From IMG/VR virus record IMGVR_UViG_3300046665_000361, positions 1-64,000 of that record: 64,000 bases of DNA; one strand, given 5' to 3'. Below the pieces are notes generated by a model that was given only the letters and a program-made list of their open reading frames with translations, did not search any database and was not told the DNA's origin. Shown here in pieces: positions 1 through 64,000 of the stretch (position 1 is the stretch's first letter; each line of letters starts with the position of its first letter). Made by a program: the position numbers and the translations under genes. The DNA is from a virus.

Positions 1-129
1 ACATGTGGAGTTCGACTGATGTCATTTAGCGATGAAGACTTCGGAAGATACCTACTTGAGGCCAGGGAGAACGCTAAGCTTTTACCTAGTCGGCAGTTAG
101 CTGGAACTCTCCCGAGACGGTATCCGTAG
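1..129 (+). CDS. 3' end of an unknown gene, or a 36-residue ORF
   Basis: The frame is open from the first base and closes at an amber codon at 127-129. An ATG at 19-21 preceded by GGAG at 7-10 would give a separate 36-residue protein, so both a truncated upstream gene and a small complete gene fit. The product is basic at its end and has no recognised motif. The same frame stays open after the amber codon to 285, so it could also be the first part of one longer interrupted gene. Confidence 0.35.
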   Translation, partial: TCGVRLMSFSDEDFGRYLLEARENAKLLPSRQLAGTLPRRYP

Positions 130-141
130 TCCGAACCCTTT

Positions 142-285
142 GTGCCGGTGGTGAGGTTTGGCACTTTAGCTTATCGAATTGGAAACTTCCCAGCCCGTAC
201 ATTCACCAACGGTTGGAAAGACCGGTTCAAGTCTAAGCTGGCCATCGCTATCCATCGAGCTATTAATTCTGAAGGTGATCAATGA
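142..285 (+). CDS. Possible small ORF in frame with the preceding one
   Basis: A GTG at 142 (others at 148 and 151) opens about 47 basic residues ending in TGA at 283-285, which overlaps the ATG of the next gene in an ATGA arrangement typical of coupled phage genes. No Shine-Dalgarno site is visible before any of the GTG codons, so its own start is unsupported. Continuity with the frame before the amber codon at 127-129 suggests one gene broken by, or read through, that codon. Function unknown. Confidence 0.3.
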   Translation: MPVVRFGTLAYRIGNFPARTFTNGWKDRFKSKLAIAIHRAINSEGDQ

Positions 286-512
286 TCAAACTAATCTTTC
301 TGGTGGTTTACTTCACAGCCATGATGGCCTTGGCTTATTGGTTACTGAGTCCAAGTAACGATAAGACCCATGCGTCGCTACCATTGCGAGAACGAGCCAA
401 AGTAACTTCGTGGCGCATTCTCGCAGCGGCGGTATGGTCGTTGGTTCTCGGCGGGTTAGTTCTTCTCGGCGTTTCCAAAGAACTGGCTTCATTGAAGTAT
501 CTGTTCTCCTGA
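282..512 (+). CDS. Small protein with two membrane segments
   Basis: Unknown 76-residue protein. Two hydrophobic stretches (about residues 4-22 and 46-64) are separated by a short polar, basic loop, predicting a hairpin in the inner membrane. The ATG overlaps the stop of the frame before it, with AAGGTG as a modest ribosome site, so translation may be coupled. A promoter-like element follows directly, separating it from the next small membrane protein. Small two-span proteins in phages are often holins or superinfection factors, but nothing in the sequence decides between these. Confidence 0.6.
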   Translation: MIKLIFLVVYFTAMMALAYWLLSPSNDKTHASLPLRERAKVTSWRILAAAVWSLVLGGLVLLGVSKELASLKYLFS

Positions 513-527
513 GTTGAATCAACTTTT

Positions 528-552
528 TTACAGTCATACATTCTCCTGCTGA
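528..552 (+). promoter_or_regulatory. Bipartite promoter-like element, copy 1
   Basis: TTACAGTCATACATT at 528-542, seven bases, then TGACTACA from 550. The same 15-mer and the same seven-base gap before TGA recur at 33125, 33976, 34348, 49476 and 63452, most of them 30-100 bases before a well-marked start codon. Here it precedes the gene at 583. The geometry does not match sigma-70 spacing, so a phage RNA polymerase promoter is the better guess. Confidence 0.6.
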
Positions 553-582
553 CTACATGCAACAATATCCGCAGGAGGATAT

Positions 583-741
583 ATGAAAGAAGTAATCATT
601 CTGGCAATCGGTATTGGGCTTGGTGCGTACATCATGCGAATCAAGTACAAAAACCAGGAAGAATTCGAAGAGAAGGTCGCCGAAGAAGTGGCCGCTCGTC
701 GCAAAGCTGAAACTGCTGCTGATCGCGCAGCAACTGCATAA
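583..741 (+). CDS. 52-residue membrane-anchored small protein
   Basis: Small gene with a very strong ribosome site (GCAGGAGG at 571-578) and ATG at 583. Residues 4-18 are hydrophobic and glycine-containing (one N-terminal membrane anchor); residues 19-52 are a charged, alanine- and glutamate-rich helix likely to form a coiled coil facing the cytoplasm. It sits alone between a promoter-like element and an intrinsic terminator, so it is a single-gene transcription unit. Function unknown; the tight signals argue that it is real and well expressed. Confidence 0.7.
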   Translation: MKEVIILAIGIGLGAYIMRIKYKNQEEFEEKVAEEVAARRKAETAADRAATA

Positions 742-747
742 GCAGAG

Positions 748-791
748 ACACTCCAGGGCTTGCGCCCTGGAGTGTACTCCTTCTTTTTTTT
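748..791 (+). terminator. Intrinsic terminator
   Basis: A 12-bp perfect stem (748-759 with 764-775) closed by a TTGC loop is followed by a T-rich run at 781-791. It lies at the convergent junction between the small gene ending at 741 and the minus-strand gene ending at 794. Confidence 0.85.
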
Positions 792-793
792 GT

Positions 794-1477
794 TTACGGA
801 GTAGACGGTGTATCACCAGTCCCCGTATCTGTGCCTGTACCTGGAGCACTACCTTCCAACTCGTCTACCTTGGCTTGCAGGGTTTCAATGAGTTCGATGT
901 AAGTAGCTTCGGCATTTTGTAACGTTGTGACTTGTTCTTGCAACTTCAGAATTTGAGCGTAAGGCGTGCTGTTATTCTTGATTGCCGCAAGGCGTGCCGC
1001 ACTGGCAGCTGCTGCCTGCGTCTGCGTCACCGCATCAGTGGTTGGCGCTACAGCGATAGTCACGGTAGGACTCACTCCAATGTCATCCGCTACAGCTTGC
1101 TGGATGGCTTGAGTCAATCGAGTCGTATCGTACGTAGCAGGCAGCATCCCACAACTCGCAGTCGCCACTACCCAGTTGTGAGCAACGACGCCCATGTTCG
1201 GATAAGAGTCGACATACGTGTCAGGCACGAATACCGGCTTAACTGACACGTTAGTCAGAGTCACCAATACCGCACCGGCCGCCAGATCGTCTTGGTAGTT
1301 CTGTTGTGTAAGGCCTGCTTTATCGTAGACCTCTTTGAAGACATCGAATCCGCGGCCTGTGAGTTCGCTGAATTCCTCAAGACCACCTACCCGATACGAC
1401 AGGTTAGGGTTAACGGTAAAGGGGAGTCTCAGTTGGAACAAGCCTTCGGAGCCAATCGGTGGAGTGACTCTGGCCAT
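794..1477 (-). CDS. Probable virion protein, coiled coil plus Gly/Thr tail
   Basis: 227 residues, not recognised. The first 110 residues look globular and beta-rich; residues about 160-210 form an Ala/Gln/Glu-rich coiled coil and the last 17 residues are a Gly/Thr/Asp/Pro tail. That layout is common in tail-fibre or baseplate-associated proteins. The ATG at 1477 is three bases after the stop of the upstream gene, with its ribosome site (GGGGAT) inside that gene, so the two are translationally coupled and probably act together. Structural role inferred from context only. Confidence 0.6.
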   Translation of the reverse strand: MARVTPPIGSEGLFQLRLPFTVNPNLSYRVGGLEEFSELTGRGFDVFKEVYDKAGLTQQNYQDDLAAGAVLVTLTNVSVKPVFVPDTYVDSYPNMGVVAHNWVVATASCGMLPATYDTTRLTQAIQQAVADDIGVSPTVTIAVAPTTDAVTQTQAAAASAARLAAIKNNSTPYAQILKLQEQVTTLQNAEATYIELIETLQAKVDELEGSAPGTGTDTGTGDTPSTP

Positions 1478-1480
1478 GGA

Positions 1481-2797
1481 TTAGATCCCCACCGCTTCGA
1501 CACTGACCTTGGTAGTAACCAGGTACTCGTACTTGTTGTAAGACGTCGAGATATAGATGACGCCATCCCGGATGGTACGGTTGAAGCCCTGAGGAACGCC
1601 AGAGTCAGCGGTCAGCTCTTCCCCGTACATCAACATCTGGTTGAGCAGCAGGACAAAGTTACGAGTGATCGTCGACATCGACAAGAAGTCGGGATGGGTA
1701 GTCGGTACGTTGATGTAGTCAGGCATCACATCAGAAAAATGATCGATGCCGTTTCTGTTCTCAGGGCCGCCTACTACCGAACACATGACCGAACGGAAGG
1801 TCGAGGGTACGATCTCCAGGACTTCATCAATGTGCGGATTGGTATAACCTACGCCTTTGCAGGTAGCGTGACACATGGCCATGGCTTTCTGCACGCCGGT
1901 GATGCCGCGATAGATGCCGCGTTCACGGTTACCGTTTGGGCGGGCGAGGTCAGTCCACATTGGCGTGAAGATGAATTCGGTCGAGGTGAAGAGATCTGGA
2001 AAGATCTCAGCCCATTCATCACGGGTATGATCGGAGTTATCGAGGATATAGTCCCTGATAGCTTCTTTGACGTTGTCAAGGTTGTCGCCAGCCGCGCCGT
2101 AGATCACCGTCACCCAGTTGGTATCAGCCTGGAGGGTGTGGTCATCCTTGTTCTGCCAAGTGAAGACATCGTTTCGCAGAACGGTCTCAGGAAAGATACC
2201 GCGCGCAACTCCGATCTTGGCAAAGGTGTCAGTTTGCTGAATAGCGGCCAACAACGCAGTCACTTCGTCGTAGTCACCGAAGAACTGATCGAGCGGGATG
2301 ATTGGCGGCACCACCAGAATGGTGAATTCATCGTACTGGTTATAGAACGAAACGTCTGAGAACCAGATGCGCCAGTTGACCGAGATTGACAGGTTCTTCG
2401 GCGCGATGTTGATATATTCAGGAGCATAAAAATTCCCGAATGGCAGCATCTTGCCAGATGCGATCAAATCGTACTTGTCGCCGAAGTTGGTAATGAAAGC
2501 CTGCTGAAAAGAATCCTTGGTCTCGTTGAACGCGCCGCTGCGAGCAGTGGCGTATGTCCAGTTCATGGCTTCAAGGCACGACATCGCTGTCGCGTCTTCA
2601 ACATCACTGACGACGCCGTCGATCTTGTACGAGAAACCGATCAAGGTTTCATTCGGGTAGGCCGCTGCCACGTTCTCCGTGGGTTGGCCTTTGATGAACG
2701 TGCGGGACATAGCCGACAGTTCACCGATAGGAGCTACTACCCCAGGCGTGTTGTCTACGAGCGGTCCAATTTGGGCAAACGCTTTGAAAATCTTCAC
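1481..2797 (-). CDS. Probable virion structural protein
   Basis: Unknown protein of 438 residues if it starts at the GTG at 2797, which has GAGGTG six bases upstream; a GTG at 2806 is in frame but lies inside that ribosome site. The sequence is rich in aromatic, Asn and Thr residues and mixed beta, without signal peptide or membrane segments, as expected for a phage tail, fibre or head-decoration protein. It is the first gene of a two-gene minus-strand unit with the coiled-coil protein at 794-1477. Confidence 0.6.
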   Translation of the reverse strand: MKIFKAFAQIGPLVDNTPGVVAPIGELSAMSRTFIKGQPTENVAAAYPNETLIGFSYKIDGVVSDVEDATAMSCLEAMNWTYATARSGAFNETKDSFQQAFITNFGDKYDLIASGKMLPFGNFYAPEYINIAPKNLSISVNWRIWFSDVSFYNQYDEFTILVVPPIIPLDQFFGDYDEVTALLAAIQQTDTFAKIGVARGIFPETVLRNDVFTWQNKDDHTLQADTNWVTVIYGAAGDNLDNVKEAIRDYILDNSDHTRDEWAEIFPDLFTSTEFIFTPMWTDLARPNGNRERGIYRGITGVQKAMAMCHATCKGVGYTNPHIDEVLEIVPSTFRSVMCSVVGGPENRNGIDHFSDVMPDYINVPTTHPDFLSMSTITRNFVLLLNQMLMYGEELTADSGVPQGFNRTIRDGVIYISTSYNKYEYLVTTKVSVEAVGI

Positions 2798-2935
2798 AGG
2801 GTGCACCTCGGGTTATCATTCTCAAAGACGTTAAATCAAGAGAACTCAAAGATATGACTGTTGACCACGTAAAAACTTACGTAGTCTAGCCTGGGACTAT
2901 ATTATTTTTCAAGGATTCTCATAGAGGGTTTCACA

Positions 2936-3397
2936 GTGTCTGGGTCGACCTTGCTACTCATCGTGAAGTCTCTTATCCCTCTAGCACGAGAAATCATTTT
3001 TAAGGATAAAGACCTAAAGGCCTTCCTGCTTGCTAACAAGGTTGGCAGTATCCTGTTTGGTTGCCTTGTGTTCCTGTTCTTGGCGTTCCTTTACGTCGCA
3101 GAACTTGCGGATAATTCTTCACGCGAAATTGAGAAATTGAAGTTCAGTGGCGGATATGACTCCGCTAACATCATCGACCTGAAGGGACAGATCGAGAGCT
3201 TGAAAGCCGATAAGGGTTTGCTTATGCAGCAACTCCAGCGGTGTGGTGTACCACCTGCAACACTACCGGGTCTACCGGATAATAAACTGCCTCCAACACA
3301 AATCATCAACAAGGCGAGTAAGACTCAGGATAAACCCACTAGCGATGGCCTGAAATCTTACTTTGAAGAACGACTGCGAGCATTAGAACAACGGTAA
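2936..3397 (+). CDS. Candidate inner-membrane spanin (Rz-like)
   Basis: 153 residues starting at a GTG with GAGGG upstream. Residues 36-56 form one strong membrane segment, followed by a coiled-coil stretch (about 61-104), a Pro-rich linker and a charged C-terminal helix. An N-proximal anchor with a long periplasmic coiled coil is the layout of i-spanins, which link to an outer-membrane lipoprotein to fuse the membranes at the end of lysis. The next gene, 5 bases downstream, encodes just such a lipoprotein. The anchor is preceded by 35 residues, longer than in classical Rz, so the call is from architecture only. Confidence 0.5.
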   Translation: MSGSTLLLIVKSLIPLAREIIFKDKDLKAFLLANKVGSILFGCLVFLFLAFLYVAELADNSSREIEKLKFSGGYDSANIIDLKGQIESLKADKGLLMQQLQRCGVPPATLPGLPDNKLPPTQIINKASKTQDKPTSDGLKSYFEERLRALEQR

Positions 3398-3402
3398 TCG
3401 CC

Positions 3403-3759
3403 ATGCTAAAAAACAGACTCCTGCTAAAGTTTACATGTCTATTGCTAGGGTCGTGCACTATAACCCCTCAGTCGTCAGTGTATATCTACACCAACGACAA
3501 TCAACCGGCCCATGAAGTAAAGGCGGTAGTTAATGGATCGCCTAGCAAGGATGACAAGTGTACCGAGCTTGAGCTCACCGAGTTGAAGGAGTATGCACTG
3601 CCCAAGCTCCCAACGGTCGATAAGCTCGACACCAATGACCCGCAGGCCGCCAAGGTCATGATGGGTACGTTGTTTGATACGCTTGAGATTCACCGCAAAG
3701 AAATCCGACGTTTGCAGGCTGCCTACAGATGTACACTCGAAGGTCATCGAACTAAATAG
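3403..3759 (+). CDS. Lipoprotein, candidate outer-membrane spanin (Rz1-like)
   Basis: 118 residues. The N-terminus is a short basic, hydrophobic signal ending in a lipobox, LLGSC, with the modified cysteine at residue 18. The mature part is polar, with charged helical stretches suited to a periplasmic partner. It follows the membrane/coiled-coil gene by 5 bases, the separated-gene arrangement of many spanin pairs. Serine at -1 and glycine at -2 of the lipobox fit signal peptidase II. A generic phage lipoprotein (for example superinfection exclusion) is the alternative. Confidence 0.55.
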   Translation: MLKNRLLLKFTCLLLGSCTITPQSSVYIYTNDNQPAHEVKAVVNGSPSKDDKCTELELTELKEYALPKLPTVDKLDTNDPQAAKVMMGTLFDTLEIHRKEIRRLQAAYRCTLEGHRTK

Positions 3760-3816
3760 TCAAAAGCTACAAAGACTACTAATTCTTTAGGCGAACTCGA
3801 GTATAGGAAACCTCAG

Positions 3817-5313
3817 ATGTCTGAGTTAACAGCCACACTTAACGAAAAAGCTATACTCTACATTGACGGCGGATGGGATCTCGATCGGCGCTATGCGGGT
3901 CGGGGCGTCCACGGGTATATCTACAACGATGATGCACCCAAACGGGGCACGGGTAATCCCAAAGCAGTACCTACAGATAACGGGTACATTGGGGTTGACA
4001 TCATCGGTAACAAGGTGACGGTCGAAACCTACTTTGACATCGTGGGCGGTAGTCGGACACTGATCAGTAATAACGAGTCTGAGCTCGAAGCATTGCTGGA
4101 AGGATTCAAATATCTGGTGATTCGTCCAGACCTCAAGTTTGTCCAGATCTACTCTGACTCTATGTATGTGGTCAAGGGTGTGGATCACTTGCTGGACTGG
4201 ATGAGTCGTGATGGGATGACAGTACGCAATACTGCGGTGAAGTCATGGCCTCTGTGGAAGAAGGTAGGTGAGCTGTATGTCGCTCTCAAGGACATCGTCG
4301 AAATAAAGCTGGCGCATATCCCACGAGATGCCAGCATCGGTAACTCCACAGCCGATGCATTAGCAGCACGAGGAATCGTGCTGGCCAGTAATGACGATCC
4401 TAAGGTGGTGATTACGGAATCGCCTGCTCAGGGGTATTGGAATGTCAAGAGTGTGGTGCCCAGGATCTTGCAGGCGCCTCGTTGGTACTTCTCGACTACC
4501 GACCATGACTACAAACGTGAGGATGGCTCCCACGTCTACTACACCGGCTCTCATGGGACCAAGGATAAGGAAGACGAACTGTACGGCAAGCACTACTCGG
4601 ATAACTTTCTGGGTGTCGTCAGAGTCATGGAACCAGATCCGGTCATGGAGAATCTGCGTCAAGCAGCCATGTCTAAAGATCCGAAGCAATACGGGGCGAT
4701 CATCATTGGTCACCTTGATGCGATCTTTATGCCCAAGACCTACAAGGAACTCACGGAGCATGGAACGACGTTCCTCTTCAATGATCCCAAGCGTAACACG
4801 TTGCTCGATGCCAAGGATGTAAAACTCCTGGTAGAGATGCGGCCAGCTGGGCTCGGCTTCCGTGGGGTGAACCAGTGGGAGAGTATGACAAGGGTTCTGG
4901 ATGGCGTGATGGCCAATGATGGCGCATATGTCACCACAGACATCACAAACATACTCTATGAGGAGCGGGAGGAGAAAAAGAAAACCGTCCGCAAACTCGG
5001 GCCCGGAATCAGCCAGATTACCAAGTTCCTCGACCTTAAAGTTACTTTTAATCTCGAGCGGTTGCAGGATGCACCGAAACCTTTCGAAGGAAAGATACGG
5101 GTGATACTTGGAGCTGACATCCTCTCCAGGAACCAGTTATCAGCTTTGGCAGAAGATGTAAAGTCTGTTAGGGTAGTGACTTGGAGGGATTCCGACGTGG
5201 TAGGGAGATACGCTACTATCGTTGAGTTGAATTCTGGTGATATTGGTATTTGGGTACGCACGGCAGCTAACCTGTACTACGCTGTTAAACAACCCAAACT
5301 CAATCCATCGTAG
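3817..5313 (+). CDS. RNase HI domain protein with long C-terminal extension
   Basis: 498 residues. Residues about 10-190 are a type I RNase H fold with the full acidic set: D17 in YIDGG, E89 in SNNESEL, D114 in IYSDS and D180 in NSTADALAARG. Such enzymes cut RNA in RNA-DNA hybrids, for example primers or R-loops. The remaining 310 residues match nothing I know and may bind nucleic acid or a replisome partner; typical RNase HI is about 155 residues. phiKZ-like phages carry an RNase H-like gene (gp155 in phiKZ) near the RecA-like gene, as here. ATG at 3817 with AGGAAA upstream. Confidence 0.8.
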   Translation: MSELTATLNEKAILYIDGGWDLDRRYAGRGVHGYIYNDDAPKRGTGNPKAVPTDNGYIGVDIIGNKVTVETYFDIVGGSRTLISNNESELEALLEGFKYLVIRPDLKFVQIYSDSMYVVKGVDHLLDWMSRDGMTVRNTAVKSWPLWKKVGELYVALKDIVEIKLAHIPRDASIGNSTADALAARGIVLASNDDPKVVITESPAQGYWNVKSVVPRILQAPRWYFSTTDHDYKREDGSHVYYTGSHGTKDKEDELYGKHYSDNFLGVVRVMEPDPVMENLRQAAMSKDPKQYGAIIIGHLDAIFMPKTYKELTEHGTTFLFNDPKRNTLLDAKDVKLLVEMRPAGLGFRGVNQWESMTRVLDGVMANDGAYVTTDITNILYEEREEKKKTVRKLGPGISQITKFLDLKVTFNLERLQDAPKPFEGKIRVILGADILSRNQLSALAEDVKSVRVVTWRDSDVVGRYATIVELNSGDIGIWVRTAANLYYAVKQPKLNPS

Positions 5314-5322
5314 AGGTTCTCT

Positions 5323-5736
5323 ATGAGTGCCACCTCACCTACACCGCGCAGACGCGCTAGTGATTTGGAGCCACAGGGCAATCGCCAGCCCCAAGCTCCA
5401 AATTACGGCATAAAACGCATGATCTTCATCGCGTCCATGTTCTTCTCGTTGACTGGGGTAAAGGATCCCACCTTCGATCAGCTCAAGGACGTGAACAAGC
5501 GTTTTCATCTGGCGCATGGTGACCGCACCCTACTCTTTCCGGCTGCTATTAGCGGGATGGTCTGGGGTAAGATTGACCTGAATGGATATCTGGCGCAATA
5601 CAAGGAAGGCGCTAAGAGCTTCCTGGATTTGGCGAGACAGATCGTTGCAGACGCGCCGTTCTGGACTCGTTATGGGGAGCCCGAAGTTGTTGCAGACGAT
5701 ATCAAAGCAGTGTTCGATAGCGTTAAAGTTGCGTGA
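5323..5736 (+). CDS. Unknown 137-residue protein
   Basis: The first 30 residues are basic, Pro- and Gln-rich and probably disordered; the rest is a compact helical domain with several aromatic residues. ATG at 5323, nine bases after the RNase H stop, with GAGG upstream, so it belongs to the same transcript and may serve nucleic-acid metabolism. No motif recognised. A strong hairpin follows. Confidence 0.6.
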   Translation: MSATSPTPRRRASDLEPQGNRQPQAPNYGIKRMIFIASMFFSLTGVKDPTFDQLKDVNKRFHLAHGDRTLLFPAAISGMVWGKIDLNGYLAQYKEGAKSFLDLARQIVADAPFWTRYGEPEVVADDIKAVFDSVKVA

Positions 5737-5742
5737 GTGACG

Positions 5743-5769
5743 CCCTCATCCGGCCTAGCCGGATGAGGG
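5743..5769. terminator. Hairpin at convergent junction
   Basis: A 12-bp perfect stem (5743-5754 with 5758-5769) and three-base loop, followed on the plus strand by GGCTTTT. It lies between convergent genes ending at 5736 and 5776 and probably stops transcription from both sides. Confidence 0.75.
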
Positions 5770-5775
5770 TGGCTT

Positions 5776-6645
5776 TTATGCTTCGGTCTTGGGGATTTGA
5801 GTCAGAAGCTGGTCACGCGTATTGAGCATTGATTCGCTCAGCTGTTCTGTCAGATCCATCAGCACAGCGCCGGCTGTGATAGTGATGCCGACTTTGTAGA
5901 ACAGGTCCGACAATTGCGAGGTCACAAGGCCCGACATCTCGGTGTGCTCTTCTGTTTCCAGAGTAGCCTTGAGCGCCTTGGTCAATTCACCAAGACGTTC
6001 CAACAGTTTCTGGATACCCGAGAAGTCCACCGCAGCCAGATCGGCGTTGAGGTGGTTGATCAGTTGGTATGCGCGATCCACATCGGCATTACGATCAACT
6101 ACGCTCGAAAGAGTAGCCGATGTCTTGCTGTGACTTGCGAAGACCTTCTTCATTTTCTCGAAATCTTCACCATCTACCAACGCGATGGTGCCGGTCAGGT
6201 TACGGATACCCGACTGTGCTTTCAACCGAGTAGGTTCGGTCAATGCCTGGGCCAACTTGGTGTTGATCAGACGCAAGGTGGTATCGGCGGTGGTGACTGG
6301 CGGCAGGATGTCCTTGATCAGCAGTTCAAGGAATGGAATCCACTTGCCATTGAAACCGGCCGGTACGGTCACTTCCAGCAGGCGAGACTTGCTGAAGTCA
6401 AACGTGCGCAGACGCTCAACCACTTCTTTGGCATCGATGAACTGTTTACGATAGTTCGTAACCTTGAGGCCATTGATGAAGGTGGTGAGGGTGGTCAGGT
6501 AGTCCTGGAAGGAAGACTTCAGGGTGTCTACGAGCGGAATGCTGGCAGACTCTGTGCTGAGCTGTGCTCCTTTCGAGACAATGTATTCCAGGTTATTCAT
6601 TGCTTCTTCGGAATACTGTTTGAGGCTATCGGGAGTGCTTGGCAT
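5776..6645 (-). CDS. Helical probable virion protein
   Basis: 289 residues, almost entirely alpha-helical with repeated Leu/Thr/Ser-rich stretches and no membrane segment or signal. ATG at 6645 with AGGG seven bases upstream. It is the only minus-strand gene in this part, flanked by plus-strand nucleic-acid genes, and is the position where phiKZ-like phages keep a virion protein beside the RecA-like gene. Function not known; a head-interior or tail-associated helical protein is the inference. Confidence 0.55.
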   Translation of the reverse strand: MPSTPDSLKQYSEEAMNNLEYIVSKGAQLSTESASIPLVDTLKSSFQDYLTTLTTFINGLKVTNYRKQFIDAKEVVERLRTFDFSKSRLLEVTVPAGFNGKWIPFLELLIKDILPPVTTADTTLRLINTKLAQALTEPTRLKAQSGIRNLTGTIALVDGEDFEKMKKVFASHSKTSATLSSVVDRNADVDRAYQLINHLNADLAAVDFSGIQKLLERLGELTKALKATLETEEHTEMSGLVTSQLSDLFYKVGITITAGAVLMDLTEQLSESMLNTRDQLLTQIPKTEA

Positions 6646-6692
6646 AGACGGACCCTAGTATGTTGGATGAGCTCATAACAGAGCCTATTTAT

Positions 6693-6720
6693 TTACACAG
6701 TATCGTTATCTTGTGATAAA
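6693..6720 (+). promoter_or_regulatory. Possible variant of the promoter-like element
   Basis: TTACACAGTATCGTT at 6693-6707 followed by TGATAA from 714, six rather than seven bases away. It resembles the recurring element (TTACAGTCAYACATT, 7 bases, TGA) weakly and sits 22 bases before the GTG of the RecA-like gene. Confidence 0.3.
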
Positions 6721-6741
6721 CACTTCTTTGGAGCAACCACT

Positions 6742-8250
6742 GTGTTTGCAGACTTTTTCGAAAAGAAAGCTGATCCGTTCTATCCGATGCCAAACACTGG
6801 CACTGTCCTTGACTGCTCGGCCGGTCAATGGGTGTTAGGTCACAAAGGCCAATGGATCATGAACGGTGGCTTCGCCCTGTTCTGGTCGATTGGTGCAATG
6901 CCGAACATGGGTAAGTCCACTCTGGCTGCTGCCGTATCTGGCGCTGTACTGCGAGCGTTCTCGAAGTCCTCTATGCACGTCCACGATGCTGAGACTACCA
7001 TGGTCATCGAACGTATCGAAGCCCTCGTACGTCGCGGCATGGGGGCTCGTACAGCCTACAACAATGTTCCTGAGAACCTGTTGGAAGCTGGGCGGATGTT
7101 TTTCACACGGTCTGTGGATTACAACGCCACGGAACTGTTCTCCCTCGTCAAGAAGTTCTGCAAAGATCGACTCAAGAACGAGAAGAAGGTCAAGCTGGAA
7201 ATCATCCACCCGGATACCGGCAAGCCTTACGAATACCTGACGCCGACCATTTCGTTCTGGGACTCTTTCTCGGCCATGAAGTCTCAGACGGCTGAAGAGA
7301 TGCTCGAAGAGAACGACATCGGCCACAAAGACAACAACATGCTCGCAATGCGGGCTAACAGTGGTAAGAGTCAGATCGTCGATCAGATCAGCGACCTCTG
7401 CGCCAAGCATGCGTTCTATCTTGTCGCTACGTCTCAAGTCGGCCAGGCGTATGAACTCGATCCTAAGAAGCCGTCTCAGAAGCTTCTGAAGATGCACAAA
7501 GGCGAAGTGAAACTCAAGCGAGTGCCTGAGAACTTCAGCTTCTCTACCGGTAACTGCTACATCATCACGGGTTACTCACCGTTGATCAACGGTTCTGGTA
7601 AAGATACCGAACCGTACTACCCGTACGAGCCAGGTGATGAAGCACAAGCCAGCGACCTGATCAAGATCACCATCAGCAACATGCGCGGCAAATACGGCAT
7701 CTCCGGTGTGCCGTTCCCGTTCCTCATGTCTCAGAACGAAGGCATGTTGATCGATCTGTCGAACTACTACTGGCTCAAAGAAGACTGTGGTGGTTTCGGT
7801 GTGTTTGCTCACGACAAGGGCAATCGTTTCTTCGCCCCGGCTCTGATGCCAGATATCAAACTTCAGCGTACTGACCTGCGCCTGAAGATGCGTGAGAATC
7901 CAAAGATCGGACGAGCGTGGCTGATCCTCGTTGAGATGTATTGGGAGTTCACTTACAACAACAAACTCGACCAGTCTTTGGTTTGCGACCCTACTGCTCT
8001 CTATGGAGAGATCAAGAATATGGGGTATGACTGGAATTTGCTGTTAGATACCCGCTTCTGGTTCATGACCGTTGAGGATGGGGAAAAGATCCCTTACCTC
8101 TCAACTATGGACTTGCTGCGCATTCGGGCTGGTCGTTACCACCCGTACTGGTATCCCAAGTCACGCAAAGAAATGGGCCTGCCGCCGGTCACCGAAACTG
8201 GTGCTCCGCCAGAGCCTCCGAAGGCTACTGTAATAGGACCTGCTACATGA
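6742..8250 (+). CDS. RecA/UvsX-like recombination ATPase
   Basis: 502 residues. A Walker A loop, PNMGKST, has its lysine at residue 58, and a RecA-type Walker B, SFWDSFSA, has its aspartate at 174, followed by a serine/threonine-rich strand ending in VATSQVGQ that resembles the RecA/DnaB Q-motif region. This fits a RecA-fold ATPase; phiKZ-like phages have one such gene (gp152 in phiKZ) described as UvsX-like. It would assemble on single-stranded DNA in recombination-dependent replication. A DnaB-type helicase cannot be fully excluded. GTG start at 6742 with GGAG upstream; the stop overlaps the next ATG by four bases. Confidence 0.7.
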   Translation: MFADFFEKKADPFYPMPNTGTVLDCSAGQWVLGHKGQWIMNGGFALFWSIGAMPNMGKSTLAAAVSGAVLRAFSKSSMHVHDAETTMVIERIEALVRRGMGARTAYNNVPENLLEAGRMFFTRSVDYNATELFSLVKKFCKDRLKNEKKVKLEIIHPDTGKPYEYLTPTISFWDSFSAMKSQTAEEMLEENDIGHKDNNMLAMRANSGKSQIVDQISDLCAKHAFYLVATSQVGQAYELDPKKPSQKLLKMHKGEVKLKRVPENFSFSTGNCYIITGYSPLINGSGKDTEPYYPYEPGDEAQASDLIKITISNMRGKYGISGVPFPFLMSQNEGMLIDLSNYYWLKEDCGGFGVFAHDKGNRFFAPALMPDIKLQRTDLRLKMRENPKIGRAWLILVEMYWEFTYNNKLDQSLVCDPTALYGEIKNMGYDWNLLLDTRFWFMTVEDGEKIPYLSTMDLLRIRAGRYHPYWYPKSRKEMGLPPVTETGAPPEPPKATVIGPAT

Positions 8251-8528
8251 CTACTAAGTCCCTGGTCGCTAAAGTGCGCGACCTCCTGCAAGATAAAAAG
8301 CCTTCGCAAGCCAAGGTGTTTGAAAGCACGTTTGTTTCGAAGGGTAATGACGAGGACGATCTGATCGAACTCAATCACTACTTCCGTCGTCGTCTGGCTG
8401 ACGCGCCTTGCGCAACGCTCGATGAGCGCGAGTGCCTGCGTGACGACCTGCATCCTACGATGTGGGCCAAGTACTTCGAGTCGCATGTCCTGCCGACAGT
8501 GATTCGTTTCGATCTGCTCAAGGGGTGA
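8247..8528 (+). CDS. Unknown 93-residue acidic protein
   Basis: Small acidic, probably helical protein with no recognised motif. Its ATG overlaps the stop of the RecA-like gene (ATGA at 8247-8250), so the two are co-translated and may form a complex. It is followed eight bases later by the candidate RNA polymerase fragment. Confidence 0.6.
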   Translation: MTTKSLVAKVRDLLQDKKPSQAKVFESTFVSKGNDEDDLIELNHYFRRRLADAPCATLDERECLRDDLHPTMWAKYFESHVLPTVIRFDLLKG

Positions 8529-8535
8529 TGATGTC

Positions 8536-9273
8536 ATGAATGCTAAACGAAAGAAAGTGACGGCATTCATCCTCGAGCAGATCGCTAAGTTCATCCCAGG
8601 AGACGACACTAACGTGAAACTCCTGGGTGATAAGCTAAACGCCATGTCTGATCCCGAGTTTGAGTCTTATCTCAAAAAGCTCAAACCGGTGAAGACAGAT
8701 GAGGATCTGAAGAATCGGGAGTTCCTGCCGTTCTATCTGCCAAACCTCTCCGGCAAACGTATCTCCATCGCCCGTAACTACCAGATCGTCAGAGACCTTG
8801 GCAAGAGCCTTGCGCATCGTCTCGTCATGACTGACCCGGTGACGGGTGATCGTTATGTCACACCTCACGAATACCCGGTGTATGACTTGCCGGTACGTCG
8901 TCAGGCACAGACGGTTGTCAAGAAACGTTCTATCCCTGAACACAACCAGCGGATTGACGACTTGACCGAACAACCTACCAGCGATTCGAAAGGTAGTCGT
9001 ATTTCGAGTCCTGAAGGTGTGGCACTTCTCTCTCGTGGTCTTGATAACACCATGATGGAGTTCGCCAAAGTACGGGGCGGGGATGGTGCAGCTTATCGAG
9101 AGTTTACTCGACTGCTGATTGAGAACGGAGAAGTCAGCATGGCTGACCTCATGAATCTCGGTATCGCCAAGTCAACGCTGACGGCTGCAACGTACTTCAA
9201 TTGCATGCATATCGGCAACAACCTCAACCCCGCTACTCAGGTGCCTGATGATGCTCGAAAAGGTCCAGTATAA
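8536..9273 (+). CDS. Candidate C-terminal fragment of phage RNA polymerase beta subunit
   Basis: 245 residues. From about residue 75 a strand-helix region leads to a segment LTEQPTSDSKG then a helix LLSRGLDNTMMEF; in order and spacing this resembles the end of bacterial beta, where an LVTQQP loop is followed by a GGQR segment and a helix continuing to the GA residues. The large beta gene at 24142 stops before that segment, so this gene would supply what it lacks. In phiKZ the C-terminus of virion beta is likewise a separate gene (gp149), close to the RecA-like gene as here. ATG at 8536 preceded by AGGGGTG. Similarity is weak by eye; a generic unknown remains possible. Confidence 0.5.
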   Translation: MNAKRKKVTAFILEQIAKFIPGDDTNVKLLGDKLNAMSDPEFESYLKKLKPVKTDEDLKNREFLPFYLPNLSGKRISIARNYQIVRDLGKSLAHRLVMTDPVTGDRYVTPHEYPVYDLPVRRQAQTVVKKRSIPEHNQRIDDLTEQPTSDSKGSRISSPEGVALLSRGLDNTMMEFAKVRGGDGAAYREFTRLLIENGEVSMADLMNLGIAKSTLTAATYFNCMHIGNNLNPATQVPDDARKGPV

Positions 9274-9808
9274 CGCTGATCTGATTGTACTGGCGGAGCA
9301 AGTATTGCTTCGTCAGGCGGTCACTCAAGAACGCGCACTACAGTGCATGAATCTGGCATTCGCTGCTCGGTTCCGCATTAACTGGCGTGCGGTTCTCACC
9401 AGCGTCGAATCCGTTGGAAGGCTGTGGGATACTCTTCGGGAATTTGATATCGATTATGATCAATTGATGTCGATGACTGATGAGTTCATGTTCCGCACCA
9501 GTTCTCTCAACATCTTCACGAACAGTCCGCACAATAGCAACACGGTGCTTCTCGACATCGTTCGTTCTTTGACCTGGACGAGTTCGTCTAAATCAATTCC
9601 TCCGGAGGTGGTTAGTTTCACCGGCAAGGAAGAACAGTATTTGACGGCGCTCAGGACTAACGCCTGGGTCGTGTTCATGTACCTGGTCTACATGTCGGAC
9701 GGGACTGGACACCTCGCGAAAGCGTATCCTGCCATCGCTGCGGGTATCAAACGCAGCCCAGTTGAGAAGGATGCTGAAAATGAGGCAACGGGCGTTAGTA
9801 AGCCTTGA
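9248..9808 (+). CDS. Unknown 186-residue helical protein
   Basis: Mostly helical, with a serine/asparagine-rich central section and a basic C-terminus. Its start (ATG at 9248 or 9251, AGGTG upstream) lies 26 bases inside the candidate beta-fragment gene and its end overlaps the next gene by 29 bases, so the three are tightly coupled. No family recognised. Confidence 0.6.
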   Translation: MMLEKVQYNADLIVLAEQVLLRQAVTQERALQCMNLAFAARFRINWRAVLTSVESVGRLWDTLREFDIDYDQLMSMTDEFMFRTSSLNIFTNSPHNSNTVLLDIVRSLTWTSSSKSIPPEVVSFTGKEEQYLTALRTNAWVVFMYLVYMSDGTGHLAKAYPAIAAGIKRSPVEKDAENEATGVSKP

Positions 9809-10592
9809 CATGCTGCTTGACACCAGATACGGCACAATGTCCCTCATCGACAGCATAGCTGCCGATGAGGTCATCAGGTTGAAAGCTTACCGCATGCGGT
9901 ACGTGGACAACTTCGAGATCTTGTCAAAGGGCCGTATCCCAACCGCGATGTACGAAGAGTTGTACAAGAATCGCAATGGCGACAACTTGTTCTTCGCACG
10001 CTTCACTGACTTCATCTATTTCCTGAAGAAGGATTTCGAAGAAGCATCGATGAAGTTTATCGATCGTGGTGTGAACAACCTCAAGTTAGGTCTCGACATC
10101 AATCTCTGGCCGTACGATGACTTGACCGCTCAGGAGCGCACATGGATCGTCCGGTCTATTCGCTACCATATGCCCCCTAACGTTGATGTTGAGACGGTCT
10201 ACGTGACGCCTGAACAATTGACGCCTGGGTATGTCGATGCAACGTACGACATGATGGCATGGTACGACCACGAAGAATGGTTGGCACCACATTGGACCAT
10301 GGAAGAAGGCAGGCCTGGAGCACTACAGCTCAAGCCGATCCCTAACCTCGTGCTGGTCACACCGACCATTGCATCGAGCGGCGTCATCCCTGAGGCAACC
10401 TCGGAGATCCAGGACCCTTTCGGGGCGAGGAGTGCAGTGTTCGTGAGACATGTGGCGCTGACATACGTGCCGTCGTTCTATGCCTCACACAACCCGGCTA
10501 TTCCTCTTCACGTATATAGTTCGCGACAGAAAGAACCTGTTCCCCCTGAGCATCCTCCCCAGGACGGAGCTCAACCGGTATCACCGGTCTGA
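9780..10592 (+). CDS. Unknown 270-residue protein
   Basis: Not recognised. ATG at 9780 is chosen because AGAAGG lies nine bases upstream; a TTG at 9762 and an ATG at 9771 are in frame but poorly placed. The first 170 residues are mixed helix with many aromatics; the last 25 are Pro-rich. The last 95 bases overlap, on the opposite strand, the end of the gene at 10498-10983. It closes the operon that begins with the RecA-like gene. Confidence 0.6.
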   Translation: MRQRALVSLDMLLDTRYGTMSLIDSIAADEVIRLKAYRMRYVDNFEILSKGRIPTAMYEELYKNRNGDNLFFARFTDFIYFLKKDFEEASMKFIDRGVNNLKLGLDINLWPYDDLTAQERTWIVRSIRYHMPPNVDVETVYVTPEQLTPGYVDATYDMMAWYDHEEWLAPHWTMEEGRPGALQLKPIPNLVLVTPTIASSGVIPEATSEIQDPFGARSAVFVRHVALTYVPSFYASHNPAIPLHVYSSRQKEPVPPEHPPQDGAQPVSPV

Positions 10593-10983
10593 CTGCTGGC
10601 AGCGGACTGGTGGTGCGAGGTCTGACAGTAGCTTGGTTCTCTTCTGTGATGGCGTAGGGGTCGCCACCCATTTCCTTACGGATAGCGTTGGCGATCTCTA
10701 CCATCTTCCGGCCATCGTTAGCCACCTTATCCTCGATGTTGAGTTTACGGGTGGTTAATGCAGCCGCATCCATGTCGCGCAGGATCTGCAATGCATCGCC
10801 AAGGTTACCTTGCAAGTTGGTGCCGTGGTCGGTTACCTGATTGAAGGCAAGTTTACGCATCCGCTGACCGAACTTTACGACTTGCTCTGGTTCGAGTTCA
10901 GCGTCAGTGATGTCTTCAGCCACTTTACGGGAGTGGGGAAGATATTCCTGCTCGAGCTCTTTGTCATCTACGTAGTCACCCAT
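10498..10983 (-). CDS. Unknown 161-residue acidic helical protein
   Basis: Acidic, helical protein with a Pro-rich section near the C-terminus and no known motif. The start is well supported: ATG at 10983 with GGGAGAG seven bases upstream. Its 3' end runs 95 bases into the convergent gene at 9780-10592, an uncommon overlap here because other convergent junctions carry a hairpin. It diverges from the plus-strand gene at 11025. Confidence 0.6.
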   Translation of the reverse strand: MGDYVDDKELEQEYLPHSRKVAEDITDAELEPEQVVKFGQRMRKLAFNQVTDHGTNLQGNLGDALQILRDMDAAALTTRKLNIEDKVANDGRKMVEIANAIRKEMGGDPYAITEENQATVRPRTTSPLPAVRPVIPVELRPGEDAQGEQVLSVANYIREEE

Positions 10984-11004
10984 TACTACTCTCCCTAACG
11001 CATG

Positions 11005-11019
11005 CCCTCCTAAGGAGGG
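11005..11019 (+). promoter_or_regulatory. Small hairpin covering the ribosome site of the next gene
   Basis: CCCTCC at 11005-11010 can pair with GGAGGG at 11014-11019 across a TAA loop. The right arm is the ribosome binding site for the ATG at 11025, so folding would hide it. This may tune translation or only reflect a very strong Shine-Dalgarno sequence. Confidence 0.4.
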
Positions 11020-11024
11020 GTTTT

Positions 11025-11537
11025 ATGTTCAAACGATTGATTAAATGGCTAAAAGAGTTCTACGGGATTGGAGTTCAACCGGAAGAACCATTGCCTGAAG
11101 ATGTGTGGGATCTACTGTTCGTTTTATCAGAACAGGTCTCCGCTAAGAAATTCGCTGGGTTAGACATCACCCACTTTGACATCATTGTTCATACATACAG
11201 TCCCCACATCAAGGACTTGTGTAAACGCCTTGAGATGATGATCAAATGCATCAAGACCGATCAGACAGCTCCTCTGTGGTGGGAAGAGCGCGATGCAATG
11301 AAGCTGTACGATTGCTTGCCTGATTTCCTGTTCGAAGATGTTGTAGGATACTGGACGCCTGCTAAAACAGCGAGCGTGCTAACCGAGAAGGTCATAGTCA
11401 TACATGATCTAATTGAGCAGCTATCCATCAATCCGAAGCATAGCTATTATTTTTACATGAGAAAGGAGTTCTACCAAATAGTAAGTGACGCTGTTGAAAT
11501 CCTCACCCGTTTGAATCAGATAGGAACCGACAAGTAA
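11025..11537 (+). CDS. Unknown 170-residue helical protein
   Basis: First gene of a three-gene unit. Helical, with Trp-containing segments (WWEE near residue 85) and a basic N-terminus; no membrane segment or known motif. Its ribosome site AAGGAGG lies within a short hairpin. The second gene follows after 64 bases. Confidence 0.55.
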   Translation: MFKRLIKWLKEFYGIGVQPEEPLPEDVWDLLFVLSEQVSAKKFAGLDITHFDIIVHTYSPHIKDLCKRLEMMIKCIKTDQTAPLWWEERDAMKLYDCLPDFLFEDVVGYWTPAKTASVLTEKVIVIHDLIEQLSINPKHSYYFYMRKEFYQIVSDAVEILTRLNQIGTDK

Positions 11538-11601
11538 CTCCATCCTCTTCGCCGAACCATCAGACCCACTGTAAGTTCGGACACATTTAGGATATTTCCG
11601 C

Positions 11602-12099
11602 ATGGCGATGCACAAGAAAGCAGGTCGTAGAAAGAGCATCAGCACTTGGCGAGAAATCATGCAAGCCAGTGATAAACAGGCAGATGCCACTTCCCACGAG
11701 TTGGCTAAACTGTTTCGTGACATCATGGCAACGCACGGTATCTCTATCACCAAGTTCGATAACCTGGCCGATCGATATTACCGAAAGGTCCATACCAATC
11801 GAAAAGGTGTGTGTGATCTGGTCAAGGTCAGTCAGGAGAAAAGTAACCTGACGCGAGCTCTGGCTTCAGACAGTATACCGTGGTTCAGATTTGTGACCAT
11901 GGTGCGGCTGTTAGGGCCAAGGAGTTATACGTTTACACTGACGATGGAAGATGCGGTTGGCCGCAAACATCACCACACAGTGCAGACGATGAACCGGTTT
12001 GTTCTCGCACCAGTACCTGAGGAAGAGGATGAGCCTCAGGAGGAAGAAGTACCTGAAGAACAGATGTCTCTTAACTTCGACAACGAGGACGGTAAATGA
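11602..12099 (+). CDS. Probable DNA-binding protein with C-terminal clamp-type peptide
   Basis: 165 residues. The N-terminus is basic; residues about 80-115 contain a segment, SNLTRALASDSIPWFRFV, that recalls phage helix-turn-helix proteins in which a serine-rich turn precedes the recognition helix. A run of acidic residues (about 135-153) ends in QMSLNF at residues 154-159, which fits the Q-x-x-L-x-F/L form of bacterial sliding-clamp binding peptides at a free C-terminus. This suggests a regulator or replication factor tethered to a clamp. ATG at 11602 with TTAGGA upstream; the stop overlaps the next ATG by four bases. Confidence 0.5.
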   Translation: MAMHKKAGRRKSISTWREIMQASDKQADATSHELAKLFRDIMATHGISITKFDNLADRYYRKVHTNRKGVCDLVKVSQEKSNLTRALASDSIPWFRFVTMVRLLGPRSYTFTLTMEDAVGRKHHHTVQTMNRFVLAPVPEEEDEPQEEEVPEEQMSLNFDNEDGK

Positions 12100-12554
12100 T
12101 TAACCTACCTAATCCTGCCGATGATGGTGAGCAACACATCAACTGCTGGACCCAAGCCAAAACCCGTCTCGGTCGGTTAGCTACCAATCTATCCGATCTA
12201 CGTACACGTCATCCAGACTACGGATTGTTCCGTTGCGCTGAAGGTCTGTACTACTACCTCAAGACAGGGATGCGGCACGAGGACCTGCGGGCGATGGATG
12301 GTTTCTCTGCCAAGAACTTTGGTAGCGCTCAAGAGATCAAATGGAATAACAATCTCTGGGCAGAAATGAAAGTCGGTATCCGCAACAAGATCGAAGACAG
12401 CGAGGAGTTGCGTGAACTCGTTGTCGAATCCTCGTTGCCGTTCGAACACTATTACGTCTATCATGGACGAGTAGTGGTCCCCCGCGGATCTGATAAGTTC
12501 ATTCAGGTCCTTGAAGAAATTCGCAGTGAAATGTTTGCCGAGAGCAAGCGTTAG
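12096..12554 (+). CDS. NADAR-like (YbiA/DUF1768) domain protein
   Basis: 152 residues covering one domain. Features of the NADAR fold appear in order: an E-x6-K pair (E49, K56) in CAEGLYYYLK, an AK pair (A72-K73), a tryptophan followed by a helix WAEMKVGIRNK, an ELRELV helix, a short FEHYYVYHG strand and a closing FIQVLEEIRSEM helix. NADAR proteins act on ADP-ribose derivatives; some remove ADP-ribose from guanine in DNA and so cancel DarT-type toxins. In a phage this suggests anti-defence or NAD-derivative handling. The WG and NxxG motifs of canonical members are degenerate here. Co-translated with the gene before it. Confidence 0.6.
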   Translation: MINLPNPADDGEQHINCWTQAKTRLGRLATNLSDLRTRHPDYGLFRCAEGLYYYLKTGMRHEDLRAMDGFSAKNFGSAQEIKWNNNLWAEMKVGIRNKIEDSEELRELVVESSLPFEHYYVYHGRVVVPRGSDKFIQVLEEIRSEMFAESKR

Positions 12555-12559
12555 TGTTT

Positions 12560-12599
12560 GGGAGGCTTCGGCCTCCCTACACCCCCTCTTCTTTTTTTT
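12560..12599 (+). terminator. Intrinsic terminator
   Basis: Stem GGGAGGC at 12560-12566 and GCCTCCC at 12571-12577 with a TTCG loop; a T-run ends at 12599. It closes the three-gene unit that ends at 12554. Confidence 0.85.
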
Positions 12600-12634
12600 G
12601 TCCATGATGTGTATTGAGATTATTGGTGTAGATT

Positions 12635-13660
12635 ATGTCCAGCACACTTGCCAGTACCGTCTTCCAAGGCAACTCTAAAAACGCGATGATTGTTGAAGAC
12701 GCGTACAAGTTGTCTAACGTTGAAAACAAGAACAGCATTTACGATACCGGTAAGGGTATCTTCGCTGACGCCATCACTGGCATGAAGAACAACACGGGGT
12801 CTGTGAGAGACCTCGCTCAGCTGGTCATGCAATCGAAGACTGGTACTGTTGATAAGACCGACATGCTCAACCGAGCCCTGAGTGCCATGGGGAGCAGCTT
12901 ACCCAGCCTCCTTGGTCAGCTTGGGGGTTCGTTGCTTACGCAGGTCCAGTCAGCTGCTGGGACCCTTATCGGCGATGATGCGGCTAAGGGCGTTGGCATT
13001 CTGTACAAGAATGCCGAATTACTGGTCGGCGTGGCCGATGCGAACAGTACTGAGGACCTGATCAAGTTCATCAACGCTCTCGCAGGTAATGATGAGTTAG
13101 CCAAGTTCGTCAACATCGAAGCCGAGTCTGCGGTTATTGGTGCTGCCGCTTCGATGCTTCTGAAGTACGATATTCCTGAGCTGGTTGATGATGTCATCGC
13201 ACAGTCTCAGTCGGATGCTGTAAAACAGAACGCTTACGCTTATCTGTCGAGTGAGGCAGTAAAGGGTTCCAACCTCGCCCTGATCAGCAAAAGCATCGAC
13301 ATGATCGGTCTTGCTGCATTCATTCAGAATAACCCAGATGCTATCAATCAGATCCTCGGTTCATTCTTTCTGGGTACAGCTGATACTGTTGACACATATC
13401 CTGCCAAACGGGCTGAGTTGTTTGCACTGTTGGTCAAGATCAATCCTTACTGGGATCAGGTGTTGGTAAACGGTACTTACATGCAGAGCCTGTCTCCGTA
13501 CATTGCATCATCTGCTGATGCGAAGAAGTTGTTCCTGTACGAAGAGAACGGATCGTTGTCGCATTACGGTATCATGACGTTGGCTTCTAAAGGCTTCCAG
13601 CCGCGGGATGTAACTGGGGTTATCAAAGACCTCTACCCTAACGCGTACATTCCAGCCTAA
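12635..13660 (+). CDS. Probable virion protein beside the giant tail gene
   Basis: 341 residues, Ala/Leu/Ser-rich and predominantly helical, with repeated short helices and no known catalytic motif. ATG at 12635; the ribosome site is weak (GGTG), unlike neighbours. It is transcribed alone between a terminator and a strong hairpin and faces the minus-strand virion block at 13.7-22.4 kb, so a structural role is likely. Confidence 0.5.
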   Translation: MSSTLASTVFQGNSKNAMIVEDAYKLSNVENKNSIYDTGKGIFADAITGMKNNTGSVRDLAQLVMQSKTGTVDKTDMLNRALSAMGSSLPSLLGQLGGSLLTQVQSAAGTLIGDDAAKGVGILYKNAELLVGVADANSTEDLIKFINALAGNDELAKFVNIEAESAVIGAAASMLLKYDIPELVDDVIAQSQSDAVKQNAYAYLSSEAVKGSNLALISKSIDMIGLAAFIQNNPDAINQILGSFFLGTADTVDTYPAKRAELFALLVKINPYWDQVLVNGTYMQSLSPYIASSADAKKLFLYEENGSLSHYGIMTLASKGFQPRDVTGVIKDLYPNAYIPA

Positions 13661-13663
13661 CAG

Positions 13664-13693
13664 CATACAGCGGGGCGAAAGCCCCGCTGTATG
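13664..13693. terminator. Perfect 13-bp hairpin with GAAA loop, identical to the one at 48155
   Basis: CATACAGCGGGGC at 13664-13676 pairs with 13681-13693 around GAAA. There is no T-run on either side. It sits at the convergent junction of genes ending at 13660 and 13700. The same 30 bases recur exactly at 48155-48184, also at a convergent junction. Confidence 0.75.
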
Positions 13694-13699
13694 TCATAT

Positions 13700-15664
13700 C
13701 TACGATCTGTCTGTCGGGTTAGAGATAGCTTTGATCAACTCACCCGGCATCGAACTCATCAGACCACTGGCAATCCGGTAAGGAGATTTCCACTGGTTGA
13801 ATTCAGCACGAGTACGAGCCATCGCCAACTGCCAACGACGAGTACCGTTGATGAGAACATCAAGAGGCAGGCTACCCAATGTAGCCATGTAGTCGGTCCA
13901 CTTGTTATCTTCACCATAGGTCGATTGAGTCAATGCGTTAGCTACGGTAATACCAGCCTCGCCTTGACCTACAGCGCCACCAAGAGCGTTAGCTGCCAGA
14001 GTAAACACACCGGCAGTGTCACTGATACCTGGGTTGATTGGCACTGACATGATCGTTGACAGATCGACGATGGTGATGTTGATGTCAATACCGAGAGGCT
14101 TACCGCCTTGCGCCCAACCCACATCTCCCACACCACGTTCGATAGAGATGGATTCAATCATCCCTTCACGAATCAGGGTGTGGCCTTGGTTGATGACTTC
14201 CAGCAGGAATGGTCCATCGTAACTGGAACGACCCGTTGCACGAGGCAGGCCCATTGCAAGCCAGCCGCCCAGAGGAATGAACAGGTTCTGCAAACGAACC
14301 CAATCATCAGCTGCCCAAGACCTCAGGTGGATAGTGAACGATGTACGGTTCAGATCAGCAGAAGACGATTCGTACACTTTCTGAATATCAGCAAATGCGT
14401 TACCGGCTACTGCGATGAAGCCTTCCACCTGTGCTGCCGACAACACACCTTTAGCCACGTCAGCAACTGCGTTGACAACCGTACCGATCACACCAGACAA
14501 GTTACCATCGGCAAGGTTGAAGCGAGCCATCCTTGCCTTAGCCGACATGTTGTTGATTTCAGATTGGATCGACGACTGCGTAGCACTGTTGTTGAAGCTG
14601 TCGGAGTTGCTTGGTGTGAAGTTAACCCGATACGAGATAAACTCAGCACCCATCCGTGCTTCAGCTTTCGCCTGTTCGAAGAACTTAGAGATGAACCCTT
14701 GTTCAGTCGAGTCGGTATCTGCCGCGGTAGGTTTGCTTGGATCGTATTTACCGCCAAAGGCGAGATAAGCTTCTTCGTATTCAGCAAGGCTGGCGCCTGG
14801 ATCTTTCAGACCCCTGATGCCGTTCTCGATACCTTCAGTTAACAGACGTTCGAAGTCTTCTGCTCGTTTGGCAGGATCGTTCGTCATGGTATCCAAAGCA
14901 GCGTCGAGCGACTTGTGATACCGGTTGGCATACCGCTGGGCCTTTGTAGCCACGGCAAAGAAGTCAATACCTGAACCATCAGGCAATACCAGATCAGGGA
15001 AGATCCGTGCCATCTGAGACATGTCCGTCTTATCAGGAACACTGAGCGGGTCGAAGAAGCGCCGCTGCTGGTCCGTAACAAAACGAGGACTCAGACCAAG
15101 GTTCACGAAGATAGCGTTGACGTAACTTGAGTAAGCGCGCCAGAACGGATACATCGTTGGCTTGAGGAAGTAGTACTTCGACCGAGGCATCCCCGTAAAG
15201 AACTTGAGGATCTGGCCACCGAGAATAAACGGCTGGAACGGAAGCGTACCAATCGTACCTGCAACTTTACCTACGTCAAACCAGATAGACGGTGCACGGC
15301 CTGTACGAGCCATGGAGCCGGCGTAAACGTTGTAGAAGTTACCAAAGAAGGTAGTCATCTCGTTGAACTGAGGGACGCCACACCGAATGTGAACGACCTG
15401 CTGATTGTCATCGAGGACTTCACTCCACCACCTGCCGACACCGTAAGAGCTGGCAAAGATGGGTTTGTGTTTCAAATCCGCAGTCGCTGTGAACTGAGGA
15501 AAGGGATTCATGACGAAATGTCCACCGAGGCTTGTGTCGATGAACTTTCGAGAAGAAGTCGTGTAGTAGCGACGACGGTTGTTGGTGGCATCCGTCAACG
15601 AACTAGCAGGTGCGAGAAACGCATGTCCTGCCCAAGACTTGTCGAGCAGATATTGTCTAGCCAT
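13700..15664 (-). CDS. Large virion structural protein
   Basis: 654 residues. ATG at 15664 is chosen because GGGAG lies five bases upstream; an in-frame GTG 12 bases earlier overlaps that site. The N-terminal half is rich in aromatics and prolines; the middle is helical and charged; the C-terminal half has Gly/Ala-rich and beta segments. No enzymatic motif. It lies downstream of the giant transglycosylase protein, behind a minus-strand terminator, so it can be expressed separately; a baseplate, tail-hub or head-tail role is the likely class. Specific function unknown. Confidence 0.6.
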   Translation of the reverse strand: MARQYLLDKSWAGHAFLAPASSLTDATNNRRRYYTTSSRKFIDTSLGGHFVMNPFPQFTATADLKHKPIFASSYGVGRWWSEVLDDNQQVVHIRCGVPQFNEMTTFFGNFYNVYAGSMARTGRAPSIWFDVGKVAGTIGTLPFQPFILGGQILKFFTGMPRSKYYFLKPTMYPFWRAYSSYVNAIFVNLGLSPRFVTDQQRRFFDPLSVPDKTDMSQMARIFPDLVLPDGSGIDFFAVATKAQRYANRYHKSLDAALDTMTNDPAKRAEDFERLLTEGIENGIRGLKDPGASLAEYEEAYLAFGGKYDPSKPTAADTDSTEQGFISKFFEQAKAEARMGAEFISYRVNFTPSNSDSFNNSATQSSIQSEINNMSAKARMARFNLADGNLSGVIGTVVNAVADVAKGVLSAAQVEGFIAVAGNAFADIQKVYESSSADLNRTSFTIHLRSWAADDWVRLQNLFIPLGGWLAMGLPRATGRSSYDGPFLLEVINQGHTLIREGMIESISIERGVGDVGWAQGGKPLGIDINITIVDLSTIMSVPINPGISDTAGVFTLAANALGGAVGQGEAGITVANALTQSTYGEDNKWTDYMATLGSLPLDVLINGTRRWQLAMARTRAEFNQWKSPYRIASGLMSSMPGELIKAISNPTDRS

Positions 15665-15685
15665 CGTAACTCCCACAAACTAAAA

Positions 15686-15711
15686 AGAGAAGGGGCACCG
15701 TGAGGTGCCCC
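15686..15711 (-). terminator. Intrinsic terminator on the minus strand
   Basis: Stem 15692-15699 with 15704-15711 (GGGGCACC/GGTGCCCC, GTGA loop on the plus strand). Read on the minus strand, it is followed by TTCTCTTTTT. It lies between the stop of the giant gene and the start of the next minus-strand gene. Confidence 0.75.
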
Positions 15712-15717
15712 GACAGG

Positions 15718-18700
15718 TTACGTGACAGCATCTGGCCTGTGAACCGTCAGCGGGTTACGCGGAGCTGGTTCCGACCGGGTTACCATCGGCTGAGCTTTCT
15801 GACCATCGGAGTTAGAACCACTGCCCCGAGTAACAATAGCATCGATCTTCCCGGCGATCTCTTTCAGATAATCGCGAGATTCTGTCGCTATGGTCAGATA
15901 CTTCTGGAACACATCGCCCAGCTCGTTGGCAGAGGACTGACGTTCCAGTTGACCACGACTCTGAGAAGCCGCCGCTGCCGCATTACTTGGAGAGATCGCA
16001 GGTGCTTGAGGCGGAATCACCCCAGCATCGCCCACATCAATCGGAGCATTAGACGGCGCGTTAGGCGCAACTGGTGTAGCAGGAGCGGCAGTAGGTGCTG
16101 GAGTGTACGATGCAGGAGCCGTTGTACCTGCCCCAAGGTTAGCAGCATCCTTAGGAGCATTAGCGGACGCCGTAGCATCTGCGGCACTAACTGCTGCGCC
16201 AGCGGTTGTGGCAGTACTGGCTGGAGTATCGGCATTATCGCTGCCCGGCATTGCGCCGAACTTACTACCGCCCGCACCACTGTTAGTGGCAGCAGGATCA
16301 GCAGCGCGATCCGATACGCTAGTAGCACTGCCCGATGGCGGCAGACCCGCTTTCTTGAGACCGATGTTCATCCGGCGCTGCATATCCGCAAGAACTTCGG
16401 CCACTGTGCGAGTGCGACCTTTCTCCATGAACACCGACGGGTTGTTGCGGAAAGATAGCGGTTCAACGTACTGACTAGAAGGTGCACCTGGAGGAGCCGA
16501 CAAGAAACGCTTAGCCCCGCCCAGACCCAAGAAGTGGGCCATGTACAGTTGCAGGTCAGTGATGTCACCGCCCAATGATTTCTGCAAGCCCTCGTAGTTT
16601 TCCTTGAGGTAGCAGATACCGAGAATGGCGTTAGCCCTTGCATCGGTTCGAGGTGTATTCGGCGAGATACCGTACGTAGGACCGTACTTGGTCAGCATGT
16701 CTTTCCAAGTCCCTTTAACGAACTGGAACAAACCTGCCGCCGTACCGTTATCCACGTTCGGATCAAACGCTGATTCCACACCTGCTACTTGCAGAGCGAT
16801 CTTCGGATCAAAACCCACCATCTTAGCCGCGGATTCGATCAATGGACCCATCGTACCAACGCCCTTACCGTGTGCATCTGGTAAGGTATTGATGTCACCG
16901 CCCGTACCGCCGCCCGGATGCTCGACTTTGGTTCCGTTAGGAGCCGTCATCAGCATCGATCCAGTACCTGAGCCCGTGGTGCTCTGCCCAGTCATCCCGC
17001 CTGCTACTGCACCGCCGCCATAGATCTTCCCGTAGTTAGCCAGGGTAGGTCCGGTCTTACCGATGTTATTCTGATTACCGTTAGCCGTGGTGTTACCCAA
17101 TGCAACGTTGGTCAGTCGGTTACCGAACTCTGTGTTCTTGGAGTCAGTACGAGCCTGAGTCTCCATCCCTGCTACGTTCAGTACTTTGGTAGTGTCGCCA
17201 GAGTCGATACTGTCCAGGTACATCTTGACAGAACCCGGCATGGTTTCAAGCTCAACGCCTGGCCAAGGAGAGTTGACGATAGACCAGACCGACACCGTAC
17301 CAAACATCGTAGGTGCTTTAGCCGAGGTGGTTTCGTTCAACACTTCTTTCAACAACGGACCAGTGAGGTTCTTTGGCGCATCCTTGGCGTTACCATTGAA
17401 CCTGCGGCGACACGAGATTGCGTATTGCAGCAGCACCGGGATGAAACGGTTCTCCATCCAACGAATCACTTCGCTGTGAGCCACATCTCCGGAAGGCTTG
17501 AAGATATCCATCATCTTCGCTTGCAACTCGTCGGTATTACCGTTGATCACGGCTTTATCCGTGCCGCTGTACTGGATACGATCCCAGTAGATTTCTTCAG
17601 CGGCTTGCAATTGCTGACACTTATCGAGTTTCAACTCTTTCAAACCGTACGTCTTGTAACGCACCGCTGTCGGGATGTCCAAACTCTGAAGCTGCAAGTT
17701 TTGTCGAGTTGCCGCAGTTGCTGCAAACGATCCGGCACCGCCCAGTAACGCAGGCGCTACCTTGATCCCTTTCGCAATATCGTCAGGCGATGCACCTTTC
17801 GCAGAGACCGTAACAGTAGTCGCCGCAGCGACAGCTGCCGCATCACCCAGTTTGGCAGCGTTAGTTGCAAGCGTCTCGGCATTGTCCTTCTTCGTCTCCC
17901 GACGGTCACGGACCATTTTGACGGCATCGAGCACATCCCCAGAATCGCAATCTAGCTTACTATCGAACGGCGACAAGGATCTGTCGTCATAGACCGCTTT
18001 CATGTTAGGGATGTCGACGGTAGTCAGGAAGGTATCGATCTCAGAATCACCGATTCCAGTATCGGCCGATGACAGATCGGTATTGCCCCTGATCTTGTTC
18101 ATCGCAGCACAGTGCGCAATGTAGACCGGACGGAAACGTCGAGCGATCCAACCAAGGAGCTTGTTAAGCGCTTCCTGATCATCAGCCTTGAAGATCTTCA
18201 TGAAAGCACTCATGTCGATACCGTTAGGGTTCATCTCGCCAGTTCCGTCTGGCTTGATAGTTACGGCCCCCTTACACAGCCCTTCGAGCTGAATAACTTT
18301 CTCGACACGTTCTTGGTTGGTAGGACTCACCCCGTACTGCGTCATACGCAGATAGAGCAATGGCCATTTCTTAGCCTCGGACGATTTATACCAACGATAC
18401 CCTAGATAAGCGATACCGGCGACCGCTGCAACCCCAAGAACTACCGGGAGCGACAACGCGCCTACAATCGCACTACCTGCCGCAGCGGCACCAGAGATCA
18501 GTGCCCCACCTGCTGTAGCCAAGCCAGACAACGCCATGGAGCCGACTGCCAATGCCCCACGTCCAATCAGTCCAGCACCTGGGATCTTGCCGAGGACACC
18601 GCCTACTTTCTTGACGCCGTTCCACAGACCACCGGCCATGCGCCGAATACGGCCAGGACCACGTCTCCCGCCACGCCTGCCATGACGTCCACCGCCTTTG

Positions 18701-21700
18701 ATCTCCGACAGATCAGCAGCATCTTCAAGCAGGCTAGATTCTCCTGCTTCCTCAGTGATGTCTGCCAACTCATCGAGCTTGTCACCAAGATCCTTGTTCA
18801 GTTTCTTGATAGCGTCGACAACAGGATTATCACCCATCGCAGCCAAGGCGCCCATGCCAGCACCCATTGCTCCGTCTTTCTTCCGGCGCAGAATGTCTTG
18901 CCACGACCAATCCCGAACACCGTCATGGTCAGTGTCGCTAGCTGAGAACTTGGTCTGGTATTTGGATTTGAGGAGTTCGAGGATCTCAGTTTGCACCCGG
19001 AGTTGTTCGCCTTGGATTTCAACGGCAGCTTGTGCCATCTCCTCGTTCAGCATCCCAATCCCGCTCTTACCTTTACCAAGTCGGCCAAAGGTATTTCTCC
19101 AAAGACCACCTACGACTTTCTTACCAAGATTCCATGCGCCCTTATACGCCTTACCTACGAACTTACCGTAAGCAAGTGCAGCACGGGCAGCCAGCTTGAT
19201 AGCCGATCCGGATACCGCAGCGAAACCACGACCAATCGTGAACAGCAGCGACCCATTGCGGGTATAGAACGCTTTGTACTTCTCGATCTCTTCCTGAGAC
19301 ACGATTTCGGTGTTGTTGATATCGTAGACCGGACCTTTGATGTCTTTCAGTGACCAGATAGGCTCACCATCTTTGGTGCGGTAATATCCTTTCTTCATCA
19401 GGACAGATCGGATACGAGGTTCTTCATCCCCAGGGAAGTACGCATCAAACTGCGTGAACTGATCGAGAGCAACCTCTACCAATTTCTTACCAACCTTCCA
19501 CATGGTCCCGTAGGTGAACTTGAAGTAACCTGCGATACCTTTACCGGCAAGTCCTGCAACCTTCGCCCCAGCACGACCCAAGAACCCTGCCAGAGACTGG
19601 CCCTGGCCATTGTACAAGCCTTTCTTGAAGTCTTCCTCAGAGAGAACCTCATTCCCTTCCCGGTCAATAACCTTACCGGTAATGTCAGAGATCTTCTCGA
19701 CGATTTTATTGCTGTTGACGTCTTTGAAATACCCTTTGCGGATATCCCGAGCAGTCATGCGCGGATCTTCTTCACCGAAGACGTGGATGTCAGAGACTCC
19801 GAACCCATCGATCCGTTTGAACGGAAGCTTAGCACCAGCAACCCCGAGTTTAGCCCCACCCCACAGACCTTTACCGATCAGCTTGTAAGTGCCGAACGTA
19901 TAGTTCTTCATGGTGCGAGCTGACCACTTGGTAGCGCCCCACAGGCCGCCGAAGAATTTCTTGGCAGCATTGCGGACGGTCAAGTCGCCACTACCCGGTG
20001 CTCCACCCGGACCACCTGGATCGTTAGGATCACCACCGGCCCCAGGTCCTGCGTTATTAGGCAATCCATTAGCAGCAATGAACGCCAACGCTTGGTTGAT
20101 CATTTCGATCTGGGTCTTGAGGCCATCCAGACGGGTATGCGCTTCGGAGTCAGAGACTTTCAGCGGATCTGGCCATTCGATCTCAGCCTTGACCACAATC
20201 GCACCACCAGACGGTGGGAACGGAGGTGGTGCTGGAGGAGGTCCTGGCATCGGAGGCGGAGCGGGTGGCGGTACAGGACCTGGAGCAGGACCTGGGCCCG
20301 GACCATAGCGACGACGGCTGAAGTTACCGGTCAGTGCAGAATCATCCTCAACATCGAAGATACCCGCAGCGCGACGTTTACGAGCCAGATCTTCTTCGTG
20401 GAGACGTTTAGCTTTCTCCTTGACCGTCTCGTTGAGTTTGGTCTTCTTCTTCAGCTCGGTTTCATCACCAGCCAGGATCTGATCGTAGAGAGAATCCAGT
20501 TTGATGTTATCGCCGTTCCTACCATCCCAACCACTGATACCCAACTCACGGAACGAACGCCGACCAAGCACTGTAGACAGCGCATTGAGCTTATGTCCGT
20601 ATTCAGGCACCGTGTCCGCGGTTTGTTTGTACGTATCGCCGATATCGCGCGTCCATCTGGTTTTCTCTTCGTCAGCGTAGCTTTCTTGAGTATCCAGATT
20701 GATGTGGAACTTCTCAGCGATGAACTCCCTGATCTCTTGAGCAACGCTCGGATCAGTGTCAGTCCAACTGTCAGGCTTGACGTAGAACTCAGGCTTCCAA
20801 GGCATCTTGTTGGCCATCTGTCCCAACATCTTCTTACGCAGAGCACGTTTGGCTTCAGTCGACAGTGTATTGGCTTCCATCTCTGCCAACAAGTTATCGA
20901 CAGCGCTACGGACCGAATTGCCACTATCCTTAATAGCAATCTTCATGTGCTGCTGAGCAAGCGTAGAACGTTTGACAAGACTGCCTGTGTAGTGACTCCA
21001 GCCAGTTTCTTCCTGATCCTGACCCGTAGCCATGGTCTTGACCCAACGGTCAATAGACGCAAGCTGGGCAGGCAGGATCTCTGTTACTGTTTTGTAATAG
21101 AGGTTATCAAACTTCGCTTCGCCGCCAGCATCCAGTTCGTCAATACGTTGGCCGGCAATGGAAGTTCCAGCACTGTGAGTATCGAGCAGACCTTTAGCGC
21201 TCGCGTGAAGGAGGCCGAATTTGGAATCATAGTCAGTATCGCTCTTAGCGTATTCGTTGATGAGGGCGGCTGGGTCAGTAAGTAGTCGACGAAGGAAGTT
21301 ATCGCCACGACGAACTCCTGGAACTTGGTCAAGGTAAGGTTTAGCTTTCTTCGCGCCCCATTCTGCTGCACGGCCGACTTTATCGGCTACCCAGTCAGAT
21401 GCAACGCTACCCACGATACTGCCAGCCATTTGAGCCTTGCTGCGCCCAAAGCCTTCAGCAGCGCCCAGCTCGTTGTGGAAATCAATAGCGTTACCAAGGA
21501 AGTCAGCAGCATTCTTCTTGACGCCAGAGAACAACTTGGTGGCATAAGCGCCAGCAGACAATGCCAGACCTTGCACCAGTTTATTCTTGAGCTGCTGCTC
21601 GACGACTTCACGGTTACGCATCTTGACGAAATCAGGAAGCGCGGTGTTCTTGACGATAGCCTTGAGTGCTTTATCAGCACCACCGAAGAACTCACTTTGA

Positions 21701-22383
21701 GACTTCAGTGTACGAAGACCTACGTCCAGTTGACGATAACTGATTTCCAGGTGTTTGCGCTGATAATTGATCAGGATGTTATCTTGATACGCTACCAGAC
21801 GACCGATCCCTTTAGCCATCATCATGTCGACTTTCATCGACGCGCTGAAACGCTTCTGGTCACGTACACCTTTTACAGCATCGTTGAACTTGTTCTCGAC
21901 AGAGGACTGAGCCGTAATCTTCAGGAGATCATCGAGTCCTGCAATGTTCTCACCAAGTTCGTCGTGTTCTTTATACGACGATTTCTCAGTGGCGGACTCA
22001 GCGGCTTCGATAACGGACTTTGGCAACAGACGACGAAGAGCAGGGTTGTTCTTGAGCTTGCGTTGCATTGCAAGCATGTAAGGGTTGAGGTCTGATTGCT
22101 TGTCACGGAGTACATCTGCGATGCCTTCATCCAGCGCATCGTATGCATCCATAGCCTGACCATAACCCTTCGGGATAGCGCTCTTAATCAGGCGCTTGAA
22201 GAGGCTTGGGTCAGTCAGTCTATTCTTCAGACCAGATTTGAATCCGTCCTTGGCGTGGTGTATTGGCGACCTGTCATCTTTGGTCTCTGCAAAGGGATCA
22301 CCATCGTCACCCCAATCCATATCGTCAAAATTCAGATCGTCCAGGTCTCCCTCGCCGAAGTTGACTTCGTCTTTCTTGGCCAT
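15718..22383 (-). CDS. Giant virion protein with lytic transglycosylase domain (phiKZ gp181-like)
   Basis: 2221 residues, very close to the 2237 of phiKZ gp181, a tail-associated peptidoglycan hydrolase. The N-terminus is acidic, then long helical coiled-coil regions; a Pro/Gly-rich linker lies at about 691-726, alternating Gly/Ala-rich amphipathic modules at about 780-1090, a long hydrophobic stretch at about 1269-1333 that could enter a membrane, and an SLT-type domain at about 1838-1961 with catalytic E1870 in AGVESAFDP followed by GLFQF. The C-terminus is Ala/Pro-rich. It should cut the cell wall during DNA injection and may also set tail length. ATG at 22383; upstream ribosome site is GAGAG. 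Confidence 0.85.
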   Translation of the reverse strand: MAKKDEVNFGEGDLDDLNFDDMDWGDDGDPFAETKDDRSPIHHAKDGFKSGLKNRLTDPSLFKRLIKSAIPKGYGQAMDAYDALDEGIADVLRDKQSDLNPYMLAMQRKLKNNPALRRLLPKSVIEAAESATEKSSYKEHDELGENIAGLDDLLKITAQSSVENKFNDAVKGVRDQKRFSASMKVDMMMAKGIGRLVAYQDNILINYQRKHLEISYRQLDVGLRTLKSQSEFFGGADKALKAIVKNTALPDFVKMRNREVVEQQLKNKLVQGLALSAGAYATKLFSGVKKNAADFLGNAIDFHNELGAAEGFGRSKAQMAGSIVGSVASDWVADKVGRAAEWGAKKAKPYLDQVPGVRRGDNFLRRLLTDPAALINEYAKSDTDYDSKFGLLHASAKGLLDTHSAGTSIAGQRIDELDAGGEAKFDNLYYKTVTEILPAQLASIDRWVKTMATGQDQEETGWSHYTGSLVKRSTLAQQHMKIAIKDSGNSVRSAVDNLLAEMEANTLSTEAKRALRKKMLGQMANKMPWKPEFYVKPDSWTDTDPSVAQEIREFIAEKFHINLDTQESYADEEKTRWTRDIGDTYKQTADTVPEYGHKLNALSTVLGRRSFRELGISGWDGRNGDNIKLDSLYDQILAGDETELKKKTKLNETVKEKAKRLHEEDLARKRRAAGIFDVEDDSALTGNFSRRRYGPGPGPAPGPVPPPAPPPMPGPPPAPPPFPPSGGAIVVKAEIEWPDPLKVSDSEAHTRLDGLKTQIEMINQALAFIAANGLPNNAGPGAGGDPNDPGGPGGAPGSGDLTVRNAAKKFFGGLWGATKWSARTMKNYTFGTYKLIGKGLWGGAKLGVAGAKLPFKRIDGFGVSDIHVFGEEDPRMTARDIRKGYFKDVNSNKIVEKISDITGKVIDREGNEVLSEEDFKKGLYNGQGQSLAGFLGRAGAKVAGLAGKGIAGYFKFTYGTMWKVGKKLVEVALDQFTQFDAYFPGDEEPRIRSVLMKKGYYRTKDGEPIWSLKDIKGPVYDINNTEIVSQEEIEKYKAFYTRNGSLLFTIGRGFAAVSGSAIKLAARAALAYGKFVGKAYKGAWNLGKKVVGGLWRNTFGRLGKGKSGIGMLNEEMAQAAVEIQGEQLRVQTEILELLKSKYQTKFSASDTDHDGVRDWSWQDILRRKKDGAMGAGMGALAAMGDNPVVDAIKKLNKDLGDKLDELADITEEAGESSLLEDAADLSEIKGGGRHGRRGGRRGPGRIRRMAGGLWNGVKKVGGVLGKIPGAGLIGRGALAVGSMALSGLATAGGALISGAAAAGSAIVGALSLPVVLGVAAVAGIAYLGYRWYKSSEAKKWPLLYLRMTQYGVSPTNQERVEKVIQLEGLCKGAVTIKPDGTGEMNPNGIDMSAFMKIFKADDQEALNKLLGWIARRFRPVYIAHCAAMNKIRGNTDLSSADTGIGDSEIDTFLTTVDIPNMKAVYDDRSLSPFDSKLDCDSGDVLDAVKMVRDRRETKKDNAETLATNAAKLGDAAAVAAATTVTVSAKGASPDDIAKGIKVAPALLGGAGSFAATAATRQNLQLQSLDIPTAVRYKTYGLKELKLDKCQQLQAAEEIYWDRIQYSGTDKAVINGNTDELQAKMMDIFKPSGDVAHSEVIRWMENRFIPVLLQYAISCRRRFNGNAKDAPKNLTGPLLKEVLNETTSAKAPTMFGTVSVWSIVNSPWPGVELETMPGSVKMYLDSIDSGDTTKVLNVAGMETQARTDSKNTEFGNRLTNVALGNTTANGNQNNIGKTGPTLANYGKIYGGGAVAGGMTGQSTTGSGTGSMLMTAPNGTKVEHPGGGTGGDINTLPDAHGKGVGTMGPLIESAAKMVGFDPKIALQVAGVESAFDPNVDNGTAAGLFQFVKGTWKDMLTKYGPTYGISPNTPRTDARANAILGICYLKENYEGLQKSLGGDITDLQLYMAHFLGLGGAKRFLSAPPGAPSSQYVEPLSFRNNPSVFMEKGRTRTVAEVLADMQRRMNIGLKKAGLPPSGSATSVSDRAADPAATNSGAGGSKFGAMPGSDNADTPASTATTAGAAVSAADATASANAPKDAANLGAGTTAPASYTPAPTAAPATPVAPNAPSNAPIDVGDAGVIPPQAPAISPSNAAAAASQSRGQLERQSSANELGDVFQKYLTIATESRDYLKEIAGKIDAIVTRGSGSNSDGQKAQPMVTRSEPAPRNPLTVHRPDAVT

Positions 22384-22446
22384 ACCGAGTCTCTCTTTAT
22401 GGGAGTCTGTTATTCATAAAACTTTTGTCAGGTGAGGTGATCCGTC

Positions 22447-24126
22447 TTGAAACAGGACATGCTACCTGCGCTTCTGTGGATTTTGCACGCAGAAGACGCT
22501 GACTTGAAACACATCGCCGAGATTACGCGTACCGATATCTTTGACGGAGCCAGTAACGACTTCCATGATGAAGGGTTGTTTTCCACCCGCATCTTTGGAC
22601 TCGTTGGTTCGCCTGAGCGGGACGAAGTCTACGGTAAGATCAACCTCATGGTTCGCATCATCCATCCGAAGATCTATCGAGATCTGATCGGGATGCGCGA
22701 GCTATATAAGGATATCCTCGCTGGTACTCGTACTGCAAAGTTTGATACGGCGATTGGCGACTTCGTTCCGAGTATGGGTGAAGACGCTCAGACCGGTTAT
22801 TCTTTTTTCTTTGAAAACATGCAGAACATTTCTCTCAAGGCGAACAAGTCCCCGGCTCGCAGTGAGCGGATCAAGTTTCTTGAGCGCTGGCGTCATCGTT
22901 GGACCATGAAGAACCTGATCGTCATGCCAGCTGGTCTGCGCGACGTCGAGGTCGGTGACGATGGACGGCCTACCAAGCATGAGATCAACGATCTCTACTG
23001 GCGCGTACTGTCGGCCACCAAGACGATCACCAAGTCGAACGACATGATCTCGCCGGTGTACGACACAGTCAGACACCTACTTCAGAACAACGTCAATGAT
23101 CTCTACAAGTACATGGAGAACATGCAGGGCGGTAAAGGTGGTTTCCTCAAAGACCGCTGGGCTTCTCGCCGGGTTCGTGAAGGTACTCGCAACGTTCTGA
23201 CTTCGATGGACACCTCAGGTATCCATTTGGATTCACCGAACGTGCCGTCGTTTGACAGCTCGATGCTTGGCGTGTATCAGGCGGCAGTGTCGCTCGCGCC
23301 TCTGGTCATCCATTGGTTGCGTAACGGTTCAATCGCGAAGATTGCTACCGCTGGCGAAGGTGCAGTTCCGTTGGTCGATCCAAAGACCCTCAAACAAGTC
23401 TGGGTAGATCTTCCCCCAGCTGAGCGAGATCGTTGGACTACCAAAGACGGTCTGCGTGATGTGATCAACAGCCTGATTGATGTTGAGGCCAGACATCGTC
23501 CGGTAGTGATTGCCGGCAACTATCTGTCGCTGGTGTATCTGGGCGAAGAGTCCTTCAAGATCTTTGACTCGATCGACCAGTTGCCGAAAGCATTCGATAG
23601 CGCAGCGGTTCACCCTATCACACTGATGGAGTTGATCTATCTGGCAGGTTACGCTCACTGGAGTAAATACTTCACTGACATCGTTCGTTACCCAATTGAG
23701 GGTGATGACTCGACGTATCCTTCCAGGCTTTATGTTCGCTCCACCTCGGTAGGTGAAGTTCGCTACGAGCTCGATGATCACTGGCACCTGTCGAAGAAGC
23801 CTGAGAACATGGCTGTGGAATATCCGAAGTTTGGGTTGACCACTTACCATGACTCCGAGTCTCCTCATCCATCTCGTCTTTCTGGGCTGGGTGCTGACTT
23901 CGATGGTGACACCGGTTCAGCTACGACAGTGATGGTCAAGGAATCTCTTGAAGAGACCGAACGCTATCTCGGCACTCGTGCTGCATGGGTACGTCCAGAT
24001 GGCCGTCCTCGTGCCAGTGTGGTGTATGACACCGCAGAGCTCGTCGTCCGTAACCTGACCAGTCGATTCGACCATGTCCGTCAAGCGCCGACACCCAATA
24101 TCAAACATGTACTCGGCCCGGCATAA
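22447..24126 (+). CDS. Phage RNA polymerase beta-prime subunit, N-terminal half
   Basis: 559 residues. It carries the absolutely conserved metal-binding motif as GADFDGD, with aspartates 484, 486 and 488, preceded and followed by segments in the order of bacterial beta-prime; it ends about 70 residues after the motif, so it is only the N-half of the subunit. phiKZ-like phages encode beta and beta-prime as several genes, and the set next to the giant transglycosylase protein is the virion RNA polymerase that transcribes early genes after injection. TTG at 22447 is the start: GAGGTGA lies six bases upstream, whereas the first ATG (22459) is too far. The beta-prime C-half is not in this window. 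Confidence 0.85.
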   Translation: MKQDMLPALLWILHAEDADLKHIAEITRTDIFDGASNDFHDEGLFSTRIFGLVGSPERDEVYGKINLMVRIIHPKIYRDLIGMRELYKDILAGTRTAKFDTAIGDFVPSMGEDAQTGYSFFFENMQNISLKANKSPARSERIKFLERWRHRWTMKNLIVMPAGLRDVEVGDDGRPTKHEINDLYWRVLSATKTITKSNDMISPVYDTVRHLLQNNVNDLYKYMENMQGGKGGFLKDRWASRRVREGTRNVLTSMDTSGIHLDSPNVPSFDSSMLGVYQAAVSLAPLVIHWLRNGSIAKIATAGEGAVPLVDPKTLKQVWVDLPPAERDRWTTKDGLRDVINSLIDVEARHRPVVIAGNYLSLVYLGEESFKIFDSIDQLPKAFDSAAVHPITLMELIYLAGYAHWSKYFTDIVRYPIEGDDSTYPSRLYVRSTSVGEVRYELDDHWHLSKKPENMAVEYPKFGLTTYHDSESPHPSRLSGLGADFDGDTGSATTVMVKESLEETERYLGTRAAWVRPDGRPRASVVYDTAELVVRNLTSRFDHVRQAPTPNIKHVLGPA

Positions 24127-24141
24127 GAAGGGACAGTTACC

Positions 24142-27100
24142 ATGGCAGAAATGCTGCAATATCAACAGTATCGTCTTCGGTACACTTTGTTCCGGAATGC
24201 GCAGTTGGGTTTGCCTACCACTTACCCAATTGCTAAACTCCAGCTGCCTCGTTATTCCATCCTGCACTATGTCGCAGTTGATGGCGTAACGGTAGGGCCG
24301 CAGGCATCTGATCAGATCTTTCTGACCACATCGCAGATGCCTTTCATCGAACATGTGACCAAGTACAACAACCCGATCGGATCGCCCATCCGAGCGTTCT
24401 CGAACGTCGACCTCATGATCACCAACTACCGTCGAGTCAATCGGATCTTCCGACCTCTGCGTAAGTTGGAACGTCTCGAAGCCGACCCTCGTTCGACGGT
24501 GATCTTCAACTACAGCCTTCTGGCTCATGTTGTCAAGTATGCTGCATCGTTCCGGGCAAGCTGGTACATGTGGCGCAACATCTATCAGGAAGTTGTCAAC
24601 AAGGTGAACGAGCTGGGGGCTGTAAGTAACCGCCAGCAATTTATCGAGATGGAGCTGCCTGAAGTCATGCCGGCTCTGTCTGCTCTGCGTGAGTACAGCT
24701 CTCGTCAGACGTCTGACACTTTGTCTAAGATCCGGACTCCTGAGCTCAAGATGGTAGCGGATCTCTTCATGTGGTCCGGCAAGATGAGACACATGAGTCT
24801 GCTGGGACAGATCAAGCCTGAGTATTACAGTAAGGTTAACCTGATCGTTCGTCGCATGAACGGTTGGGTTGTGCTCAACCTTGGCTGGCTCAATGATCTT
24901 CGTTCTGATGTCGAACCGGTCGACGGCGAGGATGAGAAGCAGGCTCGTGAACGGGCAAAGGGCATGGACCCTGCGATGTTCTCTCTGCGCGTCCTGAAGC
25001 TGCTGACCCTGATCCATCAGGCTACCACTCCGATCGCTACGGACACTGCCGAGACTATCGTGCAGGACCCTCTGGTTGAAGAGAATCCTGAAGATGCGGC
25101 TATCGACGTCCAAGACTTCAATGTCGACGATGAAGATCCTCAGCAGAACAGCGAGGAGTTGGTCGATGACGACGCTGAGTTGCAAGCACTGGAGCGGGAG
25201 CTCGAAGAGCTTGATAAGCTGAAGGAGTCGGTACATCACATCGAAGAGCAGACTGACGATGAAGGTAACATCATCGAAACAGCACCGATCGATATCGATG
25301 CGTTGATCGCTAAAGGTAAGCCTGCTGAACCGGGGCAAGCCTTGATCAACAAAGCCGACGAGATGGCTTCCAAAGGGTTGCTGTCTCCCGGCGAGTATCG
25401 TCGACTGGTCAAGATCTCGAACGTGTTTGAAACGCTGCCTGATCCGTATGGTAGCGACAAGACGTTTAAAGAGGCGATGGAAATCCCTGAAGAAGATCTC
25501 ATCATCAAGCCAGTATCTCTGACTGATGACGATGTCGTGACTGATCCTTCGCTGACCCACTCTCGTGTCGATGCGATGGAAAAGCAGTACATCGAAAAGA
25601 TCATGGCCAAAGACATCATGCGGTGCGTCTCCTCGATGCAGCGTGGCGCTGTGGCTATTACCGGATACAGCATCGATCGGTATACCGATGCCGTGAATGA
25701 TCGTGAGACTCACATCGTCAAGTTTACACCGGCGTTGGGCGTTACCTCTACGATCAAGATCCCGGTGCCTGTGATCAAGCCTAACGGTACGTTCCTCTAT
25801 AACGGTACGAACTACCGCATGCGTAAGCAGCGGGCCGACTTGCCGATCCGTAAGGTATCTCCAACCCGTGTGGCTTTGTCGAGCTATTACGCCAAAGTGT
25901 TCGTTGAACGCTCTGCGCGCAAGAAGTTCAGCTACAGTAACTGGTTGCTTGCACAGCTTATCCTGAAGTGTCGTGATCCTGATGATGCGCACATCTCGAA
26001 AGCTGTGATCAGTACCGTGGCCAACTACAAAGCTGACGTGCCTCTGATCTACAGTACAATTGCAGGTTCCATTGCTGCGTTTACTGTCGACAAGTACGAT
26101 CTCTTCTTCGACTATAACCGTCGGGTTGAGAAGATGGGTTATTCGGCTGAAGAGCTCCAGCATGAAAAGCCTGGCTGGGTGTTGGTAGGTCGAAACCGTA
26201 AGACCCCGCTGTTGATGGGTCCTAACGGCATGATCTATGCAATCGAAGGTGAAGGTCTGGTCGATATTGACACGATCGAGAACTTGGCAGGGATTGAAAC
26301 TAATCCATTGTCAACACCTACGTACATGGCTGAGATGAAGATCTATTCGAAGACCCTCCCGACTGGCTTCTGTTTGGCCTATCTGCTGGGCATCGATGGT
26401 CTGCTCAAGGTCATCAAAGCAAAACCTCGCCGGGTGGTGATTGGCGAGAAACTCAACCTGCAAAGCAACGAGTACGCGATCAGGTTCAAGAATGAAACGC
26501 TCGTCTTCAATCGCGATAACATCTACGTGTCGATGTTGATGAGTGGCTTCAATCTGTATCAGAACGTGATCAAGAACTACGACATCGAGTTGTTCAACGA
26601 TCGCGATGTATACGCGGCGGTGCTTGACCGAGATGGTACAGGTAGTCGCTATCTGCGTGAGTTGGATTCGATGAACATTTTCTTCGTCGATCCGATGACT
26701 GAGGATTTGTTGCGTTGGATGAATGAGCCTACCACGTATACCGAGCTGCTACTGCGCGCTGTGCAGATGCTCGTGACAGATGTGGTGAAATCAAGGCGAG
26801 ACGACAAGACCGGTTTGGTACAAGGTCTTGAACGGGTGAGGGGATACGAGCGTATTCCTGGGATGATCTACGAGACTATGTCTAAAGCGATGCGGGCGTA
26901 CAATGCGCGTGTAGCCTCGGGCAGATCGTCTGTACAGATCAACCCTAATGACGTGACCAACGCGATTGTACAAGACCCTACGACTGCTCCAGTGAACAAC
27001 ATCAACCCTGTCCATGCGTTGCGTGAGCGGGAAGTGATTACGTTCGGTGGGCGCGGTGGGCGGTCTCGTCGTGCGATGGTAGCGTCTGCTCGGTTGTTTA

Positions 27101-28422
27101 CTGACGAAGACATGGGCCTGATCTCAGAAGGTACGGTGGACTCCGGTGACGTAGCCATCATTACCTATCTGGCACCTAACGCTAACATCACTACGGCTCG
27201 GGGCACTACTCGAATCTGGGATAAGAAGCGTGATGGTGCGTCGTCTATCATGTCGACTGCTGCTCTGCTGAGCTTTGGTGCGGATGGTGACGATCCTAAA
27301 CGGATCAACTTCATCAACGTCCAACACGGTCACGGGATCATGACTGTAGGCTCTGAGGTCCAAGGGTGTCGTACCGGGATGGAACGGGTACTGGCTTCTC
27401 GGATGGGTCCTGAGTTTGCGGTTACCGCAGAGCAAGATGGTGAAGTTACTGAAGTGGCTGAAGATTCAATGGCGGTTACCTACAAGGATGGTTCGGTAGG
27501 TAAGTATCCATTGGGTTTGATCCACACCTCCGCGGAAGGTTCTATCTATCCGCACACCATCCTGTCTGGCCTCAAGGTCGGTGAGAAGTTCAAGCAGTTT
27601 GATGTCGTGACGTATAACTCGGGCTTCTTCAAGCCGAGCCCGTTGGATCCTTCTCGTGTCGACTACATGAACGGCTGTATTGGTCGTGTGGCTCTTCGTG
27701 AGGCTACGTACACCGTTGAGGACAGTAGTTCTTTGTCGGTTGCGTTTGCATCGAGGATGTTGACGAACGTTTCAAAGCTCAAACCGGTGCGTATCAACTT
27801 CACTGAAGGGGTTGAGGACTTGGTAAAGGTAGGCGATACGGTCGACCTTGACACAATTCTATGCACGATCAGGGGCGCTGTTTCTTCGGCAGCAGGGCTC
27901 TATGATGACGACACCAGGGAGACGCTGGGTCAATGGGGTGCAGCTGCGCCCAGAGCTAAAGCGGTCGGGGTCGTCGCCGATATCGAAGTGTTCTACAACG
28001 GCGACATCGATGAAATGTCGGATACGCTGCAAGAGATCGTGATTGCGTCTGAAAAGCGTAGACGTCGTGCTGCTAAACGGCTTGGTAAAGATTACACGCC
28101 GGGTGCAGTGCCGCGTAACGTACGGATCGAGGGTTACAATCTCGAAGCCCGTCAAGCGGTCATTCTTGTTTACATCACCACGCCTGTCGGAATGGGTGTA
28201 GGTGACAAATTGGTTATTGCCAACCAGATGAAGTCCACCGTTGGTGCGATCTTGTTTGGTGACAACCGGACTCTGTCTGGTGAAACAGTGGATCTGATCT
28301 TCGGTGCCAAGTCGTGTATCGACCGTATCGTTACCAGCCCATTTGTTATTGGTAGTACCAACACAGCGCTTCGCTACATCGGTGAGTCTGCCTACGAGAT
28401 GTACTTCGGCGACGATCAGTAG
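24142..28422 (+). CDS. Phage RNA polymerase beta subunit, most of it, with N-terminal extension
   Basis: 1426 residues. Beta landmarks run in order: VIKPNGTFLYNGT at about 545-557 (bacterial MTxNGTFIINGT), NPVHALREREVITFGGRGG at 955-973 (fork and rifampicin-pocket region), DDPKR at 1050-1054, GCRTGMER at 1075-1082 (bacterial GTGMER) and GDKLVIANQMK at 1354-1364 with the two active-site lysines at 1356 and 1364. The first 450 residues precede the start of canonical beta and include a strongly acidic linker at about 309-375. The bacterial C-terminal GGQR segment is absent and may be the gene at 8536. ATG at 24142, 16 bases after beta-prime; AAGGGA upstream. Confidence 0.85.
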   Translation: MAEMLQYQQYRLRYTLFRNAQLGLPTTYPIAKLQLPRYSILHYVAVDGVTVGPQASDQIFLTTSQMPFIEHVTKYNNPIGSPIRAFSNVDLMITNYRRVNRIFRPLRKLERLEADPRSTVIFNYSLLAHVVKYAASFRASWYMWRNIYQEVVNKVNELGAVSNRQQFIEMELPEVMPALSALREYSSRQTSDTLSKIRTPELKMVADLFMWSGKMRHMSLLGQIKPEYYSKVNLIVRRMNGWVVLNLGWLNDLRSDVEPVDGEDEKQARERAKGMDPAMFSLRVLKLLTLIHQATTPIATDTAETIVQDPLVEENPEDAAIDVQDFNVDDEDPQQNSEELVDDDAELQALERELEELDKLKESVHHIEEQTDDEGNIIETAPIDIDALIAKGKPAEPGQALINKADEMASKGLLSPGEYRRLVKISNVFETLPDPYGSDKTFKEAMEIPEEDLIIKPVSLTDDDVVTDPSLTHSRVDAMEKQYIEKIMAKDIMRCVSSMQRGAVAITGYSIDRYTDAVNDRETHIVKFTPALGVTSTIKIPVPVIKPNGTFLYNGTNYRMRKQRADLPIRKVSPTRVALSSYYAKVFVERSARKKFSYSNWLLAQLILKCRDPDDAHISKAVISTVANYKADVPLIYSTIAGSIAAFTVDKYDLFFDYNRRVEKMGYSAEELQHEKPGWVLVGRNRKTPLLMGPNGMIYAIEGEGLVDIDTIENLAGIETNPLSTPTYMAEMKIYSKTLPTGFCLAYLLGIDGLLKVIKAKPRRVVIGEKLNLQSNEYAIRFKNETLVFNRDNIYVSMLMSGFNLYQNVIKNYDIELFNDRDVYAAVLDRDGTGSRYLRELDSMNIFFVDPMTEDLLRWMNEPTTYTELLLRAVQMLVTDVVKSRRDDKTGLVQGLERVRGYERIPGMIYETMSKAMRAYNARVASGRSSVQINPNDVTNAIVQDPTTAPVNNINPVHALREREVITFGGRGGRSRRAMVASARLFTDEDMGLISEGTVDSGDVAIITYLAPNANITTARGTTRIWDKKRDGASSIMSTAALLSFGADGDDPKRINFINVQHGHGIMTVGSEVQGCRTGMERVLASRMGPEFAVTAEQDGEVTEVAEDSMAVTYKDGSVGKYPLGLIHTSAEGSIYPHTILSGLKVGEKFKQFDVVTYNSGFFKPSPLDPSRVDYMNGCIGRVALREATYTVEDSSSLSVAFASRMLTNVSKLKPVRINFTEGVEDLVKVGDTVDLDTILCTIRGAVSSAAGLYDDDTRETLGQWGAAAPRAKAVGVVADIEVFYNGDIDEMSDTLQEIVIASEKRRRRAAKRLGKDYTPGAVPRNVRIEGYNLEARQAVILVYITTPVGMGVGDKLVIANQMKSTVGAILFGDNRTLSGETVDLIFGAKSCIDRIVTSPFVIGSTNTALRYIGESAYEMYFGDDQ

Positions 28423-28435
28423 CTTCCCCCTCAAG

Positions 28436-28459
28436 CCACACCCGGATATCCGGGTGTGG
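28436..28459. repeat. Perfect 24-base palindrome
   Basis: CCACACCCGGAT followed directly by its reverse complement, without a loop, between the beta gene and the next plus-strand gene. There is no T-run, so it is a poor terminator; it could be an RNA processing hairpin or a symmetric protein-binding site. Confidence 0.7.
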
Positions 28460-28488
28460 TGATATATGTACACTGGAGATGTGCCCCA

Positions 28489-28689
28489 ATGAGCCAAATC
28501 ACTTCCAACGAAATGAAGAACCTCGTGCCTATCGCGACGGCCATTGCGCTGATCAGCGATATCGCGCTCGAGGTCATCGGTAACGATGTCGCTGCCGTGA
28601 TCGATGGTGAGAAAATCACCCAGTCGAACGTCAAGGTTCTGGCTGCGGCAACCCTCAACAAACTGCTGAGCGAGAAATGCGATGCTTGA
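28489..28689 (+). CDS. Unknown 66-residue helical protein
   Basis: Small helical protein. ATG at 28489 has GGAG ten bases upstream; an in-frame GTG-less extension to 28456 would start inside the palindrome's end and lacks a ribosome site. Its last eight bases overlap the start of the next gene. It lies at the head of the head-protein block and may be a small partner or scaffold of the next product. No motif recognised. Confidence 0.6.
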   Translation: MSQITSNEMKNLVPIATAIALISDIALEVIGNDVAAVIDGEKITQSNVKVLAAATLNKLLSEKCDA

Positions 28690-30073
28690 TCCCAAAGCTA
28701 TTTCGGTCGCCATTGCGCTGACCCAGGACTACAGCAATCGCGGTATCAGCATCAGCTGCGTACCTGATACGCCGATGTCGATGATCTGCCGTGAGACTCC
28801 GATGGATGGCGTCTTGATTCCGGAGAAGTTCGATTTCGAATCCGGTTCGAAGATGCTGCTCGAGCTCAGCCGTTGTCCAGAACATGCTGCTGCGTTTGCC
28901 GAGATCAAGATTCTCGCCATCGGCGGTGTTCGTAACACCCTGGACTTCACCCGCAATACGGTGAACCCACACATCCGCAAAGTTATCGATGCTTATGCTG
29001 CGGTAATGGAAGGTAGCGATATCGTCCCTCTGCCGTACAACGTCGAGTACTACTACCTGCCTGAAGTGTTCCAACACAGCGCCGGCCGCGAGTACGTTGA
29101 AGGTTGGGAGAACTCTCCTCAGGTGTCTTCTCCAGGTTTGGTCAATCTCGGCGCCTACGAGTTTTCGGAGATCGAATCTCTGGCCAAGTTGACTGACGAC
29201 GGTGGCTTCAACGATCTGCTGGCAGAACTGCTGGCTGATGACGATAGCGCTGGTTACAAGGCTATCTACGAAGTCCTGTCGGGCCGTACTGACGTCAACA
29301 ACATCGACGTCAACTTCACCCTGCCACTGGCCATCGTTGTGCGTAACATCGAAGTGCCTAAGCAAGGCGTCACGATGAATGCTGAGCAATACGGCATGAA
29401 CCGTAGCCTGGTCGCTAACGTCGCTGCCAAGCGCGCCCTGAAGACCATCATCCAGAACTCCCATTCGACCAACACCATGGCTCTGTACCGCGGTGCTGAA
29501 CGCGCTACCAACGGCGTGATCAAGGTCAATGGCGATGTCTACAGCGAAATGCTGGATCGTGGCCTGACCATCGAAGCACTGATCGGTAACGAAATCGTCG
29601 GCCGTAAGTTCTACGGTAAGGAATTGCTCGAAGTCACCAACATCGAGTTCCTGACCGAAGCCTACGAGCGTGATCGTGCTGTGCGTCAACGTGCCCATGT
29701 GGCTGACCTGCAACGTCGTTCCCGTCAGGCGATTCAATCGACCCTGCGCGATGACCTGAACCAGATCGCCACTGCCGGTAACTTCGTTATCGAAACCGAC
29801 AGCCAAGAGAAGGCCTGGAGCCGTCTGCGTTCGTTCATGGATTCGCTCTTCAAGAACGAGTTCGCGAACTACGAGCCGACTTCCGTCATTGCGGCTGCCG
29901 TCTGTTACGTCTGGTACTCGCACACCGATGCGGCGCGTTTCATCGACATCCTGTTCGATGTCGAAAGCCGTAACAAGGGCATGGACAAGAAAGAGCTGGC
30001 CACTCTGGCCACTCTGCAATATCTCTGCTCGTGGGTGCTGAGTCAGCTGACCTGCTCCAAACCAGACGCTTAA
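28682..30073 (+). CDS. Probable virion protein downstream of RNA polymerase
   Basis: 463 residues, mixed alpha/beta, no catalytic motif. A central Arg-rich helix (about residues 335-365) and an aromatic C-terminal helical region are visible. It is co-translated with the 66-residue gene and followed after 15 bases by another unknown gene and then the candidate prohead protease, an order similar to that around phiKZ genes 175-180. Codon choice is biased to C-ending codons, as in well expressed genes of this window. Structural role inferred. Confidence 0.55.
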   Translation: MLDPKAISVAIALTQDYSNRGISISCVPDTPMSMICRETPMDGVLIPEKFDFESGSKMLLELSRCPEHAAAFAEIKILAIGGVRNTLDFTRNTVNPHIRKVIDAYAAVMEGSDIVPLPYNVEYYYLPEVFQHSAGREYVEGWENSPQVSSPGLVNLGAYEFSEIESLAKLTDDGGFNDLLAELLADDDSAGYKAIYEVLSGRTDVNNIDVNFTLPLAIVVRNIEVPKQGVTMNAEQYGMNRSLVANVAAKRALKTIIQNSHSTNTMALYRGAERATNGVIKVNGDVYSEMLDRGLTIEALIGNEIVGRKFYGKELLEVTNIEFLTEAYERDRAVRQRAHVADLQRRSRQAIQSTLRDDLNQIATAGNFVIETDSQEKAWSRLRSFMDSLFKNEFANYEPTSVIAAAVCYVWYSHTDAARFIDILFDVESRNKGMDKKELATLATLQYLCSWVLSQLTCSKPDA

Positions 30074-30088
30074 TCATCGAGGTGGCTC

Positions 30089-30811
30089 ATGCAGTCGAGT
30101 ATTTTCAAACGCGACAAGGCACGGGTCAATCGAGCATTCAAGAAGGCTGGTGATTCATTGATCGCTTTGGAGCCGCTTCGGATTCATATCCCGGAACGGT
30201 TCCTTGAGCGTGATCTTGCTGTGATCGAGGATGTCTCGTACATCCTTGGTTGCTATGCAATCATTACTGAGGACAACTATTACGCACCTACACTCGTCCC
30301 AGCCATGCTCAAGACTGAGTTCGATCGCATTGGTCGTACTGTAATCAACGATGTTGGTTATGTCGAGTTGGCTTTCGATAAGGGTTCGAAGATCGTTGCT
30401 TCAACCAACCCCGTAGTGCTGGATAACCTGCCCCACCGTATTTATACCGAGTTCCACGGTAAAGGTCGCATTCCGTGGTATTACGACAAAGATGACCTGC
30501 CCTTCGTCTTTGCACAATCGCCGAAATACAATGGTGTGACATTAGGCGCCGATCCTGCCATCTGGGAATACGTTTCTGCTTCCCTGTGTCGAGATCCGGA
30601 TGATCCTACTCGTTACTTCCGTCAAATTCCAAACTCCAAGGCTATTTCGAAAACCAAGGAACCTTACTTCGTGGCTTTACGTAACGTAAGCTTCGGTAGT
30701 ACGAACGTGACATCCAAGTTGGGTGGATCGTACGCTGACCCAGGTTTGACCAGTGCGCTGGCTAACCCGTCTGAAAGGCCTGAACGTTTCGAATCGGTAT
30801 TGAGGGCATAA
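30089..30811 (+). CDS. Probable head-block protein, 240 residues
   Basis: Not recognised. Basic N-terminus, beta-rich middle with several Pro/Tyr/Asp motifs, disordered C-terminal tail. ATG at 30089 with GAGGTG five bases upstream. It lies directly before the candidate prohead protease gene with 11 bases between, so it is probably part of head assembly. Confidence 0.5.
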   Translation: MQSSIFKRDKARVNRAFKKAGDSLIALEPLRIHIPERFLERDLAVIEDVSYILGCYAIITEDNYYAPTLVPAMLKTEFDRIGRTVINDVGYVELAFDKGSKIVASTNPVVLDNLPHRIYTEFHGKGRIPWYYDKDDLPFVFAQSPKYNGVTLGADPAIWEYVSASLCRDPDDPTRYFRQIPNSKAISKTKEPYFVALRNVSFGSTNVTSKLGGSYADPGLTSALANPSERPERFESVLRA

Positions 30812-30822
30812 AGGACATCATC

Positions 30823-31617
30823 ATGGCTAGTGCCGCTATTGCCACCTCTCCCTCCATGTCGTACGGTAACATTGCGTTACCTTCCAGCGGCAAACAGGGT
30901 ATCTTGAAAAAGCTTGACTCCGGCTATGTCGAAATCATTCTCGGCGCGTTTGGAACCTTTGGAAATGGCGACTGGCTGTACGACACCGCTTCAGCGATGA
31001 AGGTGTTCAACAGCGATCCCGATTTCCGTCGGATGCTCGAAGCTGGGCGTCTGAAAAGTGAGTGGGGTCATCCAGTTCGTCCACCTGGCCTTACTGATGC
31101 TGAGTGGTTCATTCGGATCTGTACGATCTACGAGCCAAACGTTTCCTCGCACATCCGCCGGGTGACTCCGTCGTTCGACACCATCGTTGATGCTAAGGGC
31201 CGTAAGGTCGTTGCTATCATCGGTGAAGTGAAAGGGTCTGGTCCACATTCTCGTGAATTCAACGAGTCTCTGGAGAACCCTCACGAAGACGTGAACTACT
31301 CCATCCGTTGCTTTGCCGAGAAGAACTTCTCCAACTCGACGAAGTACATGAAGAAGATCGTCAACTGGGACAGCGTAACTGACCCCGGCGTGCCGATTGC
31401 CAACAAATACGCCACACCGAGCATGGAATCTCGTTTCCAAGTGGCGCGGATGTTGGATGAAGCCGAGTTCGATCTGGACCGTATTCGTGAAGGTCTGATC
31501 ACTCCGTCTAACGACGAGAGCTTCGAATCTTCTGCAAAACCTGCTCGCGCTATTTTCCAATCGCTCTACGAGAGCACCACCACTCGCATTGCGATGCCAG
31601 CTGCTCTTGCCTGGTAA
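30823..31617 (+). CDS. Candidate prohead protease
   Basis: 264 residues. An SEWGHP segment with H83 followed about 55 residues later by a strand VVAIIGEVKGSG with S139 (or S143) resembles the His and Ser sites of T4 gp21-type prohead proteases, in which a GHP motif carries the histidine. The length is typical of that family, the C-terminus is a removable helical tail, and a candidate substrate (inner-head protein with propeptide) follows. phiKZ gp175 is the equivalent protease near the polymerase genes. It would mature head proteins at small-residue-x-Glu sites. ATG at 30823, AAAGGA upstream. Confidence 0.6.
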   Translation: MASAAIATSPSMSYGNIALPSSGKQGILKKLDSGYVEIILGAFGTFGNGDWLYDTASAMKVFNSDPDFRRMLEAGRLKSEWGHPVRPPGLTDAEWFIRICTIYEPNVSSHIRRVTPSFDTIVDAKGRKVVAIIGEVKGSGPHSREFNESLENPHEDVNYSIRCFAEKNFSNSTKYMKKIVNWDSVTDPGVPIANKYATPSMESRFQVARMLDEAEFDLDRIREGLITPSNDESFESSAKPARAIFQSLYESTTTRIAMPAALAW

Positions 31618-31641
31618 CCGCTAACGCCAAGGAATGTTTCC

Positions 31642-33057
31642 ATGTTCAATAACGATTTGCTGAACTACGCCACCGAATCTGGCGTTGTAGAAGAAGAGCA
31701 GGTTAGCGGTCAGAACGACGCGCTGGTCGATGTGTTGGTAAACGAAGCTGCCTCGTCGCCTTCTGAAACCGTTACTTCGGTAATGGATCAGGCTGAATCG
31801 ACTGCTGAAGTGGCCGAACAGCTGGAAGACCTGGCTGATCGTGCTGAAGCTGTGGCTGAGAAGGCCCAGGAAGCTGCTCAGGGCACCGGCGTCGTACCTG
31901 CCGATGTGGTGGTAGCCACTGAGAGCATGCACCGCGAATACGCGACTGTGATGCGTGCTTACAAATTGGTCATGCCTGCAACCAGTTTCGAAGCGGCTGG
32001 TAGTGACTACGAACGTCTGCGCGGTATTGCTACCGATGCTCGCCGTACTGCCAACCTCGCTCGCGGTAGCCGTGATGCGATGCTCGACTACAGCGAAGAA
32101 GGTGCGCTGCTGTCCTTCATTCGTCGTGATGCTTCGAAGCTCGATACCGCTCGTCAAGCCCTGGGCACAGCGGGCAGTAATCTTCAGCGCCATATCGACA
32201 ACGTTCGTGAAAAACCGGTCGGCATCAAGAACATGGCGTTTGCCCGGTTCATGACTCGCGAAGGTCAGCCGGTGAAAGATCTTCCTCGAGCTTTGACCGA
32301 AGAAGCTACTTATCTCGGTAAAGTGCACGATGCGGCGCAGGCCGGTGCTGTAGCGCTGGGCGCAATGGCTGATCAGCTGGCTGGCGGTGCTCCAGTTACC
32401 ACGTTGATCAACCGCGCCAATATTTTTGGCGCGCTGAGTCAGCTCGAAACGAACCAAGGTCAGCTGATGGGTAACTTCAGCTTCCGGATCAATAGTGGCA
32501 ACAACACCATGCCTGGTGTCAGCGCTCCAAAGTTCTCCCGAGTCAGCGAGAACAAAGTCAATGGTAAAGACATTGTCTGGGGCATTATCGGTGCGTACGG
32601 CGGCGCTTTCCTCGGTTATAACGCTGGTGCGCTGGTTGTACTCGGCGGTGTTATGGCCGGGATTGCGGTGCCATTGTCGCTGATTACTGCTGCCACAATC
32701 GGCGGCACGGCGGCGCTTAGTAAAGCGACTTACAACAGCTCCGCTGACCACACCGAAGTTAAATCTCAGGCTGGCGTCAAAGATCTCCAAACGAGTATCA
32801 ATCTCGTACTGGGCTTCCGTCGTTACCTGGATTACAAAGTCGACTCCGATACCATCCAGGCCAAGATCAAAGCTGCGCGCGGTGCCGGCAAGAGTTTGGC
32901 TGGGGAAGATCGTAAGCTGCACAACTCGGCATGCGACGAGATGGAAACGAGTCTCTCTCGTCTTGTCAGGTTGGCAGAGTTGGTGTACGAACAAGCGTTC
33001 TATGACACCACCATGCTGGCTGCTCTGGTCGATGGTCTGGTTAACCGGTCGCATTGA
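31642..33057 (+). CDS. Candidate inner-head protein with acidic propeptide
   Basis: 471 residues. The first 80 are Glu/Ala/Val-rich and helical, with several A/S-x-E sites (for example STAE and AVAE) like those cut by phiKZ-type prohead proteases. The middle is helical; residues about 311-362 are Gly/Ala/Val-rich and hydrophobic, unusual for a head protein and able to insert in a membrane. The gene follows the candidate protease directly. phiKZ-like heads contain a protein inner body whose proteins are processed this way. A membrane-active ejected protein is the alternative. Confidence 0.5.
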   Translation: MFNNDLLNYATESGVVEEEQVSGQNDALVDVLVNEAASSPSETVTSVMDQAESTAEVAEQLEDLADRAEAVAEKAQEAAQGTGVVPADVVVATESMHREYATVMRAYKLVMPATSFEAAGSDYERLRGIATDARRTANLARGSRDAMLDYSEEGALLSFIRRDASKLDTARQALGTAGSNLQRHIDNVREKPVGIKNMAFARFMTREGQPVKDLPRALTEEATYLGKVHDAAQAGAVALGAMADQLAGGAPVTTLINRANIFGALSQLETNQGQLMGNFSFRINSGNNTMPGVSAPKFSRVSENKVNGKDIVWGIIGAYGGAFLGYNAGALVVLGGVMAGIAVPLSLITAATIGGTAALSKATYNSSADHTEVKSQAGVKDLQTSINLVLGFRRYLDYKVDSDTIQAKIKAARGAGKSLAGEDRKLHNSACDEMETSLSRLVRLAELVYEQAFYDTTMLAALVDGLVNRSH

Positions 33058-33063
33058 TAATAC

Positions 33064-33093
33064 CCACCTACTGGCCGCAAGGCCAGTAGGTGG
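33064..33093 (+). terminator. 13-bp hairpin with GCAA loop
   Basis: CCACCTACTGGCC at 33064-33076 pairs perfectly with 33081-33093. It ends the virion block (last stop 33057) just before a promoter-like element. No T-run follows. Confidence 0.7.
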
Positions 33094-33124
33094 TCTATGT
33101 CGTAAATATTCGTAATCAAAAAAG

Positions 33125-33149
33125 TTACAGTCATACATTGTTGGCATGA
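33125..33149 (+). promoter_or_regulatory. Bipartite promoter-like element, copy 2
   Basis: TTACAGTCATACATT at 33125-33139, identical to the copy at 528, then seven bases and TGAATACA. The gene it serves starts at 33182. The element directly follows a hairpin that closes the upstream block. Confidence 0.65.
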
Positions 33150-33181
33150 ATACAAACAACATATCGACCGAGGAGGTCACC

Positions 33182-33466
33182 ATGCAAACTCTTATCACTC
33201 GTCCAACCATCGCTGACGTTACTAACCTCAACGACATGGTCGCTTACCTGTGCCTCGAAATCAAGAGCGCTAAGGATAAGCAAGAAGCGCTGTTCAAGAA
33301 AGCTCTGGTTACTCAGTGCTTCTACAAGCGTACCGAACTGCTGGCTATGATCGATAACCTGAATGTCCAGGAAACCGATCTGACCAAGCACATGCATTCC
33401 GTGCACTACCAAGCACTGGAAGTAATGGGCGACGACGACTTCGTTGTCGCTCTGTTGGCTGCTTAA
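33182..33466 (+). CDS. Unknown 94-residue helical protein
   Basis: ATG at 33182 is supported by GAGGAGGT six bases upstream; an in-frame ATG at 33146 lies inside the promoter-like element and is not used. The protein is helical and acidic with no recognised motif. It is the first gene behind promoter copy 2 and is followed by a gene with the same strong AGGAGGTCAC ribosome site, so both are probably highly expressed soon after infection. Confidence 0.65.
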   Translation: MQTLITRPTIADVTNLNDMVAYLCLEIKSAKDKQEALFKKALVTQCFYKRTELLAMIDNLNVQETDLTKHMHSVHYQALEVMGDDDFVVALLAA

Positions 33467-33497
33467 TCAATCTCGACCAACGACCTAGGAGGTCACT

Positions 33498-33959
33498 ATG
33501 AACCGCACTACTCATTCTCTGTTCATCGAAATGTTCGACGCTATCACTGTTGAACTCCCTTACAATCATGACACCATGCCGAACGAAACCAATTACTTCA
33601 ACGGCCTGGTGGATCTGGACCTCGGCCTGGAAGTCGGTGAGCGCTTCAAGATCAAAACTGCTCCCGGCAATGACCGCAAGATCATTGGCGTCGTTACCCC
33701 AGTCGGTAATCTGGTGTTCTTTGAACGCTTCACCAACGGCGAATCCGGTGTCGTGATCATCCAGCCGAGTGACAATCTGCGCGGTATCGCATCTACCGGT
33801 TCGTCTACTGTCGAACAGCTGGATTCACTGATGGGCGGTGTCGGTAATTACAACAACATCGGCAAGACCCTGAAGCGCATTATCACCATCTACAATAAAC
33901 GTGAGAGTGCTGCCGAAGAGCTGCCTAACGGCCCGGATACTTTCCGCGCCAGCGAGTAA
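33498..33959 (+). CDS. Unknown 153-residue beta-rich protein
   Basis: Second gene behind promoter copy 2. Ribosome site AGGAGG, ATG at 33498. The sequence is mixed beta with many Gly/Asn turns and a helical C-terminal third, compatible with a small globular binding protein. No family recognised. Both genes here are compact and far better supplied with translation signals than the virion genes upstream. Confidence 0.65.
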   Translation: MNRTTHSLFIEMFDAITVELPYNHDTMPNETNYFNGLVDLDLGLEVGERFKIKTAPGNDRKIIGVVTPVGNLVFFERFTNGESGVVIIQPSDNLRGIASTGSSTVEQLDSLMGGVGNYNNIGKTLKRIITIYNKRESAAEELPNGPDTFRASE

Positions 33960-33975
33960 GCTTCAAACAAACAAA

Positions 33976-34000
33976 TTTCAATCACACATAGTCTACTTGA
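33976..34000 (+). promoter_or_regulatory. Bipartite promoter-like element, copy 3
   Basis: TTTCAATCACACATA at 33976-33990, seven bases, TGAATACA from 33998. It diverges in the first half but keeps ACACAT and the TGAATACA of copy 2. It lies 44 bases before the start at 34044. Confidence 0.55.
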
Positions 34001-34043
34001 ATACACAACCGTGTTCGACTAATTACATTCTGGAGTATTACGC

Positions 34044-34283
34044 ATGTCCGGTGAAGTCCTGGTAACTGTTGCTAAAGCTGGTAGCCTGCTGAGCAAAGCC
34101 AAAGCCCTCGCATCCGCCCATCCTGTTGCAGCCGGTGCTGTAGCCGCTCTGGGTCTCACTGCTGTCGTTGCCGGCAGCTGGTGGGGTGCCAAGAAAGCCT
34201 TCGGCGATAAGCCCGCCGCAGCGCCTGCTGCTAAACCTGCGGAACCTGTGAAACCGGCCGAGCCTGCTCAGCCAGCGTCTTAA
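34044..34283 (+). CDS. 79-residue single-span membrane protein with Ala/Pro/Lys tail
   Basis: The N-terminal 25 residues are an amphipathic Ala/Lys helix, residues about 27-47 a membrane segment, and the last 25 a repeat-like Pro/Ala/Lys/Glu tail, disordered and reminiscent of TonB or histone-like linkers. ATG at 34044, TGGAG upstream. It is a single-gene unit between promoter copy 3 and a terminator. Function unknown; interference with an envelope process is one possibility, not shown. Confidence 0.6.
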   Translation: MSGEVLVTVAKAGSLLSKAKALASAHPVAAGAVAALGLTAVVAGSWWGAKKAFGDKPAAAPAAKPAEPVKPAEPAQPAS

Positions 34284-34292
34284 CAGACACAA

Positions 34293-34336
34293 GGATCAGC
34301 TGGGCGCAAGCCCAGCTGTATCCATTTCTTTTTTTA
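34293..34336 (+). terminator. Intrinsic terminator
   Basis: Stem AGCTGGGC at 34298-34305 with GCCCAGCT at 34310-34317, GCAA loop, further pairing outside, and a T-run at 34325-34336. Confidence 0.85.
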
Positions 34337-34347
34337 TTCAAAAGGTT

Positions 34348-34372
34348 TTACAGTCACACATTACAATGGTGA
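34348..34372 (+). promoter_or_regulatory. Bipartite promoter-like element, copy 4
   Basis: TTACAGTCACACATT at 34348-34362, seven bases, TGACATAG from 34370. It follows the terminator at once; the next start is at 34472, leaving a leader of about 90 bases. Confidence 0.65.
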
Positions 34373-34471
34373 CATAGCGTCTCACCTAGAGTCAGTTGAG
34401 TAAATACTTACACAGCTAGGCTCTCATGTGAAAGAATTGTTCACCCACCCACGATGTAAGGAATGCCTTTC

Positions 34472-34930
34472 ATGGCCAAAGAAATCTCCCCCGAGACCAA
34501 AAGCTTCGCTGACGATCTGGAAGCTGACGGTACTGTCAACTCCGATACCGGTCATAGCGAAACCCCGAACTTCAAGACCATCGCCGAGAAGCACCTGCCG
34601 GCTGGCCTGACTTTTGAACTGCTCGAAGCTGCTCACGACTTCACCATCACTGCCGGCGTTGCTAACACCCTGGCGGCGGGTAACCTGCTGAAGAAAGCCA
34701 TGGTTGCTAACTCCGGCCTGGAAAGCGGCACGCTGAAAAACAACCTGGGCTTTGCTGCACTGGAAACCAGTTACACCCGTCGCAAAAGCGGCAAGGTCGG
34801 TGAGAAGGAATGGACCCGCTACGGCGTGGCCAAAACCGACATCGTCATGGGCACCGGTCGCAAGAAGGCTCAGCTGAACGCCGTCTACACGCACCTGTCC
34901 GAAGAAGCCGAGTCCGTCTTCAGCAACTAA
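34472..34930 (+). CDS. Unknown 152-residue protein, likely abundant
   Basis: ATG at 34472 has AAGGA about nine bases upstream; the in-frame ATG at 34463 touches that site. Codons are strongly biased to C-ending and preferred ones (CTG, AAC, GGC), more than the neighbours, suggesting high expression. The protein is helical, with a basic patch TRRKSGK near residue 110, and could bind nucleic acid. It is a single-gene unit between promoter copy 4 and a hairpin. Family unknown. Confidence 0.65.
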   Translation: MAKEISPETKSFADDLEADGTVNSDTGHSETPNFKTIAEKHLPAGLTFELLEAAHDFTITAGVANTLAAGNLLKKAMVANSGLESGTLKNNLGFAALETSYTRRKSGKVGEKEWTRYGVAKTDIVMGTGRKKAQLNAVYTHLSEEAESVFSN

Positions 34931-34980
34931 TGCCTGGCGCCTGTCGAGGGTGGGCCGATCTCTCGACAGTAGTCGACATC

Positions 34981-35029
34981 ATACAGCGGGGCCTCGTGCT
35001 CCGCTGTATGCTCTATCTTTATTTTGTAT
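34981..35029 (+). terminator. Terminator-like hairpin of the ATACAGCGGGG family
   Basis: A 12-bp stem with one GU pair (34981-34992 with 34998-35009) followed by a T-rich tail. Its arm shares ATACAGCGGGG with the hairpins at 13664 and 48155. A second smaller stem, CTGTCGAG with CTCGACAG, lies just before it (34941-34969). Confidence 0.7.
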
Positions 35030-35041
35030 TAGGGGTAAATC

Positions 35042-35452
35042 ATGGTAGGCAAGAAAGCAAAAGACTTTGACCGTAAGACTCCCGTTCCTCAATCTCCGCG
35101 CCGAGCGGTCGAGTTGGTTACCATCCACGGTAATGGGGAAACTCTCGCCGCTCTCGAGAAGAACATCTTCGACTCCATCGGCATCCGTGTGGTCATTCGC
35201 ATGGGTTCGACGCTCGAAGTGTTCTCTGACATCGAGAAGTACTTGTCCGATACATTGTCTCTTAATCACAACGTCGGTGAGTTCAGGGCGCTGCTAAGGG
35301 CTATGCTCAAAACGACTATGCACATCGGTAAGCGGGGTCAGGTTCTGAGCAACCATGATATCGTCATGGGAGATATCGTAGTGATTCGTCCTGATGGGCG
35401 AGAAGCTACCGGACAGATGCTGCTCAAGAACGCAGTCTGGGAGAAGAAGTAA
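35042..35452 (+). CDS. Unknown 136-residue protein
   Basis: Basic N-terminus (first 25 residues), then an alpha/beta domain. ATG at 35042 with AGGGGT upstream. The stop TAA shares its last base with the ATG of the next gene, so the pair is translationally coupled. No motif recognised. Confidence 0.6.
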   Translation: MVGKKAKDFDRKTPVPQSPRRAVELVTIHGNGETLAALEKNIFDSIGIRVVIRMGSTLEVFSDIEKYLSDTLSLNHNVGEFRALLRAMLKTTMHIGKRGQVLSNHDIVMGDIVVIRPDGREATGQMLLKNAVWEKK

Positions 35453-36219
35453 TGTCGCGTTCGTGGTTTACGATGATCGATGAGGAAGTGGCATCACTTC
35501 ATCGATTCAAGATGGTCATACACCCAGTCGGTGAAGTGATCGTCGCCGACGACAATGTGGTCAAACGCCGTACTGGTTCGTTCGGACACTACGAGGTTAC
35601 TGTCTTTGATCGCGGCGATCAATTTTCCTCTACTGAATTTACGGTAGAGGATAAGTCCAATCTTCTACCTCATCTTCTAGGTGGCCGGGGTGTCAAAGAA
35701 CTCGTGGCGGCTGCTGCGGACGATCGGATAAAGACACAGACCCTCATTGACTTTATCGGTGTAGGTCCTCTGGCATTGAGCTTGGGTGTGTTAGGTGCCA
35801 GGGTGGAGTATTGGGATGATGAAAGTCCCGCCACGTCAATCACCAACGTCTACGATGCTGACGAATGTTGTTGGACCTATGTAGATGGTTTACTGCTTGG
35901 TAAGATCCTCAACCAGTGCTTGTGCGGTATGCCTTGGGAGACATTCATCTTCGTCTTCCATTCCATTGAGCATTTAGGTATGCCATTGCCAGAAAACCCC
36001 ATGCGCGATCTTGATAAATCAGACCGTTGGAAGAACCGCATGGCCGCAGTTGCTAAATACGGCGATGGTCCGCTGTACTACATCTGGCACTCTCTTGAAC
36101 ACTACGAGTTGCTAGAACACGGTAGTTCGGCTCCAGGCCACTTAACGGGTAAAGGCGAACATTTCCTCGAATTGATGAAATACGCCATTCTTGAAGAAAT
36201 GAAATCGAGGGATGATTGA
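35452..36219 (+). CDS. Unknown 255-residue protein
   Basis: Alpha/beta protein with a cluster of Cys (DECCW near residue 138, CLCG near 160) and His-rich segments near the C-terminus (WHSLEHYELLEH). The spread of Cys and His suggests metal binding, but the spacing fits no family I know. Coupled by a one-base stop/start overlap to the gene before it; the duplicated gene pair follows. Confidence 0.55.
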   Translation: MSRSWFTMIDEEVASLHRFKMVIHPVGEVIVADDNVVKRRTGSFGHYEVTVFDRGDQFSSTEFTVEDKSNLLPHLLGGRGVKELVAAAADDRIKTQTLIDFIGVGPLALSLGVLGARVEYWDDESPATSITNVYDADECCWTYVDGLLLGKILNQCLCGMPWETFIFVFHSIEHLGMPLPENPMRDLDKSDRWKNRMAAVAKYGDGPLYYIWHSLEHYELLEHGSSAPGHLTGKGEHFLELMKYAILEEMKSRDD

Positions 36220-36220
36220 A

Positions 36221-36736
36221 ATGACAAAGATACTTGTTCATCACGGCCAGATGTTTATCGATAAGACCTGTTCCAAACTAGCCACACTGGCCGATGAAGA
36301 ACATCGGGAAGCGTTCAAGATGAACAGCGCAACGATTTCGCTGCGCCCACCATCTAATCTGTGGGTGGCTAACAATGCCGGTGAGTTTGGGTATTTCGAG
36401 CTGGCAAATCCTGCGTATGGCTACAAGATCCATGTCGTCCTGGTATTCGGTAACGGGAATGCACATTTTCGAATACTGGGTCCTGGAACATTTGATCGGG
36501 AGATGTTTGCGGCATTTGATGCGGCTCCGGTAATGAACACTGATCAGGAGTTTGCCATACTCCGGGACCAGATCCGGTCTGAAGATAAATCATCCATCGT
36601 GCTGCAATTAGGTAGCCATGAAGAGCTTGAACTGGTCACCAACAAGGCGGCGCTCTTTCTCTACAAGTTAGTCCATTACTTCGATCTAATCATCGATGAT
36701 AGTGAGCTTGTAGAGATCGCCAACGCGATCATCTAA
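36221..36736 (+). CDS. Tandem paralogue A (unknown, 171 residues)
   Basis: ATG at 36221 is chosen because GAGGGATG lies at proper distance and because it aligns with the start of its paralogue; an ATG at 36212 touches that site. It shares with the next gene an MTK-L start, a DEEHR segment near residue 27-31 and a C-terminal stretch of the form LVxxKAAxFxYxL followed by F-LI-D and ending in an EIA-type helix. Function unknown. Confidence 0.6.
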   Translation: MTKILVHHGQMFIDKTCSKLATLADEEHREAFKMNSATISLRPPSNLWVANNAGEFGYFELANPAYGYKIHVVLVFGNGNAHFRILGPGTFDREMFAAFDAAPVMNTDQEFAILRDQIRSEDKSSIVLQLGSHEELELVTNKAALFLYKLVHYFDLIIDDSELVEIANAII

Positions 36737-36795
36737 AGACAGGTTCGAAACGACGACGAGTCAAGAAATTGGTTACCTAATCGAGGAGCATTGAG

Positions 36796-37302
36796 ATGAC
36801 AAAGCTTTTGGCTACGCGAGGCTACAGCCTCATGGAAAATACGATCGATAAGTTGATGATTCTCGTCGACGAAGAGCATCGTAACGAAGTGATCGACAAC
36901 GATCATTCTATTTCGCTGTCCACTCAAACCGATCTCGGGAAGCCTTCGATCCTGTTCGATATCGATGATGGCAAAGGCGGGCGACATCTCTTAATCTTAC
37001 TGACAGCAGTAAAGGGTGACGCCGTACTCTGCGTTACTCCCGGTAACGGATTTTTAGCTAAACGCGATATCCTGAGCGACATTGCCGAAGACACGCTTAT
37101 CGGTACTGACAAACCGTTCACCCTACCCGGTAGTGAAATCCATGGCGCATTCGCCAGGACTAAGAATCTGCGACTAGGTCCTTGGGAAGAGGTCGATCTC
37201 GTGTCTAGCAAGGCTGCATTCTTCATCTATCAATTAGCAACTGAGTTTGAGCTGATCGTTGACGAAGAAGATCTCGAAAGTATCGCTGACCACGATATCT
37301 GA
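36796..37302 (+). CDS. Tandem paralogue B (unknown, 168 residues)
   Basis: Close in length and in its ends to the preceding gene: MTKLL start, DEEHR near residue 30, and VSSKAAFFIYQLATEF with LESIA at the C-terminus. The central part has diverged, with few shared positions. ATG at 36796 with CGAGGAG upstream. The pair arose by tandem duplication; retention of both ends suggests that they form the fold core or the interface. Function unknown. It ends the island of small genes, directly before a strong terminator. Confidence 0.6.
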   Translation: MTKLLATRGYSLMENTIDKLMILVDEEHRNEVIDNDHSISLSTQTDLGKPSILFDIDDGKGGRHLLILLTAVKGDAVLCVTPGNGFLAKRDILSDIAEDTLIGTDKPFTLPGSEIHGAFARTKNLRLGPWEEVDLVSSKAAFFIYQLATEFELIVDEEDLESIADHDI

Positions 37303-37304
37303 AG

Positions 37305-37346
37305 ACAGGAGAGGCGTAAGCCTCTCCTGTACTCTTCTTTTTTTTT
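37305..37346 (+). terminator. Intrinsic terminator
   Basis: An 11-bp perfect stem (37305-37315 with 37320-37330) with a GTAA loop and a T-run at 37337-37346, ending the 35.0-37.3 kb unit. Confidence 0.9.
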
Positions 37347-37497
37347 GTGTTTGTATTGAGCCATCAGGCATAACCATCATCACAACCTCCTGTAACGCTA
37401 TCCTGGACGTTACCAGACATTAACTGCATGACGAGTAGGTATGTGATATATCGCAGCTCAGGGAGCTTCTCAGATAGATGCGGCATAAAGGGTGGAA

Positions 37498-37529
37498 CAT
37501 CGGACACCATCCGAAGACAGTGTCCGATG
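37498..37529 (-). terminator. Hairpin after the tail tube gene
   Basis: CATCGGACAC at 37498-37507 pairs with GTGTCCGATG at 37520-37529, 12-base loop, nine bases past the tube stop on the minus strand. The rest of 37347-37538 holds no gene that I can support. Confidence 0.6.
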
Positions 37530-37538
37530 CGCCGCGAG

Positions 37539-38399
37539 TTACGGAGAGACCAGAGTACGTTTGACCGTATTGATCTGCTCGTAATAACCCGTTGGAATGG
37601 TGGTGACGTTGGAGTCGGCCGCCGTGAGGAAGTTGGCTTGGTACATTGGGTCGAGACCGGTTACCCGAACTGCGTCCATGAAACCTTGAGCCAGTTTCTC
37701 AACAGCGTAGCCGGTCTTCTGCCAGCCAGTCCAGTTCAGGTTGTAAGTGAGAGTCTCACCTTCCTGAGTGGTCTGACGGTTACCGGTGTTTTCACCGATG
37801 TCCTGGTACGGCCAGAAGTTGGTGATCAGCCAGGCGCGTTGCACCTTACGGAAAGTCTTATCAGGCTCGAAAGCGATGATAGTGCCGCCGTATACGTCAG
37901 CCAGTTGGTCGGTGAAGTTATCGCTGACGCCAGACAGAAGCGCGTGGCCGCTATCAGGGTCCATGATCAGATAACGAGTCAGGTCCTGCAAGAAGCGCAG
38001 TACTGGCATGTTATCTTTCTCAACGACCGTCGAACTGATCTGCGAGCGTGCACGGGATACACGACTTGGCGTTTGGAACATCTCGCCAGCGCTACCCAGT
38101 GCAGTTTCCTGGACGGCGACGTTGAGGGTCTGGTTGAAGCCAGTCCACGTCTGCATCCAGTTTTCGATCAAGTTCTTGTAGGCCGCGATGTAAGCCGATG
38201 CGTTAGGCATCAGCGTCAGGCCAGACGGCACTTGCAGTACTTTGATGATCAACGGCTTACGGATATAATCCGTGGCCGAAGGGTAGTACTGCATGTCAGT
38301 CAGGTAACCCTGCTGACCTTGCACCGCCAGGCTGAGCACGTCCAGTTGCGCGCGCTCAGCGTAGCCCTTGTTGGTGAGTGTACCGGAGTAACGAGCCAT
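37539..38399 (-). CDS. Tail tube protein (phiKZ gp30-like)
   Basis: 286 residues, directly coupled to the sheath gene: its ATG shares one base with the sheath stop. Beta-rich with alternating hydrophobic residues and no signal peptide, a length typical of phiKZ-like tubes. Sheath followed by tube is the standard order in myophages, and the same pair (gp29, gp30) ends the block terminase, three virion genes, sheath, tube in phiKZ, which is reproduced here. The tube conducts DNA and is built of hexameric rings. Confidence 0.65.
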   Translation of the reverse strand: MARYSGTLTNKGYAERAQLDVLSLAVQGQQGYLTDMQYYPSATDYIRKPLIIKVLQVPSGLTLMPNASAYIAAYKNLIENWMQTWTGFNQTLNVAVQETALGSAGEMFQTPSRVSRARSQISSTVVEKDNMPVLRFLQDLTRYLIMDPDSGHALLSGVSDNFTDQLADVYGGTIIAFEPDKTFRKVQRAWLITNFWPYQDIGENTGNRQTTQEGETLTYNLNWTGWQKTGYAVEKLAQGFMDAVRVTGLDPMYQANFLTAADSNVTTIPTGYYEQINTVKRTLVSP

Positions 38400-40477
38400 T
38401 ATGCAGCCTCCACCGTGGATTCATTGCGGCGACGCTGTGCAACGATAGCCAGGTTCTGAACGGTACGGATGTTGTCACCGGCGAACTCGATATCGAGGTG
38501 CCACGGGAAGCCCAGTGCATCATCGAGTGCTGTCATGTACGCTTTCGGCGTGATATCCACGCGGTCGTCGTACTTGCCAGTTGTGCGAGCAATCACCTTA
38601 TCCCGCACCATGTCCAGGAACACTGGATCTGGCAGCTGATCATCGCCGGACATTTCACGCCAGGTGATGTGGCCGATACGAGTCAGGTTGCACGCGATCA
38701 CTGCGATCATGTACGAATGGAAGATCGAGGTCTGATCTTCGTGAATGGTTTGCAGACCAGCCCAGAACTGGCGGCTCATGTCGAAGAACTCAGCGTAGTT
38801 AAGGCCATTGCCCCAATCCACGTTGCGCACTTCAGGATCACGAGTTACCACGTTGTGGTCGCGGTAGCGAGTGATGACGGTCTGTTCGCCGCGGCTGAAG
38901 CTTTGACGGTTCAGCATCTCGCCATTTTCAGCGCCCAGGTACTGAGTAGCCTTGATCGACAGATATTCCAGGAACGGTACGATACCGTCGTAGTCATCAT
39001 TGATCAGGTAACCCGCGTTCGCCATCAAGAAGAAGCGAACTGGACGAGTACCGAACTCAGCCGATTCCTGGGTAGCACGGAACGCAGAGCGCAGCGCCAC
39101 AGCAATCGAGGAGTCTTCAGACGGCGTGTTCAGCGGTTTCAACACGTCTTGGGTACAGGCGTGAACCAGTACGTCAGGACGGATGTTGACGAAGGCTGCG
39201 AACTTCAGCTTGGTAGTGAGCGGGAAGCCCGAGTCCCAGACCGAGTCGTACGGCATGCGAGCGATGTCCTTGAACGGAACCTCGGAGTTGCTGAGGTCGC
39301 CCAGGAGCGTATCAACGGCGGTGTTGTAAGCCGCTGGGCTGATATCGCCATCAGCGCCACCAACCATGTACAGGTTGGACAGTTCGCTGAGCAGGATGCC
39401 GCCTTGGCTTGGACCTTCGATCACGACGGTGTTGTACGGATTACCATTGATGTCAACCCCGGTCAGGAAGTTGAACTGATGGATATCCGCAAACTCGCTA
39501 CCGGTGAAGGCAGTTTCGGCCGCGGTCAGTTTGGTCAGCAGGTCAGTGATGTTCTGGTCGTAGGTTGCGACCTTCTCGATCGGACCATAACCAGTGAACG
39601 CCTGAGGATCAACTGATTCGTACGCAGGGCGCAGGATCTTGCCGATATAGAACTGCTGTTCGGTATCGAGGTTGATGGTGTTCTGCTTGAACGTAAAGTC
39701 CACGTAGCCGGCGCCTTGCAGCGTGCGGGTAACGGTGGCAGTGCTTTTGACACTGGCGCGTTCAACAACCTGGAGACGGTAAATACGAGCACCGATTTCA
39801 TCCTGGACATCTTCATCAGCAGGATCGGTGGTCTTGGTGGTCGGCGCCGTCAGACGGAAGCCGATGTTGTTACCGCGAGAACCGTCGAAGCGACCCATGC
39901 CATCAGTGATCGGAATCAGAGTCGATTCAGCACCGTCGATGCTGGAGACCAGTTGGCCGGTACGGATGGATGCATTACCGAACTCGGCAGTGCCGTCTTC
40001 AGCAGTAGTCACTGCAATCCAGCGATGCTGGATACGGAAACCTGGAGTGGTATCGCCGGTCGGAATCCGCGCGCCGTTTGCATCGAGCTTCAGACTGTTG
40101 TCTGGATTACGCTCGAACAAAGGAACGTTATCAGCAACCAGGTCCGTAGCGAGACGGAAGGAGGCTTGCTTGGCGCCGAGTGCCTTCAGACGCAGAAACA
40201 GGTTCTTGCCGCCCGCGGTGTAATGCGAACGAATGAACTGGCTCTGGTGGTTGAAGAAAGGCGATTTTGGGTTGACGATGTCCGCGCCGTACAGAAGCGT
40301 AAGGCCCGCCAGGTTCACGTAGTTGCCTTTCGAGTATTCTCCCCAGGGGGCGAAACTCATGTGCAGCGGAAGACGGATCGGCAGCGACTCGACCGGCATG
40401 GTCAAATTCGCGGCGGTCTCATCTTTGAAACCTCGGAATTCGTTCCGTGGTAGAGAGCTGTAAGTACTTACAGGCAT
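38399..40477 (-). CDS. Contractile tail sheath protein (phiKZ gp29-like)
   Basis: 692 residues, against about 695 in phiKZ gp29. The last 150 residues (from about 540) have the look of the conserved sheath C-terminal domain: a helix-rich stretch, an IARTTGKYDDRV loop and a final strand before a basic end. The N-terminal half holds the protruding beta domains. The protein forms the outer contractile tube that drives infection. ATG at 40477 with GGGAG upstream; divergent from the virion genes that lead to terminase. The call rests on length, order and C-terminal pattern. Confidence 0.7.
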   Translation of the reverse strand: MPVSTYSSLPRNEFRGFKDETAANLTMPVESLPIRLPLHMSFAPWGEYSKGNYVNLAGLTLLYGADIVNPKSPFFNHQSQFIRSHYTAGGKNLFLRLKALGAKQASFRLATDLVADNVPLFERNPDNSLKLDANGARIPTGDTTPGFRIQHRWIAVTTAEDGTAEFGNASIRTGQLVSSIDGAESTLIPITDGMGRFDGSRGNNIGFRLTAPTTKTTDPADEDVQDEIGARIYRLQVVERASVKSTATVTRTLQGAGYVDFTFKQNTINLDTEQQFYIGKILRPAYESVDPQAFTGYGPIEKVATYDQNITDLLTKLTAAETAFTGSEFADIHQFNFLTGVDINGNPYNTVVIEGPSQGGILLSELSNLYMVGGADGDISPAAYNTAVDTLLGDLSNSEVPFKDIARMPYDSVWDSGFPLTTKLKFAAFVNIRPDVLVHACTQDVLKPLNTPSEDSSIAVALRSAFRATQESAEFGTRPVRFFLMANAGYLINDDYDGIVPFLEYLSIKATQYLGAENGEMLNRQSFSRGEQTVITRYRDHNVVTRDPEVRNVDWGNGLNYAEFFDMSRQFWAGLQTIHEDQTSIFHSYMIAVIACNLTRIGHITWREMSGDDQLPDPVFLDMVRDKVIARTTGKYDDRVDITPKAYMTALDDALGFPWHLDIEFAGDNIRTVQNLAIVAQRRRNESTVEAA

Positions 40478-40626
40478 GGTGTGCTCCCAGGAGAGTTCTG
40501 CGCAGAACTTTAAGGAATGGTATGTTTGGTCAACTTCGGCGCGGACGCTGTTGTCGACATACTATTTTTTGTTCCTAATACGCATTATTTGTAACTATTT
40601 ACATATAGAAAATCAGGAGTTGCGAG

Positions 40627-41526
40627 ATGTTCGACACCCCATATCAGACGACTGCCGCTTCTCGCTACGATTTATCGAAAACTATCGTCGCGGTTCGGAA
40701 ATTGGAAATCAATGAAGAACTGATCCCAGCCGTCGGAAGTCTTAGTGGCGTTAAGTTTGTACCACCGGGGGAGGAAACGATTCTTCCTTTCCAGCAGCCC
40801 CTTACAACCGTGGAGATTCCTACACTCGAATCGACCGTGGTGATCGATGGCCGTTCATTGTTGCGCAGTAACGGCAAGCCCGTTCGAGATGATGCGTACA
40901 ACCACGCCGTGATGATCGGTGATCTAACCGTACTCTGGTTGCAGAATAAGGATCTCTGGCGCAAGGACTTGCTCGACATCGGCGAGTTCCCAGCCAAAGT
41001 ATTTGTACGGTGGATGTCCCAAGCCCTTACTACACGTCTGACATTGGATGCTGTACAGGTGGCGTTGGTTCGTTCATTGCTTTTTATTTACTACATCCAA
41101 CTGTTCAATCCTCTCTCGGAACATGCAACCGATGAGGACCGTGACCGTCTACTGACGCGTGCTGCCAGATACATCGTCGGCGTTGATTCTGAAACGCTCA
41201 GCGGCATCGTCGGCAAGGTGCCGGTGTTGAATAACCTGGCCGATCTGGTCAAGTGGATCAAGGAACGGTTGGACAGTCCCCGGACTGAAAAGCTCACCGT
41301 AGGTCTTATCTTCGACGCCATCGGCTTCAGCTACGGTCAGACCTATAAAGAGTCTGTCTGCGTGGCGCTAGAGTATCCGCCTGTCTTTGTAGCGCTGGTC
41401 TACAAGACGTGCCTTGAGCGCAGCTACACTCGATCAGGTCTTGGGCGTGTCATCGAAACCGTTGTGTCTCGCGGTAACGACAAGGACTACGTGAAGTCTC
41501 TGGAAAATCTTCTTCGGGCGAGGTAA
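40627..41526 (+). CDS. Virion protein, 299 residues (phiKZ gp28 position)
   Basis: Not recognised from motifs. Helical in the C-terminal two thirds. ATG at 40627 with AGGAG. First of four plus-strand genes that end with terminase; the position matches phiKZ gene 28, described as a virion protein. The 149-base gap to the divergent sheath gene should hold promoters for both directions; it is AT-rich around 40560-40615. Confidence 0.5.
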   Translation: MFDTPYQTTAASRYDLSKTIVAVRKLEINEELIPAVGSLSGVKFVPPGEETILPFQQPLTTVEIPTLESTVVIDGRSLLRSNGKPVRDDAYNHAVMIGDLTVLWLQNKDLWRKDLLDIGEFPAKVFVRWMSQALTTRLTLDAVQVALVRSLLFIYYIQLFNPLSEHATDEDRDRLLTRAARYIVGVDSETLSGIVGKVPVLNNLADLVKWIKERLDSPRTEKLTVGLIFDAIGFSYGQTYKESVCVALEYPPVFVALVYKTCLERSYTRSGLGRVIETVVSRGNDKDYVKSLENLLRAR

Positions 41527-41529
41527 TCT

Positions 41530-44157
41530 GTGAATATCACTGACGATTTCCTGATCAACGACGCGTACAAGACAGTGTGGTGTTCGCCGAGTCAGGATCG
41601 GCAGCATCGTGTAGGCCCTGCTCGGATGAGTGGTCGCTCTGGAGCGCTTGGCGATATCAAGATCGGCATGCGTAAATGGAATCTGCCCACCATTGGCGAC
41701 TATTACCACGTCTTCATGATTGGCGATCTGCCCCCTGTATTGGTGGGTATGAACACAGTCAAGGATAAGTGGATCTCCGCCAGAGCACATGCGGTCGCGA
41801 CGTCGCTACTGATCGACATCTACACGGATAGCGGATTGCACTTCCCGCTGTTCCAAAGTTACTTCCTGTACACCCACAACGGTGCACTGGTCATTGCCAT
41901 CAAACGTAATGACAAGATCGCAAACCTTTCCACTACCCAGCCGTATATCCGCTGGAGAAGCAACGCTTACTTCGATGGCTTTGATGCTGTCCCTACTAAC
42001 GCAGGGATCGAGGTTGAAGGTATTGTTCCTAATACCGAAGCGGACTTCTATCGGTTTCAAGCCAAGTGGCGTACAGCGCAGGGTAATCAAGGCTACACGT
42101 TTGCTTTCGTGAACGGGCGACGTGTAAAGAGTCTGAACCTTACGACTCTGAAGCTTGGCGATACCATCGAATACGTGCGCGATGCTTCGGTTAAGGAAGT
42201 GCTCGAGATCTACACCAAAGATCTCAAAGCATTCGACAGTATCCTTGACCATCAAGCAAAGTATTTTCTGCCGCGGCCCGGTCTTGGCGTCACCATCGAC
42301 TACTGGGATGATATCGACGTCTATCTGCTGAACTACTCGATGGCTCAGCGGTACACCGGTTACTACTACCACTTCAACCGCGATGATTCGATTCGGATGG
42401 TGACTCACCGTGACTATTCGATCCCTATCGCTTACCTGATGGGGTACGTGGAACGAAGTCCCGATGGGTGGTACTGGAACCAAGATCTGCGGATTGAGCT
42501 GATTATCCGCCATGGCGGTTGGAATGATCGTGCTCTGCATGATGAGCATCACCGTATCAAGGAGTTGTTCAAACTCCCTGAGCCGCTGCGTATCAAGGCA
42601 ATGCTCGGTCCTGACACTACGCCTATCTGGCGTGCTGAAGAACTCGAGAACAGCGCTTACACACAACTGATGCGTACTGAATTCGGTGACGTGACCAGAC
42701 AGATGGTGGAAGATGCCTACGGGTATAACGCCATTAGCCGGCTGGTAGGTGACACGCCGATCAAGATCGAAGATGGTCAGAAGTGGGCACGGTTCCCAGT
42801 TAGTCTGCGGCGCCTATCGACTGTCTACGAGTACAACAAATCAGGTCTGTTGCTCGGCTGGTACTACCACGACTATTCTGTCGAGTATCCAGTGCGTAAT
42901 GAGCTGACCAAGTATCTCGAAGCGTTTATCGGTACTGGCGATGTTGATCTTTCCACCGTATACGATCAGATGACCACGACTCTTGAACCGGGCGTTGACT
43001 ATCGGTTCTACATCAGCGATATCGCCAATGGGGTGGCCAAGAACAACTGGCGCGACTGCACTGGCGAAACAGCTACCTACACGGTGACTAACGGTGTAGC
43101 GACCTGGAACGTGGATCTCAAGAAGAAACACGTCGCTGTCAAGAACACGAAAGACTTCCTTGCCAAAACGATCGTGCTCAACTACTACGATGACCTCTTG
43201 ACTTTCACTGTCAATGTCGACGAAGTATCGTCAGGCAACATCTTGACGAATGACATCATGGCGATTCCGCCTGGGCAGGTTGATATCTGGTTGAACGGGT
43301 TCTCGCTGGTGAAGGATATCGACTACTTCATCAATTGGCCTCAGATCGGTATCATCAACAAAGCGTTCCTCGTTGATGGCGCCAGCCAAACGGTGACGTT
43401 CCGTGGCCGTGGTTTCTGTACTCGCGACATGAAACTTGAGACGGTGAAGGACTTTGGTTTCGTTAAGTACGGTCAGCTTAGCCACAACAGCCGATTCAAC
43501 GTTCGAGACGACAAGGTGATTCGCATCACCGTGGGTGGTCAGTTGTACACTCGCGATGAGCTCGGCTTTACCGAAGATGGTACGACGATCGTCATGCCTG
43601 GTGTTGAGAATGGGGCGCCTTACTCGATCACTGATCCGATCATTCCGATTGCGATGGTGACGAACACCGACACCTACACGTTGCGAGACAAGTCTGAGGC
43701 AGTGGACGCTGAGGTGGAAGATTACCTCACCATGGATCTGCCAGAGCCTATCCCGACAGTACCGGACGCCATCCCTACACTGTACAAGGTCTTCAGTCCG
43801 TTTACGGCCAAGTTGATCTACGACATGTTGGGCGGCTATCTACTGATGGATGAGTTCGAAGGCGATTACTCGCTGGACGACGTGAAGAAGAAGCTGGTTG
43901 GGTATGAATGGATTCTGGCTTTCGATCCAGTGATCCAGGGCTATGACAAGGATTACGTCATCGTCCATCCTCATCCAGAGTCGGGCGCTATCATGCTCAA
44001 CGTCTACCAGTTCCGGTTCCTTACTCGAGCGGTAGAGGTGTTCCTCAACGGCGAAGTCAACATCAGCCGTCACACGCTGATTGTCGAGCCTGGATTCGAG
44101 CACTACACCTACGATCATCCACATCCTCATCGCACATGGGCTGAGGTAGGTCAATAA
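41530..44157 (+). CDS. Large virion protein, 875 residues (phiKZ gp27 position)
   Basis: Very rich in Tyr, Trp and Asp, beta-dominated, with no catalytic motif: the profile of a baseplate, fibre or neck protein. GTG at 41530, three bases after the previous stop, with GAGGTAA upstream, so the two are coupled. The order (299, 875 and 571 residues, terminase) matches phiKZ genes 28 to 25. A hairpin follows before the next gene. Confidence 0.55.
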   Translation: MNITDDFLINDAYKTVWCSPSQDRQHRVGPARMSGRSGALGDIKIGMRKWNLPTIGDYYHVFMIGDLPPVLVGMNTVKDKWISARAHAVATSLLIDIYTDSGLHFPLFQSYFLYTHNGALVIAIKRNDKIANLSTTQPYIRWRSNAYFDGFDAVPTNAGIEVEGIVPNTEADFYRFQAKWRTAQGNQGYTFAFVNGRRVKSLNLTTLKLGDTIEYVRDASVKEVLEIYTKDLKAFDSILDHQAKYFLPRPGLGVTIDYWDDIDVYLLNYSMAQRYTGYYYHFNRDDSIRMVTHRDYSIPIAYLMGYVERSPDGWYWNQDLRIELIIRHGGWNDRALHDEHHRIKELFKLPEPLRIKAMLGPDTTPIWRAEELENSAYTQLMRTEFGDVTRQMVEDAYGYNAISRLVGDTPIKIEDGQKWARFPVSLRRLSTVYEYNKSGLLLGWYYHDYSVEYPVRNELTKYLEAFIGTGDVDLSTVYDQMTTTLEPGVDYRFYISDIANGVAKNNWRDCTGETATYTVTNGVATWNVDLKKKHVAVKNTKDFLAKTIVLNYYDDLLTFTVNVDEVSSGNILTNDIMAIPPGQVDIWLNGFSLVKDIDYFINWPQIGIINKAFLVDGASQTVTFRGRGFCTRDMKLETVKDFGFVKYGQLSHNSRFNVRDDKVIRITVGGQLYTRDELGFTEDGTTIVMPGVENGAPYSITDPIIPIAMVTNTDTYTLRDKSEAVDAEVEDYLTMDLPEPIPTVPDAIPTLYKVFSPFTAKLIYDMLGGYLLMDEFEGDYSLDDVKKKLVGYEWILAFDPVIQGYDKDYVIVHPHPESGAIMLNVYQFRFLTRAVEVFLNGEVNISRHTLIVEPGFEHYTYDHPHPHRTWAEVGQ

Positions 44158-44162
44158 TCAAC

Positions 44163-44180
44163 GGGGAGGGCGACCTCCCC
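44163..44180 (+). terminator. Short hairpin between virion genes
   Basis: GGGGAGG at 44163-44169 pairs with CCTCCCC at 44174-44180 around GCGA, followed by TTT. With so short a tail it may attenuate rather than stop transcription toward the 571-residue gene. Confidence 0.6.
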
Positions 44181-44198
44181 TTTAGAGAGTCTGAAGCC

Positions 44199-45914
44199 AT
44201 GGCTGTGACTATTATCCCTCTACCGGGCGGCGGTCGGGTAGTCTACGAGTTGGATCGTCTCAACAGCTCGTTCAATTTGGCAAACCTGTACATGTATCGT
44301 CTGATCGATGACAGCAGCGATGTCATCAAGGGTGATGGTGACTTCGTTCCTAACGTGGACGATGTCATCTACGATTTCAAATTGGGCTGGTTCCGGGTAG
44401 GTCACGTTGACCTGACCTCGTATACCGTTGACCTCGTCTTCTGGGAGCCGCCTAAGAACGACTCTGACGTCGGTGTGGACGACGTACTACTCGGTGTAGG
44501 TCCAGGCTACAGTAGCGAGAGCTGGCGCGTCCTGCTGGATACTCGTGTCTTCCCTCACCGTCTTGATATCGACATGAAGTTCTTCATGTACGGAGTCGAG
44601 GCCAAAGAGGTGCGCATCTTCCGAGGCGTGAACACGACTGATACTGGCGAAGTCATCAGTGCGTACTACTCGCAAGGTGAATACGTCAGTGATGCGATTC
44701 CTCTGGACTTCGCAGGTCAGCACATCCTGTACAACAAGGCTATCAAAGCGCCTGCCCAAGGTTATACGACCAAGGAAGGATTGCTCGATGGTCAGATCGT
44801 AACGGTGGTGACTTACAGCAACTCTGGTGCTCCGACGAGCTATGCCAAGATGCTGATCATGAACACCAACCTGACTCGTCACGCCAACGATTCCATGAAG
44901 CGTGTCAAGTCGATCGAAGTGATCAGTCCGTATCTGTCGAAGACCGAGCCGAACACGCTGGAAGTTCCTGTCGATTCGACCATGGAAACTCTGGTCATGC
45001 GGGCGAAGGTCACTTACGCAGACGGCAGTTCTCGCACCATGGATATCGTCGACGAAGACGCCAACGGCAAGTTCAAGCTGTTGGGTCTGAAATGGTGGTC
45101 TCCAAGTCAAACAGGTCGTCCTCAAGGTCTCAAACTCGTTTACGAGCTCTCTGAGTCCGAAGAGTATTCCTACCTGCAAGGCGAGACAGTCAATGGTAAG
45201 GTCATCACCAGCTACCGCATCATCGGCATCCCTGTCGATCCAGCGCGCAGCCTGAAAGTCTACGCCTTCCCAGTGTGGCTCAACAGCATGCAGGGCTATG
45301 GTCTGGAATACTGGCTGTACGATCTCGATCGTCAAGTTGCTCGCAGCATCCCTAAAGGTGCTGTTGCTTTGGCTGAGAACAGTCCTCCGTTCGATGGTCT
45401 GGAATTCACCTCCGTTCAGCATCTGCGCATCGGGGTTACTCTCAAGGCAGTCGATGTCGAATACGGCGAAGACGTCCACACTCAGCAGATCCAAGTGGCC
45501 TTGCTGCGTGATGGTGGCCTGAACATGGCGAACTGGAAAGTCAAGTTCTCCGGTGCTCAGGAAGTCTGGTTCGGTAACGGCACCAACGCGATTGTACATG
45601 CATTGACTGGCGGGATCTCTACAGTCAACGTTAGCCAAGAGCTGACGGACTATAGCGTCTGGCTAAAACAACTGTACTACAGCATCGACCCTCTGTACGA
45701 TCCACAGACAGAACTGGCGGGCCTGGAACCTACGCACTTCATCATCACGACGAAGACGCGGGCGTTCAAAGTCCCTATCACCTCATGGCGTCAGGACATC
45801 AACTTTGTCACTGACCTCGGCGAAGGTGAAACGCTTTATCTGAAGTGGGTCAAGGAGACAGCTTCCGGCGACCTGCAACTGGGTATCTCCGGTCTCCCTC
45901 AGCACAGCGTGTAA
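44199..45914 (+). CDS. Virion protein, 571 residues (phiKZ gp26 position)
   Basis: Beta-rich, with many Val/Tyr/Thr strands and a preference for C-ending codons; no signal or membrane segment. Similar in composition to the 875-residue neighbour, so both may belong to the same assembly. ATG at 44199; the ribosome site is poor (AGAGAG at a distance). Hairpins on both sides make it a partly independent unit. Structural role inferred from position before terminase. Confidence 0.5.
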   Translation: MAVTIIPLPGGGRVVYELDRLNSSFNLANLYMYRLIDDSSDVIKGDGDFVPNVDDVIYDFKLGWFRVGHVDLTSYTVDLVFWEPPKNDSDVGVDDVLLGVGPGYSSESWRVLLDTRVFPHRLDIDMKFFMYGVEAKEVRIFRGVNTTDTGEVISAYYSQGEYVSDAIPLDFAGQHILYNKAIKAPAQGYTTKEGLLDGQIVTVVTYSNSGAPTSYAKMLIMNTNLTRHANDSMKRVKSIEVISPYLSKTEPNTLEVPVDSTMETLVMRAKVTYADGSSRTMDIVDEDANGKFKLLGLKWWSPSQTGRPQGLKLVYELSESEEYSYLQGETVNGKVITSYRIIGIPVDPARSLKVYAFPVWLNSMQGYGLEYWLYDLDRQVARSIPKGAVALAENSPPFDGLEFTSVQHLRIGVTLKAVDVEYGEDVHTQQIQVALLRDGGLNMANWKVKFSGAQEVWFGNGTNAIVHALTGGISTVNVSQELTDYSVWLKQLYYSIDPLYDPQTELAGLEPTHFIITTKTRAFKVPITSWRQDINFVTDLGEGETLYLKWVKETASGDLQLGISGLPQHSV

Positions 45915-45927
45915 TGCGGTGACGACT

Positions 45928-45949
45928 CTGGGTAGGTTCGCCTGCCCAG
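45928..45949 (+). terminator. Hairpin before the terminase gene
   Basis: A nine-bp stem (45928-45936 with 45941-45949, one GU pair) and TTCG loop. No T-run. Confidence 0.6.
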
Positions 45950-45978
45950 CAGTCTATGCCGTTACCTAAGGACACCAC

Positions 45979-48150
45979 ATGGCTATTCTTTATCTTGAAG
46001 ACTGGGATCGCTATCCGACCGCTATTGCTGACTTCGACTCACCGAATCGAAGTTGGGTGACGATGGCACTGAAGTATGAGTTGATGGGTATCAAGAACTG
46101 GTACTTCATGCTTGCACTTCAGAACAAAGCGCTGGTGGGAGTTGATCCATATTCCAAATATTTGACCGATGATCAGAAACAACTGATCTTGATGGAGTGC
46201 TACAGTAACCCGTGGTATTTGTTTCGAGAAGTAATCCGTATTCCGGACGGTGATAACAAAATCATGCTGGAGGCTAACCGGGGTAACATTGCCCTGTTCT
46301 GGTGTGTGCTCAATTCCTTTATTACGTATTTGCAACAGATCCGTCAGACCGGTAAGTCGCTGAACACCCGTATCTTGGTGGTGGCGTTCCACGTCTTCTT
46401 GACCAAAGGTGCGCAACACATCCTCTTCACCAAGGGTGACTTGCGTCGAGATGAGATCAAGTATTACAAGAAGTATCGTAAGTCGCTCCCTGAGTGGATG
46501 TGGCACATGGAGCACGGTGATACGGATAACCAGCTCGAATTCACCACCATGATGAATGGTAACTTCACCTACTCGTACGTTCCTCAGGGCAGTCCTGATG
46601 ACGCGACAGGTGTAGGTCGGGGTAAGACGCCTGACTTCATCAACGTGGACGAACCGCCATTCTTGGCGAACGCTGACATTTCCATCCCTGCATTGATGGC
46701 ATCGACTACCAACTCCTTCGACAAAGCCCGTAAGTACAAGAAGTTCCATGCGATCTTGTACACGACTACGGCCGGTGACTTGTCTACCGATTCCGGTAAA
46801 TACGTCTACGAGAAGATCAAGAAGAAGGCGATGTACTTCAGCGAGATCTTGTTCGATGCGAGGAACCGTGCTGAAGCTGTTGACATCATCATGGCCAATA
46901 GCAAGTGCGAAGACAAGTCGGCGCCATATGTCGATATCTCGTTTAGCCACTTGCAACTTGGTTACGACGATGAATGGCTCCGAGGTAAAATGGCAGTAGC
47001 CAACGGTACGATCGATCAGATGCGTCGAGACTTCTTGGGACAATGGACGTTCGGTAGTTCCCACAACCCTCTGAACGAGAAGTTGTTGAAGCGTATTCGG
47101 GATGCGGTAAATAACCATCCGTATAACGACAAAGACGATCTCAGACAGTATGTTGTCAAGTATCATCTACCGATGGATGAAGTCAAACGCAGATCGTCTA
47201 TTCTTGGTCTCGATACCTCGGAGGCGATCGGCCGAGATGCAATTACAGGCGTGATGATCGATGTGCAGACAGCTGAGGTCTTGGCAACGTTCATGATTGG
47301 GGAAGGCTACATCACCCACTTCTCGCAATGGTTCGCCAACTTCATCGAGAAACATCCGAACATGACGGTGATTGCTGAAGCCAAATCTACATGGCGGTCA
47401 ATCTGTGATGACTTGCTCATCGAGCTGCCTAAGCGCGGTATCGATGCCGGTCGTCGTTTGTACAACCGTGTGGTTGATGATGCTGAAGGTACTGAAGCTG
47501 AACAAAGGACATACCGCGAGTACAAATCCGGTGCTCCGTCTGAACGTAAGTACTTCCCTTTCCGCCGCCTGTTTGGTTTCCCAACCAGTGGCCCGTTGCG
47601 TGAACTGCTGTACGGGAAGATCTTCAAAGAAGCGACGCGTGAGAACCCGACGCTTATCAGAGACAGTAATCTCATTGATGAACTCTCAGGTCTGGTGAAA
47701 ACCCGTGATGAGCGTATTGACCACAAATCGTCAGGGCACGATGACCACGTTATTTCGTGGCTGTTGGCTCAGTGGTTCCTGCGTCAGGGTCGTAACCTTG
47801 AGCATTACGGCATCGACCGCCGCAGTGTTCTTAGTCGCGTCAAAACTGCTGCTATCGAGGAAACTCCTAAACAGCGGATCGCTATGATGAAGCAACAGCG
47901 GCTTGAGATCCAAGTCACTCAGTTGCGTGATCGTCTGTCGTCTGTACAGAGCAGCATCGAACGCAAATATCTGGAATCGAAGATCAAGTCGATCGAATCG
48001 GAACTGGATATCGATGATGTATCGGATATCGGCTCTGTCGATAACCGTTCTGAGGCAGCGCGAGAAAGTCGGAGAGCTTCCCGCCAGTCTCCAACCAACT
48101 CGTACACCAACTATCGGTTTGCTCCGTTCAAGTATCGCAAAGCGGCATAA
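45979..48150 (+). CDS. terL: Terminase large subunit
   Basis: 723 residues. ATPase part: a reduced Walker A, RQTGKS, with K126, and a Walker B, FINVDE, with D224 and E225. RNase H-like nuclease part: D428 in VMIDVQTAEV, E467 in VIAEAKSTW and D588-D589 in GHDDHVISWLLA, the usual acidic triad. The enzyme pumps and cuts DNA during head filling. The last 75 residues are charged and helical, with a coiled coil. Length and position (phiKZ gp25) fit jumbo phages; no intein or split is visible, unlike in some relatives. ATG at 45979, AAGGA upstream. Confidence 0.92.
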   Translation: MAILYLEDWDRYPTAIADFDSPNRSWVTMALKYELMGIKNWYFMLALQNKALVGVDPYSKYLTDDQKQLILMECYSNPWYLFREVIRIPDGDNKIMLEANRGNIALFWCVLNSFITYLQQIRQTGKSLNTRILVVAFHVFLTKGAQHILFTKGDLRRDEIKYYKKYRKSLPEWMWHMEHGDTDNQLEFTTMMNGNFTYSYVPQGSPDDATGVGRGKTPDFINVDEPPFLANADISIPALMASTTNSFDKARKYKKFHAILYTTTAGDLSTDSGKYVYEKIKKKAMYFSEILFDARNRAEAVDIIMANSKCEDKSAPYVDISFSHLQLGYDDEWLRGKMAVANGTIDQMRRDFLGQWTFGSSHNPLNEKLLKRIRDAVNNHPYNDKDDLRQYVVKYHLPMDEVKRRSSILGLDTSEAIGRDAITGVMIDVQTAEVLATFMIGEGYITHFSQWFANFIEKHPNMTVIAEAKSTWRSICDDLLIELPKRGIDAGRRLYNRVVDDAEGTEAEQRTYREYKSGAPSERKYFPFRRLFGFPTSGPLRELLYGKIFKEATRENPTLIRDSNLIDELSGLVKTRDERIDHKSSGHDDHVISWLLAQWFLRQGRNLEHYGIDRRSVLSRVKTAAIEETPKQRIAMMKQQRLEIQVTQLRDRLSSVQSSIERKYLESKIKSIESELDIDDVSDIGSVDNRSEAARESRRASRQSPTNSYTNYRFAPFKYRKAA

Positions 48151-48154
48151 GCGA

Positions 48155-48184
48155 CATACAGCGGGGCGAAAGCCCCGCTGTATG
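48155..48184. terminator. Perfect hairpin identical to the one at 13664
   Basis: Stem 48155-48167 with 48172-48184 around GAAA, at the convergent junction of terminase and the minus-strand gene ending at 48188. All 30 bases equal those at 13664-13693. Confidence 0.8.
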
Positions 48185-48187
48185 CTG

Positions 48188-49429
48188 TCAGACTGCGCCT
48201 ACTCGATTACCGCCGCGGTAATGCTGCATCGTAAACGCTCTGAGTAGAACGTAAAGCAATACAGCGTTTCGGATAGCTGGGATCAGGACCTTGTTCTTTG
48301 ACCGTACCGCTACTACTGCGATCTCTTCAGTGAGTTCCCTCATCTCAAGGATCATTTCGTTGCTGGTTCGGCTGGCCTGGTACAACGACTTCATCTTCCG
48401 AAGCAATCCAGGGATGTCGCTTGACGATGCCATGGTGCTTGGATTACGGCTGATGTAATCGAAAGCATGCTGGATGACAAGCTCGCAGATGCGCTGTACG
48501 CGCTTGTCGGCCTTAGGCGAGGCGTTGTTACTCATGTACGCCAAAGTCTTCACCAGCGCGCTCTTAGGCAGTGTGTTGATCGTTCTGAGGATAACGTTGA
48601 CCAGTTCGGGAACAATGAAGTTGTTCTGGTCGTAAATGATCTCCAGAATGTAGCGCATGTACGTACTGACCATGCGAGATCTGTCGCGCAGTTTGAGTTC
48701 ACCGTCGAGTTCGATGGTTGCGCTATTGTTCCTGATCTGCATCTCAGGAGAGTTCTGCACCACGGTAAACATGTCACGAATGTTCTTGACGATGTCCTTG
48801 ATGCGCCCCTGGGTATCGTTGGCTATCTTGTCGATATCGTGGTCGAAGGTGATCAGGTGTTTATACCAGAGCGTACCTTTACCTACGATATCTTCAGCGC
48901 GGTTCTTGAGCAGATCGCCCCAGTTACCGTGGATCTTGAGGCCAAACCGTTTTGTCAGCGCCGCGTAGGTGGCCTGAGCCACAATCGGATCGGCAGCATA
49001 GTGGAACATGTTGGCCAAAATGGAGGTGATGTACTTGTACTGGAGGACCAACGCTACTGCAAATGCCCCATCGTGCTTGGCCTGATCGTTGAGTTTGTCA
49101 GACGTCAGAAACTTATGGATCATCCAGAGGCAGGCAAGGTTCATTGTGTCGCTGGATACGTGACGATGCGTCACCACTTCCGGCAGCGCATGGAGATCAT
49201 CCTCGAGAGCATCCTCATCGACGTCCATGATCTCTTCAAACCAGCGGTTGCGGTCTTCGTCTTTAAAACGTACAGCGTCCACTCCTAACAAGTTACCGCC
49301 AAAGAAAGAGATATGGGCTTCGTTCTTATTGACGAACTTCTGTTCATACGTCTGGACCTTACGGAGCAATACCTGGTCAAATACCAGGTGCTCGCAATGG
49401 TGTCCGAACACCTCTTTGATATTCTTCAT
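48188..49429 (-). CDS. Probable virion protein next to terminase
   Basis: 413 residues, predominantly helical, with a C-terminal hydrophobic helix (VAVRSKNKVLIPAIRN to LLYVLLRAF region, last 45 residues). No known motif. ATG at 49429; no good ribosome site is seen. It converges on terminase, a site used by a conserved virion or packaging gene in relatives. A head-completion or packaging role is possible but not shown. Confidence 0.5.
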   Translation of the reverse strand: MKNIKEVFGHHCEHLVFDQVLLRKVQTYEQKFVNKNEAHISFFGGNLLGVDAVRFKDEDRNRWFEEIMDVDEDALEDDLHALPEVVTHRHVSSDTMNLACLWMIHKFLTSDKLNDQAKHDGAFAVALVLQYKYITSILANMFHYAADPIVAQATYAALTKRFGLKIHGNWGDLLKNRAEDIVGKGTLWYKHLITFDHDIDKIANDTQGRIKDIVKNIRDMFTVVQNSPEMQIRNNSATIELDGELKLRDRSRMVSTYMRYILEIIYDQNNFIVPELVNVILRTINTLPKSALVKTLAYMSNNASPKADKRVQRICELVIQHAFDYISRNPSTMASSSDIPGLLRKMKSLYQASRTSNEMILEMRELTEEIAVVAVRSKNKVLIPAIRNAVLLYVLLRAFTMQHYRGGNRVGAV

Positions 49430-49475
49430 GTAGAATCTGCCGTATGGTGCGCCTAAGTCATATCAATCGAATCTT

Positions 49476-49500
49476 TTAAGATCGTACATTCTATCTATGA
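49476..49500 (+). promoter_or_regulatory. Bipartite promoter-like element, copy 5
   Basis: TTAAGATCGTACATT at 49476-49490, seven bases, TGACACAA from 49498. It lies 30 bases before the start of the zinc-type small gene at 49530 and diverges from the gene at 48188. Confidence 0.6.
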
Positions 49501-49529
49501 CACAACGTTATCCTGGGGAGGAAAACATC

Positions 49530-49730
49530 ATGGGCAATGCAACTGCTAACGAAAGTCAAGTAGGGTATATCCATCATTTGCACCATGCGGATGACTTGGA
49601 TTGTGACAATGATTCGTGTCGATCCAAAGCAACAGTCCGGCTTACTGAAAAATCAGGACTCGGTGTTAGCTACGGCTATTACTGCAAAGCCTGCCTACCG
49701 GATATTCCAATGCCTGCAAAGGCGTCATAA
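49530..49730 (+). CDS. 66-residue protein with four-cysteine zinc-site pattern
   Basis: Cys pairs C25-x4-C30 and C52-x2-C55 separated by a short beta hairpin suggest a small zinc ribbon; a His-rich segment (HHLHH, residues 15-19) precedes it. ATG at 49530 with GGGGAGG upstream; the ATG at 49497 lies in the promoter-like element. Such small zinc proteins of phages often bind host RNA polymerase or nucleic acids, but no target is shown. Confidence 0.6.
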   Translation: MGNATANESQVGYIHHLHHADDLDCDNDSCRSKATVRLTEKSGLGVSYGYYCKACLPDIPMPAKAS

Positions 49731-49736
49731 CCAAGA

Positions 49737-49754
49737 CGGGACTCTCGGGTCCCG
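49737..49754 (+). terminator. Short hairpin
   Basis: CGGGAC at 49737-49742 with GTCCCG at 49749-49754, between the zinc-type gene and the gene at 49785; no T-run. Confidence 0.5.
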
Positions 49755-49784
49755 CCTCTATGCTGTAACCATTAGGAGAAGTAG

Positions 49785-50624
49785 ATGTCTCTGCAAGTAG
49801 CGCGTTCTCGTAGTCTGGAACCACTGTATGTGCATCAAGCTTTTGCTGTACTCTTTCCTGAACATAAAGTGCCTACTTATCCAGAAGTTGATATCGACCC
49901 AGTTCTGCTGGCCGAAGTCTTCGCTGAGGAAGAAGTGCGTTTCCAGAAGGGTGTTATTCCAGTGATGGGGCAAAACATGCAAACTGAAACAAAGAAAGCA
50001 AGTCTGGACGAGCTGGTGGAACTCGGTCTGTTGACCGCCAATCCGCTGCTGCCATTCGGCGAACCAGCTCCACCAGTCGATATGTCTGTAAATGCTGCGG
50101 TATTCAGCATGACTGTCGACGGTGTATCTCCGGCGCGGATTGCTAAAACACCAATGCCTGAGTTAGGCAATATTCCCACAAGCCTGTACTTCCTTGGCTG
50201 GCGTGCGCCTAAACCGATGACTGAACCCCAGGTCTTTCATCGGCTGCCCGCTGAGCTGAAGGATGCTATCACCCCAAACTCCGAATACCACGAAGAGTTT
50301 GAGCGGCGGTCCTACGACATCTCTGTTGAACAGGCTGCTGCAAACCGTGCTGTTGATCGCCGTATCTTTGATCACGCTACACGCGAGTGGCTGGCAATGA
50401 TCAATGAGATGGATGCAGTCAATGTTGAGCTTGAGGTCATGTCAGGCAATGGCATCAAGATGGCCAGCAATATCGGCGGTATCCTTTACGTCGAAGGTCT
50501 GATGAATGCGGTGGCCAACGAGCTTGAGCGGCTCGGTTACCGCGTGTCTTACGAAGTCGATACAAACACTCTGCTGCTCGATCTGAAGAGCGGTACGTTC
50601 CACTGGGGTGTGCAGGGCGAATAA
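49785..50624 (+). CDS. Unknown 279-residue protein
   Basis: ATG at 49785 with TAGGAG. The N-terminal 130 residues are Pro/Val-rich, the middle helical and charged, and the last 80 form an alpha/beta unit (LEVMSGNGIKMASNIGG then helix, then two strands) like a small ferredoxin-type fold. No family recognised. Hairpins precede and follow, so it is a single-gene unit read from promoter copy 5. Confidence 0.55.
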   Translation: MSLQVARSRSLEPLYVHQAFAVLFPEHKVPTYPEVDIDPVLLAEVFAEEEVRFQKGVIPVMGQNMQTETKKASLDELVELGLLTANPLLPFGEPAPPVDMSVNAAVFSMTVDGVSPARIAKTPMPELGNIPTSLYFLGWRAPKPMTEPQVFHRLPAELKDAITPNSEYHEEFERRSYDISVEQAAANRAVDRRIFDHATREWLAMINEMDAVNVELEVMSGNGIKMASNIGGILYVEGLMNAVANELERLGYRVSYEVDTNTLLLDLKSGTFHWGVQGE

Positions 50625-50626
50625 TT

Positions 50627-50655
50627 GCATAGCGGGGCGTGAGCCCCGCTGTATG
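50627..50655 (+). terminator. Hairpin of the AGCGGGGC family
   Basis: AGCGGGGC at 50631-50638 pairs with 50643-50650 around GTGA, extended by GCAT/ATGC outside. Related to the 13664/48155 hairpins. Confidence 0.65.
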
Positions 50656-50680
50656 CGTTCTAATAAGTAAGGAGTAGTAC

Positions 50681-51046
50681 ATGAGCAAGACAAGAATGCT
50701 GTTTCCTCGTAACCTGACCGAAGATCGTGTCAGAACACCTGATCAATTGCTGGCTCGTATTCATGAGCAGTTGAATCCTGAGGAGATGAAGCGTTTCAAA
50801 CTCTTCGCTGGTTATTTCCACCGTGATCGTTTCTACGTACCCGAGATCGTCGCAGAACGATGGGTAGAAGAAGCTCACAGCGCCATCCCTACTCTTTCCC
50901 CCGGTGACCTGCGTTATGTCGTGTCTGTGCTCAACGGATACGTCAGCTGGCGTCAGATGCACGCTCGTCGCTGTACTTCCAACATGATGCTTACCAAGAT
51001 GGGCAAAACTGTTCGGGCAAAGGCTCCAACTGAAGAAACTGCCTGA
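50681..51046 (+). CDS. Unknown 121-residue basic protein
   Basis: Basic, helical; ATG at 50681 with AAGGAG. Several Arg/His residues in the C-terminal half suggest nucleic-acid contact, but no motif is recognised. Followed after 21 bases by the next gene in the same unit. Confidence 0.55.
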   Translation: MSKTRMLFPRNLTEDRVRTPDQLLARIHEQLNPEEMKRFKLFAGYFHRDRFYVPEIVAERWVEEAHSAIPTLSPGDLRYVVSVLNGYVSWRQMHARRCTSNMMLTKMGKTVRAKAPTEETA

Positions 51047-51067
51047 TACCTACATTGAGGAGTCCGT

Positions 51068-51505
51068 ATGAACGCCGAAGAGTTGCACCAATACACTACC
51101 CATTGCCATGACTTGGTGTGTGACTTCAGCGCCGATGGTTGCGTACTCGGTGACAAGATTGCCACCCTTCTGGAATATGCTGCCACTCATTCAGCATTTA
51201 CCTTGATCGTTGCAATCATCGCAGTTATCGATCAGAGCAAGCACCAGTCGGCATTTGAAGACAAGGGTGATGAGGGCCAGTACATCCATCTTCCTAATGG
51301 GAAGAAGTTCTGGCGGGAAGTCAACACCGATATCGATCCTGAAGCTCCTGAAGACGAACGGTGGTTGTATTACAGTTCTGGCTTTAGCCGTCCTGGCAGC
51401 TCCTATCTCTGCGATGATATCGTTCGAGAACTGGATAGTCTGGTTAATGATTGTGATATCAATCTAAACTTACCCGCATTCTGGGACTACGGTCACGAAG
51501 AGTGA
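51068..51505 (+). CDS. Unknown 145-residue acidic protein
   Basis: Acidic, with an Asp/Glu-rich second half and Trp residues; ATG at 51068 with TGAGGAG. No motif recognised. It pairs with the basic 121-residue gene before it, so the two products may bind each other (inference from charge and coupling only). An intrinsic terminator follows. Confidence 0.55.
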   Translation: MNAEELHQYTTHCHDLVCDFSADGCVLGDKIATLLEYAATHSAFTLIVAIIAVIDQSKHQSAFEDKGDEGQYIHLPNGKKFWREVNTDIDPEAPEDERWLYYSSGFSRPGSSYLCDDIVRELDSLVNDCDINLNLPAFWDYGHEE

Positions 51506-51512
51506 CGGTACT

Positions 51513-51553
51513 GGACAGTCCTTCGGGGCTGTCCTTTCACCTTTTTTCTTTTG
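51513..51553 (+). terminator. Intrinsic terminator
   Basis: A nine-bp stem (51513-51521 with 51526-51534) with a TTCG loop and a T-rich run to 51553. Confidence 0.9.
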
Positions 51554-51971
51554 TTCGTAAATGAGTACGATCTATTCCCTTATTGTATGTTCCACTCTGT
51601 TTCCATCTTGAGAAAGGGGAAGAAGGGGTGGAGTTTGTGAAACAAACTCCGGGGTAGTTGGGGATAGAGTAAGATACAATCCGAAAGAAACGAGTGTAAC
51701 GATGATTCTGAGGATTAACTATTGGCGACGTTAGTCGCCTAGAGATGTAAAATTTCACAGAAATGACAAATGATACCTTAATATCAAATATACCTAAAAT
51801 AATCAATAGATATCAAGGGAATAATCCCCTAATAACAGGATAGGCTTTTAGGGCCTATCCTGGCTGTATACTCCCTATGCTGCTAGCAGCATCCAATGGG
51901 AGTCCTGTTTATAACTGTTATATATCTACTTCACGGTAAATGATCTGACCTAATTGACTTGGAGATCCAAA
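51554..51971 (+). ncRNA. Hairpin-rich non-coding stretch, candidate structured RNA
   Basis: About 420 bases without a credible gene. It contains at least five separate inverted repeats on one strand: 51630-51650 (nine bp, GAA loop), 51724-51739 (six bp), 51817-51828 (short), 51836-51862 (ten bp) and 51871-51902, where CTCCC/GGGAG encloses the palindrome ATGCTGCTAGCAGCAT. The base composition between hairpins is A-rich and lacks codon structure. It lies between a terminator and the gene at 51972 and could be a stable RNA, a long regulatory leader, or a replication-related site. A minus-strand frame of 89 codons crosses it but has no ribosome site. Confidence 0.4.
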
Positions 51972-52466
51972 ATGTCTACCGAAGATAACGATAGCGCAAA
52001 GATCAAGGAGCTCGCTGAGAGCTCACCGCACAGCGCCATGGAGCCCGATGCTAAGCCCGTTGGTAGTGTGATGATCGAACTACCGTATAACCAACCCTTC
52101 GATACTGAAGTGGTCGGGCTGGTATCCAGCCTGGAATCCAGAGGGTGGACAGTACTCCATCGCTGGAAGAGCCTCCTGTCTACTGAAGACAGTAGCGACG
52201 GTATGCTGACAGGCAAACCTGTCATTGACAACAGTCAGGCTGTCAACAACGTGATCAACGGCGTAAGCCTACCTCTGATCGATGAGACCTCGACCTACAA
52301 GGTCGTTCGCATCATCCGTCCTGAGGATCGACTGGAAGGTGGTGATTCGGGTATCTTCTACCTGATGAACGGTAATGGGGATGTGAAGGAATACCTCGAG
52401 AACGAGGGGTTCCTGATCATGGACGATGAGCAGAAGCTGCACCATGCTCTCGTACAAGGGACATAA
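51972..52466 (+). CDS. Unknown 164-residue acidic protein
   Basis: ATG at 51972 with TTGGAG eight bases upstream; a TTG six codons earlier is poorly placed. Acidic alpha/beta protein, Ser/Asp/Glu-rich N-terminus. It is the only gene behind the structured stretch at 51554-51971, which may control it. No motif recognised. Confidence 0.55.
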   Translation: MSTEDNDSAKIKELAESSPHSAMEPDAKPVGSVMIELPYNQPFDTEVVGLVSSLESRGWTVLHRWKSLLSTEDSSDGMLTGKPVIDNSQAVNNVINGVSLPLIDETSTYKVVRIIRPEDRLEGGDSGIFYLMNGNGDVKEYLENEGFLIMDDEQKLHHALVQGT

Positions 52467-52502
52467 AGACCGACCGGGGCAAGCCCGATCGATCCAATGA
52501 TT

Positions 52503-52527
52503 CTTTGGTAATACATTACCCTCATGA
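52503..52527 (+). promoter_or_regulatory. Variant of the bipartite element, facing into a minus-strand gene
   Basis: CTTTGGTAATACATT at 52503-52517, seven bases, TGA at 52525. It keeps ATACATT and the spacing but not the first half. Any transcript would run antisense to the gene at 52531-53364 and toward the tubulin gene. Confidence 0.35.
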
Positions 52528-52530
52528 AAG

Positions 52531-53364
52531 TCAGTACCTTGGCTTAGCACCCAGGTTGAGTTTCAAGATCTTGCGATACTGTTCTGTATTGTTCATGGTG
52601 GTGATCTTCTTCCACCGCGTCGTCAGAAAGTCCCAGTACAACTGGCCAGCATCTGCATACGAATCGACAATCTCACGAATCCGACCCAACGTCGAACCAC
52701 CCCTGATTTGACCTTCGTCAAGTTCGATGATCAGGATGTTGTAGATGTAGGCCTTACAGGCGAGCGCTACCATTTCAGCAAACTTGTGGTAGTACGCCGG
52801 TTTCAGGTCATTGAAGTTGGGTTCGTGAGTCAACGTACACCGGATAGCGGCATTGCCGACAATCTGAGTGATATCGTTGACCAGGATAGTATTGACACCT
52901 ACCAGCTGTACGTAGGACGTACCCATCTGGGTAGTGCCTGCTGTAGCACGTAGAATGTCACGACCAACCTGTAGCATCTGAGAGCCACGCGAATCGTAAC
53001 CCGTAGTCTGACCGGAATATCCAGGTTGCATGCCGTAGATGAGCTCATGGACGGTTACAATGCGTCTTCCGCCCAGCTCGTCACGGTTGAACCGATAAAC
53101 GATGTTCCATTGGTCTACATATTCCCGTGCGGCCATCGCTAGTGGCAGAAACATCTCAGTACCGCCACACAGGTTGGCATCGATCGCAACACGTCCTTCG
53201 ACTACCAGCTGACGAATCTGGTGATCGATTGAGGTGGAGGTCACGTTGTCAAAATAGCGGTCTTGCCTTGTAGGGTCGTAGCGCTTTGGAAGGAAGGCTT
53301 GTTTCAGAATATCAATGGGGATATCCGCTTTACATTTGAGAATAGCAACAGAAATCGGGTCCAT
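52531..53364 (-). CDS. Probable virion protein, 277 residues
   Basis: ATG at 53364 is preferred because AGGGTGG lies about ten bases upstream; a GTG at 53415 and an ATG at 53397 in frame have no ribosome site. Alpha/beta protein with a Gly/Gln/Ser-rich central loop. Divergent from the tubulin gene. phiKZ-like phages have conserved virion genes near the tubulin gene, but the family of this one is not recognised. Confidence 0.5.
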   Translation of the reverse strand: MDPISVAILKCKADIPIDILKQAFLPKRYDPTRQDRYFDNVTSTSIDHQIRQLVVEGRVAIDANLCGGTEMFLPLAMAAREYVDQWNIVYRFNRDELGGRRIVTVHELIYGMQPGYSGQTTGYDSRGSQMLQVGRDILRATAGTTQMGTSYVQLVGVNTILVNDITQIVGNAAIRCTLTHEPNFNDLKPAYYHKFAEMVALACKAYIYNILIIELDEGQIRGGSTLGRIREIVDSYADAGQLYWDFLTTRWKKITTMNNTEQYRKILKLNLGAKPRY

Positions 53365-53434
53365 GGGTCTAACCACCCTGCAATTTAGATGAATCATACC
53401 ACTGTGAATATTCACGTAAACCAGGAGTCACACC

Positions 53435-54418
53435 TTGAACGATCTCATTACTGCAAAAGCAAGCACCATCCGTTTCTGGAATTTCGGTGGTACTGCCATT
53501 AACTTGGCGCGCAGCTATCGTCACGATCAACCTGCCAATCCAATCCAGCAGGCAGAAGAGCTGTTCACTTACGTGGATACCAGCTTCTCCAACCTGGCAG
53601 GGGCTGCTGATGACGACCTGTTCGTGATCAACGGCGGTAAGGGTCTTGGCAAGGATCAGAAGAAAGGTATCGAGATCTTCAAGAAAGAACTGCCAAACAT
53701 CATGGCCAAGAACAAGCCTGGCGTGATCAACGTAGTTGTTCTTGGCATCTCCGGCGGTACTGGTTCGACTGGCGGCCGGATGTGCATCGAGAAACTGCTC
53801 GAGGCCGGTGAGGATGTGTTTGCTATTCTGATCTCGTCTCACGATTCCGACCGCAGCACGGCCAACGCCATCGGTTGTGTTATCAATCTGGAAAAGGCCG
53901 TCAAGCGTACTGGCCGCCCGCTCGTGGCTTATTACTACGAGAACGACCGTACGCTCTCGCTGCCGAAGAACAACACTGCTCCGCTGTTCGTCATGCGTCT
54001 GCTGAGCATCCTGGCCAGCGGCAAGAACCTGCATCTGGACATCAGCGATGTCAGCAACCTCATCAACTACAACCGGGTTACCAAGTACGATCCCGCACTG
54101 TCGTTGCTGGAAGTGTACGCCGGTGAAGAGATGTTGTTGAAGAACAGCAAGAACCTCATCGGCTTTGCGGCGCTTCTGAAGTCGAAAGAAGAAGTCATGC
54201 CGCAGGTCAAGGCCGCTTACGATACTGTAGGTTACCTGCCTGAAGAAGGCCGTGTGTTTGACAACTCGTTCTACTACACGGTCAGCACCACTGGCTTTGG
54301 CAAGATTCTCGAGAAACTGCGTGGCGATCTCGAGGAATACACCCGAGGCAATCAAGGCTCGGAAACAGTCGCTACGCTGTTGACTGGCGAAGAGGATGAG
54401 GAAGATACCGTCCTGTAA
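53435..54418 (+). CDS. phuZ: Phage tubulin/FtsZ-like GTPase (PhuZ type)
   Basis: 327 residues. The tubulin signature loop appears as GGTGSTGG at 107-114, after a strand VVVLGIS; an N-terminal GGTAIN (18-23) begins the nucleotide pocket, and the C-terminus is acidic (GEEDEEDTVL), as in PhuZ, where the tail contacts the next subunit in the filament. PhuZ filaments form a bipolar spindle that centres the phage nucleus and carries capsids in phiKZ-like infections. TTG at 53435 is the start: AGGAG lies seven bases upstream and no ATG is near. Codon choice suggests high expression. Confidence 0.88.
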   Translation: MNDLITAKASTIRFWNFGGTAINLARSYRHDQPANPIQQAEELFTYVDTSFSNLAGAADDDLFVINGGKGLGKDQKKGIEIFKKELPNIMAKNKPGVINVVVLGISGGTGSTGGRMCIEKLLEAGEDVFAILISSHDSDRSTANAIGCVINLEKAVKRTGRPLVAYYYENDRTLSLPKNNTAPLFVMRLLSILASGKNLHLDISDVSNLINYNRVTKYDPALSLLEVYAGEEMLLKNSKNLIGFAALLKSKEEVMPQVKAAYDTVGYLPEEGRVFDNSFYYTVSTTGFGKILEKLRGDLEEYTRGNQGSETVATLLTGEEDEEDTVL

Positions 54419-54432
54419 TCCTCAATAACGTG

Positions 54433-54454
54433 CAGGCGGGGGAAACCTCGCCTG
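54433..54454 (+). terminator. Hairpin after the tubulin gene
   Basis: A nine-bp stem (54433-54441 with 54446-54454) with a GAAA loop; the outer bases (CAGGCGGGG, then CTGTATGC) resemble the other CATACAG-type hairpins. No T-run. Confidence 0.65.
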
Positions 54455-54495
54455 TATGCCCTTAACTGAAATACCTACACCGTTGGAGAAACACC

Positions 54496-54714
54496 ATGAG
54501 CTTCTGTATGATGTTCGCATGTAGTCAGTGCGACAACCTGGATTCTATCCGGGCTACCGAACAGGATGGCGGTAATGATTACCGTTGTCACCGCTGTATC
54601 AAAGGTTACTGGCACATGTACTTCGCTGAGGAGAAGTACGACCCGTACGAGCACGAAGTCATCAACCGACCCAATACTGAATACAAGGGATGGGGCGCTC
54701 CGTCATTCGGATAG
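54496..54714 (+). CDS. 72-residue zinc-ribbon-like protein
   Basis: C9-x2-C12 and C31-x2-C34 (plus C4) in a short beta context give a clear four-cysteine zinc ribbon; the rest is acidic and aromatic. ATG at 54496 with TTGGAG. Similar in idea, not in sequence, to the 66-residue gene at 49530. It may bind nucleic acid or a polymerase; the target is not known. Confidence 0.65.
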   Translation: MSFCMMFACSQCDNLDSIRATEQDGGNDYRCHRCIKGYWHMYFAEEKYDPYEHEVINRPNTEYKGWGAPSFG

Positions 54715-54746
54715 ACGGTAGATTACATTAGGCGCAGTTCGATATT

Positions 54747-54786
54747 GGGAGGAGTTGTTTCCTCCCATGATGCCTGCTTCTTTTTG
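54747..54786 (+). terminator. Terminator-like hairpin
   Basis: GGGAGGA at 54747-54753 pairs with TCCTCCC at 54760-54766; a T-run follows about ten bases later (54777-54785). Confidence 0.65.
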
Positions 54787-54812
54787 TGAAATACATCTTT
54801 ACTAAGTCTACC
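54783..54812 (+). promoter_or_regulatory. Possible variant of the bipartite element
   Basis: AAATACATC then seven bases then AGTCTACC, compared with ATACATT, seven bases, TGACTACA in copy 1. It lies 30 bases before the start at 54842, the same distance as in the good copies. Confidence 0.3.
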
Positions 54813-54841
54813 AATCATGTACTTACGTCAGGAGGTGTTCC

Positions 54842-55198
54842 ATGAGTGAGCCTTACGTGATCGTCGATATTTCAGATACATTGAAGTCTCTGAACAGTCG
54901 CGGTGAAGAGATCGACCTGGCCGTTATGGAATCGTGGTACGCCAGAATCTATAGCAAGCATCATTGCCTGCAAGCTATCGGCTGTCGTGATTTCAAAGGT
55001 AAGGAACTGGGTTTGATGAGTGAGCGCCTGCGATTGACCATCCTCGCCAAACGGCTGGGTATCGATCCTGCTGCGGACTTACCACCACCTTGTCGTATCT
55101 GGCAACAGGAAGGCGTGTGGTTCCTGATCAAAGATCGTTCTATGTTGATGGGGACAGGCCGTGGAATTGAAAAATGCTGGAGACAGCTGTATCCTTGA
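54842..55198 (+). CDS. Unknown 118-residue protein
   Basis: ATG at 54842 with the strong site CAGGAGGTG. Alpha/beta with a VIVDISDTL strand-turn near the start that recalls a phosphatase motif but lacks its D-x-D spacing, so no activity is claimed. First of a run of small genes to 58871. Its last 38 bases overlap the next start. Confidence 0.55.
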   Translation: MSEPYVIVDISDTLKSLNSRGEEIDLAVMESWYARIYSKHHCLQAIGCRDFKGKELGLMSERLRLTILAKRLGIDPAADLPPPCRIWQQEGVWFLIKDRSMLMGTGRGIEKCWRQLYP

Positions 55199-55610
55199 TT
55201 TTTCAGAGATAGCTGGATATGTGTTTGGGTCGATGGTTCGGTATGATGACACGTTGAATCGCAACGATCGGCGGCGGATTACAAAGATCATCGAAGACAT
55301 GATCAATGATTACATCGATCGTAATCTGATCTGGGCACGGTACAACATCAGCCGAGATCTGGAGTCGGACGTAAAACGGTTCTGGCCCATTATCAAACCT
55401 CATCCGAATCCAAAGCCTGTGATGGCTGAACTTAATGACATGATTGCTGACCTGTTCGCAGATGTCCTTGAGATACCTACCTGGAGGTTGGTTTATCTGC
55501 AATTCTACGGTACTTCTGTAGAAGTAGAGCTCGGCGAAGATTTCAGAATCAAAGACTGGATGGAAAAGTTCGGGGCGGACTTCAACTCCAAACCACCGTC
55601 TATCATCTAA
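55161..55610 (+). CDS. Unknown 149-residue protein
   Basis: GTG at 55161, inside the previous gene, with GGGGACAGG close upstream; the start is therefore uncertain. Helical first two thirds, then strands (VEVELGEDF). Similar in size and layout to the genes at 56214, 56630, 57380 and 57666. No motif recognised. Confidence 0.5.
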   Translation: MELKNAGDSCILDFSEIAGYVFGSMVRYDDTLNRNDRRRITKIIEDMINDYIDRNLIWARYNISRDLESDVKRFWPIIKPHPNPKPVMAELNDMIADLFADVLEIPTWRLVYLQFYGTSVEVELGEDFRIKDWMEKFGADFNSKPPSII

Positions 55611-55635
55611 TCCCTCTAGCTTAACAAGGTGCATC

Positions 55636-56211
55636 ATGAGTAAGAAAGAATCGGCTACCCCGGCCATCAGCGATTTGGTAAAGATCCGGGATGGTGAATA
55701 CAGCTTCATGTTCAACAAACTGCGGATGTTCGTGAGTGCGATCCCTGACGGCCAGCAAGGGTCTGTCACGGTCGACGGCGAAACCGAAAACAACCGGAAG
55801 TACTTCATCGTTGACATTACAGGCCTCGGTCTGGAAAGCGTCGAATCCGAAGTCAACGCAGCTCAGGGCGCGGTACTCGAAGCTGTTCTGAAGAGCGAGT
55901 TCTACGACAACGGCGATGACCTTCAGGTTCTGTGTGGGTACATCAGCAAGGCTGTGCCGGTACACCGTATCGAAGATGCAGCCGCGATCATCGACCGTTG
56001 GTTCACCGAGAAGCGCGATCAGATCCATGAGCTGTTCGACTTCATCACCGATCTGCGTCCTGCGGCCATTACCGGCTGTGAAGTGGTAAATCGTTACGCG
56101 CTGTTGGAATTCTCTGAAAGTCTGATTGAACAGCCAGAAGACTTCGGCGCTGTGGATCTCACCGATCTCGATGATGAGCCAGAAGACGAAGTTGAGGAGG
56201 AAGGTGAATAA
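55636..56211 (+). CDS. Unknown 191-residue protein
   Basis: ATG at 55636 with AAGGTG. Beta hairpin-rich first 70 residues, helical middle, and an acidic C-terminal tail (about the last 20 residues, Asp/Glu-rich). It is the largest of the small-gene array. The acidic end may mimic nucleic acid or bind a basic partner; that is conjecture. No family recognised. Confidence 0.55.
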   Translation: MSKKESATPAISDLVKIRDGEYSFMFNKLRMFVSAIPDGQQGSVTVDGETENNRKYFIVDITGLGLESVESEVNAAQGAVLEAVLKSEFYDNGDDLQVLCGYISKAVPVHRIEDAAAIIDRWFTEKRDQIHELFDFITDLRPAAITGCEVVNRYALLEFSESLIEQPEDFGAVDLTDLDDEPEDEVEEEGE

Positions 56212-56213
56212 CC

Positions 56214-56630
56214 ATGGCAGGCTTCCTGTCAAATCCGGGTAAAATTATCATCGAAGTAGACCGCGAATCGATGGCGGCTTTGCGCTCAATGGCGGAGAGT
56301 ATCCGTTTCACTGAGCGCGAAGATTTCATTGAGAAAGTGTGCAGTATCCTGTTGTTGTCCTGGGTACTGTTCGGAGTAGTGGACGAAGTGACGGTAGATG
56401 CTTTCGAGCGGATTGTAGGTACGGTCACTATCCGACCCGGCCAGGCGCAGGACAAACTGTGGGGAGAGTTCCTGCTACTGCGTAAAGTCTTCATGAGCAG
56501 ACATGGCGATCAGGATCTGATCCGACGTTCTCTGGAAGAGCTGATAGGTCATTACGATCTAAGGGTCTTCCCGGAAGAAATGTTTCGGGTACAGTTGTCT
56601 CCCCAAGGTTCAACCATGATGGTGTCGTAA
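56214..56630 (+). CDS. Unknown 138-residue protein of the small-gene array
   Basis: ATG at 56214, two bases after the previous stop, with the site GAGGAGGAAGG inside the preceding gene's end. Helical body, terminal strands (FRVQLSPQ). Its stop shares one base with the next ATG. Function unknown. Confidence 0.55.
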   Translation: MAGFLSNPGKIIIEVDRESMAALRSMAESIRFTEREDFIEKVCSILLLSWVLFGVVDEVTVDAFERIVGTVTIRPGQAQDKLWGEFLLLRKVFMSRHGDQDLIRRSLEELIGHYDLRVFPEEMFRVQLSPQGSTMMVS

Positions 56631-57049
56631 TGGAAGAAGCTGATTTTATTTACGAGATCGATAAAAGCGCTATCAACGATCTGGTACGGATAGCCAATAT
56701 CCTGTTGGAAGAGACTGACGCGTTCAGGGACAAGCCTTACAAGTACGTACTGGCCCATGTGTTGGAAGCAGTCCTCCTCGACTGGGCCTTCATGGATAAC
56801 ACCATGATCGAAGACTTGTTCCTTGAGATCGATTGTATCAGCGACGGCATGCTCCGTACTCTGTGCAAAAAGATCATGGACCAGTTGGTACAGTGCACGT
56901 CCGAGGTCTACCCGACACTCAACAACACCAAACTTACAATCATTCAGGAGTACCACAACACGGAGATCGACTTCCTACCCGATGACCGTTTCTTCAACCA
57001 AACTGTGCTGAACGAAAAGCACGGCTTCTTCAAAATAACCTTGAATTGA
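56630..57049 (+). CDS. Unknown 139-residue protein of the small-gene array
   Basis: Coupled by a TAATG overlap to the previous gene, with almost the same length and the same helical-then-strand plan (ends GFFKITLN). Acidic. Possibly a diverged duplicate of its neighbours; identity is too low to prove by eye. Confidence 0.55.
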   Translation: MEEADFIYEIDKSAINDLVRIANILLEETDAFRDKPYKYVLAHVLEAVLLDWAFMDNTMIEDLFLEIDCISDGMLRTLCKKIMDQLVQCTSEVYPTLNNTKLTIIQEYHNTEIDFLPDDRFFNQTVLNEKHGFFKITLN

Positions 57050-57058
57050 TGGTGTCCG

Positions 57059-57376
57059 ATGCATGATACTGAATCATTTCTATTCTCCATGACTCGTGTC
57101 CGCAGCGTCTCTGAGGACGCTGTTGAGTTTATGCTGTCCGAGTGTGTGACAGCCCTCATCAACGAAGACCTTGGCCGTATCGGCGAGGCTATCCGCATCC
57201 TCATGTACGAGTACAATGTACGTGAAGAAGACATCGATGCTCTGACAGGCTCGTGCCTCGACAGCATCTCCAACTACGGTATCCATCTGGAGGCCATTCG
57301 CCGGAGACTGTCAGTCAAGGATGTACATTGCCTGGTTAAGAATTCCTACGTCCGACTTACAGTACAGTGGAGATAA
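57059..57376 (+). CDS. Unknown 105-residue protein of the small-gene array
   Basis: ATG at 57059 with TGGTG upstream. Helical, ending in a strand (SYVRLTVQW) like its neighbours. Three bases separate its stop from the next start. Function unknown. Confidence 0.5.
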   Translation: MHDTESFLFSMTRVRSVSEDAVEFMLSECVTALINEDLGRIGEAIRILMYEYNVREEDIDALTGSCLDSISNYGIHLEAIRRRLSVKDVHCLVKNSYVRLTVQWR

Positions 57377-57379
57377 TAC

Positions 57380-57733
57380 GTGACTGCTACTACCCAAACC
57401 CTTATCCTGTACGACGAACGTTTGAACCGATTCATCAACACCATTGATCTGGATGAAACTATCAAGACTCTGGGTAGCATCATTGAAGAATTCCGCGATC
57501 GGTTTCCAATTGCTGATTACAACCTCGTATGGCCTCCAGAGAAACTGGTGATCCCCATGGGGCGGGAAGACTCTTCGTTGAAGGTATTATATCGGGTATT
57601 GCATGAATTGCTGGACTTGAGCGGCTGGCCAGTGACTATTCTGCAACGGATGACGGTATCGAACCATGAGCCAAGAAAAACGACTGTGCTACAGTTATCA
57701 CCCAAAATCCAAAGACTCGTCAGACTCAACTAA
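57380..57733 (+). CDS. Unknown 117-residue protein of the small-gene array
   Basis: GTG at 57380 with GGAG eight bases upstream. Helical first half, strands later, basic C-terminal end (TVLQLSPK). The last 68 bases overlap the next gene in another frame. Function unknown. Confidence 0.5.
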   Translation: MTATTQTLILYDERLNRFINTIDLDETIKTLGSIIEEFRDRFPIADYNLVWPPEKLVIPMGREDSSLKVLYRVLHELLDLSGWPVTILQRMTVSNHEPRKTTVLQLSPKIQRLVRLN

Positions 57734-58109
57734 GAAAAGCGCCGCAGAAAGTGTCATCATCGACATTACTGCCGCTGTTCGAAAGTTCATGAATGCTGTA
57801 GATAGTCAAGTAGACAATCTGGGGTATGACGTTAGAGGCATCATTCTCGAGTACTCGGCGTATCGAGATGGTGTTGGGGATGAGATAGACTCCACCCCAT
57901 TGGCGTTTCAATTCTACCGGAATATGTTGGTGGAGGATGAACAGGATGCCAGAACCATTGCCGAGCTTGCTGTAAAGATACTATACCCAAGAATTACCAG
58001 TCAAATCAGAGAGTTAGGTTATATCGCAGGTGCAATTACCCACGTTAGTTACAAGAATGTCCGACGAACTAACAGCCTCCACTGTCAGGTGGTCATGATG
58101 GTGGTGTAA
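57666..58109 (+). CDS. Unknown 147-residue protein of the small-gene array
   Basis: ATG at 57666 inside the previous gene; the ribosome site is weak, so re-initiation is likely. Ser/Lys-rich N-terminus, helical middle, terminal strand (HCQVVMMVV). It shows A-rich codon use unlike its neighbours. Function unknown. Confidence 0.5.
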   Translation: MSQEKRLCYSYHPKSKDSSDSTKKSAAESVIIDITAAVRKFMNAVDSQVDNLGYDVRGIILEYSAYRDGVGDEIDSTPLAFQFYRNMLVEDEQDARTIAELAVKILYPRITSQIRELGYIAGAITHVSYKNVRRTNSLHCQVVMMVV

Positions 58110-58127
58110 CATCCGCTGGAGTATTAC

Positions 58128-58460
58128 ATGGTGAGATATCAGCAAATCGGGTATTCTCCCGAGTTATACCAAGTTATAGAACAAGTAGCATTCGCCCGTT
58201 ATCCTCACGAGATGTATCGTGATGATCATCCAGCCTTTCAAGCCAAAGCCGATCGGGAACGCGAAGACTTTCGTAAGAACCTGATCGCTGGCCTGATCGG
58301 TAAAGATGATCAGAATGACGGCCCAGGCCTTGCAGGTGAATATCTGGAAGTGCTGTATGAAGCCATCGATGATGATGATCTGAGAGCCTTGATCGAATTC
58401 GGCACGCTGGATGAGCTGCATTTCGATCAGCATGGCTACTATCTGGCAATCATCGAGTAA
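58128..58460 (+). CDS. Unknown 110-residue acidic protein
   Basis: ATG at 58128 with CTGGAG. Acidic and helical, with an EDF-R motif in the first half; C-terminal third is Asp-rich. Next start follows after 15 bases. No motif recognised. Confidence 0.55.
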   Translation: MVRYQQIGYSPELYQVIEQVAFARYPHEMYRDDHPAFQAKADREREDFRKNLIAGLIGKDDQNDGPGLAGEYLEVLYEAIDDDDLRALIEFGTLDELHFDQHGYYLAIIE

Positions 58461-58475
58461 TAGGAGACACGGCTA

Positions 58476-58871
58476 ATGCTGCTCAATTCCGACAGCCTGG
58501 ACAAGACGATCAGCTTCGAGAGTGTTGCTGGCGAGAAGTTCAACAACCTCAAGTTTACAGAAATCTTCAGCGCCTCGACTGTAATGTCGTTCAAGTTCGA
58601 TGCGCCTGCCAAGCACACTCAGTACTTCCCCTACCTGACGGATGGAACACCGGATAGCTATACGGCGTACAAGTACGCCAAGTTCCTGTATCCCGATGGT
58701 ACGGTGTTGTACATGGGCATGCCTTGGGTACGTGCGGATTCGATTGTAGAGAACGATTCTCCCACACGAATTATCACTCTGCCTCCTACCGTCACGAACG
58801 ATCAGTTCGAGACCATCAAGTCGTTTCTCACGACCCTCAACATCGATGACTACATGGTCTCGGTGCAGTAA
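58476..58871 (+). CDS. Unknown 131-residue beta-rich protein
   Basis: ATG at 58476 with TAGGAG. Alternating strands with aromatic residues suggest a small beta barrel or sandwich. Last gene of the array; a strong terminator follows. Function unknown. Confidence 0.55.
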   Translation: MLLNSDSLDKTISFESVAGEKFNNLKFTEIFSASTVMSFKFDAPAKHTQYFPYLTDGTPDSYTAYKYAKFLYPDGTVLYMGMPWVRADSIVENDSPTRIITLPPTVTNDQFETIKSFLTTLNIDDYMVSVQ

Positions 58872-58881
58872 GGTCGCCCCG

Positions 58882-58921
58882 CCCCCGCTTCGGCGGGGGT
58901 GAGATCGACTTCTTTTTTTTT
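58882..58921 (+). terminator. Intrinsic terminator
   Basis: CCCCCGC at 58882-58888 with GCGGGGG at 58893-58899, TTCG loop, and a T-run at 58912-58921. It closes the small-gene array. Confidence 0.9.
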
Positions 58922-58970
58922 GTTACTAAAGTCACCAATGGTACGATAGTTAACTGATGGGACATAGCGC

Positions 58971-61097
58971 ATGACCGCTGAAAACCCTTTTCTGTGGGAA
59001 CGTGACGAATACGGACGAGACATCGATATCCGTAAAGGTTACATCCAGCAGACTGCTAAATACATTTCGACCAACACAGGTAAGCCATTTGAGGAGTGCG
59101 TGAAGTTTGTACTCGGTAAAATGAAAGCCAACCCTGAGTTGTTCAAAGACCCGCGTATGCTGCAACTTGTCAAGAAACGTCCTGGCGAGCGGGTAAAGGA
59201 TGAGACTACATTCCTGGGCTATATCGAGGAGATTCGTACCTCTGGCCGGATTGTCTCCCCATCGCTGGTGATTTACGAACGTCCCGAAGTCCTGAAGTCC
59301 GTTACTGCCGAGTGGCAGGAAGATAACATTGCCGCTCGTAAGAAGTCTAAACGAGCCATGCTCGACTTCCAGCAGATCGGCGAGGCTTTGAAAGCTACAC
59401 TGGCTGACTACGACCAGAACGCCCGTAAGATCCGAATCAACTCGGTATCGGGTATGCGCGGTTTTGAAGGTAACCCCCTCTTCTTGGCCACCGGTCACTC
59501 GAGCCTTACCTCTCTGTGCCGCGCTGCTGCCGGGTACGGTAACGCTACTGTAGAACGGTTCCTGATGGGGTCGAGGCATTACCACACTCCAGAGATTGCC
59601 AAAGCTAACCTCATGGCAATGCTGACCATCGAAGACAGCGCCAAGATCGCCAAGATCATGGACAAGTACCAGTTGATCTATCCGTCAGTAAATGACGTGA
59701 TGGAGATGGTGCATCGGTCTAGCTCTCTGTACTGGAAGGTGCCTGCTGAGTCAGCACAGATCCTGAACACCGTCAAAGGGTTTACCCCCTTAGAACGGGC
59801 AGTAGTTTGCTATTCCGGCGACATGTTTCACTTGGCTAAGCTAAACCCGCTAGTCATCAAGAAACTGTTTAATGACCTGATGGCGGTAGATACCTCAGAC
59901 TGTCCAGAGGTAGACACCTCTGAGTATCTGAAGAACTTCGGTGCTACAGAAATTGCGTATGTAAACTGCTTGTCGGCAGACATCATGCGTGGTACAACGC
60001 ACAAGAAAGTGGTGGTAGAGGACCAGAGCGGTTGGGCTCAGATTGGTAAGACCGCATTCAAAGTCCGCAAGGGCCTGAACGATTGGTCAGACTTCATCTC
60101 AGCACTATTTGCCCCAACTCACTTGCCGCCTACCGTTGCCAACCTGAAAGCTATTCAGCGCAGGGCGTGCCTGGCAGCAGATACCGACTCTTCTATCTTT
60201 ACTTGCGAGTACTGGGTCGAATGGTTCACCGGCAGCCTCAAACGCAGCCCAGAGGCCGACAAGGTCTGGTATCTGACTACCTACATGGCGTGTCAGTGTA
60301 TTGCGCACTCATTGGCGATGCTGTCTGCAAACATCGGCGTTAGTAAGTCGATGTTGTTTGACCTTGCCATGAAGAACGAATACAGCTTCCCGGTATTTGC
60401 ACTGACCAACTTGGCTAAGCATTACTTCGCCAGTAAATCGGTTCAGGAAGGTAACGTCTATCCTGAGAACAAGCATGAGATCAAAGGTGTTGAGTTGCGG
60501 GGGTCTACTGCGACTAAGAAGGTACTCGACGCTACTGAGGAGATGATGCTCTACATCCTCAATGCAGCCGAGAATGGTGAGAAGATCTCAGCCTACGACT
60601 TGATGAAGGTCGTTGCACAATTCGAGATCGAGACTATCCAGTCCATCAAGAAGGGCGAGTACACTTATCTTCGTTCAGCGCAGATCAAGCCCGATAGTAA
60701 CAAGATGCCGTACTACGAGTTGTGGCAAGATGTATTTGCCCCTAAATACGGCGACAGTATCGAACCACCTATTCCGTGCGTCAAGGTAACCACTGAGCTG
60801 ACCAACAAAACGCTGATGCGTGAGTGGCTCATGAACATGGAAGATAAGGCTCTGGCAGAGCGTATGGCAGCATGGCTCGATAAGTACAACCGTAAGGACC
60901 TGAAGACTATCTATCTCCCACGAGAAGCAATCAAAGGTCATGGTCTACCTATTGAGATTCAGGACGCTGCAAACGTTCGCAAGCTCGCCTACCAAATCAA
61001 CTCCGGATTCTACCGAATCCTGGAATCAACCGGCCTCTACATTGTCGATCGTAATAACTATCGATTGGTGTATGACTTCTTGGGGATGACGGCATGA
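58971..61097 (+). CDS. Family B DNA polymerase, C-terminal half (fingers, palm, thumb)
   Basis: 708 residues. Motif B is seen as KIRINSVSG (K153, N157, S158), preceded by a finger helix with RKKSKRAM, and motif C as ADTDSSIF with D404 and D406. Further on IKGVELRGSTATKK fits the segment of family B polymerases in which a G-x-E strand leads to RS-x-TPK. Motif A (D-x2-SLYPS) and the exonuclease motifs are missing, so they should lie in another gene; phiKZ-like phages have divergent polymerases, and a split is consistent with this. ATG at 58971; the ribosome site GGGAC is weak. Its stop overlaps the next ATG. Confidence 0.7.
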   Translation: MTAENPFLWERDEYGRDIDIRKGYIQQTAKYISTNTGKPFEECVKFVLGKMKANPELFKDPRMLQLVKKRPGERVKDETTFLGYIEEIRTSGRIVSPSLVIYERPEVLKSVTAEWQEDNIAARKKSKRAMLDFQQIGEALKATLADYDQNARKIRINSVSGMRGFEGNPLFLATGHSSLTSLCRAAAGYGNATVERFLMGSRHYHTPEIAKANLMAMLTIEDSAKIAKIMDKYQLIYPSVNDVMEMVHRSSSLYWKVPAESAQILNTVKGFTPLERAVVCYSGDMFHLAKLNPLVIKKLFNDLMAVDTSDCPEVDTSEYLKNFGATEIAYVNCLSADIMRGTTHKKVVVEDQSGWAQIGKTAFKVRKGLNDWSDFISALFAPTHLPPTVANLKAIQRRACLAADTDSSIFTCEYWVEWFTGSLKRSPEADKVWYLTTYMACQCIAHSLAMLSANIGVSKSMLFDLAMKNEYSFPVFALTNLAKHYFASKSVQEGNVYPENKHEIKGVELRGSTATKKVLDATEEMMLYILNAAENGEKISAYDLMKVVAQFEIETIQSIKKGEYTYLRSAQIKPDSNKMPYYELWQDVFAPKYGDSIEPPIPCVKVTTELTNKTLMREWLMNMEDKALAERMAAWLDKYNRKDLKTIYLPREAIKGHGLPIEIQDAANVRKLAYQINSGFYRILESTGLYIVDRNNYRLVYDFLGMTA

Positions 61098-61447
61098 ATG
61101 GCAGACCTGCTAATGTCCAGTACTCTACGGACTATTTTAACAACTTCTTGTCGCCGCTAAAGCCGCAGTGCGAAGTCGTTAAGTATCGCGTGAGTTATAA
61201 ATGCCTGAATCCACCAGGCGCCTATTTGAACTCTGATGGGTTCTACGATCAGAATCCTGTCCGTCGTGTTCGTCCAAGGTTGATGGAAGCCCCAACGGGG
61301 TTCTATACGGTCTACGACGAAAGTAAGGTGGCCGCAGTTTTCGCCAGTTTGATGGCGGCAAATCCTTTCACTACGTTTAACCCTAACTTTTCGATACTGG
61401 CACCAGATGACGTTAAGTCGAACCCGATGCCAAGGAACTTCCCATGA
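61094..61447 (+). CDS. Unknown 117-residue protein
   Basis: Its ATG overlaps the polymerase stop (ATGA at 61094-61097), so the two are co-translated. Tyr/Pro/Asn-rich, mixed beta; no motif. A polymerase accessory role is suggested by coupling only. Confidence 0.55.
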   Translation: MNGRPANVQYSTDYFNNFLSPLKPQCEVVKYRVSYKCLNPPGAYLNSDGFYDQNPVRRVRPRLMEAPTGFYTVYDESKVAAVFASLMAANPFTTFNPNFSILAPDDVKSNPMPRNFP

Positions 61448-61671
61448 CCAGCAATGTGATTGCAGTATGCGTAACCTACAGACTCTCGGGTGACGATAAT
61501 CGACAACGCCAAGTTCGTTTCCCAGTACCGCTCGAAAAGACCGAGCACGAAGTACTTACCGAAGCTCTGCGCGACGTCCTTCACCTGGGACCAGTGTGGT
61601 TGGAACGTGTAGAGTTCATCTCGGATGTTGTTCCAGGGACCGACATTACTACCGCCACGATCGGAGACTAG
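61444..61671 (+). CDS. Unknown 75-residue protein
   Basis: Overlaps the previous gene by four bases (ATGA). A compact beta-alpha-beta sequence; no motif recognised. Its stop is one base before the next ATG. Confidence 0.55.
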   Translation: MTSNVIAVCVTYRLSGDDNRQRQVRFPVPLEKTEHEVLTEALRDVLHLGPVWLERVEFISDVVPGTDITTATIGD

Positions 61672-61672
61672 C

Positions 61673-62116
61673 ATGACTGATAAACGAACATACATCGATG
61701 TAACGTACATCGATGCTAAAAAGCATGAATTCAAACTACGTTACCTGGCTGCGGTGCTTTCACCAACCGATACTCGCGAAGCCAGGCTAGAAACGTACGA
61801 TGAAGTAATGGTCAGGGTCAACGCAGACATTCGTAGCTCATCCTGGATGAGCACCATCACGGGGATGTCTTCTGGAATTTGTCCCCTGAACTTCTATTCT
61901 GAAGAAATGGAAGAATACGTGTGCTATCGAGCGCATGTGGTGTTTGAAACCAAACCAGACTTCTTTTTCAAGAATGGTCCCACTGAGTTCCTCGGCGATA
62001 AGGATGAGTCGCTCGGTAGCCTTCTGGCACGAGTAGCTGATGCCATTAAAGACAAACCTACAGCTGTAGAACTGATCACATCCAGAGTTCGCGTCTTAGC
62101 CAAGATCCCGAGCTAG
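61673..62116 (+). CDS. Unknown 147-residue protein
   Basis: ATG at 61673 with GGAG eight bases upstream; an in-frame ATG at 61625 lies inside the previous gene without a site. Beta-rich first half, helical end. Last gene of the polymerase unit; a hairpin follows. Confidence 0.55.
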   Translation: MTDKRTYIDVTYIDAKKHEFKLRYLAAVLSPTDTREARLETYDEVMVRVNADIRSSSWMSTITGMSSGICPLNFYSEEMEEYVCYRAHVVFETKPDFFFKNGPTEFLGDKDESLGSLLARVADAIKDKPTAVELITSRVRVLAKIPS

Positions 62117-62128
62117 CCAATGCGGCAT

Positions 62129-62156
62129 ACAGGCAGGCGGTCACCCGCCTGCCTGT
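62129..62156. terminator. 12-bp hairpin at convergent junction
   Basis: ACAGGCAGGCGG at 62129-62140 pairs perfectly with 62145-62156 around TCAC, between genes ending at 62116 and 62160. Confidence 0.75.
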
Positions 62157-62159
62157 ACT

Positions 62160-63242
62160 TTATGCTGCGGGTAGAGCTTGTGTGACCATCCGATCAAATC
62201 GCTCTGTCAAAAACACACTCTCGGCAGTGGTGAGGCCTGACGACAGAAGTTTGCTCTCCTTGATCTCAATCATAGTCCGTTTGACGTGGATGATCTCACT
62301 GACCAGCTTATCGTACCCGGTGATCTTGCCGAACTGGAGCACGACCGCCATCGGATCGACCTTCTGAGAGATCAATGCCCAGATGACCTGAGAAGTAGGT
62401 GTCATACTCGACAACGACACGCTGTTCAGATAGCTACTCCCGTAGACGACCGGTATGCTGTCCAAGATCTGTCCTGAAGTAAGACGAGGAATGGATACCT
62501 TATCGTAAACTTCATTGACAATATCATCAGCGTGTTTGTTAGTCGGTGTCTGAGCGAACGGGAGATTGGTTTTGACCTCCACTGGTTTACGGATACCTAA
62601 CCGTACCATGAGCTTATTGAAGATCACCACATTCAGGTGGCTACGCATCATGTTTGGCAATACGATTGTGGTCAGGTAGTTCTCCATCAACTTACCTGGG
62701 TTGGCCGTCTGCCACATCTTCCACTGACCTGCCAGCAAGGGGATGTCAATAGAGATGATAGCGAGGTCATGGCCAGTCATGGTGACCGAGTTCTTTACAG
62801 CAGGTTCAAACACCGTCATGTCGGTAACGGGGTGTGTCACCACCTCCACAGGCGCCAATGTCTGCCAGCCGGACCACAGGTCCATTGGAGAGTGCTTTGG
62901 GTTCCTGGTATAGATGATGATCTCCGGACATTCTGGATAGAACAATCCTTCGGTAAACATCCCGCCTGCATTATAGCTGGTGGTAATCCCAAGACTCGAG
63001 CAGATTGACCTAGCTGCTACATCGACATCCCTCATGTAACTGAAGAGATCGCCGGTGAACTTAACAGTCAGGCTGCTCAGGATCTTCATCAACAGATGGG
63101 CACTGTCGAGACGTCCTGGTGCTTGGCGTCTGGTGTCTACGTACTTCTGGAAGTTCTCATCAACCCTTCCAGTAAGATACGCCATTCGAGCGTATTGAAA
63201 CGGTGACTTGCTGAAACTGGTCGGGTTGAGGATATCGTACAT
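62160..63242 (-). CDS. Probable virion protein, 360 residues
   Basis: ATG at 63242 with AAGGA about ten bases upstream. Mixed alpha/beta with many Ser/Thr/Met residues and no catalytic motif; the general look is like the other minus-strand virion genes of the window. It is isolated among plus-strand genes and faces the control region at 63243-63704. Function unknown. Confidence 0.55.
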   Translation of the reverse strand: MYDILNPTSFSKSPFQYARMAYLTGRVDENFQKYVDTRRQAPGRLDSAHLLMKILSSLTVKFTGDLFSYMRDVDVAARSICSSLGITTSYNAGGMFTEGLFYPECPEIIIYTRNPKHSPMDLWSGWQTLAPVEVVTHPVTDMTVFEPAVKNSVTMTGHDLAIISIDIPLLAGQWKMWQTANPGKLMENYLTTIVLPNMMRSHLNVVIFNKLMVRLGIRKPVEVKTNLPFAQTPTNKHADDIVNEVYDKVSIPRLTSGQILDSIPVVYGSSYLNSVSLSSMTPTSQVIWALISQKVDPMAVVLQFGKITGYDKLVSEIIHVKRTMIEIKESKLLSSGLTTAESVFLTERFDRMVTQALPAA

Positions 63243-63273
63243 GCGGTAGAGTCCTTCGATAATTCGTAAAAAG

Positions 63274-63298
63274 TTACACAGTGTATACTACTATATGT
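63274..63298 (+). promoter_or_regulatory. Possible variant of the bipartite element
   Basis: TTACACAGTGTATAC at 63274-63288, seven bases, TGT. Only the first half and the spacing match. First of three candidates in a row before the gene at 63705. Confidence 0.3.
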
Positions 63299-63387
63299 AG
63301 ATACTACACGGGGCCGTGCGGTCTCGGCTAAGGTCTATAATGCATCTGTTCGCTGATCTTCCCATTTCATTAGTGAAATGAAAGAAA

Positions 63388-63412
63388 ATAGGGCGATACA
63401 TTATCGTTGTGC
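63388..63412 (+). promoter_or_regulatory. Possible variant of the bipartite element
   Basis: ATACATT ends at 63402, seven bases follow, then TGCATATG. A hairpin (CATTTCA/TGAAATG, 63363-63380) lies just upstream and the palindrome TGCATATGCA just inside. Confidence 0.35.
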
Positions 63413-63451
63413 ATATGCATGACGCAATGTAGTTGTAGGTAGTGGAAAAGA

Positions 63452-63476
63452 TTACACTGACACATTACCTGCTTGA
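63452..63476 (+). promoter_or_regulatory. Bipartite promoter-like element, copy 6
   Basis: TTACACTGACACATT at 63452-63466, seven bases, TGA at 63474. This is the best of the three candidates in the control region. Confidence 0.6.
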
Positions 63477-63704
63477 ACCCTAAGCAAGGAGATGGACCTT
63501 GATCCGTAAAACTTAACCGCAGCACCGTCTATAATGACCGATGTGAGTGTGTCTCGGTCACCCACCACCCACATACCCGGTGGTACGCTGGGAAGTTCAA
63601 GCCCTAAGTCCACGACGGTGGGCGATACCGGAAGTCCTGACTGCGATAAGGACAAAAGTACAAACATTATTCGCATCTTTGTGCAGCACAATTAGGAGTA
63701 GTAG
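63477..63704 (+). other. Long leader before the Arg/Asp-rich gene
   Basis: About 230 bases between promoter copy 6 and the start at 63705. It contains AAGGAGATGG at 63485-63494, which would start only a five-codon frame, and a 53-codon frame from ATG 63534 to 63695 without a ribosome site. The sequence TCTATAATG occurs twice, near 63335 and 63529. A regulatory leader is as likely as a small gene. Confidence 0.3.
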
Positions 63705-64000
63705 ATGAGTAACAATGACGACGATTTCGTAACGAACGACGCTCCTGGCGACAGTTCGTCCTCGCAGCGCGATGACTCTCGCCGTGAAGAACGTACTCGC
63801 GAGTCCCGTGATTCCCGCGACGAGCGCGATAACGATCGCGATCGCGATGAACGTTCCAGCCGCCGTAGCCGCGATGATCGCGACGAAGACGACAAAGACG
63901 GTCCTCGTAAATTCACCATTGCTGACCTCGGCCGTTCCGTATCCGTGCGCCCCACCGCCGGTGGTCTGTCTGACGCTGCACTGCAAGCGCTACAAACCCA
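63705..64000 (+). CDS. Arg/Asp/Ser-rich protein, cut by the window end
   Basis: ATG at 63705 with TTAGGAG; the frame stays open to the last base (98 codons seen). Residues about 22-66 consist almost only of Arg, Asp, Ser and Glu in RD/SR-type alternation, a disordered, mixed-charge segment that is rare in bacterial proteins and common in eukaryotic RNA-processing proteins. From about residue 67 a normal sequence begins (KFTIADLGRSVSV). The segment may drive self-association or RNA binding. Promoter candidates upstream suggest strong expression. Family unknown. Confidence 0.7.
   Translation, partial: MSNNDDDFVTNDAPGDSSSSQRDDSRREERTRESRDSRDERDNDRDRDERSSRRSRDDRDEDDKDGPRKFTIADLGRSVSVRPTAGGLSDAALQALQT

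Follow-up and report, generated by a model that had tools for sequence, protein, structure and literature searches.

A phage gene between gp171-like and gp174-like neighbours encodes a predicted NADAR hydrolase of the T4 gp30.3 type

One gene of a 64,000-nucleotide stretch of viral DNA (positions 1 to 64,000 of IMG/VR record IMGVR_UViG_3300046665_000361, the whole of which we call the window) encodes a protein that structural modelling and profile comparison place securely in the NADAR superfamily, within the phage gp30.3-type branch, which is marked by a histidine in the last strand (H118). With its NADAR fold, its conserved pocket residues and the purifying selection acting on the gene, the protein is predicted, by analogy with tested relatives, to be an active enzyme. 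We give roughly even chances to the explanation that it is a catalytically competent gp30.3-type NADAR, a hydrolase of guanosine-linked ADP-ribose, which undoes ADP-ribosylation of nucleic acid by host defence. The NADAR family, the gp30.3-type branch and the in vitro chemistry of that branch have already been published, and the window gene is a further member.

The open reading frame at 12096-12554 begins with ATG, and its start shares four bases (ATGA) with the end of the preceding open reading frame, 11602-12099, whose product we call U (Table 1). A stable hairpin with a UUCG loop (-19.4 kcal/mol, z=-4.7) lies 3' of the NADAR stop codon and may mark the end of the U-NADAR transcription unit; a consensus terminator scanner did not pick it up. 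The closest relatives of the protein in viral contigs (loci L020-L022) share 56-58% identity with it, and a search with this single protein returned no near-identical contigs. Pairwise dN/dS values of ~0.07-0.17 within two close groups of relatives indicate purifying selection. By tblastn, the family has matches in 487 phage records, some of them due to chance as E values up to 10 were accepted, and on these sequence matches it is widespread in phages. The loci compared below (L numbers) were picked by similarity to the window NADAR, and the sample is thus tilted towards close kin.

Table 1 Features of the NADAR locus in the window.
Feature	Position	Strand	Basis or remark
Gene further upstream, no assigned function	11025..11537	+	conserved only in nearest relatives L020-L031
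Upstream partner U, phiKZ gp171 family (phrog_7801/4910)	11602..12099	+	ATGA overlap with NADAR gene
GAGGA ribosome-binding site	12085..12089	+	sequence; 6 bases before NADAR ATG, within the end of the upstream gene
NADAR (gp30.3-type) CDS	12096..12554	+	152 aa; open reading frame, phrog_652 and phrog_11222 matches, AlphaFold2, Foldseek
E49 codon, equivalent of C7 NADAR E88	12240..12242	+	68/68 relatives
K56 codon, place of C7 NADAR K95 (E-x6-K)	12261..12263	+	present in window copy
K73 codon (AK), aligned with P. nicotianae NADAR K75 / C7 NADAR K115	12312..12314	+	8bau alignments; K in 61/68
H118 codon, last-strand histidine marking phage gp30.3-type NADARs	12447..12449	+	64/68 relatives
Candidate terminator of U-NADAR unit	12560..12599	+	hairpin GGGAGGC-TTCG-GCCTCCC, then T8 14 bases on
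Downstream gene D, phiKZ gp174 homologue (annotated structural protein)	12635..13660	+	phrog_5028; tblastn E=3e-9

When the window protein was searched singly, Pfam, PHROGs and PADLOC returned no named function: the PHROGs matches were strong (phrog_652, E=9e-27; phrog_11222, E=3e-25), neither family having a named function, and neither Pfam NADAR (PF08719) nor Pfam Phage_30_3 (PF08010) matched. Each of these two Pfam families was matched by 2 of 17 relatives, with best E values of 0.005 and 2.9e-4, respectively. As searches with the single protein were uninformative, we relied on family profiles and on structure. The AlphaFold2 model (mean pLDDT 96.8) has the alpha+beta YbiA fold of five core helices and two small sheets, and its first three Foldseek matches were E. 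coli YbiA (2b3w; E=1.4e-4, TM 0.70, probability 1.00), 8bau (E=0.0045, probability 1.00) and 8bat (E=0.086, probability 0.98); the fourth, which was the first outside NADAR/YbiA entries, had a probability of 0.05. A profile built from 68 relatives found two matches at E<10 among 177,635 PDB sequences, both NADAR/YbiA (8bau, E=0.004; 2b3w, E=0.15), and a profile from 17 relatives found 8bau, the NADAR of P. nicotianae, at E=5e-4. In a control comparison with 84 proteins, the first four ranks were taken by T4 gp30.3, PhiPA3 gp201, YbiA and phiKZ gp172, and the best unrelated protein scored ~37-fold worse than phiKZ gp172, the weakest of these four. Because the fold match is unambiguous, we regard the PF08719 miss as a limit of sensitivity. 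A preliminary description of this DNA had proposed a NADAR-like gene at these coordinates from an ordered set of motifs, and had named a structural match as its check; the fold, PDB matches restricted to NADAR/YbiA and the motifs themselves (E49-x6-K56, A72-K73, W83/W88 leading into helix 87-101, and the C-terminal helix 132-150) all agree with that proposal.

The best understood point of reference for the pocket is the NADAR of E. coli C7, which relies on E88, K95 and D171 to reverse DarT1 modification, and in which K95 is needed for catalysis whereas K115 is dispensable for catalysis and yet required against DarT1 in vivo (PMC11543638). Counterparts of three of these four residues are found in the window protein. 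E49 is invariant in the 68 relatives and is separated from K56 by the same spacing as E88 from K95. K56 supplies the pocket lysine in the window copy, although the position is poorly conserved in the branch (among the 68 relatives K in 16, L in 14, R in 13 and A in 10); given this variability, E-x6-K carries little weight as a motif, and in gp30.3-type proteins the part of the lysine may be taken over in another way. K73, kept as lysine in 61 of 68 relatives, corresponds in profile alignment to K75 of 8bau, a residue equated with C7 K115 in the literature (PMC11543638). The same position is Q in T4 gp30.3 and, by hhalign, A in YbiA, neither of which rescues cells from DarT1, so that over these three proteins a K73-type lysine appears to correlate with rescue.

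In place of D171, the aspartate of the DarT1-associated NADARs, or of the last-strand glutamate of the YbiA subfamily, the window protein carries H118, as do 64 of the 68 relatives. A last-strand histidine substituting for the catalytic acid was described by Cihlova and colleagues as the mark of phage gp30.3-type NADARs (PMC11125620). Position 134 is K in the window copy, V in L020-L022 and tryptophan in most relatives. Several loci (L067, L068, L069, L072, L081, L054 and L084) carry a second NADAR paralogue, in some cases directly 3' of the first copy, in which E49 is retained and H118 is replaced by A, S or R.

The 93-kb viral contig that contains the window also encodes chimallin (PF25677), members of the phiKZ gp28 and gp29 families and several families of RNA polymerase subunits; judging from chimallin, the phage is probably nucleus-forming. 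The NADAR gene stands between homologues of phiKZ gp171 and gp174, and this order recurs in the loci of many relatives. In others (L014, L017, L033-L036, L086 and L088) the gp171-like and gp174-like genes adjoin each other and NADAR is found elsewhere nearby, which indicates that these two genes are linked with or without NADAR between them. In phiKZ gp171 (L106:2529-3290) and its PhiPA3 counterpart (L123:1729-2484) the profile of the U family matches twice in tandem, pointing to a duplicated domain. Plaques fail to form when phiKZ gp174 is knocked down, and many metabolic genes of the host are then expressed at lower levels (PMC12571901); the window gene D is a homologue of gp174, and its linkage to NADAR in relatives may bear on this effect. 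Genes for ADP-ribosylglycohydrolases occur within a few kb of NADAR in Salmonella phage Munch (L005:4081-5046) and Xanthomonas phage XbC2 (L008:6261 onward).

The preliminary description had also held U to be a probable DNA-binding protein, and had read from this that the enzyme acts on DNA. That part of its interpretation found no support, while the NADAR assignment, with its pocket residues kept, did: U is a homologue of phiKZ gp171, and Pfam (no match), PDB sequences and PDB folds all failed to support DNA binding. The best PDB sequence match was to Alba (2h9u, E=1) and the best fold match had E=1.1, with a probability of ~0.2 for Alba; these two weak Alba matches agree with each other and neither is significant.

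The slot between the gp171 and gp174 homologues is occupied in phiKZ by gp172 (L106:3283-3723) and in PhiPA3 by gp201 (L123:2489-2866), both with distant NADAR scores. At the position of E49 they have K or N, and the HYY motif is missing from both; they sit on very long branches in the tree, so their exact place in it is unsure. From their sequences, they are probably decayed, non-catalytic NADARs. As they occupy the same site without E49 and the H118 motif, a catalytic role appears dispensable in some relatives, which counts against the main explanation for the window gene. A likely origin can now be offered for gp172, which belongs to a model nucleus-forming phage and has no function assigned in its record.

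What the enzyme would act on can be approached through T4 gp30.3, which belongs to the same branch. In vitro, T4 gp30.3 takes ADP-ribose off guanosine of DNA, though not off thymidine (PMC11125620), and it is also active on RNA, less efficiently than C7 NADAR (PMC11833690). By analogy, the window protein would cleave the N-glycosidic bond between ADP-ribose and guanine. We further propose that this activity, encoded in the gp171-like/NADAR/gp174-like cassette, would let the phage strip ADP-ribose from nucleic acid that a transferase of the host's defences has modified. The target may be DNA carrying a DarT1-type modification, with RNA no less probable, and K73 would contribute to engaging the nucleic acid, the role suggested for K115 of C7 NADAR.

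In relatives, NADAR domains of the same branch are fused to Macro and SLOG domains (L033 and relatives), to DUF4326 and SLOG (L074, L090) or to SLOG alone (L003, L086), and the Macro-NADAR-SLOG and DUF4326-NADAR-SLOG fusions of jumbo phages have been published (PMC9503650, PMC7824862). A different companion is found at L091:5989-8880, an intact open reading frame of 963 aa in which NADAR is joined to a 3'-5' exonuclease and a family A DNA polymerase. PMC9503650, the one paper examined for this fusion, does not mention it. A scan for other polymerase fusions returned just the contig of L091 itself and an unfused relative, and when the junction region was searched by tblastn no phage record reached 80% query coverage; the polymerase fusion therefore rests on one contig.

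Iyer and colleagues have proposed that most phage NADARs act mainly on small ADP-ribose derivatives (PMC9503650, PMC7824862), and it is possible, though we consider it unlikely, that the window protein uses its N-glycosidic cut to degrade a small ADP-ribose signal or toxin, such as the cyclic ADP-ribose of Thoeris-type systems, and leaves cellular nucleic acid alone. The Macro, SLOG (YAcAr) and DUF4326 fusions of branch members would fit this reading, and a phage that keeps its DNA hidden would be better served by a target that is small and cytoplasmic. However, our literature search found no NADAR that cleaves such a signal, the activities that have been measured being on guanosine-linked ADP-ribose in DNA and RNA, and the lysine resembling C7 K115, together with the polymerase-fused relative, argues for nucleic acid. 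We thus regard nucleic acid as somewhat more likely to be the target than a small molecule. From the published work, we take hydrolysis of guanosine-linked ADP-ribose as the likely chemistry of the window protein and counter-defence as its likely purpose.

The preliminary description had favoured a narrower form of the main explanation, in which NADAR is a specific counter-defence against DarT1 acting on phage DNA, and this we find doubtful. The residues through which C7 NADAR reverses DarT1 modification, and K115 which it requires in vivo, can be set beside E49, K56, H118 and K73 of the window protein; a fusion to a DNA polymerase occurs in one relative, and mutations in phage DNA polymerases permit escape from DarTG (PMC11481870). 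Against it, T4 gp30.3 and YbiA, although active in vitro, do not rescue cells from DarT1 (PMC11125620), the aspartate of the DarT1-associated subfamily is replaced by H118, and we found no direct link to DNA at the locus. The DNA of this phage is moreover probably sheltered in a phage nucleus, and protection of DNA in the cytoplasm would then be needed less. No DarT gene was found in 43 related phage records, so NADAR is not the antitoxin of a phage-borne DarT in those phages. A NADAR anti-DarT factor is reportedly known under the name AdfN. The Pfam families matched by 90 scanned proteins of the 93-kb contig included none named for an ART, Macro or NAD gene (two proteins of very large size and a third at a join were outside this inventory), and no Macro domain was found in the contig; as the contig is a fragment, these absences are weak evidence.

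Finally, it is improbable that NADAR serves the gp171-gp174 cassette chiefly in a structural or regulatory capacity, with its fold kept and catalysis secondary or lost. Such a role would fit phiKZ gp172 and PhiPA3 gp201, which at the same site lack E49 and the H118 motif; gp174 is annotated as structural and its knock-down blocks plaques (PMC12571901), and the same phiKZ region runs on into the head protease and virion genes. Against it, beyond the phiKZ group the residues of the pocket are strongly conserved, E49 being invariant in all 68 relatives, and the NADAR gene is also found in many phages that have no gp171-gp174 cassette.

The explanation as a hydrolase of guanosine-linked ADP-ribose on nucleic acid thus has in its favour the conservation of E49, H118 and K73, all present in the window copy, the activity of T4 gp30.3 on DNA and RNA, and the domain fusions of relatives, those with Macro, SLOG and DUF4326 as well as the one with DNA polymerase. 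The failure of T4 gp30.3 to relieve DarT1 toxicity in cells, the poor conservation of K56, the lack of a named ART, Macro or NAD gene among the scanned contig proteins, the probable phage nucleus and the diverged phiKZ and PhiPA3 copies speak against it. A more ambitious and speculative scenario, which we would not expect to hold in full, is that in nucleus-forming phages NADAR is an old part of the gp171-gp174 cassette which repairs ADP-ribosylated nucleic acid, that K73 makes it active against DarT1 in vivo, unlike T4 gp30.3, that the enzyme decayed into a non-catalytic protein in phiKZ and PhiPA3, and that the same domain was built into the DNA polymerase of another phage. Because its members carry the lysine which separates the DarT1-rescuing C7 NADAR from T4 gp30.3 and YbiA, the gp30.3-type branch offers a clean test of the role of this residue in rescue.

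Compared with known proteins, the window NADAR is closest to T4 gp30.3, its best single hhalign partner, with which it shares the fold core, the E-x6-K motif, the last-strand histidine and a length of 152 aa; the two are nevertheless only ~12% identical over 83 aligned residues, T4 gp30.3 has Q where the window protein has K73, and the T4 family PF08010 is not matched by the window protein. YbiA, the best fold match, differs in its last-strand glutamate, in having no K73 equivalent in the alignment and in an identity of 18%. The DarT1-associated NADARs (BC4488 type, DarG1; E. coli C7; G. lovleyi 8bat) share the fold and the equivalents of E88, K95 and K115, but have D171 for H118, an N-terminal extension with a proposed DNA groove and a co-encoded DarT1, none of which is found for the window NADAR. 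Similarity to phiKZ gp172 and PhiPA3 gp201 lies in genomic place and in a detectable NADAR-like core, and not in E49 or the HYY motif. The Macro-NADAR-SLOG and DUF4326-NADAR-SLOG proteins contain a NADAR domain of the same branch, which in the window protein stands as a single, free-standing domain.
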